Of a stretch of DNA of 64,000 nt, positions 1 to 64,000 are shown in pieces. The translations under genes and the position numbers were made by a program. The notes under the pieces were generated by a model that worked only from the letters and a program-made list of their open reading frames with translations, was not told the DNA's origin and made no database searches. Position 1 is the stretch's first letter. Each line of letters begins with the position of its first letter. Location of the stretch: positions 372,001 to 436,000 of the forward strand of contig NZ_FOUS01000008.1 in the NCBI RefSeq assembly GCF_900114915.1. The letters run 5' to 3'. The stretch is from Bradyrhizobium sp. Rc3b (GTDB lineage Bacteria > Pseudomonadota > Alphaproteobacteria > Rhizobiales > Xanthobacteraceae).

Positions 1-1
1 C

Positions 2-337
2 AACGAGCTGACCAAATCCGGGGTCGCGCCGCTGGTGATGGTGGATGCCAGTCACGCCAATTCGAGCAAGAAGCCCGAGAACCAGCCGCTGGTGGCGGCC
101 GACATCGCCGGCCAGATCTCAGGCGGCGAAGGCCGCATCATGGGCGTGATGATCGAGAGCAACCTCGTTGCCGGCCGCCAGGACGTCGTGCCGGGCAAGC
201 CGCTCACCTACGGCCAGAGCATCACCGACGGCTGCATCGATTGGCCGACTACGGCGACCGCGCTCGAGCAGCTCGCCGACGCGGTGGAAATCCGCCGCAA
301 CGCCCGGCGCGCCGGACTGCAGGAGCGCTCGGCCTAG
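2..337 (+). CDS. DAHP synthase (3-deoxy-7-phosphoheptulonate synthase), class I, 3' end
   Basis: The first step of the shikimate pathway condenses phosphoenolpyruvate and erythrose 4-phosphate. Only the last 111 codons are present; the gene enters from the left edge in frame 2. Visible family hallmarks are the DASHANSSK motif, then GRIMGVMIESNLVAG and the C-terminal GKPLTYGQSITDGCIDW segment, all typical of the AroF/G/H type. The allosteric N-terminal part lies outside the window, so the feedback specificity (Phe, Tyr or Trp) cannot be told. The reading frame is intact to its TAG stop. No gene symbol is assigned because the paralogue cannot be resolved. Confidence 0.93.
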   Translation, partial: NELTKSGVAPLVMVDASHANSSKKPENQPLVAADIAGQISGGEGRIMGVMIESNLVAGRQDVVPGKPLTYGQSITDGCIDWPTTATALEQLADAVEIRRNARRAGLQERSA

Positions 338-397
338 TTCAGAGCGCACGCGCGTTCGCTCTCCTCACTTCTCCCCCAACGGGGAGAGGTGAAAGGA

Positions 398-655
398 TCA
401 GCAGCCGCGGCAGATGCTCTTGATCTTCCGATCGAGCTCCGCATCTTCCTTGTTCGCGGGGGTGTTCGGATTGCTCAAATTCTTCTCGCTCGGCACGTCA
501 GCCGCGCGCGGCTGGCGGTGACCGACCGGTGCCGGCAACACCCCAGAGGTTCCGCCGCTGCCGCCGGATGTCGATCCCTTGGAACCGCCGGTCTGTGCTG
601 CCGCCGTGCCGCCAAGCAAGACCACGAGCGATGCTGCCACCATGATCTTCTTCAT
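398..655 (-). CDS. small secreted protein, Gly/Ser-rich, unknown function
   Basis: An 85-residue protein. The start at 655 is chosen because it opens a clean signal peptide (MKKIMVAASLVVLLGGTAAAQ, cut after AAA) with an AGAA-type ribosome site upstream; the longer frame to 862 would run into epmB. The mature part is a TGGSKGSTSGGSGGTSG low-complexity stretch followed by a polar region with two cysteines near the end (SICRGC). It lies 43 bp downstream of epmB on the same strand and could be its last cistron, but nothing ties it to EF-P modification. Function not recognised; the periplasmic location is inferred only from the signal peptide. Confidence 0.6.
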   Translation of the reverse strand: MKKIMVAASLVVLLGGTAAAQTGGSKGSTSGGSGGTSGVLPAPVGHRQPRAADVPSEKNLSNPNTPANKEDAELDRKIKSICRGC

Positions 656-698
656 TCTTGCTTCTCCGTTCTCGAACCGGCGCGCTCTCCAACACCGC

Positions 699-1793
699 TC
701 ACGTCTCGGGCGGATAGAGATGAACGTCGCCGCAATAGTCCACGATACGATAGCGCGTTTCGGCTTCCGCATCACCCGCATGGGGTGCGGTATTATGCGG
801 CGCCAGGACGTAGCTCGGCCCCACCGGGGATTTGCCGGCGCCCCCGGGAATGTCGATGACATAGTCCGGCTGACATAGCCCTGACACCCGCCCGCGCAAC
901 TGCCGCATCAACTCCTGCCCCTCCGCCAGCGTCGTGCGCAGATGCGCCGTGCCCGGCGCGAGGTCGCCGTGATGCAGATAATAGGGCTTGATCCGGCATT
1001 CGACGAAAGCTCGCATCAAATCCGACAGAGCGGCAATGTTGTCATTGACCCCGCGCAACAGCACGGACTGGCTCACCAGGGGAATTCCGGAATCGACGAG
1101 CCGCGCGCACGCGGCGCGCACCGGTCCCGTCAGTTCGCGCGCATGATTGGCATGCAGCGCCACCCAGGTGGCCGCGCCCTCGACCTTGAGCGCCGCAACC
1201 AACTCGTCGCTGATGCGCGCGGGATCGGCCACGGGCACGCGGGTGTGAAGGCGGATGATCTTGACGTGATCGATTGCCGCGAGTTCGGCCATGATCTCGC
1301 CCATCCGGCGCGGCGACAGCATCAGGGGATCGCCACCGGTCAGGATCACTTCCCAGATCTCGTGATGCGAACGGATGTAATCGATCGCCGCGCGATAGGC
1401 GCCGTCCGACAGCGCGCTGTCCTTGCCGGGGCCCACCATCTCGCGGCGGAAGCAGAAGCGGCAATAGACCGCGCAGACGTGAACGAGCTTGAACAGCACT
1501 CGATCGGGATAGCGATGCACGATCCCTGCGACCGGCGAGTGCGGATGATCGCCGATCGGATCGGCGTCCTCGCCCGGCTGCATCTCAAGCTCCGCGGCGC
1601 TCGGAACGAATTGCCGTGCGATGGGATCGTCGGGGTCGGATGTATCGATCAGTTCGACCAGCGCCGGCGTGATCGCCACAGCATAGCGTGCGGCAACGCG
1701 TTCGAGCGCCGGCAGCGCTGCTGCAGGCGCCAGACCTTCGGCGACGAGCTCAGCCGGCTCGCGCAAAGTGCGTGCAAGGTTCGTTTTCGTCAT
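699..1793 (-). CDS. epmB: EF-P beta-lysylation protein EpmB (lysine 2,3-aminomutase family, radical SAM)
   Basis: Converts (S)-alpha-lysine to (R)-beta-lysine, the group that EpmA attaches to elongation factor P. The 364-residue protein has the radical-SAM cysteine cluster CAVYCRFC at residues 107, 111 and 114, followed by RREM. The PLP-binding and substrate regions of the KamA family follow (EVILTGGDPLML, LHTRVPV, YYLHHGDLAPGT). The GAGKSPVGPSY stretch near the C-terminus is family-typical. Its ATG overlaps the stop of epmA by four bases (ATGA), indicating translational coupling. Together with efp next door, the context favours EpmB over a catabolic lysine aminomutase. Confidence 0.93.
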   Translation of the reverse strand: MTKTNLARTLREPAELVAEGLAPAAALPALERVAARYAVAITPALVELIDTSDPDDPIARQFVPSAAELEMQPGEDADPIGDHPHSPVAGIVHRYPDRVLFKLVHVCAVYCRFCFRREMVGPGKDSALSDGAYRAAIDYIRSHHEIWEVILTGGDPLMLSPRRMGEIMAELAAIDHVKIIRLHTRVPVADPARISDELVAALKVEGAATWVALHANHARELTGPVRAACARLVDSGIPLVSQSVLLRGVNDNIAALSDLMRAFVECRIKPYYLHHGDLAPGTAHLRTTLAEGQELMRQLRGRVSGLCQPDYVIDIPGGAGKSPVGPSYVLAPHNTAPHAGDAEAETRYRIVDYCGDVHLYPPET

Positions 1794-2854
1794 GTCTCAC
1801 TAGACGCTTCATTTGCAGGTGGCGTCCAAACTACTTGATCGATCCGCGATGCGCCGCTTGCCAGCATCACCAGCCGGTCGAGGCCGAGGGCGACGCCGCT
1901 GGCCTCCGGCATTGCCGCAACTGCGGCCAGAAAGTCCTCGTCGAGCGGATAGGCCTCGCCGTAGCGGCGCTGCTTCTCCGTCATCGATTCCGTGAAGCGT
2001 TTTCGCTGCTCCTCGGCATCGGTCAGTTCCCCAAAGCCGTTGGCGAGCTCGACGCCGCAGGCGTAGACCTCGAACCGCTCGGCAACCCTGGGATCGTCAG
2101 CCTTCACCCGTGCCAGCGCCGCCTCTGGAGATGGGTATTCGAACAAAATGGTCAAACGCCCCTGCCCCAGATGCGGCTCGATGTGCTCGACGAGCACCTT
2201 GCTGAAGATGTCGGACCAGGTGTCGTCCCCGGCCACACGGACCTTGCTACTCGCCGCCTCGGCCAGAGCGGCACGGTTACCCTCGCCGTCCCTGATTGTC
2301 GACAGCAGGTCGATGCCGGCGAACCGTTCGAAGGCGCCCGCTACGGTCAGCAGCTCGGGCTCGGCGAAGGGATCGGCGGTCCGCCCCCGGAACGAGAAGG
2401 TCCCGATGCCGGTCGCCTGCGCCGCACGGGCGATGACGACGACGCAATCGGCCATGATGGCGTCATAGGAGGCGCCTGCCCGATACCATTCCAGCATGGT
2501 GAATTCGGGCAGGTGCAGGTCGCCGCGCTCACGGTCCCGGAACACCCGGGCGAGCTCGAAAATCCGCGTCTCGCCCGCCGCCAGCAGCTTCTTGCAGGCG
2601 AATTCGGGCGAAGTCCGCAGATACCGGAGGGCTCGGCTGCCGTCCGGCCGCACGATCTCGGTCCGGGGGGCGTGCAGATGGGTCTCATTGCCCGGGGAGA
2701 CCTGGAGAACGGAGGTTTCGACCTCCACGAACCCCTGCTCGGCGAAAAAGCCCCGTAGAGACCCGGTAATGGCCCCCCTGGCCTGGAGGAATGGCCGACG
2801 GTCGAGATGCCGCCCGGGCGACCAGAACGGTGAGACGGGCTTGTCCCCAGCCAT
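1790..2854 (-). CDS. epmA: EF-P--lysine ligase EpmA (GenX/PoxA, truncated class II lysyl-tRNA synthetase)
   Basis: Attaches (R)-beta-lysine to the conserved lysine of EF-P. The 354-residue protein is a class II aminoacyl-tRNA synthetase catalytic core without the N-terminal anticodon-binding domain, which separates it from LysS (about 500 residues). Motif 2 is visible as ARVFRDRERGDLHLPEF and motif 3 as GVALGLDRLVML near residue 330. VSPGNETHLHAP in the N-terminal part is typical of the GenX family. The ATG at 2854 follows the natural start of homologues. It is divergent from efp (162 bp apart) and its stop overlaps the epmB start, so the modification enzymes form one operon beside their target. 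Confidence 0.94.
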   Translation of the reverse strand: MAGDKPVSPFWSPGRHLDRRPFLQARGAITGSLRGFFAEQGFVEVETSVLQVSPGNETHLHAPRTEIVRPDGSRALRYLRTSPEFACKKLLAAGETRIFELARVFRDRERGDLHLPEFTMLEWYRAGASYDAIMADCVVVIARAAQATGIGTFSFRGRTADPFAEPELLTVAGAFERFAGIDLLSTIRDGEGNRAALAEAASSKVRVAGDDTWSDIFSKVLVEHIEPHLGQGRLTILFEYPSPEAALARVKADDPRVAERFEVYACGVELANGFGELTDAEEQRKRFTESMTEKQRRYGEAYPLDEDFLAAVAAMPEASGVALGLDRLVMLASGASRIDQVVWTPPANEASSET

Positions 2855-3016
2855 TACCTGACCGCCCCACAGCCGAGCAAAATGCTGGCATCTAACGGCA
2901 AAATCAGTATGTTGCGGCCCGAAACGGGCGCCGAGGTCCGATTTGAGGCCCCAAGTCCCCCATCGAATTGATCACGTCCTGGCCGGTGCCGGGCCAAGCA
3001 AGCAGGAAATACAGCT

Positions 3017-3583
3017 TTGAGAGTCATCGCCAGTTCTATTCGCAAAGGCAACGTGATCGAGCAAGACGGCAAGCTCTATGTCGTCGTCAGCGCCGAAAAC
3101 ATCCACCCCGGCAAGGGCACCCCGGTCAGCCAGATCGAGATGCGCCGAATCTCGGACGGGGTAAAGATCTCCGAGCGCTACAAGACCACCGACCAGGTCG
3201 AAAAGGCCACCATCGAGGAGCGCAACTACACCTTCCTGTATGAAGATGGCGACGGCTTCCACTTCATGAACCCGGAGACCTACGACCAGGTCCAGGTCTC
3301 CAAGGACGTCGTCGGCGACGCGGCCTCGTATCTTCAACCGGACATGACCGTCAAGCTGTCGACCCACGACGTCAACGTGGTCTCGCTCGCGCTGCCCCAG
3401 CGCGTGACGCTGGAAGTGGTCGAGACCGAGCCGGTGACCAAGGGCCAGACGGCCTCGTCCTCCTACAAGCCGGCGGTGCTTTCCAACGGCGTGCGCACCA
3501 CCGTGCCGCCGCACATCGCAGTCGGCACCCGCATCGTCGTCATGACGGAGGACGGCTCCTACTCAGAACGCGCCAAGGACTGA
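3017..3583 (+). CDS. efp: elongation factor P
   Basis: Translation factor that enters the ribosomal E site and relieves stalling at consecutive prolines. The 188-residue protein shows the three beta-barrel domains of EF-P. Lys33 in the loop IHPGKGTP is the expected beta-lysylation site, matching the epmA/epmB genes next to it. The start is a TTG at 3017, preceded by AGGAAA about 9 bases upstream; no in-frame ATG upstream fits the family length, and the N-terminus [12 protein letters not shown] matches rhizobial EF-P. The C-terminal [20 protein letters not shown] is complete. Use of TTG may keep expression moderate, though that is inference. Confidence 0.96.
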
Positions 3584-3628
3584 CGGGGAACAGAGCAATC
3601 GCAGCAGGTGCCGCCGGGGGGCGAGACA

Positions 3629-5230
3629 GTGGTTGGGAAGGGTTTCCGCTTCGTCTCGCTTCTTTTGGCGTCGCTTTCGCTCCTCATTGCCACTCCGCTC
3701 GCTGCGGATGAATTCCGCAGCCCCTCGCTCACGGCCCTGCGCGTCGACTGGCGCGCAGCGCTCGACCAGCTCCGCACCGAGATCAACAGCCGCCCCCGGG
3801 TCGCGGACGATTTCATCTTCGCCCCTCGCCGTTCGGTGCCGCGCTACGATCCCCGCGCGATGCCCGCATTGGTGCAGCTCAACGCGGTATCCTCGCGATT
3901 CTTCACCGGCATCACCCGCAGTCCCGTGCCGGTGCTGCTGCCGTTCGACGCCGCCGCTTACCTCGAGGCGCAGCGCAGCGGCGCGACGGCGACGCTCGCG
4001 CTGTCGCGCTATCAGGCGGACTTCAATCCCGTCGACATGTTCGATGCCGGCCCCGCCGGTTACAGCGCGACCTTCTCGCTCGAGCCCGGCGCCGGCGACG
4101 GCATGCCGGGCCGGGTGTTCACAAGGCCGGTCGAAGTGCAGATCACGGGATCGGCGCTGGTCTACGACATCGCCGATCCCACCGGCGGCAAGGGCGAGCA
4201 GATCAAACCGCTCATAGCGCTCTATCCGGACCTGCGCAGGTTTATCCGGGAAGGCTATGTACGCTACGCTTTTACCCGTTTCGGCGTCGCCTATGTGGTG
4301 TCGATCCAGTGCCTCGACAGCGTCGCCAAGCCGCGGCGGCTGGCCTGCAAGGAAGCCTATCCGGTCGCCGAGCGCTTCCTGAAGGCCCTGCGCGTCGCCG
4401 GCGGCCAGCGCTTGCGACCATTGACGGACATCGCCTCCAACATCCTCGATCGCCCGACGGGCCGTTCACCGGATTTCAGCTACCGGCCGAGCGGCGATAT
4501 CATCCCGAACACCGGCTACCGCAAGCAGGGCGGCCATCCCGACGCAATGGCCTATGCACAGATCCGCTTTCCGCTCGAAAAGGCTCCCGCCTTCGTCCGC
4601 TCGCAATCCTATGCCAAGCGGGACAGGACGGAGAGCACGACCGCCTATCCCTGGCGCGACAATTTCTGCGAGTCCCGCAGTTTCGAGGTTTGGCAATGCG
4701 CGGGCGGTTACGGCCACCAGGGCGAGGACATCCGCGCCGCCGACTGCCCACCGCCCGGCGAGGGCCGCGAGCCCTGCGATCCCAAGCAGCGCGGTGTCGT
4801 CGCGGTGCGCGATGCCATCGTGATCCGCGCGTCCAGGGACCAGGCCGCGACGCTTCAAGTCAACAGCCGCACCGAGCACATCCGCTTCCGCTACATGCAC
4901 ATGAATCCGCACGCAATGAACGCCGATGGCGTGCTCAATGGCCGCATCGTCACCGAAGGCGAGAAGATCGGCGTGATCTCGAATTATCTCGACCATCCCG
5001 CCGGTACCTCGATGCATCTGCATTTCGACGTGCAGGTGTTCACACGCGACGGCTGGATCTGGGTCAGCCCCTACGTCACCCTGGTCTCCGCCTACGAACG
5101 CCTGATCCACGCCCGCGGCCGCGAGGTCGGCCCGGAGATCGCCGTCACGTCGCAGCCGGTCGCCCATGCACTGCCGGACGACGTCATCAAGCCGGATCTG
5201 CGCGAGGGATCGAGCGGCGAGGAGAATTGA
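3629..5230 (+). CDS. M23-family (LytM-like) metallopeptidase domain protein, secreted
   Basis: About 533 residues. A signal peptide (GFRFVSLLLASLSLLIATPLAA) is followed by a long region of unknown fold, then a C-terminal LytM-like domain. The zinc-site motifs are HQGED (HxxxD, near residue 363) and HLHFD (HxH, near 463), as in peptidoglycan endopeptidases of family M23. Between them lies an unusually long segment including CPPPGEGREPCDPKQRG, so the active site may be modified. The GTG at 3629 follows a GGGGCGAG ribosome site and begins just before the signal peptide; GTG codons at 3608 or 3632 are alternatives. It lies 45 bp after efp and may be co-transcribed. Cell-wall hydrolysis is inferred from the motifs. 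Confidence 0.75.
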   Translation: MVGKGFRFVSLLLASLSLLIATPLAADEFRSPSLTALRVDWRAALDQLRTEINSRPRVADDFIFAPRRSVPRYDPRAMPALVQLNAVSSRFFTGITRSPVPVLLPFDAAAYLEAQRSGATATLALSRYQADFNPVDMFDAGPAGYSATFSLEPGAGDGMPGRVFTRPVEVQITGSALVYDIADPTGGKGEQIKPLIALYPDLRRFIREGYVRYAFTRFGVAYVVSIQCLDSVAKPRRLACKEAYPVAERFLKALRVAGGQRLRPLTDIASNILDRPTGRSPDFSYRPSGDIIPNTGYRKQGGHPDAMAYAQIRFPLEKAPAFVRSQSYAKRDRTESTTAYPWRDNFCESRSFEVWQCAGGYGHQGEDIRAADCPPPGEGREPCDPKQRGVVAVRDAIVIRASRDQAATLQVNSRTEHIRFRYMHMNPHAMNADGVLNGRIVTEGEKIGVISNYLDHPAGTSMHLHFDVQVFTRDGWIWVSPYVTLVSAYERLIHARGREVGPEIAVTSQPVAHALPDDVIKPDLREGSSGEEN

Positions 5231-5314
5231 CGGCTTGCTCGCTCCAACGAAGGGCGGTGCAAGAGCTTGTTGTCGCGCGCACCGCCGGCTCAAACAAAAA
5301 CAGGGATCGGGGTG

Positions 5315-6307
5315 ATGAGTGTCGGACTGATCGGTCTTCTCGACGATATCGCGGCGATTGCAAAGGTGGCAGCGGCCTCGCTCGACGATGTGGCGAGCCA
5401 GGCTGCCAAAGCAGGCGCAAAGGCGGCTGGCGTGGTCATCGACGACGCGGCCGTCACGCCGAACTACGTCATCGGTTTTGCCTCGAAGCGCGAACTGCCG
5501 ATCGTCGGCAAGATTGCAGTCGGATCGCTGCGCAACAAATTGCTGATTTTGCTTCCCGCTGCCCTGCTGCTTGGTTATTTCCTTCCCGCCGCGGTGACGC
5601 CGCTGCTCATGCTGGGCGGAGCCTTTCTCTGCTACGAGGGTACCGAGAAGGTGCTCGAAGCCGTAATGCCGCATCATGCGCACCACCATGAAGCCCAGCT
5701 CGAGCCGATCGCGCTGAATGCCCGGTCGGTCGAGGACGAGAAGGTCGCGAGCGCCATCAAGACGGATTTCATCCTGTCGGCGGAGATCATGGCGATCACG
5801 CTGGCGGCCCTTCCGGCAGGCAGCATCTGGACGCAGGCATTGGTGCTGGCGCTGGTCGGCTTCGGTATCACGGTCGGGGTCTACGGCGTGGTGGCCCTGA
5901 TCGTGAAGGCTGACGATGCCGGCGTGGCCCTTGCGGGCTACGACGGCGCCTCAGTCATTGGCACCGCGATCCGCTCGCTTGGACGCGCGCTGGTCCGCGG
6001 TATGCCCACGTTCCTGACGGTGCTGAGCACCATCGGCACTGCCGCCATGATCTGGGTTGGCGGCGGCATCATCCTGCACGGCATCGAAAAATACGGCCCG
6101 CCCGTGGTCGGCCGCACGGTCCATGCCGCAACCGAGGCGGCCGCACACGCCCTTCCATCCATTGCCGGCATCATCGAATGGTCGGTCGAGGCAGCCATCT
6201 CAGGCGTGCTTGGACTGCTTGTCGGCGCGGTTGCGATTCCGGCAGTCCAATACGGTCTCTCGCCGGCATGGAAACGGCTAAGGCGATCGCGGGATCGCGC
6301 CTCCTAG
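5315..6307 (+). CDS. DUF808 family inner-membrane protein
   Basis: A 330-residue multi-pass membrane protein of the DUF808 (YedI) family, function unknown. Visible features are an N-terminal SVGLIGLLDDIAAIAKVAAASLDD segment, the Ala-rich helix, then several hydrophobic spans (for example LLILLPAALLLGYFLPAAVTPLLM and the C-terminal AISGVLGLLVGAVAIPAV). A His-rich loop PHHAHHHE sits between the early spans. The ATG at 5315 is chosen because AGGGA lies about 9 bases upstream and the family begins at this point; the frame opens earlier at 5267 without support. It stands alone between the M23 protein and a convergent cupin gene. No partner or substrate can be inferred. Confidence 0.85.
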   Translation: MSVGLIGLLDDIAAIAKVAAASLDDVASQAAKAGAKAAGVVIDDAAVTPNYVIGFASKRELPIVGKIAVGSLRNKLLILLPAALLLGYFLPAAVTPLLMLGGAFLCYEGTEKVLEAVMPHHAHHHEAQLEPIALNARSVEDEKVASAIKTDFILSAEIMAITLAALPAGSIWTQALVLALVGFGITVGVYGVVALIVKADDAGVALAGYDGASVIGTAIRSLGRALVRGMPTFLTVLSTIGTAAMIWVGGGIILHGIEKYGPPVVGRTVHAATEAAAHALPSIAGIIEWSVEAAISGVLGLLVGAVAIPAVQYGLSPAWKRLRRSRDRAS

Positions 6308-6314
6308 CCGTGCT

Positions 6315-6821
6315 CTACTCCAAGAACGTTGTGAGCTGCGCGCCCTCGTCCGCCACGAACACCGCGATCAATTCCGCAGGCTCCGTCAGGCTGGCATTGG
6401 CCGAGACCAGATGCGTCGAGCCCGGCGGCTCGAAGAAGGACTGGCCGACGCCAAACGTCGCGACAGGACCGCCGCCAAGCTGGGAGCGGATCTCGCCCTT
6501 GGTGATGTAGGCGGTCACGGATCCTGCGTGACGATGCGGGCGCGAGAATCCGCCCGGACCATAGGTGACGCGCACGATGGTGACGCGCTTGCCCGGCACG
6601 TTCGGCAATGCGTAGGAGCCGATCGGTTCGACCTCGTCGAGCGGCGAGCTCTCCGCCGCGCTGGCGCAGAGCGGCGCCAGCGCGCCGGAGACGGCATCCA
6701 TCGTCACCGGCAGCGCCTTGCCGATCGCCAGCGCACAGGCCAGCCCTGCGACGACGGCGAGCGCGGTCGAACGTGACGGTGCCGGACGCTGTACGGCAGA
6801 TAAGCTCATTGCTGTCATCAT
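6315..6821 (-). CDS. cupin-domain protein with N-terminal membrane anchor or signal
   Basis: A 168-residue protein with an N-terminal hydrophobic stretch (ALAVVAGLACALAIGKALP) and one cupin barrel. Likely metal ligands are in PHRHAGS and the later STHLVSAN; YGPGGFSRPH is the first cupin motif. It shares the phrase ALPNVPGK and the overall arrangement with the second cupin at 16379-16795, so the two are paralogues. The gene starts 17 bp after the AhpD-like gene and is probably co-transcribed with it. The ligand or substrate is unknown. The frame has two candidate ATGs at 6821 and 6818; the upstream one is used. Confidence 0.8.
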   Translation of the reverse strand: MMTAMSLSAVQRPAPSRSTALAVVAGLACALAIGKALPVTMDAVSGALAPLCASAAESSPLDEVEPIGSYALPNVPGKRVTIVRVTYGPGGFSRPHRHAGSVTAYITKGEIRSQLGGGPVATFGVGQSFFEPPGSTHLVSANASLTEPAELIAVFVADEGAQLTTFLE

Positions 6822-6838
6822 GACCTCCCTCGTGCCGA

Positions 6839-7318
6839 TCAGGATGCCGCAGCATTCGCGGCCACCGGCCGCGGCGCAGGCGTCCAGCGAAACGCAGCCC
6901 CAAAGCGATTCCAGACATTGATCGAGGCGACCGCCGAGGTCAGGTACATCAGTTCGGTCTCGGAGAACTCCCGGGCCGCTTCGGCATAGACGTCCTCGCT
7001 GACGCCGTCGGGCAGGACGGTCAGAGCCTCAGCCCAGGCCAGCGCGGCACGCTCACGCGGCGAAAAGATCGGCGCCTCGCGCCAGACCGCGACCAAATGG
7101 AGCTTGTCGACGGGAACGCCGATCCGCTCCGACAGCAGGACATGATGCTGCACGCAGAAGGCGCAGCCGTTGATCTGCGAGGCGCGCAACTTGACGAGCT
7201 CGAGAAGCTGCTTGTCGAGGCCGGCCTTGGCCGCAAGCTGACCCAGCGCCAGCACCAGATCATAAGCGTCGGGCGCGATCTTCTTGAAATCCTCGTATTC
7301 GCTACGGGCATGTGACAT
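6839..7318 (-). CDS. carboxymuconolactone decarboxylase family (AhpD-like) protein
   Basis: A 159-residue all-helical AhpD-like protein. The redox motif CAFC with a following histidine (Cys52, Cys55, His59 in NGCAFCVQHH) matches the alkylhydroperoxidase D core, so a thiol peroxidase or antioxidant role is likely. The proton-relay region EVxKLRAS appears as ELVKLRASQIN. It is the first gene of a two-gene operon with the cupin and is divergent from a MarR-type regulator 54 bp away. That layout is typical of oxidant-inducible detoxification units. The substrate cannot be told; some members act on lactones, but those usually lack the CxxC seen here. Confidence 0.87.
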   Translation of the reverse strand: MSHARSEYEDFKKIAPDAYDLVLALGQLAAKAGLDKQLLELVKLRASQINGCAFCVQHHVLLSERIGVPVDKLHLVAVWREAPIFSPRERAALAWAEALTVLPDGVSEDVYAEAAREFSETELMYLTSAVASINVWNRFGAAFRWTPAPRPVAANAAAS

Positions 7319-7333
7319 TGCGGTTCACCTCGT

Positions 7334-7363
7334 CTTATTATAAGTGTGCTTACATCTTATAAG
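7334..7363. promoter_or_regulatory. probable MarR operator region (two palindromes)
   Basis: The 54-bp gap between the AhpD-like and MarR genes holds CTTATTATAAG (7334-7344, symmetric around its central base) and CTTATAAG (7356-7363), centres about 20 bp apart. Such AT-rich palindromes between divergent genes are where MarR proteins usually bind. Binding by this regulator is inference. Confidence 0.5.
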
Positions 7364-7372
7364 AGCTCTGAC

Positions 7373-7900
7373 ATGTCACGCAAGACCGATGCCGTCACCA
7401 GATCGAAAACCCGCCCGGTGCCCGAACCTGCCGGCGACGCAGCGGTGCGTATTCCCGCTCCCGGCGAGGGCAAGCGTGGCGAGCAGGGCTATCTCGGTTA
7501 TCTGCTGCGCCAGGCTCACGCCGCAGTCCGTCTGACGACCGAGCGGACGCTCGCCGATCTCGGTGTAACCTCGCCGCAATTCGCGGTGCTGACGATGCTG
7601 AATGCCTATCCGGGACTATCAGGCGCCGATGTCGCCCGCCTCACCTTCCTCACGCCGCAAACGGTCGGGGTCATCATCCGCAATCTCGAACGCGACGGCG
7701 CGATTCTGATGACGCCTCATCCCGTCCATGGCCGCATCAAGCAATGGACACTGACCAAGCGCGGAACGACGTTGTTGAAGGCGTGCCGGGAACGGGTGAT
7801 GGCGCTGGAGAAGCGTCTGGCTGGCGGCCTCGATGCCAAGGCCGAAGCGAGCATTCGGCGATGGCTCGCCAACGTCGCGACCGAGCTGCAGGGGGACTAG
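7373..7900 (+). CDS. MarR family transcriptional regulator
   Basis: A 175-residue winged-helix regulator. The HTH lies in LTMLNAYPGLSGADVARLTFLTPQTVGVIIRNLERDG, and the wing carries HGRIKQWTLTKRG, all standard MarR layout (normal length about 150, here with a 35-residue N-terminal tail rich in basic residues and Pro). ATG 7373 is preferred over the GTG at 7346, which would place the start inside the palindromic operator region. Divergent from the AhpD-like/cupin operon, it likely represses both itself and that operon. No cysteine is evident in the sensing positions used by OhrR, so the signal is not predicted. Confidence 0.88.
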   Translation: MSRKTDAVTRSKTRPVPEPAGDAAVRIPAPGEGKRGEQGYLGYLLRQAHAAVRLTTERTLADLGVTSPQFAVLTMLNAYPGLSGADVARLTFLTPQTVGVIIRNLERDGAILMTPHPVHGRIKQWTLTKRGTTLLKACRERVMALEKRLAGGLDAKAEASIRRWLANVATELQGD

Positions 7901-7907
7901 GCGAGGC

Positions 7908-8093
7908 CTAGTCGCCGCCTCCCCCCTCGCCGCCGTCACAGCCGGCGGCATCCCAGAAATCGCCACCCGCACCGCCGTCGCCGCCCTGAATACCGCGGCC
8001 AAAGTTCTCGGCGATGATCATCAGAACGACGACGAAGAGCCCGGCACCGAAGGGCCAGGGATTGGCACGGATGATGTCGAACAGCTCCCGCAT
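7908..8093 (-). CDS. small single-span membrane protein with Gly/Asp-rich tail
   Basis: A 61-residue protein. Residues 14-29 (PFGAGLFVVVLMIIAE) form one membrane helix; the C-terminal half is rich in Gly, Ala and Asp with a single cysteine (FWDAAGCDGGEGGGGD). It is convergent with the MarR gene (7 bp between stops). I do not recognise a family. The composition of a helix plus a Gly-rich tail recurs in rhizobial hypothetical proteins. Coding status is moderately supported by the proper start and the clean hydrophobic span. Confidence 0.5.
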   Translation of the reverse strand: MRELFDIIRANPWPFGAGLFVVVLMIIAENFGRGIQGGDGGAGGDFWDAAGCDGGEGGGGD

Positions 8094-8176
8094 GCCGCAT
8101 CTTACGCAGACGGAAGCGAACCGACCGTAAAACGACAGGCCTAAAAGTCAGGGATATCGGGAAGCGCGGGAGCCGA

Positions 8177-8428
8177 CTACCCGTCTTTCAACAGTTTCTT
8201 AACCTCACCGTCGACCCAGGTCTCGTCCGCCGCGATCACCCGTACGCGGCTGTTGTCGGCAGCATTCACCAGCACATGCGAGCTCACCCGGTCGGCGCTT
8301 TGCTCGAGGTGCAAATCGGTCTCGGGCTTCCAACTCAACGTGGTTGCGAGATCGCCGGGAAAGATCTGCCATTGCGATCCGTCGTCGAGTTCGACGACAT
8401 GGCTTTCCGCATGCGTGTGTATCTTCAT
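8177..8428 (-). CDS. hypothetical protein, 83 aa
   Basis: A short soluble protein, predicted beta-rich (SHVVELDDGSQWQIFPGD, SRVRVIAADETWVDGEV), with no cysteine. The ATG at 8428 (KIHTHAESHV) is preferred to the one at 8461, which adds eleven residues unlike the rest. Its neighbour 8503-8766 lies upstream on the same strand with a 74-bp gap. Alternating hydrophobic residues suggest a small beta barrel, but no family is recognised. Confidence 0.55.
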   Translation of the reverse strand: MKIHTHAESHVVELDDGSQWQIFPGDLATTLSWKPETDLHLEQSADRVSSHVLVNAADNSRVRVIAADETWVDGEVKKLLKDG

Positions 8429-8502
8429 TCCCACCCCGAATGTTCGATGAACGGATTGCATGCGAAAGGCGGGCCCCGACGCTCCGCCGGGGCCCTGCTC
8501 CG

Positions 8503-8766
8503 TCAGTCGTTGTCGTGATGAATCACGGTCTTGCTGCGATTGCCGAATTCATCCTGCTTCTTGATCACCGTGGTGCGATCAGAGGGCTCGCGCTCCCTGA
8601 TGACGGTGGTGCGGTCGCGATCGCGATCCCGCTCACGATACTCGTGGGACTGACCGACCGTCACGCCGGCGCCGACCGGGCCGACGTGAACGCCGACTTC
8701 ATCAGCGAACGCAGGCGTCGCAACGGCGGTGATCATGGCGGCGGCAAACAGATATGTCCTCATCAT
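8503..8766 (-). CDS. small secreted charged protein, unknown function
   Basis: An 87-residue precursor. It has a signal peptide (MRTYLFAAAMITAVATPAFA, cut before DEVGVH), then a Gly/Val stretch and a highly charged tail with alternating Arg-Glu/Asp (YRERDRDRDRTTVIRERE) and a repeated TTVI-K/R-E/K pattern. A strong AAGGAGG site precedes two adjacent ATGs (8766, 8763), which sets the start; the open frame to 8883 is ignored. The periplasmic protein is of a kind common in Bradyrhizobium. Function unknown; the repeated DRTTVI units suggest a short internal duplication. Confidence 0.65.
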   Translation of the reverse strand: MMRTYLFAAAMITAVATPAFADEVGVHVGPVGAGVTVGQSHEYRERDRDRDRTTVIREREPSDRTTVIKKQDEFGNRSKTVIHHDND

Positions 8767-8911
8767 CTCTTCCTCCTTCCGGATACGGAGGGAATGCAGG
8801 ACTGCGACAGTTTGTTCCGACAGAAGCATGATCCCGGGCCGCGCAGAATCAGCCGCGCGGCTGTTCCAGGAACCGACGCACACCGGCCATGTTTCGGGCT
8901 ACAATGTGCCC

Positions 8912-10141
8912 ATGACGCACGCTGATTCCTCCCTCCATCCGACTCGCCGCAGCCTGCTGCAATCGACGTTCGGTGCAGCCGCTTTGCTCGCATTCCCGAC
9001 ACACGTGCTCGCCGCGCCTCCAGGCTTCGACGAATGGCGCGAGAGCTTTCGCGCACGCGCGATGGCCAAGGGCATTTCGGCCCCGACCTGGCAACGCGCG
9101 ATGGGACGGGTCGAGCCCGACATGAGCGTGTTCAAGCAGATGCGCAGCCAGCCCGAATTCCACGAGCAGGTCTGGCAATATATCAACCGCCGCGTCTCCG
9201 ACTGGCGCATCATCAACGGCAAGATCGCGCTGAAGAACAACGAGGCGCTGCTGGCGCGCATTGAGCGGGATTTCGGTGTCGAGCGGGGCACGCTGCTGGC
9301 GCTGTGGGGCGTCGAGTCCGCCTATGGCGATCCCCTGGTGCAGCAGAACCACATGACGCCGGTGTTTCCCTCGCTCGCCGCGCTCGCCTGGAACGAGCCG
9401 CGCCGCAAGGCCTATTGGGAGACCGAGCTGATCAATGCGCTGCGCATCGTCGACAAGGGCTGGAGCACGCCCGAGCAGATGCAGGGATCCTGGGCCGGCG
9501 CGATGGGCCATTCGCAATGGATGCCGGAAGTCTGGCTCAATGTCGGCATCGATTATGACGGCGACGGCAAGGTCTCACCCTTCGGCAAGCCCGACGACGC
9601 GCTGGGTTCGACCGCCAAATATCTGGTCAACCGCGGCAAGTGGCATCGCGGCGAGCATTGGGGCTATGAGGTGCGCGCCGCCGGCAATATGAGCGGCAGC
9701 CGCACCTATGCGGCCTGGGCGTCAGCCGGCGTCACCCGCGCCGACGGCCAGCCGTTCCCGCAGCCGAACGCATCCGCACAAATGTGGACGCCGGTTGCGG
9801 GCGGACCGACCTTCCTGCTCGGACCGAATTTCTACTCGGTGAAGAGCTACAACCCTTCCATGAACTATGCGCTTGCGATCTGCCATCTAGGCGACCGCTG
9901 CCTGGGGGCACCGCCCTTCATCCAGCCCTTCCCCGGCTCCGAGCGCGCGCTGACGCTTGCCGAGGTGCAGGAGATGCAGACGCGATTGACGAAAGCCGGT
10001 TTCGACACCGGCGGCACCGACGGCCGCGTCGGCAACGACACCATGAAGGCAATCAAGGATTTCCAGCAGCGCGCGGGGATCACGCCGGCGGATGGCTACG
10101 GCGGGTTGAAGGTGCTGGCGAAGCTGCGGCAGGGGTCGTAG
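8912..10141 (+). CDS. lytic murein transglycosylase, MltB family, with peptidoglycan-binding domain
   Basis: Cleaves the glycan strands of peptidoglycan in the periplasm, forming 1,6-anhydromuramic ends. The 409-residue protein starts with a Tat-like or Sec signal (TRRSLLQSTFGAAALLAFPTHVLAA). The catalytic glutamate is Glu135 in LLALWGVESAYGDP; the family motifs WAGAMGHSQWMP and YDGDGKV follow. The C-terminal 60 residues are a PG_binding_1 domain (LTLAEVQEMQTRLTKAGFDTGG). ATG 8912 opens the signal peptide and is preferred to the upstream frame start at 8729. It stands alone. TRRS with a following hydrophobic core suggests Tat export, but only one arginine pair is present. Confidence 0.92.
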   Translation: MTHADSSLHPTRRSLLQSTFGAAALLAFPTHVLAAPPGFDEWRESFRARAMAKGISAPTWQRAMGRVEPDMSVFKQMRSQPEFHEQVWQYINRRVSDWRIINGKIALKNNEALLARIERDFGVERGTLLALWGVESAYGDPLVQQNHMTPVFPSLAALAWNEPRRKAYWETELINALRIVDKGWSTPEQMQGSWAGAMGHSQWMPEVWLNVGIDYDGDGKVSPFGKPDDALGSTAKYLVNRGKWHRGEHWGYEVRAAGNMSGSRTYAAWASAGVTRADGQPFPQPNASAQMWTPVAGGPTFLLGPNFYSVKSYNPSMNYALAICHLGDRCLGAPPFIQPFPGSERALTLAEVQEMQTRLTKAGFDTGGTDGRVGNDTMKAIKDFQQRAGITPADGYGGLKVLAKLRQGS

Positions 10142-10156
10142 GCCTCGCGTTGGCCC

Positions 10157-10241
10157 GTAGCCCGGATGGAGCGCAGCGTAATCCGGGACAATACCTCCGC
10201 TGTTGAAGTCCCCGGATTTCGCTGCGCTCCATCCGGGCTAC
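10157..10241. repeat. intergenic inverted repeat (GTAGCCCGGATGGAGC family)
   Basis: An 85-bp element whose ends are GTAGCCCGGATGGAGCGCAG and the reverse complement. It can fold into a long hairpin between the transglycosylase gene and the convergent aldolase gene. It looks like a REP/BIME-type element of high-GC proteobacteria and could act as a two-way terminator. Confidence 0.75.
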
Positions 10242-10251
10242 GCACTCATCG

Positions 10252-11049
10252 CTAATGCCGGTACTGCGGCTCCTCCGCGTCGAGCTGCCTGCGGATCGCG
10301 GCGAGATGGAGCCGGGCGGATTCGGAATCGCCTTCGCGCATCTGCCTGTAGGTCTCGGCCGCGATCGCGGGATCGACGGGCAGCACCTTCCGTCCCGTCG
10401 ACATCGCCAGCACCTGCACCTCGGCGGCGCGCTCGAGGTAATAGAGATCGTCCCAGGCTTCCGCGATGGTGGGCGCCAGCACCATCACGCCGTGATGCTT
10501 CATGAAGACGATGTCGGCATCGCCGACGGCGGATGCGATGCGCGCACCTTCCTGGTTGTCGAGCGCAAGGCCGTTGTAGTCGCGGTCGACCGCGGTGCGG
10601 CCGTAGAATTTCAGCGCGGTCTGGCCGGCCCAGATCAAGGGATCGCCTTCGGTCATCGACAGCGCCGTCGCATAGGGCATGTGGGTGTGGAACGCGACCT
10701 TGGCGCGCGGCAGGCGCTTGTGCATCTCGGCATGGATGTAGAACGCGGTCGCCTCCGGCACGCCCTCGCCGTCGAGCACATTGCCGTGGAAATCGCAGAT
10801 CAGCAGCTTTGAGGCAGTGATCTCGCGAAAGGCATAGCCATAGGGATTGACGAGAAACAGATCGTCATGGCCGGGTACCACGGCCGAGAAGTGGTTGCAG
10901 ATGCCTTCCTCAAAACCGTTGCGCGCGGCCATGCGGAAGCAGGCGGCGAGGTCCTCGCGCGCGGTGCGGATTGCATCGGTGGCGAGGTCCGGCCGGTTCG
11001 AGCGGAATGGCGCTGACGCGGGTGAGGAAGCGTGAAGGCTGTGCGCCAT
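10252..11049 (-). CDS. class II aldolase/adducin family protein
   Basis: A 265-residue zinc-dependent aldolase fold. Metal-binding histidines appear in AFHTHMPYATAL and FMKHHGVMVLAP; the substrate phosphate/carbonyl loop is in GICNHFSAVVPG. Such proteins cleave sugar phosphates (fuculose, ribulose) or act on hydroxy-keto acids, but this long, decarboxylase-like subgroup in alphaproteobacteria has no assigned substrate. ATG 11049 follows AGAGGTG and is preferred to the GTG at 11061. A same-strand SDR gene lies upstream (95-bp gap), so the pair may form a small catabolic operon. Confidence 0.85.
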   Translation of the reverse strand: MAHSLHASSPASAPFRSNRPDLATDAIRTAREDLAACFRMAARNGFEEGICNHFSAVVPGHDDLFLVNPYGYAFREITASKLLICDFHGNVLDGEGVPEATAFYIHAEMHKRLPRAKVAFHTHMPYATALSMTEGDPLIWAGQTALKFYGRTAVDRDYNGLALDNQEGARIASAVGDADIVFMKHHGVMVLAPTIAEAWDDLYYLERAAEVQVLAMSTGRKVLPVDPAIAAETYRQMREGDSESARLHLAAIRRQLDAEEPQYRH

Positions 11050-11144
11050 GGCGAAGGACACCTCTGTCGGTCGAAAGCTGCCGTCTTGTACAGGGGCGCC
11101 GCCTGCGCGTCAGCCCCTGCGACCGCCACCCTGCCCTGCGCGGC

Positions 11145-11954
11145 TCAGGCCCGCCGCGGCACGCCGCCGGCATTCATGCCGCCGTCGATGACGAGCTCGC
11201 TGCCGGTGACGTAGCGCGAGGCATCGGAGGCCAGATACAGCACGCCTGAGGCGATCTCCGCCGCCTGCCCCGCGCGGGCGAGCGGCGTGACGACCTTGGC
11301 ACGCTCCTCGGGATCGATCGGCGCGTTCTGGCCGGCGCCGGTCGCCCCCGTCGGGATCTTGCCCCAGATCGGGGTATCGATGATGCCGGGATGCACGGAA
11401 TTGACCCGGATGCCGTCGCCGGCCGCCGCGCATTCCATTGCAATCGATTTGGCGAATAGCCGCACGCCGCCCTTGGTCGCCGAATAGGCCGACAGGCCCG
11501 GCGCGCCGCGCAGGCCCGCGAGCGAGGACATCATGACGATCGAACCGCCGCCATGCTTTCGCATCAGCGGCAGGCAATGCTTGACCGAGAGAAACACGCC
11601 GTCGAGGTTGATCGCATTCTGCTTGCGCCAGTCGGCGAGGGTCATGTCGACGATCGATGGCACGGAGATGCCGATGCCTGCATTGGAGACGAGAATATCG
11701 AGCCGACCATGACGCTTGGCGATTTCGGCGACGATATCGATCCAGCGCTCCTCGCTGGTGACGTCCTGCTCCAGGAACATCGCCTTGCCGCCGGCTTTCG
11801 TCACGCGCTTGGCGAGCTCGGGCCCGCGCAGCTCGTCGATGTCGGTGATGACAACAGTCGCGCCCTCACGCGCGAACAGCTCGACGATGGCCTCGCCGAT
11901 ACCGGAGGCGCCGCCGGTCACCAGCGCGACCTTGCCCTCAACCTGCCCTGCCAT
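11145..11954 (-). CDS. SDR family NAD(P)-dependent oxidoreductase
   Basis: A 269-residue classical short-chain dehydrogenase. The cofactor motif is TGGASGIGEA, with Asp near the end of beta-2 (ITDID) suggesting NAD preference. NAG appears in SNAGIGIS and the catalytic Ser/Tyr/Lys in MMSSLAG and YSATKGG. The C-terminal GSELVIDGGMNAGG is normal. The ATG at 11954 fits the GGGAG ribosome site; the GTG at 11960 would be too close to it. Downstream lies the class II aldolase gene on the same strand. Substrate unknown. Confidence 0.9.
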   Translation of the reverse strand: MAGQVEGKVALVTGGASGIGEAIVELFAREGATVVITDIDELRGPELAKRVTKAGGKAMFLEQDVTSEERWIDIVAEIAKRHGRLDILVSNAGIGISVPSIVDMTLADWRKQNAINLDGVFLSVKHCLPLMRKHGGGSIVMMSSLAGLRGAPGLSAYSATKGGVRLFAKSIAMECAAAGDGIRVNSVHPGIIDTPIWGKIPTGATGAGQNAPIDPEERAKVVTPLARAGQAAEIASGVLYLASDASRYVTGSELVIDGGMNAGGVPRRA

Positions 11955-12020
11955 GTTCACTCCCTTTTTTGTTTGTTTGAGCGACGTATTTTGTGTCGTC
12001 TGAGCTGGTCAGATCTTGCG

Positions 12021-13862
12021 TTATCTAATCACGGATGGCCCCTGGTCCGGTAGCGCGACGTCGATGACGCGGAATTGCACCCGCTCGACACCCTGGTAGC
12101 GGTCGACCGAGAGCGAGCCGGCAACATGCAGCTGCTGGCCGCGGTTGGCCAGCAGCGCGTTGCCGAGCTTCTGGCCGACCGAGCGGAACGCGATGCCGTT
12201 GACGATGGCGCCATCGCCCGACTTGAAGCGCAGACGCAGATGCGCCTGCCCGACCTCGTCGGCAAAGACCAGCTGGTGCGCCGGCAGCGCCAGCACGGCT
12301 TCCGGATTGCCGCTTCCGAACGGACCGGCACGGTTCAGCGTCGCCGCGAGCTCCGTCGTCACGGCGCGCGCGGAGACCGCGCCGTCGATATAGAGCTCGT
12401 TGACGTGGCGCGCCTCGGCGACGTCCTGCGCCAGCGCGTTCTCGAGATAGGCGCGAAACTCGGCGAGCTTCTCTTTCCGGAGCGTCACGCCGGCGGCCAT
12501 CGCGTGGCCGCCGCCCTTGAGTAGAATGCCGTCAGTGACCGCCTGCCGCACCGCCTTGCCGATATCGACGCCCGCGATCGAGCGGCCCGATCCGGTACCG
12601 ATGCCGCCGGGCTCGAGCGCTATGGCGAAAGCGGGCCGCGAAAACTTTTCCTTCAGCCGGGAGGCAACGAGGCCGACCACGCCGGGATGCCAGCCTTCGG
12701 ACGCCGTGACGATGACGCCGAGCTTGTCCTCGAGCCCGATCGAGGCCAGCGCCTCGGCTTCGGCTTGCGCTTCGGCCGCCTGCTCGATGACGCGGCGCTC
12801 GCCGTTGAGGCGGTCGAGCTCGGCGGCGATCCGCGCGGCCTCGACGCCGTCGCCTTCCAGCAATAGCCGCACGCCGAGATCGGCGCGGCCGATGCGGCCG
12901 CCGGCATTGATGCGAGGCCCCAGCATGAAGCCGAGATGCCAGGCCTCCGGCGGCCCGTTGAGCCGCGCCACGTCCATCAGCGCGGTATGACCGACATGGT
13001 CGCGCCGCCGCATCGCGATCAGCCCCTTGGCGACGAAAGCGCGGTTGAGGCCGATCAGGGGCGCGACGTCGGCAACGGTCCCGAGCGCGACGTGATGCAG
13101 CATGCCGAGCAGATCGGGCTCCGGCATCTCCGCACTCCAGAAGCCGCGCTGACGCAGCTCGCGGTTGACCGCAACGAGCGTCACCAGCACGAGACCTACA
13201 GCGGCGAGATGGCCGAGGCCGGAGAGATCGTCGAGCCGGTTCGGATTGACCAGCGCGTCAACCTCCGGCAGCTCGGTGCCGGCCTGGTGATGGTCGATCA
13301 CGACCACGGACATGCCGAGCCGCCTGGCTTCGGCGAGCGGCTCGATGCTGGTGGTGCCGCAATCGACGGTGACGAGCAGCGTGGCGCCCTTGGCCGCCAG
13401 CCCACGAACCGCTTCGACATTGGGCCCATAGCCTTCGAAAATGCGGTCGGGAATGTGGATCAGCGGATCGAGTCCGCAATGGCGCAGGTGCCAGGCCAGC
13501 AGTGCCGCCGAGGTCGCGCCGTCGACGTCGTAATCGCCGAAAATCGCGACCTTCTCGCCCTTCGCCGCCGCATCCGCGATCCGCTTCGCCGCCGCCTCCA
13601 TCTCCGTCACCGTGAACGGGTCCGGCATGAGCTTGCGGATGGTCGGATCGAGAAAGTCGGGCACCGCGTCGATATCGACGCCGCGGCCGGCCAGCACCCG
13701 CGCCAGCAATTCGGGAAGCTGGTGCCGCTGCACCATGGCGAGCGCCTGGGCCGCCCCGCGGGGATCCAGCCGGTCGCGCCAGAGCTTGTCGGTCAGCGAG
13801 CGGGCGACGCCGAGAAAGGCCTGGGGCGCTTCGACAGGCAAGGCAGTTGCGGGAGGCGTCAT
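12021..13862 (-). CDS. recJ: single-stranded-DNA-specific exonuclease RecJ
   Basis: A 5'-3' exonuclease acting in the RecF recombination and mismatch repair pathways. The 613-residue protein has the DHH phosphoesterase motifs: GDYDVDGATS (residues about 115-125), TVDCGTT, and VIDHHQAG; the DHHA1 motif is in GGGHAMAAGVTL. A C-terminal OB-like domain is complete. ATG 13862 gives the usual N-terminus (TPPATALPVEAP); the longer frame to 14012 is judged non-coding. In many Rhizobiales recJ follows hom and glpX; here those genes lie about 20 kb away on the same strand (34.3-36.8 kb). No strong Shine-Dalgarno is seen. Confidence 0.95.
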   Translation of the reverse strand: MTPPATALPVEAPQAFLGVARSLTDKLWRDRLDPRGAAQALAMVQRHQLPELLARVLAGRGVDIDAVPDFLDPTIRKLMPDPFTVTEMEAAAKRIADAAAKGEKVAIFGDYDVDGATSAALLAWHLRHCGLDPLIHIPDRIFEGYGPNVEAVRGLAAKGATLLVTVDCGTTSIEPLAEARRLGMSVVVIDHHQAGTELPEVDALVNPNRLDDLSGLGHLAAVGLVLVTLVAVNRELRQRGFWSAEMPEPDLLGMLHHVALGTVADVAPLIGLNRAFVAKGLIAMRRRDHVGHTALMDVARLNGPPEAWHLGFMLGPRINAGGRIGRADLGVRLLLEGDGVEAARIAAELDRLNGERRVIEQAAEAQAEAEALASIGLEDKLGVIVTASEGWHPGVVGLVASRLKEKFSRPAFAIALEPGGIGTGSGRSIAGVDIGKAVRQAVTDGILLKGGGHAMAAGVTLRKEKLAEFRAYLENALAQDVAEARHVNELYIDGAVSARAVTTELAATLNRAGPFGSGNPEAVLALPAHQLVFADEVGQAHLRLRFKSGDGAIVNGIAFRSVGQKLGNALLANRGQQLHVAGSLSVDRYQGVERVQFRVIDVALPDQGPSVIR

Positions 13863-14142
13863 GATGAGGGGCTGGCTAGAGGGACCCGGAAGTCGGAGCT
13901 GTCGCATCGGTTCGGCTGGCGACGACGATTGACCCGGAATCGCCTGGGATTTGCAATCTCCGCGTCGCACAAAGCGGTGGATTGCCGATTTGCTGCGCCG
14001 ACTGACTATCATTTGGGCATTCGGCGGAACAGCAAATTAAGCAGGCGTTAGGCGGAATCCTCGAAAAAGAATCGTATTCGATCTGTAAGCGATTGTTCCG
14101 GGTTCATTGCAGATCAGACCTCATTGCCAAGGGAAATCCCCG

Positions 14143-15219
14143 ATGTCTGCTGCGCTGGGTCTGAAGGCCAAGCCGATCGCCACCGAACCCGCTGACGACG
14201 ATTCCGACATCTCCGCGCTGATCAACCGCCTCACCGCGGAGGTCAACCAGATCGCGGTCGACAAGACCAAGTCGATCCAGCAGATCACCAACCAGATGAA
14301 GATGCTGGCGCTGAACGCGCTGATCGAGAGCTCGCGCGCCGGCGCGCAAGGCGCGGGCTTCGCGGTGGTGGCACAGGAGGTACGCGGCGTCGGCCAGCAG
14401 GTCGAGACCATCGCGCGCGAGCTCGAAAGCCAATTGACCAAACGCACCGGCGATCTCGTCGCCTCGATCGACCGCATGAGCCAGCGCTCGCGCGGCGAGC
14501 GGATGGTCGACCTGTCTCTCAACGCTATCGAGCTGATCGACCGCAACCTCTATGAGCGCACCTGCGACGTGCGCTGGTGGGCGACCGATTCCGCCGTGGT
14601 CGATTGCGCGGCCTCGCCGACCGCCGCAGCGGTGTCGCACGCCTCGCAGCGCCTGGGCGTGATCCTCGGCGCCTACACCGTCTATCTCGATCTCTGGCTC
14701 TGCGACCTCGACGGCAACGTCATCGCCAACGGCCGCGCCGACCGCTTCCGCGTCGTCGGCCAGAACGTCGCCCACACCAAATGGTTTCGCGAGGCGCGAA
14801 CCTTGCGCTCCGGTGACGACTACGTCGCCGGCGACGTCGAGAACCAGCCGCTGCTCGGCAACGCGCAGGTGGCGACCTATTGCGCCAGCGTCCGCGCCGG
14901 CGGCCAGGCCCACGGCGCCCCGATCGGCGTGCTCGCCATCCACTTCGACTGGGAGGCGCAGGCCCGCGCCATCGTGCAGGGCGTGCGCGTCGGCGACAGC
15001 GACAAGGCTCGCGTGCTGCTGGTCGATTCGAATTTTCGCATCATCGCGGCGTCCGACGGCCAGGGCATTCTCAGCGAGCGCATCTCGATCTCGCTGAACG
15101 GCCAGCGCTCCGGATTCTACCATGACCGCTCGGGTGCCCTGGTCGCGTTCCATGCGACGCCGGGCTATGAGACCTATCGCGGGCTCGGCTGGTACGGCGT
15201 GATCGTCTGCGGGGCGTGA
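14143..15219 (+). CDS. soluble methyl-accepting-type signalling protein with C-terminal Cache/PDC-like sensor
   Basis: A 358-residue protein without transmembrane segments. The tip of a chemoreceptor signalling hairpin comes first (residues 45-90: MKMLALNALIESSRAGAQGAG, then FAVVAQEVR). A region resembling a Cache/PDC sensor follows (about 175-355), with YLDLWLCDLDGNVIANGR, the later WFREA and a C-terminal half with LLVDSNFRIIAAS. The order is the reverse of a normal chemoreceptor, and HAMP and membrane spans are absent. ATG 14143 is chosen because the family begins here; the frame opens at 14107. No che gene is near. It may join a chemoreceptor array or act on its own; the ligand is unknown. 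Confidence 0.8.
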   Translation: MSAALGLKAKPIATEPADDDSDISALINRLTAEVNQIAVDKTKSIQQITNQMKMLALNALIESSRAGAQGAGFAVVAQEVRGVGQQVETIARELESQLTKRTGDLVASIDRMSQRSRGERMVDLSLNAIELIDRNLYERTCDVRWWATDSAVVDCAASPTAAAVSHASQRLGVILGAYTVYLDLWLCDLDGNVIANGRADRFRVVGQNVAHTKWFREARTLRSGDDYVAGDVENQPLLGNAQVATYCASVRAGGQAHGAPIGVLAIHFDWEAQARAIVQGVRVGDSDKARVLLVDSNFRIIAASDGQGILSERISISLNGQRSGFYHDRSGALVAFHATPGYETYRGLGWYGVIVCGA

Positions 15220-15584
15220 GACAGGCGGCCGATTCAAAAACCCGAAAACAACCCCATGCACAGTAGCCAAAGGGCTGCTCTCATTGGTGTTTTCAGTTGG
15301 GCTTGCCTTTATTGTTCTCTCAAACATTTTGACAAGTCGGGCAAAACACTGGCACTCTGCGATCATCGCAGAGTGTGTTTGCGGCACGAGGGAATGGCCC
15401 TAGCGGTTTTGTGAAATCGCACCCCGGCTTTCTGAAGCATTTTCCGGCAAGCCGCGCCCGTAACAGGCAAGAGCCTCGCGCCCTTGATCGAATAGAGTCG
15501 CTTCGCATCACGTTGATCGACGTGAGCGCGCGAGTCCGCCCTGGCTAATCATCTCGCGCTCGTCACATGCCAAGGAGACATGCC
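15220..15584. other. intergenic stretch of 365 bp with a perfect 23-bp palindrome
   Basis: No convincing gene. The first 150 bases (GAAAACAACCCC ... GTGTTTTCAG) can form an imperfect hairpin and look like a relict repeat. At 15353-15375 there is a perfect palindrome with 11-bp arms (CACTCTGCGAT). A minus-strand frame at 15320-15511 is rejected as coding. The promoter of the NAD-binding/cupin operon must lie in this region. Confidence 0.5.
15353..15375. repeat. perfect palindrome, 11-bp arms, 1-base centre
   Basis: CACTCTGCGAT and its exact reverse complement are separated by one base. It lies 210 bp upstream of the NAD-binding protein gene. It may be a binding site for a dimeric regulator or the stem of a terminator; no T-run follows, so the operator reading is preferred. 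Confidence 0.55.
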
Positions 15585-16328
15585 ATGAAGATCGTCGTGA
15601 TCGGCGGAACCGGATTGATCGGATCCAAGCTCGTGGCGAAGCTCAAACAGCAGGGCCACGACGCGGTAGCGGCCTCGCCGAAATCAGGTGTGAACGCCGT
15701 GACCGGGGAAGGCCTCGCAGCGGCGCTGGCCGGCGCGGATGTCGTGGTCGACGTGGCCAATGCGCCATCCTGGGAGCCCGCCGCCGTGCTCGAATTCTTC
15801 GAGCGCTCGAGCCGAAATCTCGCCGCGACCGAGGCCGCCGCAGCCGTCAAGCATCACGTCGCGCTCTCGATCGTGGGGACCGATCGTTCGCCCGACATCG
15901 CGTATTTCCGTGCCAAGCTCGCCCAGGAGACCATCATAAAGGCCTCCGCGGTCCCCTACTCCATCGTCCGCGCCACGCAGTTCTTCGAATTCCTCGGCGC
16001 CATTGGCGAGGCCGGAGCGGCCGGCGACAAGATCGTCGTTCCGTCGGCGCTGTTTCAGCCGATCGCCGCCGACGACGTGGTCGATTGCCTCGCAGAGATC
16101 GCGACGGGGCGGCCGCTGAATGGCACCATCGACATCGCAGGCCCCGAGAAGGCTCCCTTCAATGAGTTCGTCGCGCGCCGCCAGAAAGCCTCCGGCGACA
16201 GCCGTACGGTGGTCGGCGACCCAAAAGCGCAATATTACGGCGCTTCCATTCAGGACACATCGCTGAACCCGCTCGGCGAGGCTCGGCTCGGGAAGACGCC
16301 GCTCGCAACATGGCTCGCGCGCCTCTGA
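15585..16328 (+). CDS. NAD(P)-binding, NmrA-like / atypical SDR protein
   Basis: A 247-residue protein of the NmrA/atypical SDR family. The N-terminal VVIGGTGLIGSK is the dinucleotide-binding GxxGxxG; later DVVVDVANAPSWEP and YSIVRATQFFEF follow the family pattern. The active-site YxxxK of classical SDRs is absent (YFRAK is at the equivalent place). Some members sense redox state or reduce quinones. ATG 15585 is preceded by AAGGAG eight bases upstream. It is followed by a cupin gene 50 bp later, so the two form an operon. Substrate unknown. Confidence 0.88.
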   Translation: MKIVVIGGTGLIGSKLVAKLKQQGHDAVAASPKSGVNAVTGEGLAAALAGADVVVDVANAPSWEPAAVLEFFERSSRNLAATEAAAAVKHHVALSIVGTDRSPDIAYFRAKLAQETIIKASAVPYSIVRATQFFEFLGAIGEAGAAGDKIVVPSALFQPIAADDVVDCLAEIATGRPLNGTIDIAGPEKAPFNEFVARRQKASGDSRTVVGDPKAQYYGASIQDTSLNPLGEARLGKTPLATWLARL

Positions 16329-16378
16329 GGGCCCGCCAGCCCCGCAATCAACACAGAAACGGCAATGAAGGAAATCCC

Positions 16379-16795
16379 ATGCGCAGATTGCTGATCGCAA
16401 CGGCGGTTTACGCCGCGTCTGTCCTGACGGTCCATGCGGCCGAGACGGCAGCACCATCGGCCAAGGTCACTGTCGTGTTCGACCAGGCGCTGCCCAATGT
16501 CCCCGGCAAGAGCATGAAGGGCGTGCTGGTCGAGTATGGTCCCGGAGGCTCGTCGCCGCCCCACATCCACGCGCCCTCCGCCTTCATCTATGCCACCGTC
16601 CTGGAAGGCGCGATCCGCAGTCAGGTCAATGACGGCCCGGCCAAGGTCTTTCGCAAAGGGGAGAACTTTTCCGAAAGACCCGGCGACCGCCACGGCATCA
16701 GCGCGAACGCCAGCGATACCGAGCCTGCCAAGCTGCTTGCCGTGTTCGTGGTGGATACGGCCGACAAGGAGCTGACAATGCCTATGCCGAAATAG
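16379..16795 (+). CDS. secreted cupin-domain protein
   Basis: A 138-residue precursor with a signal peptide (MRRLLIATAVYAASVLTVHAAE) and one cupin barrel. Likely metal ligands occur in SPPHIHAPSAF and GDRHGISAN. It shares ALPNVPGK and the C-terminal region with the cupin at 6315-6821, so the two are paralogues in different operons. ATG 16379 follows GAAGGAAA. It lies 50 bp after the NAD-binding gene. A periplasmic location is inferred from the signal peptide. Ligand unknown. Confidence 0.82.
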   Translation: MRRLLIATAVYAASVLTVHAAETAAPSAKVTVVFDQALPNVPGKSMKGVLVEYGPGGSSPPHIHAPSAFIYATVLEGAIRSQVNDGPAKVFRKGENFSERPGDRHGISANASDTEPAKLLAVFVVDTADKELTMPMPK

Positions 16796-16843
16796 CCTGC
16801 AGACGCACTCCCGCCAGGGTCGGCTTCTTATTCGAGAGGGTCT

Positions 16844-17905
16844 TCATGTTTCCGTCCGCTGCGTGTTGAAGTCTCGATCTGTGGCGGCAATCAGCGCGCG
16901 ATACCGATCTTCGTACTGTCGCGCCATTCGGCATGCGGTGAAGCGTTCCTCGAAGCGGGCGCGCACCCTCTTTCGATCCAGCTTGCTCAATTCGCCGACC
17001 GCCTTGACCGCCTGATCCTCGTTCTCGACGATGAAGCCGGTCACACCGTGCTCGATCACCTCAGGGACGGAGCCGGAGCGGTAAGCGATCACAGGCGTTC
17101 CGCAGGCCATCGCCTCGATCATGACCAGCCCGAAAGGCTCCGGCCAATCGATCGGAAATAGCAGCGCGGCGGCCCTGTCGAGGAAGGCCTGCTTTTTCAC
17201 GTCATCGACTTCGCCGACAAGCTGGATCTTCTCGCCATCGATTTGAGGCTCGAGGTGCTTCCTGAAGTAGGCAGTCTCGGCGCGCGGAATCTTCGCAGCG
17301 ATGCGCAGAGGCATCCGGGCCGCGTGCGCGATACGGATTGCGTCCTCCGGCCCCTTCTCGGCCGTCAGGCGGCCGAGAAACGCCAGATAGTCCCCCTTCT
17401 CATAGGAGGGGCGCAACAGCTCCGACGGCAATCCGTGCTGGATGGTTCCCATCCACTTCGCATCCAGAAGCGGCAGGCGCTGATGATCGGAGATCGACAC
17501 GAAACCAGCCTCGGGGAATTGCCGAACCAATTCGGGCAACCCAGGCAAGTCGAGGCGACCGTGCATGGTCGTCATGAACGGCACGCCAAGCCGACTGAGC
17601 AACGGGAGTTGCAGCCAGTCGATATGCGCGTGGATCACATCGAAATCCCTCGCCCGCTTCGCGATCGCTTCCAGCAGCATTGCGTTGGCCGCACCCGGAT
17701 CCGCGCCCTTTCGGCCGAGTCGCAGCGCGCGTGGCCATACCGGGTGAAGCTTGCCGGTCGTGCGGGAGTCGCCACTCGCAAACAGCGTGACGTCGTGTCC
17801 AAGCTTGACGAGCTCATCGACCAGCTAGGCCACCACCCGCTCGGTGCCGCCGTAGAGCTTTGGAGGGACGCTTTCGGCCAGGGGAGCAAGCTGAGCGATG
17901 CGCAT
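16844..17905 (-). pseudogene. glycosyltransferase family 4, interrupted by an in-frame amber codon
   Basis: The full frame encodes about 353 residues of a GT4 enzyme. It starts at ATG 17905 (MRIAQLAPLAESVPPKLYGG) and carries TERVVA, a TAG at 17825-17827, then LVDELVKLGHDVTLFASGDS in the same frame. Homologues normally have a tryptophan (TGG) at this place, so a single G-to-A change explains the stop. The downstream open part (17680-16844) holds the donor-site motifs EPFGLVMIEAMACG and the nucleotide-binding half but lacks the N-terminal Rossmann half, so a restarted product would be inactive. No other frame damage is seen, so the change is recent, or an assembly error, or the codon is suppressed. 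Confidence 0.82.
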
Positions 17906-17917
17906 GACAGCCCGCCG

Positions 17918-18046
17918 CTATACCGCTGACCGGACGATCAGCACGATGGCCGCGGACAGAAGGTTCGAGATCGCGAGCAGCGTCCACTGCGGCCTCGCGC
18001 TTGCGCTCGCCAGGCGGCACACTAGGCTCTCAATCAGGCTCAGCAT
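17918..18046 (-). CDS. putative 42-aa single-span membrane peptide
   Basis: Too short for a routine ORF call. ATG 18046 overlaps the stop of the upstream gene (ATGCTGA), suggesting coupled translation. The peptide has a polar N-terminus with one cysteine and a C-terminal hydrophobic helix (WTLLAISNLLSAAIVLIV). It ends 13 bases before the glycosyltransferase start. No family recognised; the coding evidence is the overlap and the clean helix. Confidence 0.4.
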   Translation of the reverse strand: MLSLIESLVCRLASASARPQWTLLAISNLLSAAIVLIVRSAV

Positions 18047-18255
18047 GAGTCGTCCGAAAGCCGCTCGAGATAGGCAAGCCCGAAACCCGTGAGCTCCTGG
18101 GCATCGCCATTACTCTGGCGCGCTTCCCGTCTCCCTCGCAAATGACGCTCGAGCAGGCAGCGACGGCCGTCTGCAGCATCGACACCGCGATGGCGGGCGC
18201 GATACACGCGCCAAGCGGTATCGACCGCCGTTCGTAACGGGTCGTCGTCGACCAT
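18040..18255 (-). CDS. small conserved-looking hypothetical protein, 71 aa
   Basis: ATG 18255 sits about 8 bases after GGGAG; a GTG at 18270 is the alternative start. The protein is rich in Arg, Asp and Leu (TAWRVYRARHRG, RCLLERHLRGRREARQSN, ELTGFGLAYLERL), predicted helical and soluble. Rhizobial genomes carry short proteins of this pattern with RCLLERHL and FGLAYL, but the function is unknown. It is the first of three same-strand genes leading to the broken glycosyltransferase, with which it may have been co-transcribed. Confidence 0.55.
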   Translation of the reverse strand: MVDDDPLRTAVDTAWRVYRARHRGVDAADGRRCLLERHLRGRREARQSNGDAQELTGFGLAYLERLSDDSC

Positions 18256-18387
18256 CTTCCCAGCTCCCACTGGAGATATCCATGGGACGCCAACTCGTCG
18301 CGACGGCGGAAGTTTCCAGTTTTTCCCGAAAGTCTAATCCTGCCCGCAAGGCGAGCGCAGCAAGCGCTCACTGCCAGTGCGTGCAAA

Positions 18388-19392
18388 TCAGGCGGCGCGG
18401 CGGGCGGCCATCTCCGCGGCGAGGAGCAACGCGGCGCGACTGGCGCCGATCGATGCGATTCCCTGCCCGGCAATGTCGTAGGCGGTGCCGTGCGCGGGCG
18501 TGCAGATCGGGAAAGGGAAGCCGCCGAGCATGGTCACGCCGCGATCGAAGCCCATCAGCTTCATCGCGATCTGGCCCTGGTCGTGATACATCGTCAGCAC
18601 CGCATCGAAGGCGCCGGCCTTGGCGCGCAGGAAGACGGTGTCGGCCGGGAACGGCCCCTCTGCGGCGATGCCCTCGCGCTGGCCGGCCGCGACCACGGGC
18701 GCGATGATATCGATCTCCTCGCGACCGAAATTGCCGCCATCGCCAGCATGTGGATTGAGACCGGCGACCGCGATGCGCGGCCGCGCGAAGCCAGCGTTGC
18801 GCATGCAGGCATCGGTCAGCTGGAGCGCACGATGGATGCGTTCGCTGGACAGGTTTGCGGCAACGTCCCTCAGCGGGATGTGCGAGGTCACCCGCGCGTT
18901 CCAGAGCCGGTCCAGCACGTTGAACTCGCTCGCCGCCGACTTGAGTCCGACCACCTCCGCAGAGAATGCGATCTCGTCGTCGTACTCGGCGCGGGCGAGC
19001 CGCATCGCCTGCTTGTTGAAGGGAGTGAAGCAGACCGCGTCAACATGGCCGTCGCGGCCGAGCTCGAGCGCGTGTTTGTAGTTGGCAAGCGCGAACCTGC
19101 CGCCGGCAAGGCTCGCGGTCTTCGGCTCGACCTCTTTGGGATCAAGGTGACGAAGATCGAGAAACAGCGCCTCGCCGTCCGCCGCGCGAAGATCGGCCCC
19201 CTGCTCCACCATCTTCAGCGCCGGCTTGACGCCGGCAATGCGCGCGCCCTCCTCGAAGATGCGGCGGTCGCCGATCACGACGAGCCGGCAGCTCGCGCGG
19301 ATGTCGTCCTGCGCCAACAGCTTGGCCGTCAGCTCCGGGCTGATGCCGGCGGGGTCTCCCATGGCCAATGCAATCAGCGGCTTTGCGGTCAT
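18388..19392 (-). CDS. PdxA family dehydrogenase (4-hydroxythreonine-4-phosphate dehydrogenase or a catabolic paralogue)
   Basis: PdxA oxidises 4-phospho-hydroxythreonine in vitamin B6 synthesis; paralogues decarboxylate other beta-hydroxy acids, such as 4-phospho-threonate or the terephthalate cis-diol. The 334-residue protein keeps the three zinc histidines (VTSHIPLRDV, LNPHAGDGG, MYHDQGQIAMK) and the N-terminal ALAMGDPAGISPEL. ATG 19392 overlaps the tctA stop (ATGA). Its place as last gene of a TTT-transport/CoA operon argues for a catabolic paralogue rather than the pyridoxine enzyme, so no symbol is given. Which substrate is oxidised cannot be read from the sequence. Confidence 0.85.
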   Translation of the reverse strand: MTAKPLIALAMGDPAGISPELTAKLLAQDDIRASCRLVVIGDRRIFEEGARIAGVKPALKMVEQGADLRAADGEALFLDLRHLDPKEVEPKTASLAGGRFALANYKHALELGRDGHVDAVCFTPFNKQAMRLARAEYDDEIAFSAEVVGLKSAASEFNVLDRLWNARVTSHIPLRDVAANLSSERIHRALQLTDACMRNAGFARPRIAVAGLNPHAGDGGNFGREEIDIIAPVVAAGQREGIAAEGPFPADTVFLRAKAGAFDAVLTMYHDQGQIAMKLMGFDRGVTMLGGFPFPICTPAHGTAYDIAGQGIASIGASRAALLLAAEMAARRAA

Positions 19393-20927
19393 ATGATCAC
19401 CTTCTCCTGGGCCGTCGGTTCGGTCGCGGGGGATGCGGGTTTGCGCCAGAGGCGCGCGAGCTGCAGCACGAGCGGAAGCAGCAACAGCGCGATGCCGGCC
19501 ATGATCAGGCATGTCACCAGCTTGTTCGCGAAGAATATCCCGAGCGATCCCTTCGACATTAGCATCGACTGCCGGAACGCATCCTCGGCCTTGTCGCCGA
19601 TGACGATTGCGAGAACGAGCGGCGCCAAGGGATAGAACAGCTTCTTGAAGAGATAGCCGACGATGCCAAAGCCGAGCATCATGACGACGTCGAGATAGGA
19701 GTTCGACACCGAATAGGCGCCGACGACGCAGATGATCACGATCAGCGGGGCGATGACGACGAAGGGGATCCGCATCAAGGCGGCAAACACCGGAACAGTC
19801 AGCAGCACCAAGGCGACGGCGACGATGTTGCCGACATACATCGAGGCGATCAGGCCCCAGACGAAGTCCTTCTGGTCGACGAACAGCATCGGCCCGGGAT
19901 TGAGGCCCCAGATCATCAGCCCACCCATCATGACGGCCGCGGTCGCAGAGCCGGGAATGCCGAGCGAGAGCATCGGCAGCAGCGCGCTGGTGCCGGCGGC
20001 ATGGTCAGCCGTCTCCGGCGAGATGATGCCTTCGACCTCACCGGTGCCGAAATAGCGGCCCCGGCGCGAGAAGCGGCGGGCAATGCCATAGCTCATGAAG
20101 GATGCCGCGGTCGGCCCGCCCGGGGTGATGCCCATCCAGCAGCCGATTGCGGCGCTGCGCAGCAACGCAATGCCATGCCGCGGCAGGCGTCCGACGGCGC
20201 GGAACACCTCGCGCCAGTCGATCTTCGAGGACACCGCGCGGGCGTGGAACTCCTCCTCGACCGCGACCAGGAGCTCGCCGATGCCGAACAGGCCCATCAC
20301 GGCCACGACGAAGCTCACGCCCTTGACCAGCTCGTCAACGCCCATGGTGAGGCGGACGCTGCCGGACACCGTGTCGATGCCGATCGCGGCGATCGCAAAG
20401 CCGATCGCGAGCGCCACGACGGTCTTGATCGGCGCGGCGCCGCCCATGCCGACGAAGCTGGCAAAGGCCAGGAAATAGACGGCAAAATATTCCGCGGGCC
20501 CGAAGGCGAGCGCGACCTGCGCCACCCAGGACGCGAGGAAGGTAATCAGGATAACGCCGATTAGCGCGCCGAAGGCGGCCGAGCCGAAGGCGGTGGCGAG
20601 CGCCGCGGTCGGCCTTCCGTCACGCGCCATCGGATAGCCGTCGAAGGTGGTCGCGACCGACGACGGCTCGCCGGGGATGTTGAACAGAATCGAGGTGACC
20701 GAGCCGCCGAACAACGCACCCCAATACATGCTGGAGAGCAGGATGATCGCCGACACCGGCTGCATGCCGAAGGTCAGCGGCAGGAGCAGCGACACGCCAT
20801 TTGGCGCACCCAGCCCCGGCAGCACGCCGACGAGAATGCCGAGCAGCACGCCGACGACCATCAGCACCAGGTGCGGCACGGTGACCGCGATGGTGAAGCC
20901 GTGGAGGAGTTCGCCAAGATTGTCCAT
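19389..20927 (-). CDS. tctA: TctA family large permease of a tripartite tricarboxylate transporter
   Basis: The 512-residue inner-membrane permease has about ten to twelve spans. Family-typical segments include GVLPGLGAPNGVSLLLPLTF and PGSATAAVMMGGLMIWGLNPGP, plus GEPSSVATTFDGYPMARDGR. It moves a carboxylate delivered by TctC, using the ion gradient. It is preceded by tctB (10 bp between) and followed with an overlap by pdxA-like. The gene is full length. TTT systems carry diverse carboxylates, so the substrate is not defined by this sequence. Confidence 0.95.
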   Translation of the reverse strand: MDNLGELLHGFTIAVTVPHLVLMVVGVLLGILVGVLPGLGAPNGVSLLLPLTFGMQPVSAIILLSSMYWGALFGGSVTSILFNIPGEPSSVATTFDGYPMARDGRPTAALATAFGSAAFGALIGVILITFLASWVAQVALAFGPAEYFAVYFLAFASFVGMGGAAPIKTVVALAIGFAIAAIGIDTVSGSVRLTMGVDELVKGVSFVVAVMGLFGIGELLVAVEEEFHARAVSSKIDWREVFRAVGRLPRHGIALLRSAAIGCWMGITPGGPTAASFMSYGIARRFSRRGRYFGTGEVEGIISPETADHAAGTSALLPMLSLGIPGSATAAVMMGGLMIWGLNPGPMLFVDQKDFVWGLIASMYVGNIVAVALVLLTVPVFAALMRIPFVVIAPLIVIICVVGAYSVSNSYLDVVMMLGFGIVGYLFKKLFYPLAPLVLAIVIGDKAEDAFRQSMLMSKGSLGIFFANKLVTCLIMAGIALLLLPLVLQLARLWRKPASPATEPTAQEKVII

Positions 20928-20937
20928 CGGCCCTCCG

Positions 20938-21420
20938 TCAGAACCCGAGGGCGGCTGCGAGCGCGCCGTGCGGCAAGCTCACCTGGAACATGCGCTCGAA
21001 CACGACGTAGAGCGCGAGTGCTGTCGCAGCCGCCATCCCCAGCGCGCGCGGCACGGATTGATGTTTTGGGATCGCCAGCACCGCAAAGACATAAAGCGAC
21101 GAGGCGACGTACATCCCGGCGAGCGGGATCGCGGCCACGAAGATCGCGGCCGGCACGAACAGGCCGGCGAGCCGGCGCAGCTCGAAAGGCGTGATCGCGA
21201 TGGGAACGTTTGCCAGGGACGCAACCGGCAACACGCCCCGCACCAGGTTGTAGAGGCTTCCGAGCACGATGATGATGCCGGTCAGGAACGGAAACGTGCC
21301 GGCGTCCACGCCCGCGCTCGACCAGCCAATGCCGTTGTCGAGGCTGGAGATGACGACGGACACCCCGAAGCCGCCGGTGAGCACGGCAGTCGCAAGTTCA
21401 AGAGCGCGGCGTGAGATCAT
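20938..21420 (-). CDS. tctB: TctB family small membrane subunit of tripartite tricarboxylate transporter
   Basis: A 160-residue protein with four predicted spans (the first is LATAVLTGGFGVSVVIS; the last include SSLYVFAVLAIP and LGMAAATALALYVVF). The DAGTFPFLTGIIIVLGSLYNL stretch is typical of TctB. Position between tctC and tctA confirms it. ATG 21420 starts the natural N-terminus (ISRRALEL); an upstream frame to 21465 is ignored. A short inverted-repeat element separates it from tctC. Confidence 0.9.
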   Translation of the reverse strand: MISRRALELATAVLTGGFGVSVVISSLDNGIGWSSAGVDAGTFPFLTGIIIVLGSLYNLVRGVLPVASLANVPIAITPFELRRLAGLFVPAAIFVAAIPLAGMYVASSLYVFAVLAIPKHQSVPRALGMAAATALALYVVFERMFQVSLPHGALAAALGF

Positions 21421-21483
21421 GGGGGGCTCCGCTCTGGCGTCGGACAAGGGTCGGTAGTGGCGCATGCGTCTTTGCCCAGCCCT

Positions 21484-21628
21484 CGCTGTCGTCCCTGCGA
21501 ACGCAGGGATCCATAACCCCAGGGAGACGTTTGACGAAGACTTGACGTCACATCCACGCCGGTACCACCACCAGCACTCCTAGAGAGATCACGCGGTATG
21601 GGTCCCTGCGTTCGCAGGGACGACAGCG
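21484..21628. repeat. intergenic repeat element, family A copy 1
   Basis: A 145-bp element with long inverted ends (CGCTGTCGTCCCTGCGAACG ... and the reverse complement). Its interior shares CACGCGGTATGGGTCC and a CGAAGACT segment with the second copy at 59129-59298. It lies between tctC and tctB, where it may make a hairpin that lowers expression of the permease genes. Confidence 0.8.
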
Positions 21629-21649
21629 GAGTTGGTGGCGCGCCCCACC

Positions 21650-22642
21650 TCACTTGACGAGCCAGCCCTGCTCGCCCGCGACCTGTTTGACGTGTTCGAG
21701 ATCCTGCTTGATGAACTTGTCGAACTCGGCGCCCGTCAGGAAGGTGTCGACCTGAGACGTCTTCTCGATGTAGTCCTTCCACTCGGGTGTGGCCTGCACC
21801 TTCTTCATGAGGTCGACATAGAACGCGGCCTGGTCCGGCGTGACCTTGCCGGGCAACCACACCGTGCGCGGCTGCTCATATTGCTTGATGTCGAGCCCCT
21901 GCTCGACGCAGGTCGGAACGTCGCCCCAGCCTTCGGTCGCGGTGACCTTGGCGCCCTGCGGCAGCCGCTTCGGGCTGAAAACGCAGAGCGGCCGCTGCGT
22001 GCCGCCGCGCCATTGCCCGAGGCTTTCGCTGGGATTGTTGACGTGGGAATCGAGATGACCGCCGGCGAGCTGCACGGCGGTCTCCGCGCCGCTCTTGAAG
22101 GGAATGTAGGTCAGCTTGACCTTGCCGGCCTTCTCGATCATGCGCGTCAGCACCTCGTCGGTGTCCTTCGACTGGGCGCCGCCCATCTTGAACTCGCCCG
22201 ATGCGGCCGCCTTCAGATAGTCGCCCGCCGTCTTGTAGGGTGCGTCTTGCTTGACCCAGAGCAAAAACTCGTCCTGCGCCATCGCCGCTACCGGCGTGAG
22301 ATCGGTGTAGTTGAAGGCGACTTTGGAGACGAGCGGTTGCTGCCAGGCGTTCGAGGTACCGAAGATCACCTTGTAGGGATCGCCAGCGGAGGCCTTGCCA
22401 TAGACATAGCCTTCGGCGCCGCTGCCGCCGCCCTTGTTGACGACGACGATCGGCTGCTCCGTCAGCTTGTGCTTGGTGATGATGTTCTGCACCGCGCGCG
22501 CCAGGTTGTCGGTCCCGCCGCCGGGCCCGGCGGTGGCGATGAACTCGATCGGCTTTTGCGGTTGCCAGGCACTGAGCGCCGGCATCGTGCCGGCAAGCAT
22601 CATCGCGGCTGCGGAGAGCATAAATATCGACGTCCGACCCAT
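21650..22642 (-). CDS. tctC: TctC/Bug family periplasmic solute-binding protein
   Basis: A 330-residue extracytoplasmic receptor that feeds carboxylates to TctA/B. It has a signal peptide (FMLSAAAMMLAGTMPALSA) followed by WQPQKPIEFIATAGPGGGTDNLAR, the classic Bug N-terminus with the ligand-loop GPGGGTD. The second loop is in FGTSNAWQQPLVSK. ATG 22642 is used because the signal peptide begins there and GGAGGAAATC lies upstream; the longer frame to 22819 is not used. It is the first transport gene after the CoA-transferase gene (55-bp gap). Confidence 0.93.
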   Translation of the reverse strand: MGRTSIFMLSAAAMMLAGTMPALSAWQPQKPIEFIATAGPGGGTDNLARAVQNIITKHKLTEQPIVVVNKGGGSGAEGYVYGKASAGDPYKVIFGTSNAWQQPLVSKVAFNYTDLTPVAAMAQDEFLLWVKQDAPYKTAGDYLKAAASGEFKMGGAQSKDTDEVLTRMIEKAGKVKLTYIPFKSGAETAVQLAGGHLDSHVNNPSESLGQWRGGTQRPLCVFSPKRLPQGAKVTATEGWGDVPTCVEQGLDIKQYEQPRTVWLPGKVTPDQAAFYVDLMKKVQATPEWKDYIEKTSQVDTFLTGAEFDKFIKQDLEHVKQVAGEQGWLVK

Positions 22643-22697
22643 GATTTCCTCCAGCTGATTTTTGTCTCTTATTGTTGTCTGTCCTATCGACGTCCGA

Positions 22698-23957
22698 TCA
22701 GGCGACGCGTTCCTCGCGCCTTCCCGATGCCAGGACGATTGCGCCTTCTTTTTCGAGCGCTTCGATCTGCTTCTGGTCGAACCCGTACTCGGCCAGCACC
22801 TCGCTTGTGTGCTCACCATAGACCGGCGCGCCCGATAGCACTTTGCCTGGGGTCTCCGAAAACTTGACCGGAAGACCGATCGTCTTGACCGGGCCGAGCG
22901 TGGAATGCTCGACCTCGACGACCATCTCGCGCGCCAGAGTCTGGGGATCGCTGAGCGCCTCCAGCATGTCGTGCACGGGTCCGCACGGCACGCCCTTCTC
23001 GTCCAACGCCGCGAGCCAATGCGCCCGCGACTTCGTGCGGAAGCGTTCGCTCAGCACCGCTTCGAGCACTTTCAGATTGGCCATGCGGTCGGCGCCGGTG
23101 ACGAAGCGCGGATCGGCGGCGAGTTCGCTGGCGCCAAGGGCTTCCAGCATCAAGAGCCAGTGCTTCTTGTTGGCGCCGCCGACCACGAGCCAACCGTCGG
23201 AAGCTTCAAATGCTTGATACGGAGCATTAAGCGGATGGGCCGAGCCCATCGCGCGCGGTGCCGTGCCTGCCGCGAGCGCGATGGTCGATTGCCAATAGGT
23301 CTGCACCAGGGCCGCTTCGTAGAGCGAGGTCTCGACCCACTGCCCCTCGCCGGTCTTGAGGCGGTGCGTATAGGCCGCGAGGATGCCCATGCTGGCGAGC
23401 AGGCCGGCGGTGATGTCGGACAGCGGCGGGCCACATTTGACGGGCGGCCCATCCGGGCGTTCGCCAGTGAAGCTCATGATGCCGCTCATGGCCTGGGCGA
23501 CGAGATCGAATCCCCTGCGGTGCTTGTAGGGACCGGTGCGGCCGAAGCCCGACAGCGAGCAGTAAATCAGCGCCGGGAATTGCGCGTGCAGCGCCTCGTA
23601 GCCGAAGCCGAGGCGCTCCATCGCGCCCGGCGCAAAGTTCTCGACCAGCACGTCGGCGTCAGCGATCAGCCGCCGCAGCACCTGCTTGCCGCCCTCGGTC
23701 TTCAGATCCAGCACGATGCCGCGCTTGTTGCGGTTCATCATCAGGAAGGAGGCCGCCTCCTCGCCGATCTTCGGCGGCACCGAATGGCGGGTATCGTCGC
23801 CGTTCGGCGATTTCTCGATCTTGATGACGTCGGCGCCCATGTCGGCAAGCATCAGGGTGCAGGTCGGCCCGGCCATGACATGGGTGAGGTCGACGACCCT
23901 AAGGCCGGCCAGCGGTCCCGAACGGCGAGAGTTGGATTGCGATCGATCGCTTTGCAT
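22698..23957 (-). CDS. CaiB/BaiF family (class III) CoA-transferase
   Basis: A 419-residue class III CoA-transferase that moves CoA between carboxylic acids through an aspartyl-CoA thioester. The N-terminal LAGLRVVDLTHVMAGPTCTLMLADMGADVIKIE is family-defining; the probable nucleophilic Asp is in RRGFDLVAQAMSGIMSFTG. ATG 23957 overlaps the end of the crotonase gene; the GTG/ATG further upstream is less likely. It probably activates the carboxylate imported by the TctABC system that follows. Donor and acceptor acids cannot be predicted. Confidence 0.92.
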   Translation of the reverse strand: MQSDRSQSNSRRSGPLAGLRVVDLTHVMAGPTCTLMLADMGADVIKIEKSPNGDDTRHSVPPKIGEEAASFLMMNRNKRGIVLDLKTEGGKQVLRRLIADADVLVENFAPGAMERLGFGYEALHAQFPALIYCSLSGFGRTGPYKHRRGFDLVAQAMSGIMSFTGERPDGPPVKCGPPLSDITAGLLASMGILAAYTHRLKTGEGQWVETSLYEAALVQTYWQSTIALAAGTAPRAMGSAHPLNAPYQAFEASDGWLVVGGANKKHWLLMLEALGASELAADPRFVTGADRMANLKVLEAVLSERFRTKSRAHWLAALDEKGVPCGPVHDMLEALSDPQTLAREMVVEVEHSTLGPVKTIGLPVKFSETPGKVLSGAPVYGEHTSEVLAEYGFDQKQIEALEKEGAIVLASGRREERVA

Positions 23958-23967
23958 CGGGCCTGTC

Positions 23968-24762
23968 CTATTGGCCGCGCCATTGCGGGGCGCGCTTGTT
24001 GAGGAAAGCATCGAGCCCTTCGCGAAAATCCTGGCTCGTGTAGCACATCAGGATGAGGTCCTCGCCTTCGTCCCGGGTCAGCCGCCGTTGCAGGCGTGCC
24101 ACCGCCTGCTTGGTCGCATTCAGCGTCAGCGGCGCATGGCTGGCGACGAGCCGGGCCACCTCATCGGCGCGCCTGTCGAGCGCGGCAATGTCCTCGACCA
24201 CCTCGCCGAGCAGCCCGACGCTCGCAGCCTCCGTGGCGTCGACGAGGCGTGCGGTGAAGATCAGGTCCTTGACGCGTGCAGCGCCAATCAGCGCGGTAAG
24301 ACGGCTGACATTGGACATCGACAGGCAATTGCCGAGCGTCCGGGCAATGGGGAATCCGATCTTCGCGCTTGCCGTGCCGATGCGGAGGTCGCAGGCCGCG
24401 GCGATGCCGGCGCCGCCCCCGGTGCAAAAGCCGTTGATCGCCGCGATGGTCGGTACCCGGCACTGCTCGAGCGTGGTCAGCACGCGATCAATCCGGTTCT
24501 CGTAGTCGATCGCATCCTGCGGCGTCTTGAACTCGCGGAACTGATTGATGTCGGTGCCGGACGCAAAGGCCTTGTCGCCGGCTCCGCGCAGCACCAGCAC
24601 CTTGATCGCATGATCGCTATTGGCCTGCTCGCAGATCGCGGCGAGCCGCTCGTACATGGCGAAGGTGAAGGCGTTGCGGGCCTGCGGGCGGTTGAAGGTG
24701 ATCCGCCCGATGCCGTCTTTGCATTCAAAAACGAGGTCGTCTGCCTCTACCGCCAGGTCCAT
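23968..24762 (-). CDS. crotonase-fold (enoyl-CoA hydratase/isomerase) protein, atypical active site
   Basis: A 264-residue crotonase-superfamily enzyme. The oxyanion-hole regions are present (GAGDKAFASGTDINQF and FCTGGGAGIAAACDLRIG). The two glutamates that act as acid/base in hydratases are not evident: where Glu144 sits in the rat enzyme (LPEV-type) this one has FPIARTLG, and at the Glu164 site it has Asp (VKDLIF). It may therefore be an isomerase, dehalogenase or racemase-type member. It is the first gene of the operon and is divergent from the GntR regulator. The region from its start contains an operator-like site at 24718-24729. Confidence 0.82.
   Translation of the reverse strand: MDLAVEADDLVFECKDGIGRITFNRPQARNAFTFAMYERLAAICEQANSDHAIKVLVLRGAGDKAFASGTDINQFREFKTPQDAIDYENRIDRVLTTLEQCRVPTIAAINGFCTGGGAGIAAACDLRIGTASAKIGFPIARTLGNCLSMSNVSRLTALIGAARVKDLIFTARLVDATEAASVGLLGEVVEDIAALDRRADEVARLVASHAPLTLNATKQAVARLQRRLTRDEGEDLILMCYTSQDFREGLDAFLNKRAPQWRGQ
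24718..24729. promoter_or_regulatory. operator-like site 1 (TTTGCATTCAAA), inside crotonase start
   Basis: The 12-base TTTGCATTCAAA lies in the first codons of the crotonase gene. The same motif (in either orientation) recurs at 24791-24802 and 24853-24864. The pattern TTTG-N4-CAAA is a half-symmetric site of the kind GntR/FCD proteins use. Confidence 0.5.
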
Positions 24763-24790
24763 TTCCTCATATCCTCTTGTTTTTTACATT

Positions 24791-24802
24791 TTTGAATGCA
24801 AA
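24791..24802. promoter_or_regulatory. operator-like site 2 (TTTGAATGCAAA)
   Basis: This is the reverse complement of sites 1 and 3. It lies in the divergent gap between the crotonase and gntR genes, 62 bp from site 3. With site 3 it forms a perfect 13-bp inverted repeat. Confidence 0.6.
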
Positions 24803-24852
24803 ATCTGGGATTAGCAAGCTGGAACTTCGACGTTTCGATCGGATATCCAAGT

Positions 24853-24864
24853 TTTGCATTCAAA
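24853..24864. promoter_or_regulatory. operator-like site 3 (TTTGCATTCAAA)
   Basis: The third copy lies 18 bp ahead of the gntR start codon. Sites 1-3 have centre spacings of about 73 and 62 bp, which would allow DNA looping. The binding protein is inferred to be the adjacent GntR regulator. Confidence 0.6.
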
Positions 24865-24881
24865 TTGGAGCGCTGGTCCCC

Positions 24882-25547
24882 ATGCTTCACGAGGAAGTCG
24901 TCGGCCGTATCCGGGCCATTCTGCTCGACGGCGAAATCCCGCCGGGTGCTCGGATTCCCGAGCGCGAGCTGTGTGAGCGGCTTGAGATCTCGCGCACGCC
25001 GCTGCGCGAGGCGCTCAAGGTGCTGGCCGCCGAGGGCCTCGTGCAGCTGCTGCCGCATCGCGGCTCGCGCGCGGCAAAACTGACCGACAAGGACATGCGC
25101 GACCTGTTCGAGGTCTGCCAGGGCCTGGAGGCCCTCGCCGGCGAGCTCGCCTGCGAACGCATCACGGACGCCGAGATCGACGAGATCGCCGCCGCGCATG
25201 CGGCCATGGTGCTGCATTATCGCGATGGCGATCTGATCCAGTACTATCGCGGCAATCGCGCCATCCACGAGGCCATCGTCACCGCAGCCGGAAATCCCGT
25301 GCTCGCTGGACTCTACACATCAGTAACGGCGCGCATCCGGCGCGCGCGCTACGTCACGCCGATGACGCCGCAGCGCTGGGCGCTCGCCGTGAAGGAGCAC
25401 GACGCCATCCTGAACGCGCTCCAGCGCCGCGACGGCGCCGGCCTCTCCCACATTTTGCGCGCGCATCTCCGCCACAAGCGCGAAGAGGTGTTGCAGGCGG
25501 GCTTTGCCGAGACGGAAGGGACCGATCTCACGCTTAGAATTGCGTAA
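24882..25547 (+). CDS. GntR family transcriptional regulator, FCD (FadR-type) subgroup
   Basis: A 221-residue regulator. The winged helix is at residues 5-70 (GRIRAILLDGEIPPGARIPERELCERLEISRTPLREALKVLAAEGLV), the diagnostic GntR head. A C-terminal all-helical FCD ligand domain follows, with metal-ligand-like His and Asp residues (AAHAAMVLHYRDGD, NRAIHEAIV, EHDAILNAL). ATG 24882 is used because the HTH begins a few residues in; the frame to 24777 runs into the operator region. Divergent from the crotonase-CoA-transferase-tct-pdxA operon, it likely represses that operon until its ligand, perhaps the imported acid or its CoA ester, is present. Confidence 0.92.
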   Translation: MLHEEVVGRIRAILLDGEIPPGARIPERELCERLEISRTPLREALKVLAAEGLVQLLPHRGSRAAKLTDKDMRDLFEVCQGLEALAGELACERITDAEIDEIAAAHAAMVLHYRDGDLIQYYRGNRAIHEAIVTAAGNPVLAGLYTSVTARIRRARYVTPMTPQRWALAVKEHDAILNALQRRDGAGLSHILRAHLRHKREEVLQAGFAETEGTDLTLRIA

Positions 25548-25771
25548 GGCGCAATTCGCGTTGTCCTGGCCGGCGGAGCGCGCGTCCACACGCGGCCGGC
25601 CCGCTGCCGCGACTCGTTCGCGCTCCGCGTGAACCTGCGCACTAATTCCACTTGCTAGCTTGTCGCGGCCGGAGCAGCATACTTCTCTGCCGACCATCGG
25701 CCGCGCGGCCGATCAGGCCGGTGCCAACGCGCGAACAATCGTGCAAAGTAAAAGACAAAAGCGAGGAACGC

Positions 25772-26743
25772 ATGACAATCGATGTCTCACGTCGGTCCCT
25801 TCTCACGCTCGGAGCGGGCCTTGGTGCCAGCGCCATGCTCGGCACCAGCGCGATGGCGCGGGCACCCAAGCTCGGCACCCAGACGCCCTACTGGCACCGC
25901 TTCGTTCTCGGCGATGCCGAGGTCACCGTCGTGTCCGACGGGCCGCTGCCGCTCGGCGATCCCTCTGGAACCTTCACCGGCGTTCCCAAGGAAGAGGTGA
26001 AGAAGATGCTGGCGGACAATTTCCTGTCGCCGGACAACGTCGTGCTCGAACAGAACTCCCCGATCGTGAACACCGGCGACAAGCTCATCCTGTTCGATAC
26101 CGGCATGGGCTCATCGAAGATGTTCGGCGCCAGCACCGGCCGGCAGCAGAAGAGCATGACCGAGGCCGGCATCAAGCCGGGGGACATCGATGCCGTGGTG
26201 TGCTCGCATGCCCATATCGACCATATCGGAGGCATCGTCGACGAAGGCGGCAAGCCGCTGTTTCCGAACGCGCAGATCTACATCTCGCAGACCGATTTCG
26301 ACTTCTGGACCGACGAAGGCAAGCTCGGCAGCCCGGCCAAGGACTTCGTCGTCCACGCCCGCAAGAACCTGCTGCCGGTCCGTGACCGGATCGTATTCTT
26401 CAAGGACGGCCAGGAATTCCTGCCGGGGGTCCAGGCCATCGCCGCGCCCGGTCACACCGTCGGCCACACCATTTTCATGGTGTCGTCGGCCGGCAAATCC
26501 TTTGCCTTCCTCGGCGACCTCTCGCACCATTCCGTGCTGCTGCTCGAGCGGCCGCGCATGGAATTCTCCTACGACACCGACCCGAAGCAGGCGGCGGAAT
26601 CGCGGGTGAAGTTGCTCACGATGCTCGCGGCAAACAAGGTCCCGGTGATGTCGTATCACTTCGCCTGGCCGGGCTACGGCCATGTCGCCAAGGCCGGTGA
26701 AGGCTTCCACTATTATCCCCAGCCGATGCAGATGACGTTGTAG
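25772..26743 (+). CDS. MBL-fold metallohydrolase, secreted (probable Tat substrate)
   Basis: A 323-residue metallo-beta-lactamase-fold hydrolase. The zinc motif is HAHIDH at residues 146-151, with further His in PGHTVGHTIF and the C-terminal SYHFAWPGYGH. A twin-arginine-like leader (SRRSLLTLGAGLGASAMLG) suggests Tat export. Beta-lactamase activity is not implied: the long insertion with DNFLSPDNVVLEQNSP is seen in quorum-quenching lactonase and other subfamilies. ATG 25772 follows GCGAGGAA. It is monocistronic between gntR and the RND operon. Substrate unknown. Confidence 0.88.
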   Translation: MTIDVSRRSLLTLGAGLGASAMLGTSAMARAPKLGTQTPYWHRFVLGDAEVTVVSDGPLPLGDPSGTFTGVPKEEVKKMLADNFLSPDNVVLEQNSPIVNTGDKLILFDTGMGSSKMFGASTGRQQKSMTEAGIKPGDIDAVVCSHAHIDHIGGIVDEGGKPLFPNAQIYISQTDFDFWTDEGKLGSPAKDFVVHARKNLLPVRDRIVFFKDGQEFLPGVQAIAAPGHTVGHTIFMVSSAGKSFAFLGDLSHHSVLLLERPRMEFSYDTDPKQAAESRVKLLTMLAANKVPVMSYHFAWPGYGHVAKAGEGFHYYPQPMQMTL

Positions 26744-26795
26744 GTTCTCGCGATCAGGTCCGGGCGGCGCGCGCCGTCCGGACCATTGATGCGCC

Positions 26796-29700
26796 CTATT
26801 CCGCGGGCTCGGCAACCGCGCCGGCGCCTGAGGCCGCAGCGTCCGCCCGGGCACCGGGGAATATCCGCTTCACCAGCACGAACAGCGCGGGCACGAAGAA
26901 GATGCCGAGCACGGTTGCCGCGATCATGCCGCCGGCGACGCCGATGCCGACCGCGTTCTGGCTGGCCGAGCCGGCGCCCGTCGCCACCGCCAGCGGCAGC
27001 ACGCCGAGGATGAAGGCGAGCGACGTCATCAGGATCGGGCGCAGGCGCTGGCGCGATGCGTGCAGGGTGGCATCGACCAGGCTGCGGCCGGAAGCGATCT
27101 GCTCCAGCGCGAATTCGACGATCAGGATCGCGTTCTTCGAGGCCAGCCCGATCGTCGTGAGCAGTCCGACCTGGAAATAGACGTCGTTGGCCTGATCGAA
27201 CAGCGTGGCCGCGAGCAGCGCGCCGAGCACGCCGATCGGCACCGTTAGCATCACCGCGAACGGGACCGACCAGCTCTCGTACAGTGCGGCAAGGCTCAGG
27301 AAGACGATCAGCAGCGAAATCGAATACAGATACAGCGTCTGGCTGCCGGTGAGCCGTTCCTGGAACGACAATCCGGTCCATTCATGGCCGTAGCCCTTGG
27401 GCAGCTTGGCCATCTGCTCCTCCACAGCCTGCATGGCGACACCCGAGCTGATGCCCTGCCCTGCCTGCCCCTGCAGCTCGACGGCGGCGACGCCGTTGTA
27501 GCGCTCGAGGCGCGGCGAAGAAAAACTCCAGCGATCGGTCGCGACCGCCGAGAACGGCACCATCGAGCCCGAGGCGTTGCGCACATACCAGCGGCCGATG
27601 TCGCTGGTATCCATGCGGAACGGCGCATCGCTTTGCACATAGACCTGCTTGACGCGGCCGCGGTCGATGAAGTCGTTGACATAGGCGCCGCCCCACGCTG
27701 CCGACAGCGTGGTGTTGAGATCGCTGAGGTTGACGCCGAGGGCGGTGGCCTTGGCCTGGTCGACGTCGAGGTTGAATTGCGGCGTGTCGTCCTGTCCGTT
27801 CGGCCGGGCCTGTGCCACGCGCTTGTCCGCCGCGAGCTGCCCGAGCAGCTGGTTGCGCGCCTGGATCAGCGCCTCGTGACCGTTGCCGCCGGTGTCCTGG
27901 AGATAGAGGTCGAAGCCGCCGGCATTGCCGAAGCCGGGAATCGACGGCGGCAGCACCGCGAACACCATGGCGTCGCGGATTTTCATGAACGCCCCCATGG
28001 CACGGCCGGCCACGGCCTGCGCCGAGGCCGCAGGACTCTTGCGCTCGTCGAACGGCTTCAGGCTGACGAAGGCAAGGCCAACGTTCTGTCCCTGCCCTGC
28101 GAAGCTGAAGCCACTGACTGCGAACACGCCGTCCACGGCGTCCTTCTCGTTGTCGAGATATTGGTGCTCGACTTGCTTGATGACATCGAGCGTACGCGTG
28201 GAGGTGGCGCCGACCGGAAGCTGGATCAGCGTCATGATCGTGCCCTGGTCCTCTTCGGGCAGGAACGAGCTCGGCAGCCGCTGGAACAGGACGACCATCG
28301 CGGCGAGGATCGCCGCGAAGGCGATCATCACTCCCGCGATGCGCCTGATCGCACCGCCCGCGGTGCGCTGATAGCCGTCCGCCATGCGGTCGAAGCCGCG
28401 GTTGAACAGGCCGAAGAAGCCGCGCTGCGCGCCATGATGCTTCGGCGGCTTCAGGATCGTGACGCACAGCGCCGGCGTCAGCACCAGCGCCACGAGCACC
28501 GACAGCAGCATCGCCGTGACGATGGTGAGCGCGAACTGCCGGTAGATGATTCCGACCGAGCCGTTGAAGAACGCCATCGGAATGAACACGGCCGAGAGCA
28601 CGACGCCGATCCCGACCAGGGCCCCGGTAACCTCGCGCATGGATTTCTCGGTCGCCTCGCGCGGGCCGAGCTTCTCCTCGGCCATCACGCGCTCGACGTT
28701 CTCGACCACGACGATGGCATCGTCGACCAGGAGGCCGATCGCCAGCACCATCGCGAACATCGTCAGCGTGTTGATCGAATAGCCGGCAAGCGAGAGCACG
28801 CCGAAGGTCCCGAGCAGCACCACCGGCACGGCAATGGTCGGGATGATGGTCGCCCGCCAGCTCTGCAGGAACACGAACATCACGACGAAGACCAGCGCGA
28901 TCGCCTCGAACAGCGTGTGAATCACCTTTTCGATCGACAGCTTGACGAAGGGCGTGGTGTCGTAGGGGTAGACGACGCGGAGCCCCTCCGGCATCGCGGC
29001 GCTGAGCTGGGCGACACGTGCCTTCACCGCCTCCGAGGTCGCGACCGCATTGGCGCCGGTCGCAAGACTGATGCCCATGCCCGCGGCGGGCTTGCCGTTG
29101 TAGCGCGCGGCGGAATCATAGGACTTCGAGCCGAGCTCGACCCGCGCGACGTCGCCGATGCGGACCGTCTGACCGGTCGTGGCCGTGCGCAGGATGATGT
29201 CCTTGAACTGCTCGACCGTCTGCAGGCGGCTCTGCGAGGTGATGGTGGCATTGAGCTGCTGGCCGCCGACGGACGGCAGGCCGCCGAGCTGGCCGGCGGT
29301 CACCTGGGTGTTCTGAGTCTGGATCGCCGCAGTCACGTCCCCAGGCATAAGGTTGTATTTCGCCAGCTTGTCGGGATCGAGCCAGATTCGCATGGCGTAT
29401 TCGGCGCCAAACAACGTCACCTGGCCGACGCCAGCGACGCGGCTGATGGGATCGTTGACCGAGGACGCCACGTAATCGGCGATGTCGCTGGCGGCGAGCC
29501 GGCCGTCCTCGGAGACGAAGCCGAGCACCATCAGGAAGCTTGCCGAGGACTTCACGACCTTGATGCCCTGCTGCTGCACCACCTGCGGCAGCAGCGGCGT
29601 CGCGAGCTGCAGCTTGTTCTGCACCTGCACCTGGGCGATGTCGGCATCGGCTTCGTTGGTGAAGGTCAGCGAGATCTGCACTTGGCCCGTCGAGGTGCTC

Positions 29701-29942
29701 GACGACGACATGTATTGCAGATAGTCGAGGCCGGTCATGTTCTGCTCGATGACCTTGGTCACCGAGTTCTCCGCGGTCTCGGCATTGGCGCCGGGATAGG
29801 TCGCCGTGATCGTGACCACAGTCGGCGCGATCTGCGGATATTGCGCGATCGGCAAGCGCATGATCGCGAGAACGCCGCCCAGCATGATCAGGATGGCGAT
29901 GACCCAGGCGAAGATCGGCCGCTTGATGAAGAAATGGGACAT
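26796..29942 (-). CDS. RND multidrug efflux permease (HAE1, AcrB/MexB type)
   Basis: A 1,048-residue inner-membrane proton-driven pump. The N-terminus [20 protein letters not shown] is HAE1-typical. The proton-relay aspartates Asp407 and Asp408 lie in [12 protein letters not shown], at the same numbering as E. coli AcrB. Large periplasmic porter loops are intact. The adaptor gene ends 5 bp before it and the two form an operon divergent from tetR. No outer-membrane TolC-like gene is in the window, so an unlinked one must be used. Drug range cannot be predicted. Confidence 0.96.
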
Positions 29943-29947
29943 GACGG

Positions 29948-31150
29948 TTACTGCTCGGCTGCGGCTGCTGCAGGCCGCGCATCGGCCTGCCGCGTCGGAT
30001 TCACGGTGAGGCCGGTTGCGGGATCGACCGCGACCTCCACGGTCTTGACGGGCGCCCCGGGGCGGGCCTTCTGCGTGCCCTCGACGACCAGGCGATCGCC
30101 GGCCTTGGCGCCGGAGCGCACCAGCCAGTTGCTGCCGACATCCTCGCCGAGCTCCAGCATCCGCTGCTCGACCTTGCCGTCCTTGTCGACGAACATCGCC
30201 ACTGCCTGCCCCAGCGGATTGCGCGAGACGGCGCGCTGCGGCACGAGGATCGCAGCCGGATCGACGCCGGCGACGACGCGGGCGCGCACATACATGCCCG
30301 GCAGCAGCGCCCGCTCGGGATTGGCGAAGACTGCGCGCGAGGAAACCGAGCCGGTGCTCTCGTTCACGCTGGCATCGGTGAAACCGTACTTGCCCTTGTG
30401 GCCGTAGGTCTTGCCGCTCTCCATCAGGAGCTCGACCTGCACGCCCTCGGCGGGACGCTTGAGCTTTCCGCTCGCGATCTGGCTGCGCAGGCGCTCCATC
30501 TCCGAGGTCGACTGATCGAGGTCGACATAGACAGGGTCGAGCTGCTGGATCGTCGTCATCGCCGTCGCCTGGCTCGCGGTGACCAGCGCGCCGGGTGTGA
30601 TGCTCGACTTGCCGATCCGGCCCGAGATCGACGCGGTGACCTTGGTGCGATCCAGCGAGATCGCGGCGGTGTCGCGGTTGGCTTGCGCCGCCTTCACGTC
30701 GGCCTCGCCCTGCTTGTAGGCGGCAACGGCATCATCGACGTCCTGCTGGCTCGCCGCGTTGGTCTGCAGAAGCTGGGTCTTGCGCGCAGCCTTCAGCTTG
30801 ACGCTGACGAGCGTTGCCTCCGACCTCTGCACCGCGGCCTCGGCGCTCGCCAGACCCGCCTTGTACTGCACCGGATCGATCTCATAGAGCAGGTCGCCTT
30901 CCCTCACCTCGGCGCCTTCCACGAAGTCGCGCTTGAGCAGAATGCCCGTGACCTGCGGACGGACCTCGGAAACCTGATAGGCGACGACGCGGCCCGGCAG
31001 CAACGTCGAGATCTTCGCTTCCTGCGGTTTCAGGGTCATGATGCCGACCTCCGGCACCATCTGCGGCAATGCCGCTTGCGGGTTCTGCTCCCCGCAAGCG
31101 GCAAGCAGCAGGGCAATCAAGGGAACAGCGCGGACGATCGGGGGGCGCAT
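29948..31150 (-). CDS. RND efflux periplasmic adaptor lipoprotein (AcrA/MexA type)
   Basis: A 400-residue membrane fusion protein. The lipobox is LLAAC ([10 protein letters not shown]), so it is a lipoprotein. The barrel and lipoyl halves are visible ([31 protein letters not shown]) flanking a coiled-coil hairpin ([29 protein letters not shown]). The C-terminal ends in Ala-rich disorder. ATG 31150 opens the lipoprotein signal; the frame reaches 31198 but that part would be extra. It bridges the RND pump to the outer-membrane channel. Confidence 0.94.
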
Positions 31151-31208
31151 GATGACGATCCATGGGTGAGTTGCGGCCCCTCGAGGAGGATCGCGCACGG
31201 AAACATTC

Positions 31209-31226
31209 GGAAACTATTCAGTTTCC
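31209..31226. promoter_or_regulatory. probable TetR operator 1 (GGAAACT-N4-AGTTTCC)
   Basis: A perfect 7-bp-arm palindrome with a 4-base spacer in the gap between adaptor and tetR. A second copy with the same arms follows at 31231. Two sites in the overlapping promoter region are the usual layout of TetR-type efflux control. Confidence 0.7.
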
Positions 31227-31230
31227 ATCT

Positions 31231-31248
31231 GGAAACTTGATAGTTTCC
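31231..31248. promoter_or_regulatory. probable TetR operator 2 (GGAAACT-N4-AGTTTCC)
   Basis: Identical arms to operator 1 with a different spacer, offset by 22 bp, which is two helical turns. Cooperative binding by two dimers on one face of the DNA is inferred. Confidence 0.7.
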
Positions 31249-31332
31249 TTCCCCGAAGTCAAGTGCTAGGCTGCCTGCGCAGCGGCGTTCAAGCAGTCGT
31301 GAAACAGCTCAGATTCAACGGCGGGTGTGTCC

Positions 31333-32001
31333 ATGGCGAGAGAATCCAGAAATCAGAGACGTATTGCTCCGCCGTCGGAGCGGACCAAGCCGGCCGTCAT
31401 CCTTCCCGCCCCCGACGCTCGCATGACGCAACTGCTGGCGGCGGCGAAGGACACCTTCACCAGCAAGGGATTTGCCGCGACCACGATGGACGACATCGCC
31501 GGTGCCGCCGGAATGTCGAAGAAGACGCTCTACAAAATGTTCGAGAGCAAGACCGAGCTGTTTCGCGCCATGCTGCTGCGCAGCCTGCCGGAAGCAGACT
31601 TCGCCGATGCCCCTTCGGAAGGATCACCAGTGATCCGACTTCGAAACATGCTGCGCGAGGCGGCCGACGTGGCGCTGTCGCCTGGCGAGATCGCCCTGCA
31701 GCGTCTGATCATAGGTGAACGTCAGGCCTCGCCGGAGCTGGGGCGCATGTTCGCCGAGGTCATCATGGAGAGCGGCACAGAGCATATCGTCGAGCTACTG
31801 AAGGCCGTTCGCCTGGAGCCTCGTTTCGCAGCTGTGCCGCTCCGCCTCATCGCCGAAATGCTGTTCGGCATGGTGTTCAGCCACGATCATTTCAGGCTGC
31901 TGACCGACACCGGATTCAAGCTCAATCGCCGCGTGCTGGACCGGCGGATCGACCTTGCGATCGCGACGTTCTGTGCAACCGAAGAGGCGCAAGCCTCGTA
32001 A
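31333..32001 (+). CDS. TetR/AcrR family transcriptional regulator
   Basis: A 222-residue repressor. The HTH is in LLAAAKDTFTSKGFAATTMDDIAGAAGMSKKTLYKMFESKTELF; an Arg/Lys-rich N-terminal tail precedes it. The C-terminal ligand domain is helical with no recognised pocket signature. ATG 31333 follows a GGCGGG stretch; a GTG two codons upstream (31327) is possible. Divergent from the RND adaptor gene, it is the likely repressor of the pump and probably binds the two palindromes in between. Its inducer is unknown. Confidence 0.9.
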   Translation: MARESRNQRRIAPPSERTKPAVILPAPDARMTQLLAAAKDTFTSKGFAATTMDDIAGAAGMSKKTLYKMFESKTELFRAMLLRSLPEADFADAPSEGSPVIRLRNMLREAADVALSPGEIALQRLIIGERQASPELGRMFAEVIMESGTEHIVELLKAVRLEPRFAAVPLRLIAEMLFGMVFSHDHFRLLTDTGFKLNRRVLDRRIDLAIATFCATEEAQAS

Positions 32002-32133
32002 TATTCTGGCCCTCCGCAACCCCGGAGTCGGACCAAACAGGTTCGAGGGAGCCCGGGCGTTGCTTGACGCAAATCAACATCCGACCGCTCGCGGCAACAA
32101 TGCTGGCCTACGGAAACTCGGGCGAGCCGCGTC

Positions 32134-33474
32134 ATGGACGATCTCTCGAAAATGGGGATTGATGCCGCCAGGCTGCCGGGCTGGCTGCGCTTCGTGGTGG
32201 TGATCGTGATCGCAGCGCTTGCCGCCGGCGCGAGCCTCGCTGCCTATCGCTGGTACGCCCGGCCCGTGACACTGTCGATCGCAGTCGGATCCCTGGATGG
32301 CGACGCTCCCAGGATCGTCTCGGCGCTCGCGAGCAGGCTTGCCGTCAACAACGCGCCAGTGCGCCTCAAGCTGGTCGAGACCGGCGGGCCCATCGAATCC
32401 GCCGCGGCGTTCTCGTCGGGCAAGACCGACCTCGCCGTCGTGCGCGGCGATGTCGGCGATCTCTCTCAAGCGCAAGCGATCGTCGTGCTCACCGAAGCCG
32501 TCGCCCTGCTGGTGGCTCCGCCGGGATCGGCGATCTCGGATATCGCCGGCCTGAAACGCACGACGGTAGGGGTTGTCGCCGGCGACACGAACCAGAAGGT
32601 GGTCCGCGTCCTCACCAGCGCATACGACCTTGGCCGCGCCAATGTCGTCTTCAAGAACATCGCGATGGACGACGTTCGCCGCGCGCTGGACGCGAAAGAG
32701 GTGCGCACGGTGCTTTTCGTCATGCCGCTCAGCGAGCGGTATCTGTCGTTGCTACGCCGCCTGTTCTCACAGACTGCCAAGACCGCGCCGATTCTGATCC
32801 CGATCGAAAATGCAGGCGCGATTGCGGAGAAGGAGCGCGCCTATGAGAGCTTCGACATCCCCAAGGGAGCGCTGCGCGGGTCCCCGCCAGTTCCCGCGGA
32901 CGACGTCACAAGCTTGCGCGTCGCCTTCTATGTGGTCGCCAAGAAGAGCCTCGACAACGACGTCGTCGCCAGCTTCACGCAGGCCATCACTGCCGCGCGC
33001 AGGGACATCCTGTCGGAATGGCCGGTCCTCGCCCAGTTCAAGGCGCCGGATACCGATGCCGGCGCATATCTCCCGGTCCATGCCGGCGCCGCCGAGTTCT
33101 ACAATGGCAGCCAGCTAGGCTTCCTCGACAAGTGGAGCAACGTGATTTTTCTGGCGCCGATGGCGCTGGGCGCGCTTGCATCGATCGCGGCGGCGCTGTG
33201 GCGGTTTCTCAGGTCGGGCGAACACCAGCCGCGCGAACCGGCACTCGACGCGCTGTACACGCTCGGCCGACAGATCCGCGAGGCCAAAAACGAAACCGAC
33301 CTGCTGGCGATCGAAGACCAGATCGACAATGTGCTTCGTAGCCAGCGCGCGAGATTGGACGGCGACGACAACCCGCTGGATGCTGCCACCCTCAACGTGG
33401 CGGCCCACCGCCTCGAGAACCTCATTCACGAGCGCAGGGCCGTGCTGACTGCAGCGCCCGCCGAGTCGCGGTAG
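32134..33474 (+). CDS. TAXI family solute-binding protein with two membrane anchors
   Basis: A 446-residue protein. The TAXI ligand fold covers about residues 45-330 (TLSIAVGSLDGDAPRIVSALAS, later TTVGVVAGDTNQKVVRVL). Unlike soluble TAXI receptors it has an N-terminal span (LRFVVVIVIAALAAGASLAAY) and a second near residue 340 (VIFLAPMALGALASIAAALW), followed by a charged cytoplasmic tail with a probable coiled coil (REAKNETDLLAIEDQIDNVL). No TRAP permease gene is nearby, so the role may be signalling or partner-dependent transport. ATG 32134 is the natural start. Confidence 0.82.
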   Translation: MDDLSKMGIDAARLPGWLRFVVVIVIAALAAGASLAAYRWYARPVTLSIAVGSLDGDAPRIVSALASRLAVNNAPVRLKLVETGGPIESAAAFSSGKTDLAVVRGDVGDLSQAQAIVVLTEAVALLVAPPGSAISDIAGLKRTTVGVVAGDTNQKVVRVLTSAYDLGRANVVFKNIAMDDVRRALDAKEVRTVLFVMPLSERYLSLLRRLFSQTAKTAPILIPIENAGAIAEKERAYESFDIPKGALRGSPPVPADDVTSLRVAFYVVAKKSLDNDVVASFTQAITAARRDILSEWPVLAQFKAPDTDAGAYLPVHAGAAEFYNGSQLGFLDKWSNVIFLAPMALGALASIAAALWRFLRSGEHQPREPALDALYTLGRQIREAKNETDLLAIEDQIDNVLRSQRARLDGDDNPLDAATLNVAAHRLENLIHERRAVLTAAPAESR

Positions 33475-33484
33475 CAGCGCGCTG

Positions 33485-34204
33485 TCAGCAGCCGAGCCTG
33501 TCGGCGATCCCGCCAAAGTCCTTGGCGACGATGTCCCAATTGCCGGTGGCTTCGAAATCGACCTTCTGGAGCGGACCGTACTCCGTCGGCCGTGCGACGA
33601 ACGCGGTCTTCAGCCCGTTGTTCTGGGCGGCCGCGAGATCGCCGTTGTGGGCGGCGACCATCATCACCTCCTCCGGCTTGAGGCAAAGCAGCTTTGCTGC
33701 GCCGAGATAGGTCTCGGGATCGGGCTTGTAGTGCTCGAACAGCTCGGCCGACATGATGAGGTCCCACGGCAGTCCGGCGAACTTCGCCATGTTGGTGAGC
33801 AATGCGACATTGCCGTTCGACAGCGGCGAGATCACGAATTTCGACTTCAGCCGCGTCAGGCCCGCGACGCTGTCCGGCCAGGGATTGAGGCGATGCCAGC
33901 CCTTGGTGAGATAATCGAGATCGGCGTCGGTAAGGCCTTTGATCGAAAACTGCGCGACCAGCTTCTCCAGCGAGCGGCGGTGCAGATCATCCAGCATGAC
34001 ATAGCCGCGCTCGGGATGTTGCCGCACATCGTCCATCGAGGCCATGTACATGCCGCGCCAGCCATCGACCAGAGCGGTCCAGTCGGCGCTGATGCCGCGC
34101 TGCCTGCTCCACCACATGAAGTCCGAGATCAGGCTGGTGCGCCAATCCACGACGGTGCCGAACACGTCGAACACCAGGGCTTTGACGGCGGAGAGTTCGG
34201 ACAT
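33485..34204 (-). CDS. haloacid dehalogenase type II (HAD superfamily)
   Basis: A 239-residue hydrolase. The nucleophile is Asp13 in VFDVFGTVVDWR, with the type II signature SNGNV and lysine in HYKPDPETYLGA. The acidic motif IV is altered (VMMVAAHNGDLAAAQ) in the way usual for L-2-haloacid dehalogenases. It removes halide from 2-haloalkanoates, but related proteins act on phosphates, so the substrate is provisional. It lies downstream of a repeat element after glpX, all on the minus strand, and convergent with the TAXI gene. Confidence 0.86.
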   Translation of the reverse strand: MSELSAVKALVFDVFGTVVDWRTSLISDFMWWSRQRGISADWTALVDGWRGMYMASMDDVRQHPERGYVMLDDLHRRSLEKLVAQFSIKGLTDADLDYLTKGWHRLNPWPDSVAGLTRLKSKFVISPLSNGNVALLTNMAKFAGLPWDLIMSAELFEHYKPDPETYLGAAKLLCLKPEEVMMVAAHNGDLAAAQNNGLKTAFVARPTEYGPLQKVDFEATGNWDIVAKDFGGIADRLGC

Positions 34205-34227
34205 GGCGCTTCCCGATTATTCTTATT

Positions 34228-34326
34228 GTCATTCCGGGATGCGCTGTTAGGCGCAGGCCCGGAATCCATACTCCCGATCGTGGTTATGGATTCCGGGCTC
34301 GACGCTTTGCGTCGCCCCGGAATGAC
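34228..34326. repeat. intergenic inverted repeat (GTCATTCCGGG family)
   Basis: A 99-bp element bounded by GTCATTCCGGG and its reverse complement, with an inner stem (GAATCCATA). It lies between glpX and the dehalogenase gene. The same ends occur in the 40-bp hairpin at 41121-41160. It may be a terminator or mRNA stabiliser. Confidence 0.7.
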
Positions 34327-34346
34327 GGGCAGTTGTTATGCCCTAC

Positions 34347-35348
34347 TCAGTCCAGATGGAACTTCGCGAGCTCACGATGCTCGGCCTTGATGTAGCGCAC
34401 GGTGCCGGTGACGGAGCGCATCACCACAGTCTCGGTCTCGATCACGCCGTCCTTGCGGAATTTGACGCCCGAGAGCAGCGAACCCGTGGTGACGCCGGTG
34501 GCGGCGAACAGGCAGTCGCCGCGCGCCATGTCCTCGATGCCGTAGATCATCTTGGGATCGTTGACGCCCATCTTGGCGGCGCGCTCGCGCTTCTCGTCGG
34601 AATCGAGGATGAGACGGCACTGCATCTGGCCGCCGATGCAGCGCAGCGCCACGGCCGCGAGCACGCCTTCCGGCGCGCCGCCGGTGCCGAGATACATGTC
34701 GACGCCGGTATTGTCGGGGTCGGCGCAATGGATCACGCCGGCGACGTCGCCGTCGGTGATCAGGCGCACGGCAGCGCCGGTCGAGCGTACGCTCTCGATG
34801 ATGCTGGCATGGCGCGGACGATCGAGCACGAGAACCGTGATGCCGTCGGGCTGGACACCCTTGGCCTTGGCGAGACGGCGGACGTTGTCGGCCGGCGTTG
34901 CATCGAGATCGACGACGCCCTTGTTGTAGCCCGGCCCGATCGCGAGCTTCTGCATGTAGACGTCGGGCGCGTGCAGCAGCGTGCCGCCGTCGGCCATCGC
35001 CATCGTGGCGATCGAGCCCGGCATGTTCTTGGCGCACAGCGTGGTACCTTCGAGCGGATCGACCGCGATGTCGACCTGCGGGCCGGCGTTCAGGCCGACC
35101 TTCTCGCCGATGAAGAGCATCGGCGCCTCGTCGCGCTCGCCCTCGCCGATCACGATGGTGCCCTCGATCGGGAGCTTGTTGAGCTCGCGGCGCATCGCAT
35201 CCACCGCAGCCTGATCGGCCGCTTTCTCGTTACCGTGCCCGCGCAGCCGCGCCGACGACACCGCCGCCCGCTCGGTCACGCGTACGATCTCCAACGTGAG
35301 GATGCGCTCGAGCAATGCGTGCGGGGGGACTGAAATATGGGTCGACAT
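34347..35348 (-). CDS. glpX: class II fructose-1,6-bisphosphatase (GlpX)
   Basis: Dephosphorylates fructose 1,6-bisphosphate in gluconeogenesis and the Calvin cycle; some also hydrolyse sedoheptulose bisphosphate. The 333-residue protein has the metal-binding GEGERDEAPML and DPLEGTTLCAKN motifs and the later GAPEGVLAA. ATG 35348 opens the family N-terminus (THISVPPHALLERILTLE); the upstream extension is not used. Same strand and downstream of hom, it fits the hom-glpX block seen in many Rhizobiales. Confidence 0.95.
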   Translation of the reverse strand: MSTHISVPPHALLERILTLEIVRVTERAAVSSARLRGHGNEKAADQAAVDAMRRELNKLPIEGTIVIGEGERDEAPMLFIGEKVGLNAGPQVDIAVDPLEGTTLCAKNMPGSIATMAMADGGTLLHAPDVYMQKLAIGPGYNKGVVDLDATPADNVRRLAKAKGVQPDGITVLVLDRPRHASIIESVRSTGAAVRLITDGDVAGVIHCADPDNTGVDMYLGTGGAPEGVLAAVALRCIGGQMQCRLILDSDEKRERAAKMGVNDPKMIYGIEDMARGDCLFAATGVTTGSLLSGVKFRKDGVIETETVVMRSVTGTVRYIKAEHRELAKFHLD

Positions 35349-35513
35349 CGGCTTACTCCTTCGAAACGGTTTTGGACAGAAGTCTCTGCCCGCATCAACT
35401 CTCAACGCCCACGGTTCGTTCGCTCAAACCGCCTCATTGTTTCAGCATGACCTTTCCGGAAAACCGCTTCAACGCTTTGCGCTGGCGCGGCCCTCTGGGC
35501 CGGGGGTCACGCT

Positions 35514-36830
35514 CTAGTTCTTCTCGATCCGGATCACCTGCGGCCGTCCGCTGATCACCTTGTCCTTCTGCACGGCGGCGAGCGCGCGGCGCACCGCATC
35601 CTCATGCGTCGCATAGGTGATCAGGATGACGGGCACGGGGACCGCCTTGCCGTCGGCTGGCGCAGCGCCGCCATTGGGATGACGCTGCACGATCGACTCG
35701 ATCGAAATCTTCTGCTCTGCCAGCCGGGTCGCGATCGCAGCCGCGGTGCCGGGGAAATCGCGCGCCAGAAGGCGGATGTAATAGCCGCCCTCGTGCCGCT
35801 CCATCGGTGCCTTCTTGGTGTCGCGCAAATGAGAAATCGGCCGGCCGAACGGATTGGCGCGGATGCCGCGCGCGGCATCGGCGATATCGGCGACGACGGC
35901 GGATGCCGTCGCGGCACCGCCGGCGCCGGGGCCGACCAGCGTGATCGGCGGAATGCCTTCACCGTCGATCGTGACCGCATTGGTGACGCCCATCACCTGC
36001 GCGATCGAGGAGGATTTCGGAACCATGGTCGGATGCACGCGCTGCTCGATGCCCTTGGCGGTGCGCACCGCAACGCCGAGCAGCTTGACGCGGTAGCCGA
36101 GATCGGCGGCCGCGCGCAGATCTTCCGGCGCGATGGAGGAGATGCCTTCGACATACACCGCGCTTTGAGCAACTTTCGTGCCGAAAGCGAGGCTGGCGAG
36201 AATGGCGAGTTTTTGCGCGGTGTCGTGGCCGTCGACGTCGAAGGACGGGTTGGCCTCGGCATAGCCGAGCCGCTGCGCATCCGCGAGGCATTCGGCGAAG
36301 GACAGGCCCTCCTGCTCCATCCGGGTCAGGATGTAGTTGCAGGTGCCGTTGAGGATGCCGTAGACGCGGTTGATGCCGGTTCCGGCAAGTCCCTCGCGCA
36401 ACGTCTTGATGACGGGGATCGCGGCGCCGACGGCTGCCTCGTAATTCAGCGCGCCGCCGTGCTTTTCAGCGGCTTTCGCCAGTTTCAAACCGTGCTTCGC
36501 GAGCAGCGCCTTGTTGGCGGTGACCACTGACTTGCCGGCGCTGAGCGCGGCCTCGACCGCCGACAGCGCGGGATCGCCGGCGCCGCCCATCAGCTCGACG
36601 AAGCAATCGATGCCGGGATGCGTGGCGAGCGCCATGGGATCCTTGACCCATTCAACGCCGCGCAGGTCGATGCCGCGCTTCTTCGCCTTGGAGCGCGCGG
36701 TGACGGCAACGACGCGGATTCCGCGGCCGCTGCGGCCTGTAAGCACGCGGGCCTGCGATTCAATCAGACGGACAACTTCGGCGCCCACGGTGCCGAGCCC
36801 CGCTATGCCCACTTTCAGGGGTGCAACCAT
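35514..36830 (-). CDS. hom: homoserine dehydrogenase
   Basis: Reduces aspartate semialdehyde to homoserine on the way to threonine and methionine. The 438-residue protein has the NAD(P) motif KVGIAGLGTVGAEVV, catalytic-domain segments (ATHPGIDCFVELMGG, NGTCNYILTRM, DVDGHDTAQKLAILA) and a C-terminal ACT domain (YYIRLLARDFPGTAAAIA) for feedback by amino acids. Its start lies 29 bp after the aminotransferase stop and glpX follows, so the three likely form an operon. The gene is complete. Confidence 0.96.
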   Translation of the reverse strand: MVAPLKVGIAGLGTVGAEVVRLIESQARVLTGRSGRGIRVVAVTARSKAKKRGIDLRGVEWVKDPMALATHPGIDCFVELMGGAGDPALSAVEAALSAGKSVVTANKALLAKHGLKLAKAAEKHGGALNYEAAVGAAIPVIKTLREGLAGTGINRVYGILNGTCNYILTRMEQEGLSFAECLADAQRLGYAEANPSFDVDGHDTAQKLAILASLAFGTKVAQSAVYVEGISSIAPEDLRAAADLGYRVKLLGVAVRTAKGIEQRVHPTMVPKSSSIAQVMGVTNAVTIDGEGIPPITLVGPGAGGAATASAVVADIADAARGIRANPFGRPISHLRDTKKAPMERHEGGYYIRLLARDFPGTAAAIATRLAEQKISIESIVQRHPNGGAAPADGKAVPVPVILITYATHEDAVRRALAAVQKDKVISGRPQVIRIEKN

Positions 36831-36859
36831 GATGACTTAGAAAACCTGCCGAAGAGAAC

Positions 36860-38080
36860 TTAACGCCGATTGGCGAGCGGAACGACGTTGTGCAACGTTT
36901 CGATGCCGCTTTCAAGGAAGCGTCGCACGCCGCGCGCGGCCTGCCTGATCCGTTGCTCGTTTTCCACCATGGCGATGCGGACATATCCTTCACCATGCTC
37001 GCCGAAGCCGACGCCGGGCGAGACCGCAACGCCGGATTTCTCTACCATCAGGGTCGCGAATTGCATGCTGCCGACGCTGCGGAAGGCTTCCGGCAGCGGC
37101 ACCCAGGCGAACATCGAGGCCTCCGGCGGCGGGATCTCCCAGCCGGCGCGGCCGAACGATTCCACCAGCGCATCGCGGCGCTTGCGGTAGGTGTCGCGCA
37201 TCTCCTTGATGCAATCGTCCGGGCCGTTGAGTGCGGCAGTCGCCGCGACCTGCACCGGCGTGAAGGCGCCGTAATCGAGGTAGGATTTGACGCGGGCGAG
37301 CGCTGCGATCACGCGCTCATTGCCGACCGCAAAGCCCATGCGCCAGCCGGCCATCGAATAGGTCTTCGACATCGAGGTGAACTCGACCGTGACGTCCATC
37401 GCGCCCGGCACCTGGAGCACCGAGGGCGGCGGATTGTTTTCGTCGAAATAGACCTCGGCATAAGCGAGATCGGACAGGATCAGGATCTCGTGCTTCTTCG
37501 CGAACGCGACGAGGTCCTTGTAGAAGTCGAGGCTCGCCACATAGGCGGTCGGGTTCGAGGGATAGCAGACGACGAGCGCCAGCGGCTTGGGGATCGAATG
37601 CACGATCGCCCGCTCCACCGCCTCGAAGAACTGCGGCGTCGGCTCCGACGGCACCGAGCGGATTACGCCGCCTGCCATCAAAAAGCCGAAGGCGTGAATC
37701 GGGTAGCTCGGGTTCGGACAGAGGATGACGTCGCCGGGCGCGGTGATCGCCTGCGCCACGTTGGCAAAGCCTTCCTTCGAGCCGAGCGTCGCGACGATCT
37801 GGGTGTCGGGGTTGAGCTTCACGCCGAAGCGGCGGGCGTAGTAGCCGGCCTGGGCCCGGCGCAGTCCGGGGATGCCGCGAGACGCCGAGTAGCGATCGGT
37901 GCGCGGCTTGCCCAGCGTCTCCTTCAGCTTTTCCAGCACATGCGAGGGGGCCGGCAGATCCGGATTGCCCATGCCGAGGTCGATGATATCGGCGCCGGCA
38001 TTCCGCGCGGCCGCCTTGGCCCGATTGACCTGCTCGAACACATAAGGCGGAAGGCGGCGGATGCGGTAAAATTCTTCCAT
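36860..38080 (-). CDS. PLP-dependent aminotransferase (AlaC/LL-DAP-aminotransferase-like)
   Basis: A 406-residue fold type I aminotransferase. The PLP lysine is in TSMSKTYSMAGWRMGF; the N-terminal ADIIDLGMGNPDLPAP and DRYSASRGIPGLR are typical of the class I/II group that includes AlaC and DapL. Which acid it transaminates cannot be settled by sequence; alanine/glutamate is likely. ATG 38080 (EEFYRIRRLPPYVFEQ) is the conserved start. It precedes hom, suggesting a role in amino acid synthesis. Confidence 0.88.
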   Translation of the reverse strand: MEEFYRIRRLPPYVFEQVNRAKAAARNAGADIIDLGMGNPDLPAPSHVLEKLKETLGKPRTDRYSASRGIPGLRRAQAGYYARRFGVKLNPDTQIVATLGSKEGFANVAQAITAPGDVILCPNPSYPIHAFGFLMAGGVIRSVPSEPTPQFFEAVERAIVHSIPKPLALVVCYPSNPTAYVASLDFYKDLVAFAKKHEILILSDLAYAEVYFDENNPPPSVLQVPGAMDVTVEFTSMSKTYSMAGWRMGFAVGNERVIAALARVKSYLDYGAFTPVQVAATAALNGPDDCIKEMRDTYRKRRDALVESFGRAGWEIPPPEASMFAWVPLPEAFRSVGSMQFATLMVEKSGVAVSPGVGFGEHGEGYVRIAMVENEQRIRQAARGVRRFLESGIETLHNVVPLANRR

Positions 38081-38296
38081 GGCTCTCTGGGCTCCGGGGC
38101 AACCGGTCAGGACAGAATCGACAGGCCAGGACGGCGCTTCGGAAACGCGTCCATTTCCGTCGTGAAAATTACTCAAAATCAAATGCTTAGAGCAATCATC
38201 GACGACGAAGACTGAAGTCGTTCGCCCTGACTCTCGGCTGAACCGTGGTCTTTTAGCACGGCAAGGCGGGGGCGCCAGCGATTACCTTGGAGCGGC

Positions 38297-38572
38297 TCAT
38301 TTCGCATCCTTGCCGGCGACGGCCTGGCGATCGCGCGCGGCGGCGAGCTCAGCCTCGATCTTGGCACGTTGCTCCGGCGGGATGACCGCTTGATCGCGAT
38401 CCGGCGGCAGGTCGTGCACCGGCAGATAGGTGCCGGGCTCCCTGGGATGCGCCTGCGCGTCCGTGGGCGTCATATCCGCGAGCTGGCTCGAGCAGCCGCC
38501 GACGGCAAGCGCCGCGATCAGCAGCGCGCCGCGGATCGGCAGCGTCTTTTGCAGGTCCCACAACGCCAACAC
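38297..38572 (-). CDS. small lipoprotein, unknown function
   Basis: A 91-residue protein with a lipobox (ALAVGGCSS, cysteine at about residue 27), then a Pro/Asp-rich mature part (PREPGTYLPVHDLPPDRD) and a helical tail (PEQRAKIEAELAAARDRQ). It is probably anchored to the outer membrane. It sits upstream of the aminotransferase gene on the minus strand, divergent from phaC. No family recognised. Confidence 0.72.
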   Translation of the reverse strand: MLALWDLQKTLPIRGALLIAALAVGGCSSQLADMTPTDAQAHPREPGTYLPVHDLPPDRDQAVIPPEQRAKIEAELAAARDRQAVAGKDAK

Positions 38573-38825
38573 TTGGGAAATCCCCTACTCGTCCCAAAGC
38601 ACGGCCCCGGGCAACCTTACCCAAGACCGCGCCCAAGCTCAAACCATTGCTGCCCAAATGGTGCGAGCCAGAAAACAGCCATTGCCCACCAAGCGGAGCG
38701 GTGCGGCCCGAATGTGACGGAACCAAGAAGATTTGTCGCAGTGCAACACATCTTCGAGAGTGTTTAACGTCAAACATGCGAGCTTCGCGGTGACGAATAC
38801 GGAATGAATCGTTACTGTTCTGCTC

Positions 38826-40634
38826 ATGAGTATGGCCACGACCGATACGCCCAAACCCGAGACGAAGTTCGATGCGGAAGCCTTCGCGATGAATGTCGCG
38901 CGGGCGATGGAGAGCGGCGGCAAGGCGCTGGCCGCTTACCTCAAGCCGCGCGAGAGCGGCGAGGTGCAGGATCGCCCGCCGGCCGAGCTCACCGAGGTCG
39001 TCAAGACCTTCACCTCGGTTGCCGAATACTGGCTCTCGGATACGTCCCGCTCTTCCGATCTGCAGACCAAGCTCGCCAAGGACTATCTCGACCTCTGGGG
39101 CTCGGCGGTGCGCCGCATGGCCGGCCAGGACGCGCCGCCCGCGATCGCGCCCTCGCCGCGCGACAAGCGTTTTGCCGACCCTGAATGGAAGTCGAACCAG
39201 TTCTTCGATTTCGTGATGCAGCTCTATCTGCTCACGACCAAATGGGCTCAAGAGCTGGTGCGTGATGCCGAGGGGCTCGATCCCCAGACCCGCCGCAAGG
39301 CGGAGTTCTACGTCCAGCAGGTCACCAACGCGCTCTCGCCGTCCAACTTCGTGCTGACCAACCCCGAGGTGCTGCGCGAGACCGTGACCAGCAGCGGCGA
39401 GAACCTCGCCCGCGGCCTGAAGATGCTGGCCGAGGACATCGCGGCCGGCAAGGGCATGCTGAAGATCCGCCAGTCCAATCCGGACAACCTCGTCGTCGGC
39501 GTCAACATGGCGACGACGCCGGGCAAGGTGATCTACCAGAACGAGATGATGCAGCTGATCCAGTATTCGCCGACCACGGAGACGGTGCTGCGCACCCCGC
39601 TCCTGATCGTGCCGCCCTGGATCAACAAGTTCTACATCCTCGATCTCAAGCCGGAGAAATCCTACATCAAGTGGTGCGTCGACCAGGGCATCACCGTGTT
39701 CGTGATCTCATGGGTCAATCCCGACAAGCGGCTCGGCAACAAGAGCTGGGAAGACTACATGAAGGAAGGTCCGCTCACGGCGATGGACGTGATCGAGAGG
39801 GTCACGGGCGAGATGAAGGTGCACACCGCCGGCTATTGCGTTGGCGGCACCATGCTCGCGACCACGCTGGCCTGGCTCGCCGAAAAGCGCCGCCAGCGCG
39901 TGAGCTCGGCGACGTTCTTCGCGGCCCAGGTCGACTTCACCCATGCCGGCGATCTCCTGGTGTTCGTCGACGAGGAGCAGATCACGGCGCTCGAGCAGGA
40001 CATGAAGGCGGCCGGCGTGCTCGAAGGCTCGAAGATGGCGATGGCCTTCAACATGCTGCGCTCCAACGATTTGATCTGGTCCTACGTCGTCAGCAACTAT
40101 CTGAAGGGGCAGCAGCCGAGCGCGTTCGACCTCTTGCACTGGAATTCGGACGCGACGCGCATGACCGCGTCGAACCATTCCTATTACCTGCGCAATTGCT
40201 ATCTGGAGAACCGGCTCTCCACCGGCACGTTGGTGCTCGACAACACGCTGCTCGATCTCTCCAAGGTCAAGGTTCCCGTCTACAACCTCGCTACCCGCGA
40301 GGACCACATCGCGCCCGCTGAATCGGTGCTGTACGGCTCGCAATTCTTCGGCGGTCCGGTGAAATACGTGCTGTCCGGCTCGGGTCACATCGCCGGCGTC
40401 GTCAATCCGCCCGCCTCGAACAAGTACCAGTACTGGACCAACGACAACATCAAGGACGTCAACGTCGCGCAATGGATGAAGGACGCCGTGGAGCACAAGG
40501 GCTCGTGGTGGCCGGACTGGCGCCAATGGCTGGGCGAGCTCGATCCGGAGCAGGTCCCGGCGCGCAGCGTCGGCAGCGACGCCCTGCCCCCAATCGAGGA
40601 CGCGCCCGGCAGCTATGTCAGGGTTCGCGCATAG
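38826..40634 (+). CDS. phaC: poly(3-hydroxyalkanoate) synthase, class I
   Basis: Polymerises 3-hydroxyacyl-CoA into PHA granules in the cytoplasm. The 602-residue protein is class I in length. The catalytic cysteine is Cys338 in the lipase-like box GYCVGGT, with Asp in TREDHIAPAE and His in SGSGHIAGVVNPP; the N-terminal domain ends before PPWINKFYILDLKPEKS. No phaA, phaB or phasin gene is adjacent. A MAPEG gene follows 67 bp later. ATG 38826 or 38832 are close alternatives. Confidence 0.96.
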   Translation: MSMATTDTPKPETKFDAEAFAMNVARAMESGGKALAAYLKPRESGEVQDRPPAELTEVVKTFTSVAEYWLSDTSRSSDLQTKLAKDYLDLWGSAVRRMAGQDAPPAIAPSPRDKRFADPEWKSNQFFDFVMQLYLLTTKWAQELVRDAEGLDPQTRRKAEFYVQQVTNALSPSNFVLTNPEVLRETVTSSGENLARGLKMLAEDIAAGKGMLKIRQSNPDNLVVGVNMATTPGKVIYQNEMMQLIQYSPTTETVLRTPLLIVPPWINKFYILDLKPEKSYIKWCVDQGITVFVISWVNPDKRLGNKSWEDYMKEGPLTAMDVIERVTGEMKVHTAGYCVGGTMLATTLAWLAEKRRQRVSSATFFAAQVDFTHAGDLLVFVDEEQITALEQDMKAAGVLEGSKMAMAFNMLRSNDLIWSYVVSNYLKGQQPSAFDLLHWNSDATRMTASNHSYYLRNCYLENRLSTGTLVLDNTLLDLSKVKVPVYNLATREDHIAPAESVLYGSQFFGGPVKYVLSGSGHIAGVVNPPASNKYQYWTNDNIKDVNVAQWMKDAVEHKGSWWPDWRQWLGELDPEQVPARSVGSDALPPIEDAPGSYVRVRA

Positions 40635-40701
40635 CGGACTCTGCCGCGCTCTTGTATAGACTCGCTCTCAAGGCAGCAGCGACGACAGAGGGGACCGGAC
40701 T

Positions 40702-41100
40702 ATGACGCGCGAATTGTTCTGGCTGACACTGACGGTGATCCTGACCGGCATCCTCTGGATTCCCTACACCATCAACCGGTGCCAGGTCCGCGGTCTCAGT
40801 GGCGCGCTGGCCAATCCCTCGCGCGGCGACAAGCCGCAGGCGGAATGGGCGAACCGCCTGATGTTCGCGCACGACAATGCGGTCGAGAACCTCGTGCTCT
40901 TTGCGCCGCTGGTGCTGATCCTCAACGCGATCGACTATTCGACAAAATGGACCGTGCTCGCCTGCGCCGTCTATTTCTGGTCCCGCGTCGCGCATCTCAT
41001 CGTCTACGCGATCGGCATCCCGGTGTTCCGCACGCTGGCCTTCACCGTCGGCTTCCTCGCCCAGGCCGTGCTGGCGCTGGCGATCTTCAAGGTGGTTTGA
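40702..41100 (+). CDS. MAPEG family membrane protein
   Basis: A 132-residue protein with four predicted spans, as in the eicosanoid/glutathione MAPEG family. Family features are ANRLMFAHDNAVENLVLFAPLVLI and the WSRVAHLIVYAIGIPVFRTLAF segment. Bacterial members are poorly characterised and may bind glutathione. It follows phaC and is convergent with argC, with a hairpin repeat between. Function is inferred only from the family. Confidence 0.85.
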   Translation: MTRELFWLTLTVILTGILWIPYTINRCQVRGLSGALANPSRGDKPQAEWANRLMFAHDNAVENLVLFAPLVLILNAIDYSTKWTVLACAVYFWSRVAHLIVYAIGIPVFRTLAFTVGFLAQAVLALAIFKVV

Positions 41101-41120
41101 GCGAACGCTACCTTGGTAAC

Positions 41121-41160
41121 GTCATTCCGGGGCGGTGCGTAGCACCGAACCCGGAATGAC
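41121..41160. repeat. hairpin repeat between convergent genes (GTCATTCCGGG ends)
   Basis: A 40-bp perfect-ended inverted repeat (GTCATTCCGGG ... CCCGGAATGAC) with an inner stem GGTGC/GCACC. It lies between the MAPEG and argC stops and shares its ends with 34228-34326. It may serve as a bidirectional terminator. Confidence 0.7.
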
Positions 41161-41173
41161 TGAGCAAGCTTTC

Positions 41174-42157
41174 TTACTCCTCCGGCAATCCCAGCATCAG
41201 CCGCATGTTCTGCACGGCTGCGCCCGAGGCGCCCTTGCCGAGATTGTCGAGCCGGGCGACCAGCACCGCCTGGTGATATTTGTCGCTGGCGAAGACATAG
41301 AGCTCGAGCATGTTGGTCTCGTTGAGCGCCTCCGGCTCGATCCGGCCGCCCTTTGACGCCTCGTTCTGCAGCGGCATCACCGAAACGTATTTCGAGCCGG
41401 CGTAGCGCTTGGCGAGCGCGGCCTGGACCGCCGCACCATCCGGCTTGCCGGGCAGCGTGTCGAGTTGCAGCGGCACCGAGACCAGCATGCCCTGCCGATA
41501 GTTGCCGACCGAGGGAATGAAGATCGGCCGCCGCGTCAGGTTCGAATAGAGCTGCATCTCCGGCAGATGCTTGTGCTCGAAGCCGAGGCCGTAGAGCTCG
41601 AAGGACGGTGCGCTGCCGTCCTCGAAGCTCGCGATCATCGACTTGCCGCCGCCGGAATAGCCGCTCACCGCGTTGACCGCGACGGGGTAATCCTTAGGCA
41701 ACAGGCCGGCATCGACGATCGGCCGCAGCAGCGCGATCGCGCCAGTCGGATAGCATCCGGGATTGGAGACCTTCTTAGCGGCCTTGATCTTGCCGGCCTG
41801 ATCCGCCGTCAGCTCGGGAAAACCGTAAGCCCAGTCGGGCGCGACCCGGTACGCGGTCGAGGCGTCCAGGACCTTCGGGCCCGCAGCGCCCATGCTGTCG
41901 ACCAGCGCCACCGTCTCCTTGGCGGCATCGTCGGGCAGGCAGAGGATGACGAGATCCACCTCCTCCATCAGCGCCTTCTTGGCCGCGGGGTCCTTGCGCT
42001 TGTCGTCGGCGATCGTCTTCACGACGACGTCGTTCTGGAGCTTCAGCCGCTCGTTGATGCCGAGCCCGGTGGTGCCGGAGCCGCCGTCGACGAAGACGGT
42101 CGCGGGCTTCTTCGCCGCGCTGGTGGTCGGAGCTTTGGTGGTGTCAGCGAGGCTCAT
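41174..42157 (-). CDS. argC: N-acetyl-gamma-glutamyl-phosphate reductase, short type
   Basis: Reduces N-acetylglutamyl phosphate to the semialdehyde in arginine biosynthesis. The 327-residue protein has the NADP motif [14 protein letters not shown] and the catalytic cysteine in [14 protein letters not shown]. It is the short (type 2) form of alphaproteobacteria. Its ATG overlaps the stop of the upstream paiB-like gene by four bases (ATGA), so the two are translationally coupled, an unusual pairing with no evident pathway link. Confidence 0.95.
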
Positions 42158-42819
42158 GATGCGCTCCCTTCGAGCATGTTCGTGTCGTCTGCAAAAACCT
42201 GCGGCCTTGCCTGCCGCATCAAATCTGAGATCTGCTTGGCGTCGGCATCGCCGGCGCTGAGCGCATTGGCGATCGCCGCATAGTCGGCGTCCGATTTGTG
42301 CTGGTTGAGCTTGAAGCTGCCTTCGACCTCCTCAACCGTCATCACCAGACCCACGATCGCCTTCTTCATCGTCTCGAGCCGTCCGGCCGTCATCTTGTCC
42401 GATGTCCACGGCTTCTTCGGCAGCAGCCAGTTCTCGAACTTGTCGCTGAGCGTGGCGATCTGCACCGCCAGCTCGTCGTCAGACAACATCCGCACCGGCC
42501 CGCTCAGATGCACCGACTGGTAGAGCCAGGTCGGCACCTGGTCCGGCGAGACGTACCAGTCCGGCGATACATAGGCATCGGGGCCATTGACCGCGAGCAG
42601 CCAGGACGCTGCGCCGTCCGCAAGCTTTAGCAGCGGATTGTGACGGGCGACATGAAAGGCGGCCTGCGGCGTGCCGTCGGCGGCATAGGTCAAATAGAAC
42701 GGCAGCGGGGAAGCGACCGGTTTCTTGCCGTCAAAGGCGCACATGGTGCCGAAGCCGCGCTTATCGGCGAACTTCAGGCTTGCGGCGCGGTCCTGCTTGA
42801 AAAAGGGTGGCGTGTACAT
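42154..42819 (-). CDS. PaiB-like FMN-binding protein
   Basis: A 221-residue protein of the PaiB family (FMN-binding split barrel, annotated as a negative transcriptional regulator). Typical features are [14 protein letters not shown], the [22 protein letters not shown] barrel start and HVARHNPLL, then the later [20 protein letters not shown]. It overlaps argC by four bases. No DNA-binding domain is visible, so regulation by PaiB itself is questionable; an FMN-dependent role is more plausible. Confidence 0.85.
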
Positions 42820-43043
42820 CGTGGTCTCCTGCTGGGCCTCCTTGGGGGCCGCCGGATCAGATCGCGCTGACAGGAGAGAGAGTGCCGCGGATCGGATCCA
42901 GCGGCAAAGACGATGATCTCAAACGCGATCGACCGCCCAAACCGCTAAAGAGCGGCGGCGGCGACGGGCGAACAGGATGGTCGCAGCGTTGATCATGGCG
43001 CGCGGCTATAAGGCCAGATCGGGTTTCCGTCAAGGTTTCGGCG

Positions 43044-43574
43044 TCAGATCACCCGCCAGATCCATTCCATGATCTTGGCGAGCACGTCGCCGAACATCAG
43101 GAGCACGGCCGACCAGATCAGGGCCGAGACGAAATTGGCGGCCTGGAAGCTCCAATAGGGCATCTCGAAGATGCCGGCCGCGAGCGGCACCGAGGCGCGC
43201 AAGGGTCCGAAGAAGCGGCCGATGAAGATGCTGGGGATGCCCCAGCTGCGCACGAAAGCCTCGCCCCTGGGCAGGAGTTCCGGATAGCGAGAGAGCGGCC
43301 ACATCTGGGCGACCTTCTCCTTGTAGCGGTAGCCGAACCAGTACGAAACCCAGTCGCCGAGCGCGGCGCCGAGACCGCCGGCGATCCAGACCGGATAGAA
43401 GCTGATCCCGCTCGCCCCGATCAGCGCACCGATCGCGACCAGCGCGCCCCAGGCCGGGACCAAGAGCGAAATGAAAGCGAGCGACTCTCCGAAGGCGAGC
43501 ACGAACACGATCGGGGCCGCCCAGGCCTGATGAGCGCGCACGAATTCGGCCAGGGCGTGCGCATACTGCTCCAT
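43044..43574 (-). CDS. DedA family membrane protein
   Basis: A 176-residue SNARE-associated (DedA) protein, probably a lipid scramblase/transporter. Typical sequence: LAFGESLAFISLLVPAWGALVAIGALIG, GDWVSYWFGYRYKEKV and the conserved GRFFGPLRASVPLAAGIFEMPYWSF. ATG 43574 follows GGAAGG; an alternative upstream ATG at 43652 adds a basic stretch with no support. It is separated from parE by 273 bp, in which no gene is seen, and lies downstream of nothing on its strand. Confidence 0.88.
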   Translation of the reverse strand: MEQYAHALAEFVRAHQAWAAPIVFVLAFGESLAFISLLVPAWGALVAIGALIGASGISFYPVWIAGGLGAALGDWVSYWFGYRYKEKVAQMWPLSRYPELLPRGEAFVRSWGIPSIFIGRFFGPLRASVPLAAGIFEMPYWSFQAANFVSALIWSAVLLMFGDVLAKIMEWIWRVI

Positions 43575-43846
43575 CAAAAATAGCCTTCCGCCCCGTCTCA
43601 AGGTGCTGCTCGATGAAAAAGACTGGTAAGCCAAGGGCTTGTGTGACATCAAGTCACAAAACTCGCCTCACCGCGGACCGGCCGGTCAAATTGCCGGGAA
43701 TTGCAGGGGCTGCGGCGTAAAATCGCCGGGATTGGCTCCCAACGACACCGCCGGGCCCGCCCCGCGGTAACCTTTCCAAGTCAGAAGTGGCATAGTCGGC
43801 CTAACCGATTCGCCGCTTATGCGGCCCTCAAAGCGTATCAAGATAT

Positions 43847-45892
43847 ATGTCCAAGCAGTTGAAACCCAAAGCAAAAGACGATTTTTTCGGCGGCGACGAG
43901 CCGAAACCCCGGGCGCCTGCCAAGGCGGCTTCGCGCGGAACCGGCGGGGAAGCCGACTACACCGCAGCCGACATCGAGGTGCTCGAAGGCCTGGAACCGG
44001 TGCGGCGCCGGCCCGGCATGTATATCGGCGGCACCGACGAGAAGGCGCTGCATCATCTGTTCGCCGAGGTCATCGACAACTCGATGGACGAGGCGCTGGC
44101 GGGACATGCGACCTTCATCGGCGTCGAGCTCTCCGCGGATGGTTTCCTCACCGTCACCGACAACGGCCGCGGCATCCCGATCGATCCGCATCCAAAATTC
44201 CCGAAAAAGTCGGCGCTCGAAGTCATCATGTGCACGCTGCATTCGGGCGGCAAATTCGACTCCAAGGTCTACGAGACCTCCGGCGGCTTGCACGGCGTCG
44301 GCATTTCCGTGGTGAACGCCCTCTCCTCGCTGCTCGAGGTCGAGGTCGCGCGCAGCCAGAAACTCTACCGCATGACGTTCGAGCGCGGACACCCCAAGGG
44401 CAAGCTCGAGGATCTCGGCAAGATCAACAACCGCCGCGGCACGCGCGTCCGCTTCAAGCCCGATACCGACATCTTCGGCGCCAAGGCTGCGTTCAAGCCG
44501 CAGCGCCTGTTCAAGATGACGCGCTCGAAGGCGTATCTGTTCGGCGGCGTCGAGATCCGCTGGAATTGCGCGCCCGAGCTACTCAAGGGCGTCGAGGACG
44601 TCCCGGCGGAGGCGACGTTCCACTTCCCCGGCGGCCTCAAGGATTATCTGGCGGCAGCAATTCACGCCGACACGCTGGTCCACCCGGATATCTTCTCCGG
44701 CAAATCCGGCCGCAATGGCGCGCATGGCGCCTGCGAATGGGCGGTGGCCTGGACCGCAGATGCCGACGGCTTCCTCTCTTCCTATACCAACACCGTCCCG
44801 ACACCCGATGGCGGCACGCACGAATCCGGCCTGCGCAGCGCGCTGCTGCGCGGCCTGAAGGATCACGCCGAGCGCGTCGGCCAGGGCAAGCGCGCCTCGT
44901 CAATAACGTCGGAAGACGTGATGGTCGGTGCCGCCGTGATGCTCTCGGTGTTCGTGCGCGAGCCTGAATTCCAGGGCCAGACCAAGGATCGTCTCGCCAC
45001 CGCGGAAGCGCAGCGCATCGTCGAGCAGGCGATGAAGGATCCGTTCGATCACTGGCTCTCGGGCAATCCGAACATGGCCAACAGGCTGCTCGATTTCGTG
45101 ATCGACCGCGCCGAAGAGCGGCTGCGGCGGCGGCAGGAGAAAGAGACCGCGCGGAAAACCGCCGGCAAGAAGCTGCGCCTGCCCGGCAAGCTCGCCGACT
45201 GCACCGACGCCGGCACCGAAGGCTCCGAACTCTTCATCGTCGAAGGCGACTCGGCCGGCGGCAGCGCCAAGCAGGCGCGCGACCGCAAGACCCAGGCCGT
45301 GCTGCCGCTGCGCGGCAAGATCCTCAACGTCGCCTCCGCCGGCAAGGACAAGCTGACGGCCAACGCCCAGCTCTCCGACCTCGTGCAGGCGATCGGTTGC
45401 GGCCAGCTCCTGCAATACCGCGAAGAGGATCTGCGCTATCAGCGCATCATCATCATGACCGACGCCGACGTCGACGGCGCGCACATCGCCTCGCTGCTGA
45501 TCACCTTTTTCTATCGGCAGATGCCGCGGCTGATCGACGAAGGGCACCTCTTCCTCGCGGTGCCGCCGCTCTACAAGCTCACGCACGGCACCAAGTCAGT
45601 CTACGCGCGTGACGACAAGCACAAGGAAGAGCTGATCAAGAGCGCGTTCAACGCCAACGCCAAGGTCGAGGTGAACCGGTTCAAAGGCCTCGGCGAGATG
45701 ATGCCGGCGCAGCTCAAGGAGACCACCATGGATCCGAGCAAGCGCACGCTGCTCAAGGTGGTGCTGCTCGCCGACGATCGCGACACCACGGCGGATTCGG
45801 TGGAACGACTGATGGGCACCAAGGCCGAGGCGCGCTTCGCGTTCATCTCGGACAAGGCGGAATTTGCCAGCGAAGAGCTGCTGGACGTTTGA
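43847..45892 (+). CDS. parE: DNA topoisomerase IV subunit B
   Basis: The ATPase subunit of topoisomerase IV, for decatenation of chromosomes. The 681-residue protein carries the GHKL motifs (EVIDNSMDEALAG, DNGRGIPID, GGLHGVGISVVNALS) and the Toprim motifs (EGDSAGGSAKQARDRKTQAVLPLRGK, DADVDGAHIASLL). The N-terminal 40 residues are a variable basic tail. It is single gene with a strong terminator at 45920. Length matches ParE rather than GyrB (about 800 residues). Confidence 0.95.
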   Translation: MSKQLKPKAKDDFFGGDEPKPRAPAKAASRGTGGEADYTAADIEVLEGLEPVRRRPGMYIGGTDEKALHHLFAEVIDNSMDEALAGHATFIGVELSADGFLTVTDNGRGIPIDPHPKFPKKSALEVIMCTLHSGGKFDSKVYETSGGLHGVGISVVNALSSLLEVEVARSQKLYRMTFERGHPKGKLEDLGKINNRRGTRVRFKPDTDIFGAKAAFKPQRLFKMTRSKAYLFGGVEIRWNCAPELLKGVEDVPAEATFHFPGGLKDYLAAAIHADTLVHPDIFSGKSGRNGAHGACEWAVAWTADADGFLSSYTNTVPTPDGGTHESGLRSALLRGLKDHAERVGQGKRASSITSEDVMVGAAVMLSVFVREPEFQGQTKDRLATAEAQRIVEQAMKDPFDHWLSGNPNMANRLLDFVIDRAEERLRRRQEKETARKTAGKKLRLPGKLADCTDAGTEGSELFIVEGDSAGGSAKQARDRKTQAVLPLRGKILNVASAGKDKLTANAQLSDLVQAIGCGQLLQYREEDLRYQRIIIMTDADVDGAHIASLLITFFYRQMPRLIDEGHLFLAVPPLYKLTHGTKSVYARDDKHKEELIKSAFNANAKVEVNRFKGLGEMMPAQLKETTMDPSKRTLLKVVLLADDRDTTADSVERLMGTKAEARFAFISDKAEFASEELLDV

Positions 45893-45919
45893 GTCCTCGG
45901 CGCTGTGGCGCTTCATCGA

Positions 45920-45948
45920 GAGCCCCGGCGACAAGCCGGGGCTCTTTT
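45920..45948 (+). terminator. Rho-independent terminator of parE
   Basis: A 10-bp GC-rich stem GAGCCCCGGC/GCCGGGGCTC with a 5-base loop, followed by TTTT. It starts 27 bp after the parE stop. Confidence 0.85.
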
Positions 45949-46040
45949 GCTTTGCGGGGCGATGACGTCGCTGCGGTCCCTACGGCTTTGAGCGATTCCC
46001 GGCATCGTCGTTGCGACTCGGCCAACGACTCACGGCGCTC

Positions 46041-46107
46041 AGGCGGAGGCACGACTGCCTCCATTTCGGACAAGGCGGGATTTGCTAACGAAACCTTACC
46101 CGAGGTT
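46041..46107 (+). pseudogene. remnant resembling the parE 3' end
   Basis: From 46060 the reading ISDKAGFANETLPEV parallels ISDKAEFASEELLDV of parE, with 28 of 33 bases identical over the first eleven codons; the GGC-GAGGC stretch before it also resembles the parE sequence. It has no start or domain, so it is a decayed duplication or the tail of a lost homologue. It lies in the 428-bp gap between parE and the outer-membrane gene. Confidence 0.5.
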
Positions 46108-46319
46108 GAATTCCAAAAATCTCAATAACGCTTTGAATTTATGTGGTTATTCCAGATCTCGACAACCGCGACCGAAATGCCCGCGTATCGGCGTTTTCCG
46201 GCGACTGTGCCTGCCCGGCAACAGCATTCCGGCGGGAAACGTCTATAGTCCGGACATCAGATGACACGAACTTCAGTGCGCTCGCGCTGCTACACAGACC
46301 AAGGTTGGGGATTTTTATC

Positions 46320-47102
46320 ATGAAGAAGGTTTTGCTCGCTCTGACCGCGGTTGCCGCGATGACCGGTTCGGCCTCGGCGGCCGATCTCGGTGCCCGTCCC
46401 TACGTGAAGGCCCCGATGCCGGCGCCCGTCGCCAACTGGACCGGTTTCTACGTCTTCGGCGGCGGCGGCGGCGGCCTCTCCAATGCCGACCAGCACGTCC
46501 AGACCACCGTTGGTGCGGTTCCGCTGACGATCGATCAGCGTCAGGGCGGCTCCGGTTGGTTCGGCACCGTCGGCGCCGGTTACGACTGGCAGTTCAGCGG
46601 CACCTGGGTCGCCGGTGTGTTCGCTGACGGCCAGTTCGGCAGCATCCGCGCCACCATCCAGGATCCGATCGTCGGCATCACCGGCAACCAGAAGCTGGAA
46701 ACCTCCTGGGCCGCGGGCGTGCGCCTCGGCTGGCTGGTCGCCCCGAACGTTCTCTCCTACGTCAACGGCGGTTACTCGGGCGCCCACTTCGGCCAGACCA
46801 ACTTCACCACGCTGGGCGGCACCCCGGCCGGCATCCACCTCAACAGCTACAACCGCAACGGCTGGTTCGTCGGCGGCGGTGTCGAGAACAGCCTGAACAT
46901 CTTCGGCGTCTCTTCGCCCGGCTGGTTCATGAAGACCGAGTATCGTTCGGCCTTCTACAACGCCAAGACCTCGAACGAGCTCTTCGACGGTACCAACGCG
47001 CTGGTCGGCCGCGACATCCGCGCCAACAGCTGGAACCAGACGATCTCGACCTCGCTGGTCTACCGCTTCAACTGGACCGGTCCGGTCGTCGCGAAGTACT
47101 GA
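46320..47102 (+). CDS. outer-membrane beta-barrel protein (Omp25/31-like)
   Basis: A 260-residue precursor with a signal peptide (KKVLLALTAVAAMTGSASAA) and an eight-strand barrel of the Omp25/31 family. Hallmarks are ADLGARPYVKAP at the mature start, NWTGFYVFGGGGGG, repeated Gly/Tyr strands and the final aromatic residue at the C-terminus (VVAKY). ATG 46320 is set by the signal peptide; the frame is open upstream to 46143 without support. A terminator follows at 47125. The related gene 48518-49282 lies 1.4 kb away, convergent. Confidence 0.9.
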   Translation: MKKVLLALTAVAAMTGSASAADLGARPYVKAPMPAPVANWTGFYVFGGGGGGLSNADQHVQTTVGAVPLTIDQRQGGSGWFGTVGAGYDWQFSGTWVAGVFADGQFGSIRATIQDPIVGITGNQKLETSWAAGVRLGWLVAPNVLSYVNGGYSGAHFGQTNFTTLGGTPAGIHLNSYNRNGWFVGGGVENSLNIFGVSSPGWFMKTEYRSAFYNAKTSNELFDGTNALVGRDIRANSWNQTISTSLVYRFNWTGPVVAKY

Positions 47103-47124
47103 TCCGAACGCAAGTTCAGACGTC

Positions 47125-47152
47125 AAAGCCCCGGCATCGCCGGGGCTTTTTT
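47125..47152 (+). terminator. Rho-independent terminator after outer-membrane gene
   Basis: Stem AAAGCCCCGGC/GCCGGGGCTTT with loop ATC and a T-run, located 23 bp after the stop. Confidence 0.85.
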
Positions 47153-47424
47153 CGTTATGGACCCGTCAACGGCAAGCGCTAATCCTCACGCGGTGCATGC
47201 TTCGACGTGTCCGCGCTTCCCGCCGCCCCCACCCAGCATCTCCGATCGCTCCTGCTTCGCGCCGTCCGCTCGAGACCAGGACTTCTCCCCGCGCGACGGC
47301 TTGTGGCTGGCGCCGCCATTGTATCCGGACCGAAGCTACGGCTAGTGTGGGCCCAAGCTTTCGCGGCAGCGGTGATCTCTTCATCGTCGCAACGCGACGG
47401 AAGCGGACCGACGGGGAGGAATGC
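47153..47424. other. intergenic stretch before the small membrane protein
   Basis: A 272-bp stretch with no supported gene. A plus-strand frame is open from 47197, but it lacks signals and its first part is Pro/Arg-rich shadow coding. The promoter of the small membrane gene and SDR should lie in it. Confidence 0.4.
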
Positions 47425-47610
47425 ATGCGCAGATTTCTGCTTGTAGCAGGCCTGTTTGCCCTCGCCGTCGGGCTGCTCTGGATTGGACAGGGCACGGGTA
47501 CGGTTCCGTGGCCGCGATCGAGCTTCATGGTCAACCAGCTGCATTGGGCCGGCTATGGCGTCGCCATGGCCGGCTTCGGGCTGGTGCTGATCTGGCAGAG
47601 CAATCAATAA
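47425..47610 (+). CDS. small membrane protein, 61 aa, unknown
   Basis: A 61-residue protein with two predicted spans (RRFLLVAGLFALAVGLLWIG and HWAGYGVAMAGFGLVLIW). ATG 47425 is preceded by GGGGAGGA, a strong ribosome site. It ends 21 bp before an SDR gene on the same strand, so the two are likely co-transcribed. It resembles short bacterial proteins with GTGTVPWP, of unknown function. Confidence 0.65.
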   Translation: MRRFLLVAGLFALAVGLLWIGQGTGTVPWPRSSFMVNQLHWAGYGVAMAGFGLVLIWQSNQ

Positions 47611-47631
47611 AAGAAACCAGGGAATACAAGC

Positions 47632-48402
47632 ATGACATCCAGCCGGTTCGAGCTCCGCGGTAAGGTCGCGGTCGTAACAGGAGGCAATGGCGGCATCGGG
47701 CTCGGCATGGCGCGCGGCCTTGCCGATGCCGGCGCCGACATCGCCGTGGTCGGCCGCAACGAAGCCAAGTCCAAAGCAGCGGTCGAAGATCTCAGGCAGC
47801 GCGGCGTCAAGGCGATCGCGGTTGCGACCGATGTCACCGACAGGGCCGCGATCGAAGCCATGATCGCGCGCGTGGTGAAGGATCTCGGGCGCATCGACAT
47901 CCTCGTCAACAATGCCGGCATGAGCATCCGCAAGCCGCCGCACGAGCTCGAGCTCGACGAGTGGAACAAGGTGATCGACACCAACCTCACCAGCGCCTTC
48001 CTGTGCTCGAAGCTCGCTTATCCGGCTTTGAAAGCATCAGGCAACGGCAAGGTGATCAACATCGGCTCGATGATGTCGATCTTCGGTGCGAGCTTCGCCA
48101 CCGCCTACGCGGCAAGCAAGGGCGGCATCGTGCAGTACACGCGTGCCTGCGCCAATGCCTGGGCGCCCGACAACATCCAGGTCAATGCGATCCTGCCGGG
48201 CTGGATCGATACCGACCTCACCCGCGGCGCGCGGCAACAGGTGTCGGGATTGCACGAGCGGGTGCTGGCGCGCACGCCAGCGGGGCGCTGGGGCGACATC
48301 GACGATTTCGCCGGCATCGCCGTGTTCCTGGCCTCGCCCGCATCGAACTTCGTCACGGGCACCGCGATCCCCGTCGATGGCGGCTTCTCGGTGATGGCCT
48401 GA
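47632..48402 (+). CDS. SDR family oxidoreductase (gluconate-5-dehydrogenase/KduD-like)
   Basis: A 256-residue classical SDR. Motifs are TGGNGGIGLG, NNAGMSIRKP, the catalytic Ser in IGSMMSIFGASF and YAASKGG, and the C-terminal TAIPVDGGFS. Arg in VVGRNEAKS after beta-2 suggests NADP preference. The sequence resembles 2-deoxygluconate or gluconate 5-dehydrogenases, but the substrate is not settled. It ends in front of a strong shared terminator. Confidence 0.9.
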   Translation: MTSSRFELRGKVAVVTGGNGGIGLGMARGLADAGADIAVVGRNEAKSKAAVEDLRQRGVKAIAVATDVTDRAAIEAMIARVVKDLGRIDILVNNAGMSIRKPPHELELDEWNKVIDTNLTSAFLCSKLAYPALKASGNGKVINIGSMMSIFGASFATAYAASKGGIVQYTRACANAWAPDNIQVNAILPGWIDTDLTRGARQQVSGLHERVLARTPAGRWGDIDDFAGIAVFLASPASNFVTGTAIPVDGGFSVMA

Positions 48403-48436
48403 GGCCGAACCTTTCGGCCATCCAACAAGGCAAAAA

Positions 48437-48464
48437 AGAAGCCCCGGACAAATCCGGGGCTTTT
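48437..48464. terminator. bidirectional terminator between SDR and outer-membrane genes
   Basis: Stem GCCCCGGA/TCCGGGGC with loop CAAA, flanked by an A-run on the left and T-run on the right, so it works on both strands. It lies between convergent genes ending at 48402 and 48518. Confidence 0.8.
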
Positions 48465-48517
48465 GAATTGAGGCAGTGCTTTTTTTGATCGTTGGTCGCG
48501 TTGCGTCGTCGACGTGC

Positions 48518-49282
48518 TCAGTAACGGGCAATGACAGGTGCGTCGAACTTGTAGCTCGCGCGCACGACGGCCCATTGGATGTCGCGCGGCTTGGCGTCGA
48601 AGGTGTAATTCCCCGAGGTGCCGCCGAGCTGATAGGTCTGGCTGCCGAAGGCCGCGTAATTGTATTCGAGGCCGACGATCCAGTTGCGGGTGACGCCGTA
48701 TTCCCAGCCGGCGCCGACGGTCCAGCCGTTGGCCCAGTGGGTCTGTCCGCCCGAGCCCGACACGCCGACGGTGTCGCTGACCGACAGACGGTTGTTCGCG
48801 CCGGCATAGCCGCCCTTGACGTAGAAGAGGTTGTTCTGCACGGCGAAGCCGGCGCGGCCGACCACGGTCGCGAGCACGTTGGTGCGCCAGGAGAACACGT
48901 CGTCGCCCGCACCGAACGCGGTGTTCGTGAACGAGCCCTTGTTGTCGAGGCCGGAGATCGTGCCTTCCATGCCGAACACGTAGTTGTTGGCCTGCCAGTT
49001 GTAGCCGATCTGGGCGCCGCCCATGATGCCCGCGCTGCGCTGACGATAGCCCTCGCCCGGGACGAGATCGCCGAACGGCGCACCGATCCCGTTGTTGATG
49101 AACTGCTGGTTGGTCCATGCGCCGCCGATGTGGCCGCCGACATAGAAGCCGGTCCAGTTGAACAGCGGCTCGACATAAGCGGGCGCCTTCGCGTAGCGCG
49201 CGCCGAGATCGGCGGCAGAGGCCACGCCCGTCGAAACCAGAGCGGTCGTGCAGGCGAAGGCGGCAATCAATTTGTTACGCAT
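48518..49282 (-). CDS. outer-membrane beta-barrel protein (Omp25/31-like)
   Basis: A 254-residue precursor with signal peptide (RNKLIAAFACTTALVSTGVASAAD) and the same mature start (ADLGARYAKAPAY) and FNWTGFYVGGHIGGA motif as the gene at 46320-47102. Repeated Gly/Tyr strands and the terminal VIARY complete the eight-stranded barrel. It and the other copy are paralogues on opposite strands. A 181-bp gap separates it from the flavin monooxygenase upstream. Ligand unknown. Confidence 0.9.
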   Translation of the reverse strand: MRNKLIAAFACTTALVSTGVASAADLGARYAKAPAYVEPLFNWTGFYVGGHIGGAWTNQQFINNGIGAPFGDLVPGEGYRQRSAGIMGGAQIGYNWQANNYVFGMEGTISGLDNKGSFTNTAFGAGDDVFSWRTNVLATVVGRAGFAVQNNLFYVKGGYAGANNRLSVSDTVGVSGSGGQTHWANGWTVGAGWEYGVTRNWIVGLEYNYAAFGSQTYQLGGTSGNYTFDAKPRDIQWAVVRASYKFDAPVIARY

Positions 49283-49462
49283 GGTACAACCCCGTGTCCT
49301 TTGATGGACGCACGGTCACAGACGGGTGTTACTAAAATTCGAATCAACAGAGTTAACGTGTCGGATGGGCACGCGCAGGTCCGTGAATCCGTTGGCGCTG
49401 TTGCACGCCAGCAACGCCACATGCGCGATTTAACGCGAAATTATCCCTGCCGAACTCCTGCG

Positions 49463-50710
49463 CTACGATGCCGGCGCGGCTTTCGAATGCACGTGCTCGG
49501 GCCGCACGCCGAGCGCGAGCAGACGCGCGGGAATGCCCTGCAGCCATGGCAGCGCGGTGATGAGGCGCACGATCAGCGGCACTTTGAGCGGCCGATCGCT
49601 CCCCTGCAAGGCGCCGCTGATGATCTTGTTCTGCACGATCACCTGCATGCGCTGCGTCATCTTCACCGGGAACTCGCGGCGACGGCGCACGGCATCGAGA
49701 TCGCTCTCGGACGGGCAGCCGTGCTGCATCTTGTCTGCCAGCAGATTGGCGGTCGCGACTGCATCCTGCACGGCGAGATTGACACCGACTCCGCCGACCG
49801 GAGACATCGCATGCGCGGCATCGCCGATGCAAAGCAGGCCCGGCCGCGTCCAGCGCGCCATGCGGTTGATCGCGACGGTCAGCAGCTTGACGTCGTCAAA
49901 GCTCTTCACGTCGGCGATGCCGGAGCGAAGGATCGGCGCCATGCGCACGACGTCGTCGAGCAGCGCCTGCAGTCCCCTCGCCTTCACCGCCTCGTGCTGT
50001 CCCTTGGCGATGACATAGGCGCATTGCCAATAGTCGCCGCGGTCGAAGGTGATCATCATCTTGCCGGGCTCGACGCGCGCGAACACGCTTTCCGTCTCGT
50101 CGGCCTTGCGGCCGGCGCGGAACCACAGCACGTCCATCGGCGCGCCGATTTCCTCGACGACGAGGCCGGCGCGCTCGCGCACCGTCGAATGCCGGCCGTC
50201 GCAGGCGATGGTGAGATCGGCTTCGATGTCGATGATGCCGTCGGGCGTTTTCGCCCGCACGCCGGCGATCGTCTCGCCGCGGCGGATCAGATCGACCGCC
50301 TCCGTGCTCATCATCACCTCGAGCGAGGCAAAGCGCCGGCCGGCCTCGCGCAGGAAATTCAAAAAATCCCATTGCGGCATGAAGGCGATAAAGGGGTATT
50401 TGGTGTGGAGCCGGCTGAGATCGGCGATGCGCACCGGTGTGCCGCCAAACAGGCCGTCCATCTTCTGCAGGCGCTGGTGCGGCAGCTTCAGGAAGCCGTC
50501 GATCAGACCGAGCTCGTCCATCACTTGAAGCGTCGAGGGATGCACGGTGTCGCCGCGGAAATCGCGGAAGAAATCCGCATGCTTCTCCAGCACCGCGACC
50601 TCGATGCCGGCCCGCCCCAGGAGATAGCCGAGCATCATGCCAGCCGGCCCGCCGCCGACGATGCAGCAACGGACTTTTTTCGTCCGGTTCGGTTGTTGGT
50701 CGGATGTCAT
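49463..50710 (-). CDS. FAD-dependent monooxygenase (PHBH family)
   Basis: A 415-residue class A flavin monooxygenase. The FAD-binding GxGxxG is in VRCCIVGGGPAGMMLGYLLG, DG motif in ACDGRHSTVRERAG and the second FAD motif in LLCIGDAAHAMSPVGGVGVNLAVQDA. No DNA-binding domain. The hydroxylated substrate is unknown; the C-terminal basic region and absence of catabolic neighbours argue against a simple aromatic operon. ATG 50710 starts the conserved TSDQQPNRTKKVR. It is monocistronic. Confidence 0.9.
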   Translation of the reverse strand: MTSDQQPNRTKKVRCCIVGGGPAGMMLGYLLGRAGIEVAVLEKHADFFRDFRGDTVHPSTLQVMDELGLIDGFLKLPHQRLQKMDGLFGGTPVRIADLSRLHTKYPFIAFMPQWDFLNFLREAGRRFASLEVMMSTEAVDLIRRGETIAGVRAKTPDGIIDIEADLTIACDGRHSTVRERAGLVVEEIGAPMDVLWFRAGRKADETESVFARVEPGKMMITFDRGDYWQCAYVIAKGQHEAVKARGLQALLDDVVRMAPILRSGIADVKSFDDVKLLTVAINRMARWTRPGLLCIGDAAHAMSPVGGVGVNLAVQDAVATANLLADKMQHGCPSESDLDAVRRRREFPVKMTQRMQVIVQNKIISGALQGSDRPLKVPLIVRLITALPWLQGIPARLLALGVRPEHVHSKAAPAS

Positions 50711-51097
50711 TGCAGCCACGATCCGCGATGCGAGTCTCGATCAAGATATGGCGGGCAATGTAACGCCGATTCCGGTCGAATGCGCTTGAATTTGGCTGTG
50801 CGATCTCCAACGCCGGCCGCTCAGATCGCACCAATCCTTGCGATCCGGGAATAAGCGGCACCCCCTGCTGTTATCAGCAGATAAGACCCTAAAGGGCATC
50901 AGAGGGAACGTTCAACGTGGCATGGTTGCTTACAGGTTGGCAGCCTGGCTGGCCATCAACATCGCGCTCGTCTACCTGCGCACGCGCCGAAGCCGCGATG
51001 CGGAAGAGAGCGAGCCGCGAGCATAGCGTTGCCTGCGGCGAAAACCGCCTGCGTCGGCCGTTCGCGTCGGGTCTGCCGGGCGCCCCGGGCCAACTAC
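50711..51097. other. intergenic region with a possible 34-aa membrane peptide
   Basis: About 390 bp without a firm gene. A plus-strand frame at 50922-51026 encodes VAYRLAAWLAINIALVYLRTRR with an ATG but only a weak ribosome site, so it is not called. Confidence 0.35.
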
Positions 51098-51123
51098 AAA
51101 GGCCCGCACTGTGCGGGCCCTTT
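51098..51123 (-). terminator. Rho-independent terminator of the Gly-rich protein gene
   Basis: Stem GGCCCGCAC/GTGCGGGCC with a T-run in the minus direction, 17 bp after the stop at 51141. Confidence 0.75.
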
Positions 51124-51140
51124 CATGGACGGAAGCCAAA

Positions 51141-51566
51141 CTATTTCTGATCCTCATTGCTGGTCCCGGTGCCGGGACTGCCGATCGGCAACCCGTTCGG
51201 TGCATGACCGACACCTGCGTTCCGTCCAGCTTGCGCGGCCGCTGGCGATGTGCCGTTTGCAGTCGGGGACTGAACGTTCGGATTGTTCAGGCCGGTGTTG
51301 GTGTTGACGTTGGCCCCGGTGGTGGTGCCATGAACCCCCATTCCCGAAGGAGCCGACGGCCCCGAATTGGCGCTGCTGGATGAGGTGCCCATTCCGGCAC
51401 CTGAGCTGGCTGCAGATCCCGCGCCGCCGGTCCCTGTACCGGCCGCGGCACTGCCACCGCCAGCAGCACCACCGCCGCCTCCGCCAGCACCGCCGCCACC
51501 CTGAGCAAAAGCGGTCGTCGAAAGCGCAGCGCATGCGAAAGCTACGAGGATGGACTTGCGGATCAT
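51141..51566 (-). CDS. Gly/Ala/Ser/Asn-rich secreted protein, unknown function
   Basis: A 141-residue precursor with a signal peptide (MIRKSILVAFACAALSTTAFAQ). The mature protein is low complexity: a Gly-rich stretch, then Ser/Gly/Ala, then Thr/Asn/Pro (TGANVNTNTGLNNPNVQS). No cysteine follows the cleavage site. ATG 51566 is set by the signal peptide; the upstream frame to 51737 is discarded. The composition resembles disordered periplasmic or surface proteins of rhizobia; no family is recognised. Confidence 0.65.
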   Translation of the reverse strand: MIRKSILVAFACAALSTTAFAQGGGGAGGGGGGAAGGGSAAAGTGTGGAGSAASSGAGMGTSSSSANSGPSAPSGMGVHGTTTGANVNTNTGLNNPNVQSPTANGTSPAAAQAGRNAGVGHAPNGLPIGSPGTGTSNEDQK

Positions 51567-51708
51567 GAATCGTCTCCCTGGTTTGGTGGACAATCCATGT
51601 GACCAAGGAGTTGTTCCGTCGCCTGGGTGAACACGGGTCCGCCGTCCTTGGGGAACGCCCACAATCCCGCCGTGTATTGGTCCCCTTTGGGGGCCTAGAC
51701 GTACCAAG

Positions 51709-51927
51709 TCACCGCCCAATCTCCTTGAGCAAGGCACGGCGTTTGTCGTGAAGTTCGCGGAGATATTGCTTATTCGAACGCTGCGTCTCCTGCCACTCGA
51801 TGCGATCTTCGGCGGTCCAAAGGAAGGACTCGCGTTCGAAGCGAGCTATCTCGGCCTCATCGAATTCCTTATAAAGCTTGATATCACGCTCCACCTCTTC
51901 CAGTTGTTCCTGGATCGTTTTTGGCAT
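51709..51927 (-). CDS. hypothetical protein, 72 aa, coiled-coil-like
   Basis: A 72-residue soluble, highly charged protein (Glu/Arg/Lys-rich) predicted to be helical: EQLEEVERDIKLYKEFDEAEIARFERES and YLRELHDKRRALLKEIG. No cysteine. The pattern suggests a small coiled coil or a DNA/protein-binding helix pair. The gap to the caspase-like gene upstream is 226 bp. No family recognised. Confidence 0.55.
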   Translation of the reverse strand: MPKTIQEQLEEVERDIKLYKEFDEAEIARFERESFLWTAEDRIEWQETQRSNKQYLRELHDKRRALLKEIGR

Positions 51928-52153
51928 CAGCCGTTCCCCCGGCCTAGCCTCCAGCCTGATCCAGTCTTCGGCTCAAATTACGGGGTTAGCAACAGAGGTT
52001 TGCTCGGTTCGGTGAGCTCACGCATTGATAAAGGCTATTGCGTAAGATTTTCTGTATTGTTGCCGGATCCGAGCCTCGCTGCGAGAAATCCGCTCCCTCG
52101 GGTCACCACCCTGCTTTGACGGCTGCGCTCTGGCCAGCGAACGCCGTCAATCA

Positions 52154-53662
52154 CTACTGCCGGTTCGCGCTCCGAAAGCTCTTGATCTCCGAGACGCTGC
52201 CGTCGCGATAGGTCAGCTCCACCGAGACGGACTGCGTGGCGGGGGCAAGCTTCATGTAGAGCGGCATGCCGGCGGTGATCGCATTGGGGTCGCGCATGTC
52301 GCAAGCAGGCATCTTCAGCACCTGGTTGGGCACGGCAGTGTCGATGCCGATGCGCACCTCGCGGATGGCGCAGCGATAGGACACCAGGTGCGTGTAGTAG
52401 ACCAGCAGCCCGTTGAACTCGCGGAACGACAGCCAGCTCGTCGACGTCATGTCGAGGATCTTGCGCTGGTCGCGGATCAGCGCGGCCTCGGGATCGAACC
52501 GGATCGGGAACGGCCCCTGCATGTCGCCGGATTGATCGACATAGCGGACCTCGATGGTGCCGGCCGCAGCGTCCGGCGGCAATTCGATCGACGGGTTAGG
52601 CATCCGCTTGCGCGTGCGCGGATCAAGCGTGTCGATGAAGCCGGTCTCGCGGAAATCGCCCTTGCCGGCCATGCGCCAGGAAATGCCGAGCGTCGGGTCG
52701 GCGAACGAGAACACCACGCTCCAGCCGCCATTGTGCCGCGAGAAGCTCGCGATCGGCGCGTTGAGGGTCTCCTCCTTCGGCAGTTGCGGCACTGACACCG
52801 GCGGCAGCGCCGCGAGCTTCTGCGGCGGCGGATCAGCTGGCCGCGCGACGGCGTCCTTCGCCATGCCGCTGAGGAAGACGTCGTCGACCATCTGGTCGAA
52901 ATAGACCGGCACCTGCCTGTGCTTGACGGTATCGGCCATCTCGCTGACGGCACGGCGGGTGCGCTGCGCCACCTGCACGAGGTTCTCGCCGGGCTGCAGC
53001 AGCTCCTTGGCGAAGGTGCGCGTGAACACCGAATTGGGATTGGCGTCGTCGTTGGAGAGGCGGTCGAGCGCGGTCTGGCGGGGACCGGCCGAAAACACCG
53101 AGAATACGCCTTCAGGCAGCTGCACCATCGGAGCAAGCCCGCCGCCACCGGCCACCGCGCGGGTACCCTTGCGCTCGAACGGGTTGTTGCGGCAGGCATC
53201 GAACACCAGGATCGAGGTCCGCGCCTTCTTGTTCTGGAGGCGCTCGACGATTCGGTCGGCCAGGATCGAGGCGTCACGCACCAGCTCTTCCTGCCCTTCG
53301 GTCGCTGCCGGCACGTCCGTCGGCAGCAGGTAGTTCTGGCCCGCGATCTCGAAGCCGTGGCCGGCGTAGAAGAAGAACGCGGTATCACCCGGCTCGATCG
53401 CCTTGTCGAAGGCGAGCAGGGTCTCGGAGAATTGCTGCCGGCTCTGGTTCTCTGCGACCATCACCGAGAAGCCGAGCTGCTTCAGCGTATCGCCCATGGT
53501 GCGGGCGTCGTTGACCGCCTTGAGCAGCTTCGGCACGTTCCTGTAGTCGTTATTACCAATGACGAGCGCGACACGCTTCTCGGCATAGGCGGGAGCTACG
53601 AAGCCGCTCAGGCTCGCCGCCAGGCCAAGGGCCGCCAGAATTCTGAAAAGCCGACGCGTCAT
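52154..53662 (-). CDS. caspase-like (peptidase C14, metacaspase/Peptidase_C14) protein, secreted
   Basis: A 502-residue precursor. A signal peptide (FRILAALGLAASLSGFVAPAYA) is followed by a caspase fold at residues 28-260: KRVALVIGNNDY, His102 in FFFYAGHGFE and Cys157 in VFDACRNNPF form the catalytic dyad. A C-terminal beta-rich domain follows, with two cysteines in the distal part (YRCAIRE, PACDMRD). ATG 53662 sets the signal. No partner gene (protease substrate or gasdermin-like protein) adjoins, so this is likely a stand-alone envelope protease; substrate unknown. Confidence 0.85.
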   Translation of the reverse strand: MTRRLFRILAALGLAASLSGFVAPAYAEKRVALVIGNNDYRNVPKLLKAVNDARTMGDTLKQLGFSVMVAENQSRQQFSETLLAFDKAIEPGDTAFFFYAGHGFEIAGQNYLLPTDVPAATEGQEELVRDASILADRIVERLQNKKARTSILVFDACRNNPFERKGTRAVAGGGGLAPMVQLPEGVFSVFSAGPRQTALDRLSNDDANPNSVFTRTFAKELLQPGENLVQVAQRTRRAVSEMADTVKHRQVPVYFDQMVDDVFLSGMAKDAVARPADPPPQKLAALPPVSVPQLPKEETLNAPIASFSRHNGGWSVVFSFADPTLGISWRMAGKGDFRETGFIDTLDPRTRKRMPNPSIELPPDAAAGTIEVRYVDQSGDMQGPFPIRFDPEAALIRDQRKILDMTSTSWLSFREFNGLLVYYTHLVSYRCAIREVRIGIDTAVPNQVLKMPACDMRDPNAITAGMPLYMKLAPATQSVSVELTYRDGSVSEIKSFRSANRQ

Positions 53663-53869
53663 CGCAAAATTCCCGTTGCAGAACGGCGCCACGCCGCTTC
53701 CCTCGAACAGCAGTTCATTGGACCCCCTGCCGCTGTGTGATAGTCGGCCCAGACGTAACGAGGGTTCAAGGGCCCGGGCCCCGGTTCCACGATCTGCCTA
53801 TGGCAGATTGCGCTGGAATCTGCTTTTTCTTTGGCATCAGGCAAACGCACTCGAAGCGAGGGGGCTGCC

Positions 53870-54832
53870 GTGTATCGCTGGTGTACCGACGAAGTCGAGC
53901 CGCAGGATCGCTTCGATTATTGGCGCGAGGTGCGCTCCAAGGGATTGTTCGGCGTCACCGCCGAACTCGAGCGCGAACGGCGCGCGGACTTTTTCGGCGA
54001 ATTCTCGCTGCGCCAGCTTGGCGGCGCCGGCCTCGTCGAGCTGAAGGCCTCGCAATATACGGTCGAGCGCAGCAGCTCCGACATCGCCTACGCACCCGGC
54101 GACAGCATCTGCGTCTACCAGCAGCTCGGCAGCGGCGGCTGGTTCGGCGGCATGCGCGGAAACGACTTCGCGATCGCCCCGGGCAGTTTCGCCACCAGCC
54201 ATACCGACCTGCCCTACCGCACGGCGCCGCTGGGCGCCGGGGGCTTCCATTTGCGGATCCTGAAGATTCCGGTCAGCGGCATCCCGGCGCAGGACAAACG
54301 CATGCGCGAGCTTGCGCCCCGGACGTTCAGCGATCCCACCCTGGCGCCCCTGCTCGGGGCCTGCTTTGCCGAGCTCGGCGACGCCTCTACGGATCAGGGC
54401 GCCAGCGATGCGACCTCCCTCGTCCAGGCTCTGGCCCATCTGGCGCTGATCGAGCGCGGCATCGTCAGGCCCGGCAGCCGGCGCGGACAGGCCGCGCTGC
54501 GAACCGCCCGCCTCTCGCGGGCCCGACGCCTGATCGCGGGCCAACTGCAAAACCCGGATCTGGCGCCGACGATGGTGGCCGACGAGCTCGGCGTGTCGGT
54601 GCGCCACCTGCACATCCTGTTCGAGACCGCGGCGAAGAGCTTCTCGCAGACCGTGACGGACGAACGCCTGAAACAGAGCCGCCGCCTGATGCGCGAGGCA
54701 CCGGAGCGGCTGATCGCCGACATCGCGACCTCTTGCGGCTTCGAGAGCCTGGCGACCTACTACCGGGTCTTCAATGCCGCCTATGGCATGGCCCCGGGTG
54801 ACTTCCGGGCGCAGGGCTCGGATAGGGGTTAG
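53870..54832 (+). CDS. AraC family transcriptional regulator
   Basis: A 320-residue regulator. The C-terminal 100 residues carry the paired HTHs (RARRLIAGQLQNPDLAPTMVADELGVSVRHLHILFE and ATSCGFESLATYYRVFNAAYGMAPGDFR). The N-terminal part is an AraC-binding-like sensor domain (DYWREVRSKGLFGVTAELERERRADFFGEF). The GTG at 53870 is chosen: GAGGGGG lies six bases upstream and the sensor begins at once; TTG 53831 is the alternative. No obvious target adjoins; the DEAD-box gene is 299 bp downstream and the caspase gene is divergent. Confidence 0.87.
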   Translation: MYRWCTDEVEPQDRFDYWREVRSKGLFGVTAELERERRADFFGEFSLRQLGGAGLVELKASQYTVERSSSDIAYAPGDSICVYQQLGSGGWFGGMRGNDFAIAPGSFATSHTDLPYRTAPLGAGGFHLRILKIPVSGIPAQDKRMRELAPRTFSDPTLAPLLGACFAELGDASTDQGASDATSLVQALAHLALIERGIVRPGSRRGQAALRTARLSRARRLIAGQLQNPDLAPTMVADELGVSVRHLHILFETAAKSFSQTVTDERLKQSRRLMREAPERLIADIATSCGFESLATYYRVFNAAYGMAPGDFRAQGSDRG

Positions 54833-55131
54833 CCGTCGTTTTGGCGGCTCCGGCCGGAGCGCGGGGCTGGGCGGAAAAACCCCAGTTGCACCCGCTATTT
54901 GGTAAAAACCTCAGGTTTTTTAGGACCTTCCCGCGCCCGCTCCATTGACTTTGGCCGATTCCCGCCTATGTTCCGGGGCGACGCGGCTCAGATCGAAGAC
55001 CGATTCCTGAGCCTGGCGCTTTGTTCGCGTGAGTCAGCACCCCCAGCTTCTTTGAGAGCGCGCCGTTTCGGGGTGGAACGCGACAGCCTTATTACCCTCG
55101 ATTCCGAACGGCGGTTTCGACCAGAGGCTCA
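54833..55131. other. long leader region of the DEAD-box helicase gene
   Basis: A 299-bp gap without a gene. It has no clear terminator; a long 5' leader is usual for cold- or stress-controlled helicase genes, so this may be an untranslated leader. No riboswitch fold is recognised. Confidence 0.35.
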
Positions 55132-56649
55132 ATGTCCTTTTCAGATCTCGGACTGTCCGAAAAAGTCCTCGCCGCAGTGGCGGCCACCGGTTACACCACC
55201 CCCACCCCCATTCAGGAACAGGCGATCCCCCACGTCCTCGCACGCAAGGACGTGCTCGGCATCGCCCAGACCGGCACTGGCAAGACCGCGGCCTTCGTGC
55301 TGCCGATGCTCACCATCCTCGAAAAGGGCCGGGCCCGGGCGCGGATGCCGCGCACGCTGATCCTCGAGCCGACCCGCGAGCTCGCGGCCCAGGTCAAGGA
55401 AAACTTCGACCGCTACGGCGCCGGCCAGAAACTCAACGTCGCGCTACTGATCGGCGGCGTTTCCTTCGGTGACCAGGATGCCAAGCTGACGCGCGGCGTC
55501 GACGTGCTGATCGCCACCCCCGGCCGCCTGCTCGACCATACCGAGCGCGGCGGCTTGCTCCTCACCGGGGTCGAGCTGCTCGTCATCGACGAAGCCGATC
55601 GCATGCTGGACATGGGCTTCATCCCCGACATCGAACGCGTCTGCAAGCTCGTCCCGTTCACGCGACAGACCCTGTTCTTCACCGCGACCATGCCGCCGGA
55701 AATCCGGCGCATCACCGAAGCCTTCCTGCACAATCCGCAGAAGGTCGAAGTGTCCAAGCCTGCCACCACTGCTGTGACCGTCACGCAGTCGCAGGTGCCC
55801 GCGGGGCGCGAAGCGCATGAGAAGCGCGAGCTGCTTCGCCGCCTGCTGCGCGAGGCCAAGGACCTCAAGAACGCGATCATCTTCTGCAATCGCAAGCGCG
55901 AAGTCGCCATCGTTCACAAATCGCTCCAGAAGCATGGTTTCAGCGTCGGCGCACTGCACGGCGACATGGACCAGCCGGCCCGCATGGCGGCGCTCGAACA
56001 GTTCCGCAAAGGTGAGCTCCCCCTCCTCGTCGCCTCGGACGTCGCCGCTCGCGGCCTCGACATTCCCGAGGTCAGCCACGTCTTCAATTTCGACGTCCCC
56101 CACCATCCCGATGACTACGTCCATCGCGTCGGCCGCACCGGCCGCGCTGGTCGCACCGGCACCGCGATCTCGATCGTGACGCCGCTCGACCAGAAGTCGA
56201 TGGTGGCCATCGAGAAGCTGATCGGCCAGAGCATTCCGCGCGCCGAAGGCGACTTTGAAATCCACGCCGAAGCCTCCGATGGGGCCGAGCGTCCGCGCGA
56301 GTCGCGTGGCCGCGAACGTTCACGTGGCGGACGCGGCAAGCCGCAGCGCGGCCGTGATCGGGAGCGCAGCCACGAGCCGCGCGAGGCCCGTGGCGAAACG
56401 CGACATGCTTCCGAAGCAAAGAGTTCTTCGGAGGCAAGACAGCCCGCTGAAGCAAGGCATCGTTCCGACGACAAGCGCAGGGCCGAGCCGCGTCACGACG
56501 CGCGACAGCAGTCCAATAATTCGCATGTGCCGTCGATCGGCCGTCCCGAGCCCCGCCGCCAGCGCGAGGCCGACAGCGAGCCGGGCGATCACTCGCATCT
56601 GCCCGCGTTTCTGCTGCGGCCGGTTCGCTCCTCCCCCGCCGGGGCCTGA
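55132..56649 (+). CDS. DEAD-box RNA helicase (RhlE-type) with charged C-terminal tail
   Basis: A 505-residue ATP-dependent RNA helicase. All motifs are clear: Q motif TPTPIQEQAIP, Walker A AQTGTGKT, PTRELA, DEAD in VIDEADRMLDMGF, SAT as FTATMPPEIRR, then the C-terminal VASDVAARGLDIPEV and HRVGRTGRAG. The final 130 residues are disordered, rich in Arg/Glu/Ser (RERSRGGRGKPQRGRDRERSHEPREARGE), likely an RNA-binding tail. ATG 55132 opens the Q-motif domain. Role: rRNA maturation or mRNA decay. Confidence 0.95.
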   Translation: MSFSDLGLSEKVLAAVAATGYTTPTPIQEQAIPHVLARKDVLGIAQTGTGKTAAFVLPMLTILEKGRARARMPRTLILEPTRELAAQVKENFDRYGAGQKLNVALLIGGVSFGDQDAKLTRGVDVLIATPGRLLDHTERGGLLLTGVELLVIDEADRMLDMGFIPDIERVCKLVPFTRQTLFFTATMPPEIRRITEAFLHNPQKVEVSKPATTAVTVTQSQVPAGREAHEKRELLRRLLREAKDLKNAIIFCNRKREVAIVHKSLQKHGFSVGALHGDMDQPARMAALEQFRKGELPLLVASDVAARGLDIPEVSHVFNFDVPHHPDDYVHRVGRTGRAGRTGTAISIVTPLDQKSMVAIEKLIGQSIPRAEGDFEIHAEASDGAERPRESRGRERSRGGRGKPQRGRDRERSHEPREARGETRHASEAKSSSEARQPAEARHRSDDKRRAEPRHDARQQSNNSHVPSIGRPEPRRQREADSEPGDHSHLPAFLLRPVRSSPAGA

Positions 56650-56814
56650 GGCGCGAGGCGCCCCAGGTTTCGGTTGAGCAAAGCCGCCCCACAATTTTTT
56701 AGATGCATTCGTGAACGTATATTTACGGGGTGTTCACGATCGTCCGTTAGCCTACGAACATAATTTAAGCATTGCTGCGGTCGACGGCGCACCGACCGCT
56801 GTGGGGTATGTTCC

Positions 56815-57882
56815 GTGGTCAAGGTTCTCGACGAACACGAACGCACAATGGCGTTCGCCGAGGTAGCGCTCGGGCAGATCCGATCGCTGCGGCAGACGGC
56901 AATTCCCCGCAACTATGAGATTTGGTACGTCTACGCCACCGGCTACAACGCGCCTCTCAACAAGATCGTCAACGAGACGCTGGCGCGCAGCGGCAAGCTG
57001 ACTGAAGCCGATCTCGAGCAGATCTACGAGACCTATCTCTCCCACATCAAGACCACCGACCGCATCGACAAGGTCGGCGCGCGCGTCATCGGCGAGATCG
57101 ACGACGTGATGAAGGTCTTGAGCGATGCACTCGGCATGACCGGCTCCTACGATGCCAGCCTGTCGGGAGCCACCGAGAAACTGGCGTCGGCCAAGAACCG
57201 CGAGCAGATCAAGGCGATCGTCGAGACGCTGCTGCGTTCGACCAGCGAGATGCGCGAGACCAACAAGACGCTGGAAGACCGGCTGACGCTGTCGAAGAAC
57301 GAGATCAGCAATCTCCAGCAGAGCCTGGAGGCGATCCGCGCCGAGAGCCTGACCGATCCGCTCACGGGCCTTGGCAACCGCAAATATTTCGACCGCATGA
57401 TCGACATGGCGGTGCAGAGCGCCCTCGCCTCGGGCGAGCCGCTGTCACTGCTGCTGTTCGACATCGATCATTTCAAGTCGTTCAACGATTCCTACGGCCA
57501 TCTCACCGGCGACCAGGTGCTGCGGCTCGTCGGCCTGTCGCTGAAGCAGACCATCAAGGGCCAGGACATCACCGCGCGCTATGGCGGCGAGGAATTCGCG
57601 GTCGTGCTGCCCAACACCGCTCTGCGTCAGGCCCTCACGGTGGCCGACCATATCCGCCGCGCTGTGATGGCGAAGGAATTGAAGAAGAAGTCCACCGGCG
57701 AGATCCTCGGCCGCGTCACCATCTCCGTCGGCGTCTCCATGCTCAAGCCGGGCGACGACACCGACGCGCTGATCGAGCGTGCGGATGCCTGCCTCTACGC
57801 CGCCAAGCGCAACGGCCGCAACCGCGTGATCTGTGAAGCCGATCCGGAATACGCGGTCGAAACCCACAGCCGGGTGGCGTAA
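56815..57882 (+). CDS. diguanylate cyclase (GGDEF domain)
   Basis: Makes cyclic di-GMP. The 355-residue soluble protein has an N-terminal helical region with a conserved-looking start (AFAEVALGQIRSLRQTAIPRNYEIWYVYATGYN), a coiled coil (residues 140-175) and a GGDEF domain from 176. The active-site motif is GGEEF at 257-261. The inhibitory I-site position holds KGQD rather than RxxD (248-251), so product inhibition may be weak. GTG 56815 opens the frame. It lies 166 bp after the helicase, so co-transcription is uncertain. Confidence 0.92.
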   Translation: MVKVLDEHERTMAFAEVALGQIRSLRQTAIPRNYEIWYVYATGYNAPLNKIVNETLARSGKLTEADLEQIYETYLSHIKTTDRIDKVGARVIGEIDDVMKVLSDALGMTGSYDASLSGATEKLASAKNREQIKAIVETLLRSTSEMRETNKTLEDRLTLSKNEISNLQQSLEAIRAESLTDPLTGLGNRKYFDRMIDMAVQSALASGEPLSLLLFDIDHFKSFNDSYGHLTGDQVLRLVGLSLKQTIKGQDITARYGGEEFAVVLPNTALRQALTVADHIRRAVMAKELKKKSTGEILGRVTISVGVSMLKPGDDTDALIERADACLYAAKRNGRNRVICEADPEYAVETHSRVA

Positions 57883-57899
57883 ATTTTCAAAGAGCTGCC

Positions 57900-57989
57900 G
57901 TAGGGTGGGCAAAGGCCCCTGAGCGCCGTCCCCACGATCTCGGCATGATTATTTCGAACCGTGGGCACGCTTCGCTTTGCCCACCCTAC
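57900..57989. repeat. intergenic repeat element, family B copy 1
   Basis: A 90-bp element with 15-bp perfect inverted ends (GTAGGGTGGGCAAAG ... CTTTGCCCACCCTAC). The inner CATGATTATTTCGAAC segment matches copy 2 at 58618-58709, in the same orientation. Confidence 0.85.
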
Positions 57990-58080
57990 AGCATCGCCGC
58001 TTGACATTATTCCGTGGCGAACAAAATCTGACACGACAACATTGGCCGTCTGCACCCGAGCCCGCAAAGGACTTGTCGTC

Positions 58081-58611
58081 GTGCCCAATCCCCATGATTT
58101 TCACACGCCGCAATCGTCCTACACCAGGGATGAGCTGCTGAGATCGAGCGACGGCGGCTATTTCGGGCCCGGCAATGCGCAATTGCCCGCGCCGCCGATG
58201 CTGATGATGGACCGCATCACGGAAATCAGCCTGGACGGCGGCGAATTCGGCAAGGGCCATATCGTCGGCGAGCTGGATATCGTGCCGGACCACTGGTTCT
58301 TCGATGCCCATTATTGCGGTGACGCGATGATGCCACCGACGCTCGCACTGGACGCCATGTGGCAGATGGTAGGCTATTGGCTCGGCTGGTCAGGCTCACC
58401 GGGCAAGGGCCGCGCCATCGGCGTCGGCGAAGTCGAGTGCACGGGCGCCGTCACGCCGGAGACGCGATGCGTGCGTTACGAGGTCGCCATGAGGATGGTC
58501 AGGCGCGGCAAGCTGGTGCTCGGGATAGCCGACGGCCGCGTGCTCGCCGACGGCATCTGCATGTTTACGGCGAAGGACATGAGGGTCGGCCTGACCAAGG
58601 CCGCAGACTGA
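58081..58611 (+). CDS. FabA-like 3-hydroxyacyl-ACP dehydratase, divergent active-site loop
   Basis: The 176-residue hot-dog protein aligns along its length with FabA (3-hydroxydecanoyl-ACP dehydratase/isomerase): LPAPPMLMMDRITEIS, GKGHIVGELDI, WQMVGYWLGW, GVGEVECTG. The catalytic His77 and Asp91 (FFDAHYCGD ... ALDAMWQ) keep the FabA spacing of 14. The loop between them differs: FabA has VMPGCLGLD, here MMPPTLALD, so the glycine implicated in the oxyanion site is proline. Activity may be changed. GTG 58081 follows AAAGGA. No fabB is adjacent. The gene lies between two direct copies of a repeat. Confidence 0.82.
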   Translation: MPNPHDFHTPQSSYTRDELLRSSDGGYFGPGNAQLPAPPMLMMDRITEISLDGGEFGKGHIVGELDIVPDHWFFDAHYCGDAMMPPTLALDAMWQMVGYWLGWSGSPGKGRAIGVGEVECTGAVTPETRCVRYEVAMRMVRRGKLVLGIADGRVLADGICMFTAKDMRVGLTKAAD

Positions 58612-58617
58612 GCTCTC

Positions 58618-58709
58618 GTAGGGGTGGGCAAAGGCGCGCACAGCGCCGCGCCCACGATCTGCGCATGATTATTTCGAACGGTGGGCACGCTTCGCTTTGC
58701 CCACCCTAC
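58618..58709. repeat. intergenic repeat element, family B copy 2
   Basis: A 92-bp element with the same inverted ends and inner segment as copy 1 (57900-57989), in the same orientation. It supplies the last 12 codons and the stop of the TfoX-like gene on the minus strand. Confidence 0.85.
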
Positions 58710-59109
58710 GGACCGTCTTCTTGACTGGCTTCTTCGCCAACCGCTTCTTGGCAACGGACTTCTTCGACGCAACCTTCTTCGGCCGCGTCTTCACCTTGGC
58801 GCGCTGGGCGGCGGCGAGTGCCGCCCTCGCCCATTGCGCGAGCTCGGCGGAATCGTCGAACAGGCGCGCCGGCAGCTCCCAATAGGAGTTGACCACCACG
58901 GTCTTGGCGCGGGTCGAATATTGAAATGGTTTTGAGCCTTCGGCTTCAAAGTCCGGGATCGTCACCTCGTCTGCGCGCAAGAACAGGCCGGCACGCAGTG
59001 ACAGCGCGAAGTTGATGCCGTCGGCGGAGATGCCGTAGCCGGAGAACATTTTTCGGATGGTGACGGGGCCGAAATCGGCGAACAGGTCGATCAGGAATTC
59101 GCGGTCCAT
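58669..59109 (-). CDS. TfoX N-terminal-domain protein with Lys-rich tail
   Basis: A 146-residue protein. Residues 1-100 are the TfoX/Sxy N-terminal domain (DREFLIDLFADFGPVTIRKMFSGYGISADGINFALSLRAGLFLR). Then comes a long basic tail (RPKKVASKKSVAKKRLAKKPVKKTVR). The final VGKAKRAHRSK and the stop are encoded within repeat copy 2, so the native end was replaced or extended by the element. Its role may be nucleic-acid binding; TfoX is linked to competence in other bacteria, but here no such link is shown. Confidence 0.78.
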   Translation of the reverse strand: MDREFLIDLFADFGPVTIRKMFSGYGISADGINFALSLRAGLFLRADEVTIPDFEAEGSKPFQYSTRAKTVVVNSYWELPARLFDDSAELAQWARAALAAAQRAKVKTRPKKVASKKSVAKKRLAKKPVKKTVRRVGKAKRAHRSK

Positions 59110-59128
59110 GGCCCAACTAACTCCCTAG

Positions 59129-59298
59129 TGTCGTCCCTGCGAACGCAGGGACCCCAGCGCGAGCGCTTCGCGCTCGTCGCGATAACCACAGGGAGGAGTT
59201 TAGCGAAGACTGTTAGTCGTGCCAGCTCCGGTACTGGCACCTTCCGCTCAAGATAGATCCACGCGGTATGGGTCCCCGCGTCCGCGGGGACGACAGCG
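59129..59298. repeat. intergenic repeat element, family A copy 2
   Basis: A 170-bp element with inverted ends TGTCGTCCCTGCGAACGC ... GCGGGGACGACA. Interior segments CACGCGGTATGGGTCC and CGAAGACT match copy 1 (21484-21628). It lies between the TfoX and sufA genes. Confidence 0.8.
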
Positions 59299-59320
59299 GA
59301 GTGCTTAGCGTCAGCCGGGC

Positions 59321-59719
59321 CTACCCGTCGATCTTGGCCGGCCGCAGCTCGACCGACTCGCCGCAGCCGCAGGCGGAGATCTGGTTCGGATTGTTGAAGA
59401 CGAACTGGGCCTGCATCTTGTCGGCCTTGTAGTCCATCTCGGTGCCGAGCAGGAACAGCACGGCCTTGGGATCGACCAGGATCTTGACGCCCTTGTCCTC
59501 GACGACCTCGTCGGTCGGGCGGACGTCGTGGGCGTATTCGACCGTGTATGACTGGCCGGCGCAGCCGCCGTTCTTCACGCCGACGCGCAAGCCGACGATC
59601 TCGGAATCGGCGCGCTGGGTCAGCTCGGTGATGCGCTGGGCAGCAGCGTCCGTCAGCCGCATCACCTGCGGGCGCGGCCGCCGCGGCTTCGGAGTGGATG
59701 CTGGTGTCGCCTGGGTCAT
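59321..59719 (-). CDS. sufA: A-type Fe-S carrier protein (SufA/HesB/IscA family)
   Basis: Carries nascent Fe-S clusters to apoproteins. The 132-residue protein has the three cysteines of the family: Cys in KNGGCAGQSY and the paired SACGCGES. The first 20 residues are a Pro/Arg extension. It is the last gene of the suf operon, 49 bp after sufT. The symbol reflects the operon; the protein could equally be called IscA-like. Confidence 0.93.
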   Translation of the reverse strand: MTQATPASTPKPRRPRPQVMRLTDAAAQRITELTQRADSEIVGLRVGVKNGGCAGQSYTVEYAHDVRPTDEVVEDKGVKILVDPKAVLFLLGTEMDYKADKMQAQFVFNNPNQISACGCGESVELRPAKIDG

Positions 59720-59768
59720 CTTATCTATCTGGTCCGTTGCGGAGCAAATTCAATGCTGAGGTTACGCG

Positions 59769-60140
59769 TCACCACATGTTGAGCACGAGGCGCGCCTCGT
59801 CGCTCATGCGTTCCGGCGACCACGGCGGCTCCCAGACGACCTTGACGTCGACCACGCCGACGCCGGGGACGCTGGCAACCGCGTTCTCGACCATGGTCGG
59901 CAGCTCGCCGGCGGCCGGGCAGTTCGGCGTCGTCAGCGTCATCTGGACGTCGACGGAGCGGTCGTCCTTGATCTCGACCTTGTAGATCAGGCCGAGCTCG
60001 TAGATGTCGGCCGGGATTTCCGGGTCGAACACGGTCTTCAGCCCGGCGATGATCTCCGTGGTCAGCCGCTCGGTTTCCTCCGGCGGCAGCGCCGAATGGG
60101 TCTCCATCGGACTAGCTTTGATTTCGGCCGTGTCACTCAT
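59769..60140 (-). CDS. sufT: SUF-associated DUF59/MIP18 family protein (SufT)
   Basis: A 123-residue helper in Fe-S assembly. It has the DUF59 signatures FDPEIPADIYELGLIYKV and PNCPAAGELPTMVENAV; the conserved cysteine is in NCPAA. It overlaps sufS (ATGA), which shows coupled translation. DUF59 proteins aid in maturation of Fe-S enzymes. Confidence 0.93.
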   Translation of the reverse strand: MSDTAEIKASPMETHSALPPEETERLTTEIIAGLKTVFDPEIPADIYELGLIYKVEIKDDRSVDVQMTLTTPNCPAAGELPTMVENAVASVPGVGVVDVKVVWEPPWSPERMSDEARLVLNMW

Positions 60141-61384
60141 GCGAACAAATCCCGCGCCTTCAAAAGCGCCTGTGCCAGATGATCGACTTCTTCCCGCGTA
60201 TTATACATGCCGAACGAGGCCCGGCAGGTGGCCGTTACGTTGAACCGCTCTAAAAGCGGCATCACGCAATGGGTGCCGGCGCGCACCGCGATGCCCTGGC
60301 GGTCGATCACGGTGGCGACGTCGTGGGCGTGCGCGCCCTTCAGCTCGAACGAGATCACCGGGCCCTTGCCCCGTGCCGTGCCGATCAGCCGCAGCGAATT
60401 GATCTCGCGGAGCCGATCCTGGGCATAGGTGGTGAGATCGTGCTCGTGCGCAGCGATGCGCTCCTTGCCGATCGAATTGACGTAGTCGATGGCCGCGCCA
60501 AGGCCGACGGCCTCGACAATCGCCGGCGTGCCCGCCTCGAATTTGTGCGGAGGATCGCCATAGGTGACGACATCGCGCGAGACCTCGCGGATCATCTCGC
60601 CGCCGCCGTTGAAGGGACGCATCGCGACGAGGTGATCGTACTTGGCCCAGAGGATACCGATTCCGGTCGGCCCATACACCTTGTGACCGGTGAAGACGTA
60701 GAAATCGCAGCCGATGTCCTGGACGTCGACGGGCAGATGCACCGCGCCCTGGCTGCCGTCGACCAGCACTGGAATGCCGCGCGCGTGGGCGATCTTCACG
60801 ACTTCCTTGACGGGCACGATGGTGCCGAGCGCGTTCGACATCTGCGTGATCGCGACCAGCTTGGTCCTGGCCGTCAGCAGCTTCTCGAACTCGTCGATGA
60901 GGAAATTGCCCTCGTCGTCGACCGGCGCCCACTTGATCACAGCGCCCTGGCGTTCCCTCAGGAAGTGCCACGGCACGATGTTGGAATGGTGCTCCATGAT
61001 CGAGAGGACGATCTCGTCGCCCTCTTTGATGTTCGGCCCGCCCCAGGACGAGGCAACCAGATTGATCGCCTCGGTCGCGTTGCGGGTGAAGATCACTTCT
61101 TCCGTACGGGGCGCGTTGATGAACTGCGCCACCTTGGTGCGGCCGCCCTCATAGGCTTCGGTCGCGGCATTGGCGAGGTAATGCAGGCCGCGATGCACGT
61201 TGGCGTATTCGCTCGTATAGGCCTGCGTCATGCGGTCGAGCACGGCGCTCGGCTTCTGCGCCGAAGCGGCGTTGTCGAGATAGACCAGCTTCTTGCCGTA
61301 GACCTGCATCGCGAGCGCCGGAAAATCCTGGCGCACGCGCGCGACGTCGTAGGCACCGTTCTTGACTGCCGGATGCGTGCTCAT
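60137..61384 (-). CDS. sufS: cysteine desulfurase SufS
   Basis: Takes sulfur from L-cysteine as a persulfide for cluster assembly. The 415-residue PLP enzyme has the class II pattern: PLP lysine in FTGHKVYGPTGIGILW and the catalytic cysteine in RAGTHCVMPLLERF. The start overlaps sufD by four bases. No SufE gene is seen in the window, so the sulfur-transfer partner must be elsewhere or SufU/SufBC-direct transfer is used. Confidence 0.95.
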   Translation of the reverse strand: MSTHPAVKNGAYDVARVRQDFPALAMQVYGKKLVYLDNAASAQKPSAVLDRMTQAYTSEYANVHRGLHYLANAATEAYEGGRTKVAQFINAPRTEEVIFTRNATEAINLVASSWGGPNIKEGDEIVLSIMEHHSNIVPWHFLRERQGAVIKWAPVDDEGNFLIDEFEKLLTARTKLVAITQMSNALGTIVPVKEVVKIAHARGIPVLVDGSQGAVHLPVDVQDIGCDFYVFTGHKVYGPTGIGILWAKYDHLVAMRPFNGGGEMIREVSRDVVTYGDPPHKFEAGTPAIVEAVGLGAAIDYVNSIGKERIAAHEHDLTTYAQDRLREINSLRLIGTARGKGPVISFELKGAHAHDVATVIDRQGIAVRAGTHCVMPLLERFNVTATCRASFGMYNTREEVDHLAQALLKARDLFA

Positions 61385-62685
61385 GACCGCCGCTCCAGCC
61401 AGCGCTCGGCAATGCCGATCACGTGCTCGCGCAAACCGTCATCGGCGATCTGCTCGATCGCCTCGCCGACGAAAGCCTGGATCAGCAGCGCCTGGGCCTG
61501 CTTCTCCGGCAGGCCGCGCGCCTTCAGGTAGAACAACAGGCTGTCGTCGAGCGCACCGGCGGTCGCGCCGTGGCCGCAGGAGACGTCGTCGGCGAAGATC
61601 TCGAGCTCGGGCTTGTTGTCGGCCTCGGCTTCATCCGAAAGCAGCAACGCGCGGGTCATCATCTTGCCGTCGGTCTTCTGCGCATCGGGACGGACGATGA
61701 TGCGGCCCTGGAACACCGAATGGGCGCGATCGTCGATCACCGCACGGAAAACTTCGCGGCTGACGCAGTTCGGCACGGCATGGTCGACCACCAGCGTGGT
61801 GTCGCCATGCTCGGTCTTCTGCAACAGGTTGACGCCGTTGGCGGAGAGCTCGCTGCCCTCGCCCGCCAGCGTGATGAAGCCCTGGAGGCGGCTGACAGCA
61901 GCCCCGGTCGTCATGTTGAAGAAATTGAACTTCACATTGGCGCCGACGGTGACGAAGTGCGACGAGACGTTCAAGGCGTCGGGTGCATCGTCCATCAGGC
62001 GAATGTGTGCAACGTCGGCGTCATCGCCGACAGAAACGATCACGGCGTCATTGACCTGGTAGGCCGCAGCGCCTGCCGCAACGAAGCTCTCGACGATGGT
62101 GGCGCGCGCGCCCTTGCCGATCGTGACCTGCGAGCGGGTGAAGGCCGACGCCGATGTGGCGGTGGCGATGTGGATGATCTGGATCGGTGCGGACAGCTGT
62201 GCGCCATCGGCGATATCGAGCACGACGCCGTCGGTCGCCATCGCCGCGTTGAGCGAGATCACGGCATCGGTGGACGCGGTCTTCAACAGACCGGCATCCT
62301 TCTCCAACGTCTCCCGTAGCGTCTTGAAGCCGACCTCGGCGACAAATGCCTTCACGTCGGAAAGATCGGCTGCGAACACGCCGTCGACCAGCACCAGCTT
62401 GCGTGCGCCTGCGATCGCATGCGTCTTCACCGTGTCCGCGGCGAGCTTCAGCGCGGCCGCATCGGGCGCGGCTGCCAGCGGCAGCACCTCGCCGACCAGC
62501 GCGCGCAGGTCGGTGTATTTCCATTCCTCGATCCGGCGGTGCGGAAGGGCGAGACGCTCATAGGTCTCGAACGCCTCGCGGCGCACAGCGGTGACCGCGG
62601 ACGAACCCGGCAGCCGGCCCTCGGCGCTGGTGAAGAGATCGCTCACCGCGCGGCCCTTTCCGGTCTTTGCCACAGCAACGTTCAT
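61381..62685 (-). CDS. sufD: Fe-S cluster scaffold subunit SufD
   Basis: Part of the SufBCD scaffold. The 434-residue protein has a beta-helix core, with the conserved H in DDVSCGHGATAGALDDSLLFYLKARGL near the C-terminus and the DRAHSVFQGRIIV segment. It lies between sufC and sufS; its stop overlaps the sufS start, its start is 11 bp after sufC. The N-terminal part (residues 1-150) is helical and matches SufD rather than SufB. Confidence 0.94.
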   Translation of the reverse strand: MNVAVAKTGKGRAVSDLFTSAEGRLPGSSAVTAVRREAFETYERLALPHRRIEEWKYTDLRALVGEVLPLAAAPDAAALKLAADTVKTHAIAGARKLVLVDGVFAADLSDVKAFVAEVGFKTLRETLEKDAGLLKTASTDAVISLNAAMATDGVVLDIADGAQLSAPIQIIHIATATSASAFTRSQVTIGKGARATIVESFVAAGAAAYQVNDAVIVSVGDDADVAHIRLMDDAPDALNVSSHFVTVGANVKFNFFNMTTGAAVSRLQGFITLAGEGSELSANGVNLLQKTEHGDTTLVVDHAVPNCVSREVFRAVIDDRAHSVFQGRIIVRPDAQKTDGKMMTRALLLSDEAEADNKPELEIFADDVSCGHGATAGALDDSLLFYLKARGLPEKQAQALLIQAFVGEAIEQIADDGLREHVIGIAERWLERRS

Positions 62686-62696
62686 CGCAAAATTCC

Positions 62697-63449
62697 TTAC
62701 GCGGCATCCTCGAACTGGGCGTAGCCGGATGCTTCCAGCTCCAGCGCCAATTCCTTACCGCCGCTCTTCACGACACGGCCCTTCGACATCACGTGCACGA
62801 CGTCGGGCACGATGTAGTTCAGCAGCCGCTGATAGTGGGTGATGACGACCATCGCACGCCCCGGCGAACGCAGCGCGTTGACGCCGTCGGCCGCGATGCG
62901 CAGCGCATCGATGTCGAGGCCGGAATCCATCTCGTCGAGGATGCACAGGCTCGGCTCGAACAGCGCCATCTGCAGCACCTCGTTGCGCTTCTTCTCACCG
63001 CCGGAGAAGCCGACATTGACGCCGCGCTTGAGCATGTCCTGCGGGATGTTCAACGACTTCGAGACCTCGCGGACCTTCTTCAGGAAGTCCGGCGTCGAAT
63101 ATTCATCCTCGCCGCGCGCCTTGCGCTGCGCATTCAGCGCGGTGCGCAGGAAGTTCATGGTGGCGACGCCGGGAATCTCGACCGGATACTGGAACGCCAG
63201 GAACACGCCCTTGGCGGCGCGCTCGTCCGGCGACATCTCGAGCAGATCCTCACCCTTGAACAGGATCTGGCCGTCGGTGACCTCGTAGCCGGGCTTGCCG
63301 GCGATGACGTGGGAGAGCGTCGATTTGCCGGAGCCGTTGGGCCCCATGATCGCATGGACCTCGCCTTCGTTCACGGTCAGCGTCAGCCCGTGGAGGATCT
63401 CACGCTCCTCGACACGAACCTTGAGGTCTTTCACTTCAAGCAAAGCCAT
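62697..63449 (-). CDS. sufC: Fe-S assembly ATPase SufC
   Basis: The ABC-type ATPase of SufBCD. The 250-residue protein has Walker A in MGPNGSGKSTL, the signature FSGGEKKRNE and Walker B in SLCILDEMDSGLD. ATG 63449 opens the canonical MALLEVKDLKVRVEERE; an upstream frame to 63530 is not used. It lies between sufB and sufD. Confidence 0.96.
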   Translation of the reverse strand: MALLEVKDLKVRVEEREILHGLTLTVNEGEVHAIMGPNGSGKSTLSHVIAGKPGYEVTDGQILFKGEDLLEMSPDERAAKGVFLAFQYPVEIPGVATMNFLRTALNAQRKARGEDEYSTPDFLKKVREVSKSLNIPQDMLKRGVNVGFSGGEKKRNEVLQMALFEPSLCILDEMDSGLDIDALRIAADGVNALRSPGRAMVVITHYQRLLNYIVPDVVHVMSKGRVVKSGGKELALELEASGYAQFEDAA

Positions 63450-63510
63450 TTTGGTGTCCAGTCTATTCAAATGATGCATGGAGCGCCTAAGCGCACCGCG
63501 AGGGTCGGTA

Positions 63511-64000
63511 TTAACCGACCGACCCTTCAAGCGAGATCGAGATCAGCTTCTGCGCTTCCACCGCGAATTCCATCGGCAGTTGCTGCAGCACGTCCTTGAC
63601 GAAGCCGTTGACGACGAGGCCGACCGCCTCCTCCTGCGAGAGACCGCGCTGGATGCAGTAGAACAGCACGTCCTCGGAGATCTTCGAGGTCGTCGCTTCG
63701 TGCTCGAACGTCGCCGAGGAGTTCTTGGCCTCGATGTACGGCACGGTGTGCGCGCCGCATTTATCGCCGATCAGCAGCGAGTCGCAGGCGGTGAAGTTGC
63801 GCGCGCCGGTCGCTTTCCGGTGCGCGGTGACGAGGCCGCGATAGGTGTTCTGCGACTTGCCGGCCGCGATGCCCTTGGAGATGATGCGGCTCGACGTGTT
63901 CTTGCCGAGATGAATCATCTTGGTTCCCGAATCGACCTGCTGGAAGCCGTTCGAGATCGCGATCGAGTAGAACTCACCGCTCGAATTGTCACCGCGGAGA
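63511..64000 (-). CDS. sufB: Fe-S cluster scaffold subunit SufB, 3' part (continues past the right edge)
   Basis: The C-terminal 163 codons of SufB lie in the window. Visible parts are the [16 protein letters not shown] start of the fragment and [23 protein letters not shown], then the invariant C-terminal region ([36 protein letters not shown]). The assembly cysteine and glutamate pair used for cluster formation is in this half ([18 protein letters not shown]). The frame is open to the edge. It is followed by sufC 61 bp later. The operon promoter lies outside the window. Confidence 0.95.

Follow-up and report, generated by a model that had tools for sequence, protein, structure and literature searches.

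Introduction

FabA, the 3-hydroxydecanoyl-ACP dehydratase/isomerase described in E. coli and P. aeruginosa, is a textbook enzyme, whose His70 reacts with a classic alkyne inactivator. A crystallographic study of P. aeruginosa FabA describes H70 and G79 of one subunit hydrogen-bonding an inhibitor, the triazole ring of which fills the volume of the thioester. In the same study a water molecule joins the inhibitor to D84, which belongs to the other subunit, as does the acyl tunnel, and an H70N mutant is called inactive (PMC4840175). Two further papers likewise assign the two catalytic residues of one site to different subunits (PMC516016, PMC2698920). A division of labour is found in HadAB of Mycobacterium tuberculosis, a heterodimer of the hot-dog fold in which a single site is live: HadA binds the acyl chain and HadB has the catalytic dyad, along with a hydratase 2 motif (PMC4491049). 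In the case of the trypanosomatid prozyme, a dead paralogue is reportedly kept to modulate an active enzyme; the putative role discussed below may be likened to it, although prozyme-type dead activators are different proteins.

Here we report on a FabA paralogue of Bradyrhizobium sp. Rc3b, encoded in a window of 64,000 nucleotides (the whole stretch of DNA that was analyzed), which we name FabA2 (gene fabA2) for the purposes of this report. It shares length, fold and His-Asp spacing with FabA. In contrast to FabA, its oxyanion glycine is replaced by proline and the following cysteine by threonine, it scores below the TIGR01749 cut-off, and its gene is not located beside fabB, unlike the fabA of the same genome, which thus encodes an ordinary FabA as well. 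A search of open-licence full texts for a second or dead FabA returned nothing on this paralogue among the titles and abstract starts listed, which is weak evidence of absence.

FabA2 is a FabA-type protein with an altered oxyanion position

The fabA2 gene occupies positions 58081..58611 of the window on the plus strand and encodes 176 aa in an open frame with a GTG start, with AAAGGA 9 bases 5' of the GTG. Its product is a FabA-type hot-dog protein. It matches the Pfam FabA model (PF07977) with 138.2 bits and the NCBIfam model of bifunctional FabA (NF003509) with 238.4 bits, well above the cut-off of 124, and narrowly misses the cut-off of the TIGR01749 fabA equivalog (228.6 vs 238.15 bits). 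The genome's own ordinary FabA clears both models (295.0 bits for NF003509 and 293.9 bits for TIGR01749). FabA2 is an accessory paralogue of a lineage distinct from this protein, to which it is 54% identical by tblastn and with which it forms a gapless alignment shifted by 6 residues (88/173 identical).

The original prediction had described a FabA homologue with proline at the oxyanion glycine, and the profile matches and the gapless alignment confirm it. His77 (58309..58311, plus strand; E. coli His70) and Asp91 (58351..58353, plus strand; E. coli Asp84) align with His71 and Asp85 of the own FabA (Met counted) and keep the FabA spacing, as had been proposed. Pro86-Thr87 (CCG ACG, 58336..58341, plus strand) sits on Gly80-Cys81 of the own FabA, that is, Gly79-Cys80 in E. 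coli numbering, so that MMPPTLALD indeed stands in place of VMPGCLGLD. Further differences in the loop, from the own FabA to the window protein, are Cys76 to Ala, Phe78 to Tyr, Pro82 to Ala, Val83 to Met and Gly89 to Ala (window numbering). Phmmer alignments to three solved FabAs give the same residue placement; a correct alignment does not shift the glycine, and misalignment is ruled out by the lack of gaps against the own FabA. Chance or sequencing error is likewise ruled out as the source of the proline, which is present in 23 of 83 closer-group sequences (defined below), the window's included. FabA2 of the window therefore has the His and Asp of a FabA at their usual spacing and lacks both the oxyanion Gly and the Cys that follows it. 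Proline has no amide hydrogen to donate to the oxyanion bond. The argument that the glycine amide, which proline cannot supply, helps hold the thioester is backed by the P. aeruginosa FabA structure (PMC4840175).

A ColabFold monomer model of FabA2 (32 sequences, mean pLDDT 76, pTM 0.75, with pLDDT below 50 at residues 28-33 and 38-40) was compared with the PDB, and 36 of the best 37 matches were FabA entries at 50-57% identity, with a moderate fit (TM about 0.7, rmsd about 6-7). In the model the central helix begins with residue 86, and proline is usually tolerated at the start of a helix. This predicted placement would suit a FabA-type dehydratase that has changed its oxyanion contact and still catalyses, more slowly or with a preference for another acyl chain, a reading that we consider possible but rather unlikely. 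The chemistry would then be that of His77 and Asp91, with the N-terminal end of the helix and an adjacent amide replacing the lost bond, a mechanism that we regard with similar doubt. The window protein keeps both the His and the Asp, and on this basis residual dehydratase/isomerase activity may be possible.

The 8.4 Mb genome encodes three PF07977 proteins besides FabA2 of the window. One is the typical FabA for which the prediction had advised a search; it is encoded elsewhere in the genome, carries the VMPGCLGLD motif and is followed by the gene for ketoacyl-ACP synthase I, fabB. The second is FabZ (TIGR01750, 168.3 bits). The third is FabZ-like and, by eye, its gene lies between acyl-carrier-protein-like and ketosynthase-like genes. 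Such a row of acyl-carrier-protein-like, FabZ-like and ketosynthase-like genes, read by eye at positions 1500-2720 (minus strand) of locus L051, resembles the acpXL very-long-chain fatty acid cluster. Among 195 Bradyrhizobium genomes, the FabA query was matched in 194, and 192 of these matches reached an E of about 1e-100 or lower; the matches in G033 and G164 were weaker, and G089 had none.

Distribution of FabA2 and sequences compared

FabA2 was matched in at least 126 of the 195 Bradyrhizobium genomes, the window's own included. At least 71 of these harbor the closer group defined below, and 55 harbor the distant group only among the matches listed. The remaining 69/195 have no clear FabA2 among the matches listed, which extend to E of about 1e-57, so that weaker matches fall outside the count and weak or broken copies may be missed. 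Broken fabA2 copies carrying a frameshift or stop do occur (L045, L046, L047 and L052), and three of them (L046, L047 and L052) are frameshifted closer-group loci.

We compared the same-genus FabA2 loci together with the best 80 of 588 named loci. Matches below 64% identity or spanning fewer than 150 residues were excluded, the four loci with split frames were left out of the counts, and codon alignments omit insertions relative to the query. The closer group comprises proteins at least 81% identical to that of the window (83 unique, the window's included) and the distant group those at 66-80% (86 proteins), which with the own FabA gives 170 unique proteins. At the DNA level, merging of identical sequences reduced FabA2 from 196 to 171 (83 closer and 88 distant, other-genus loci added) and ordinary FabA from 61 to 60. 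The FabA control (n = 60) consists of the own FabA, 29 of the 30 most similar loci (the thirtieth being the own FabA again), 20 further loci and 10 other-genus loci, each with 80% identity or more to the query, which favours conservation; the mean synonymous difference is nonetheless similar (0.339 against 0.371).

Outside the genus, a family-level sample gave a FabA2 match at 72% in 2 of 142 genomes (G279 and G286) among the matches listed, the other matches listed being about 48-59% identical. In another genus (g20), six genomes gave two FabA matches each, neither of which is FabA2 by identity. Across the class, a strict nucleotide pattern of the FabA motif was found in 1/385 genomes, the window's own, when it specified Pro, Ala or Ser at this position, and in 75/385 when it specified Gly; neither version catches FabAs in which the flanking residues or codons differ, and the sample holds two same-genus genomes, the window's included. 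Substitution by Pro, Ala or Ser as a general pattern among FabAs of the class is thus unsupported. In a contig titled Candidatus Sulfopaludibacter (L123), FabA2 is nested among Hyphomonas sequences, which may reflect transfer or mis-binning.

The active-site loop is variable in FabA2 and nearly frozen in FabA

At the oxyanion position, the 83 closer-group sequences carry Gly (n = 37), Pro (n = 23), Ala (n = 21) or Ser (n = 2), followed by Ser (n = 62) or Thr (n = 21) and never by Cys. Position 77 is H in 75, Y in 5, N in 2 and L in 1, and Asp91 is present in 83/83; the window and 74 others keep both His and Asp. Many closer-group FabA2s may be ordinary enzymes, judging from the joint presence of His, Gly and Asp in 33/83. 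In the distant group (n = 86), His is lost in 13, Gly is kept in 85, Cys in 81 and Asp in 86. Over all unique FabA2 sequences, other-genus loci included, Asp is found in 171/171 and His is lost in 22. The four residues are invariant in ordinary FabA (60/60).

A closer-group DNA tree (83 sequences) was built without the codons in question. On this tree we count 14 changes at position 86, between G, A, P and S, 8 at position 77 and none at the Asp. The unchanged Asp is only compatible with FabA2 acting as an Asp donor, since 73 of the 176 FabA2 sites never change. Relaxation extends along the loop: codons 75-89 (58303..58347, plus strand), which include the catalytic His and the oxyanion position, show 6.67 changes per site in the 83 closer-group sequences and 0.27 in the 60 ordinary FabAs (100 vs 4 changes), and codons 90-103, which encode the Asp-bearing central helix, show 10 vs 7 changes. 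The contrasts, with p-values that are rough since tree changes are not fully independent, are those of loop vs helix, closer group against FabA (Fisher p 7e-5), of loop vs rest of the protein, 100/573 in the closer group against 4/224 in FabA (p 1e-9), and of the same comparison for the TetR-linked members described below, which do not differ significantly from FabA (14/380 against 4/224, p 0.23). Stretches 123-140 and 158-174 of FabA2 are relaxed too, and what sets the loop apart is its near invariance in FabA. An apparently stronger conservation of the helix in FabA2 than in FabA (0.78 vs 1.78 changes per site over 90-107) was dropped, as the FabA figure is mostly due to site 104 (19 changes).

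These patterns bear in both directions on a still catalytic dehydratase. All 23 Pro forms retain His, as such an enzyme would be expected to, yet His itself is absent from 8/83 closer-group sequences, the entire loop is freed and not a single residue, and ordinary FabA has retained its Gly in 60/60.

The proline may also have an origin of its own. Pro forms are scattered among Gly forms on the tree, and the base differences within codons 75-91 suggest that a loop tract was exchanged between strains: here the window differs by 16 bases from its nearest overall relative (L014), which is of Gly type, by 14 and 16 from two further Gly types, and by 6-9 from Pro types L006, L013, L027, L068 and L161. 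It is very improbable, however, that the case reduces to a short and functionally neutral loop tract acquired from a Pro-type relative, as recombination would account for the origin of the allele and not for the tolerance of Pro, Ala and Ser.

Purifying selection on fabA2

By counting estimates, made throughout this section without recombination correction, median pairwise dN/dS is 0.133 in the closer group, 0.173 in the distant group and 0.072 in FabA. The corresponding pN/pS to the nearest neighbour is 0.122 for Gly (n = 33), 0.135 for Ala (n = 17), 0.143 for Pro (n = 23), 0.225 for Ser (n = 2) and 0.153 for sequences that have lost His (n = 8), with 0.069 for FabA. Constraint on Pro forms is close to that on Gly forms, which would also be in line with retained catalysis.

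The fabA2 gene is under purifying selection even in clades without the catalytic His. In the His-to-Leu clade (L044, L181, L185 and L190), dN/dS is 0.10-0.26 in 6/6 pairs, with bootstrap upper bounds of 0.19-0.42, and two His-to-Tyr pairs give 0.15 and 0.13; the His-less pairs span dS of 0.15-0.57. Three control pairs, TetR-linked and intact, are comparable (0.07, 0.20 and 0.14), so that constraint is not clearly weaker in the His-less clades than where the site is intact. Pro clades show 0.06-0.14 in 11/12 pairs, the twelfth (L006-L027) giving 0.44 with few changes and an interval of 0.09-1.79.

Neither mark of a pseudogene was found in fabA2: its 176-aa frame is open, and dN/dS stays away from 1 both at the closer-group median and among the His-less pairs. 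This bears on the idea of a redundant copy in slow decay, in which catalysis is relaxed, decay is recent and the protein has no function of its own. Such a course would fit a dN/dS about twice that of FabA, the frameshifted and stop-bearing copies and the genomes without a clear FabA2 among the matches listed. We judge it improbable, given that dN/dS is far below 1 also within His-less clades at the divergence reported above, that the central helix is fixed while the loop varies, and that the locus is kept in 45/47 cases (see below).

The suggestion that the protein is non-catalytic or has a different role is partly supported by these results. "Non-catalytic" gains weight because orthologues lose His itself, and a different role gains weight because fabA2 is still under purifying selection. 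On the other side, the proline is not peculiar to the window protein, the position it occupies changes repeatedly on the tree, and Pro and Gly forms are similarly constrained.

Genomic context and association with a TetR-family gene

In the window, fabA2 lies between a GGDEF-domain gene upstream (56815..57882, plus strand) and a TfoX_N-domain gene downstream (58669..59109, minus strand), the latter followed by suf-type genes. The same arrangement, with GGDEF on one side and TfoX_N and suf-type genes on the other, was found in 45 of 47 unique closer-group loci of at least 5 kb; of the two exceptions, one misses only the outermost marker and the other shows the upstream side only. No FabB match was found near fabA2 in any of these 47 loci. 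The distant group lies elsewhere, except for tandem copies: in L061, L071 and L072, a distant-group copy is located directly upstream of a closer-group copy. Direct copies of a palindromic repeat of about 90 bases flank fabA2 in the window (57900-57989 and 58618-58709). The exact 29-base core of this repeat occurs 84 times in the genome, and a 16-base core was present on both sides of fabA2 in only 4 of 79 closer-group loci examined.

A TetR-family gene (TetR_N) is found directly upstream and on the same strand in 42 of 88 distant-group loci (L162 included). Four of these matches are partial and were counted as not full, leaving 38 with a full TetR. TetR-linked loci occur in Bradyrhizobium, Devosia, Caulobacter and Phenylobacterium, and the combination of TetR and FabA2 common to Bradyrhizobium, Devosia and Caulobacterales looks like a transferable regulated module. 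Besides the TetR gene, no recurrent neighbour of the distant group pointed to a pathway, and many of the listed frames look spurious.

All 38 distant-group members with a full TetR keep His and Gly-Cys, and His is lost in 14 of the 50 without (0/38 against 14/50, Fisher p 0.0002). The 14 losses all fall within 35 TetR-less members on the Bradyrhizobium side, where the loop shows 3.67 changes per site, against 0.93 in the 38 TetR-linked members. On the Caulobacter/Hyphomonas side, 15 TetR-less members have lost no His and show 0.87 loop changes per site. Loss of TetR as the cause of erosion was thus not upheld, and the association of TetR absence with erosion is a correlation within Bradyrhizobium and close kin. 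An independent-pairs test on a tree of every distant-group row and one third of the closer group yielded too few informative pairs (0-2 out of 7) to bear on the association. In three Hyphomonas genomes (L117, L124 and L128; 3/3 searched), the only strong FabA match is the FabA2-type locus, at 61-63% to the FabA query. Two strong FabA matches were found in seven other genomes (Caulobacter, Devosia and a Caulobacteraceae bin).

Discussion

FabA2 is a paralogue that co-occurs with an ordinary FabA and, in the closer group, occupies a fixed locus; its active-site loop is eroded and its catalytic His repeatedly lost under purifying selection. The reading that we tentatively favour, short of confidence, is that FabA2 has lost some or all of its catalysis and is retained as a partner protein, perhaps in a mixed dimer with FabA. 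The ancestral FabA2 was probably a working FabA, encoded in many hosts behind a TetR-type regulator gene. On Bradyrhizobium branches that lack this regulator, selection would no longer protect the half-site of His and oxyanion Gly, and would still protect the central helix, the Asp and much of the remaining protein, leaving FabA2 as mainly a non-catalytic or half-catalytic partner. Among the observations in favour of this reading, TetR-linked relatives keep His in 38/38, compared with 36/50 among other distant-group members, and the FabA2 lineage provides the only strong FabA match in the three Hyphomonas genomes searched.

Because a site draws His and Gly from one subunit and the Asp and tunnel from the other, one of the two sites in a mixed dimer would still be complete. 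FabA would supply His and Gly, and FabA2 would supply Asp and the acyl tunnel, giving one site alive and one dead; this could adjust the length or unsaturation of the chains, or how much active FabA there is. The narrower form, a semi-pseudoenzyme that gives the dimer only its Asp and acyl tunnel, so that the one live site has a changed tunnel, we hold to be unlikely. The division of labour in HadAB would be a precedent for a split between FabA and FabA2. Unlike in HadAB, there is no adjacent partner gene, the neighbours of fabA2 being the GGDEF and TfoX_N genes, and this counts against a partner role. So do the retention of His and Asp in the window protein and 74 others, the relaxed stretches outside the loop, the 15 TetR-less members that are not eroded and the three frameshifted closer-group loci. 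Loss of catalysis in the Pro form, dimerization with FabA and a physiological role would each follow from the reading that we favour and are inferred.

If the narrower form is true, Bradyrhizobium would have an asymmetric FabA for adjusting its unsaturated or very long fatty acids. As a FabA lineage maintained by selection while the catalytic His and oxyanion Gly vary, FabA2 would amount to a natural experiment on those residues and would be a candidate bacterial pseudoenzyme in fatty-acid synthesis. For annotation of the family, FabA2 illustrates that the model NF003509 can be passed despite an altered active site.
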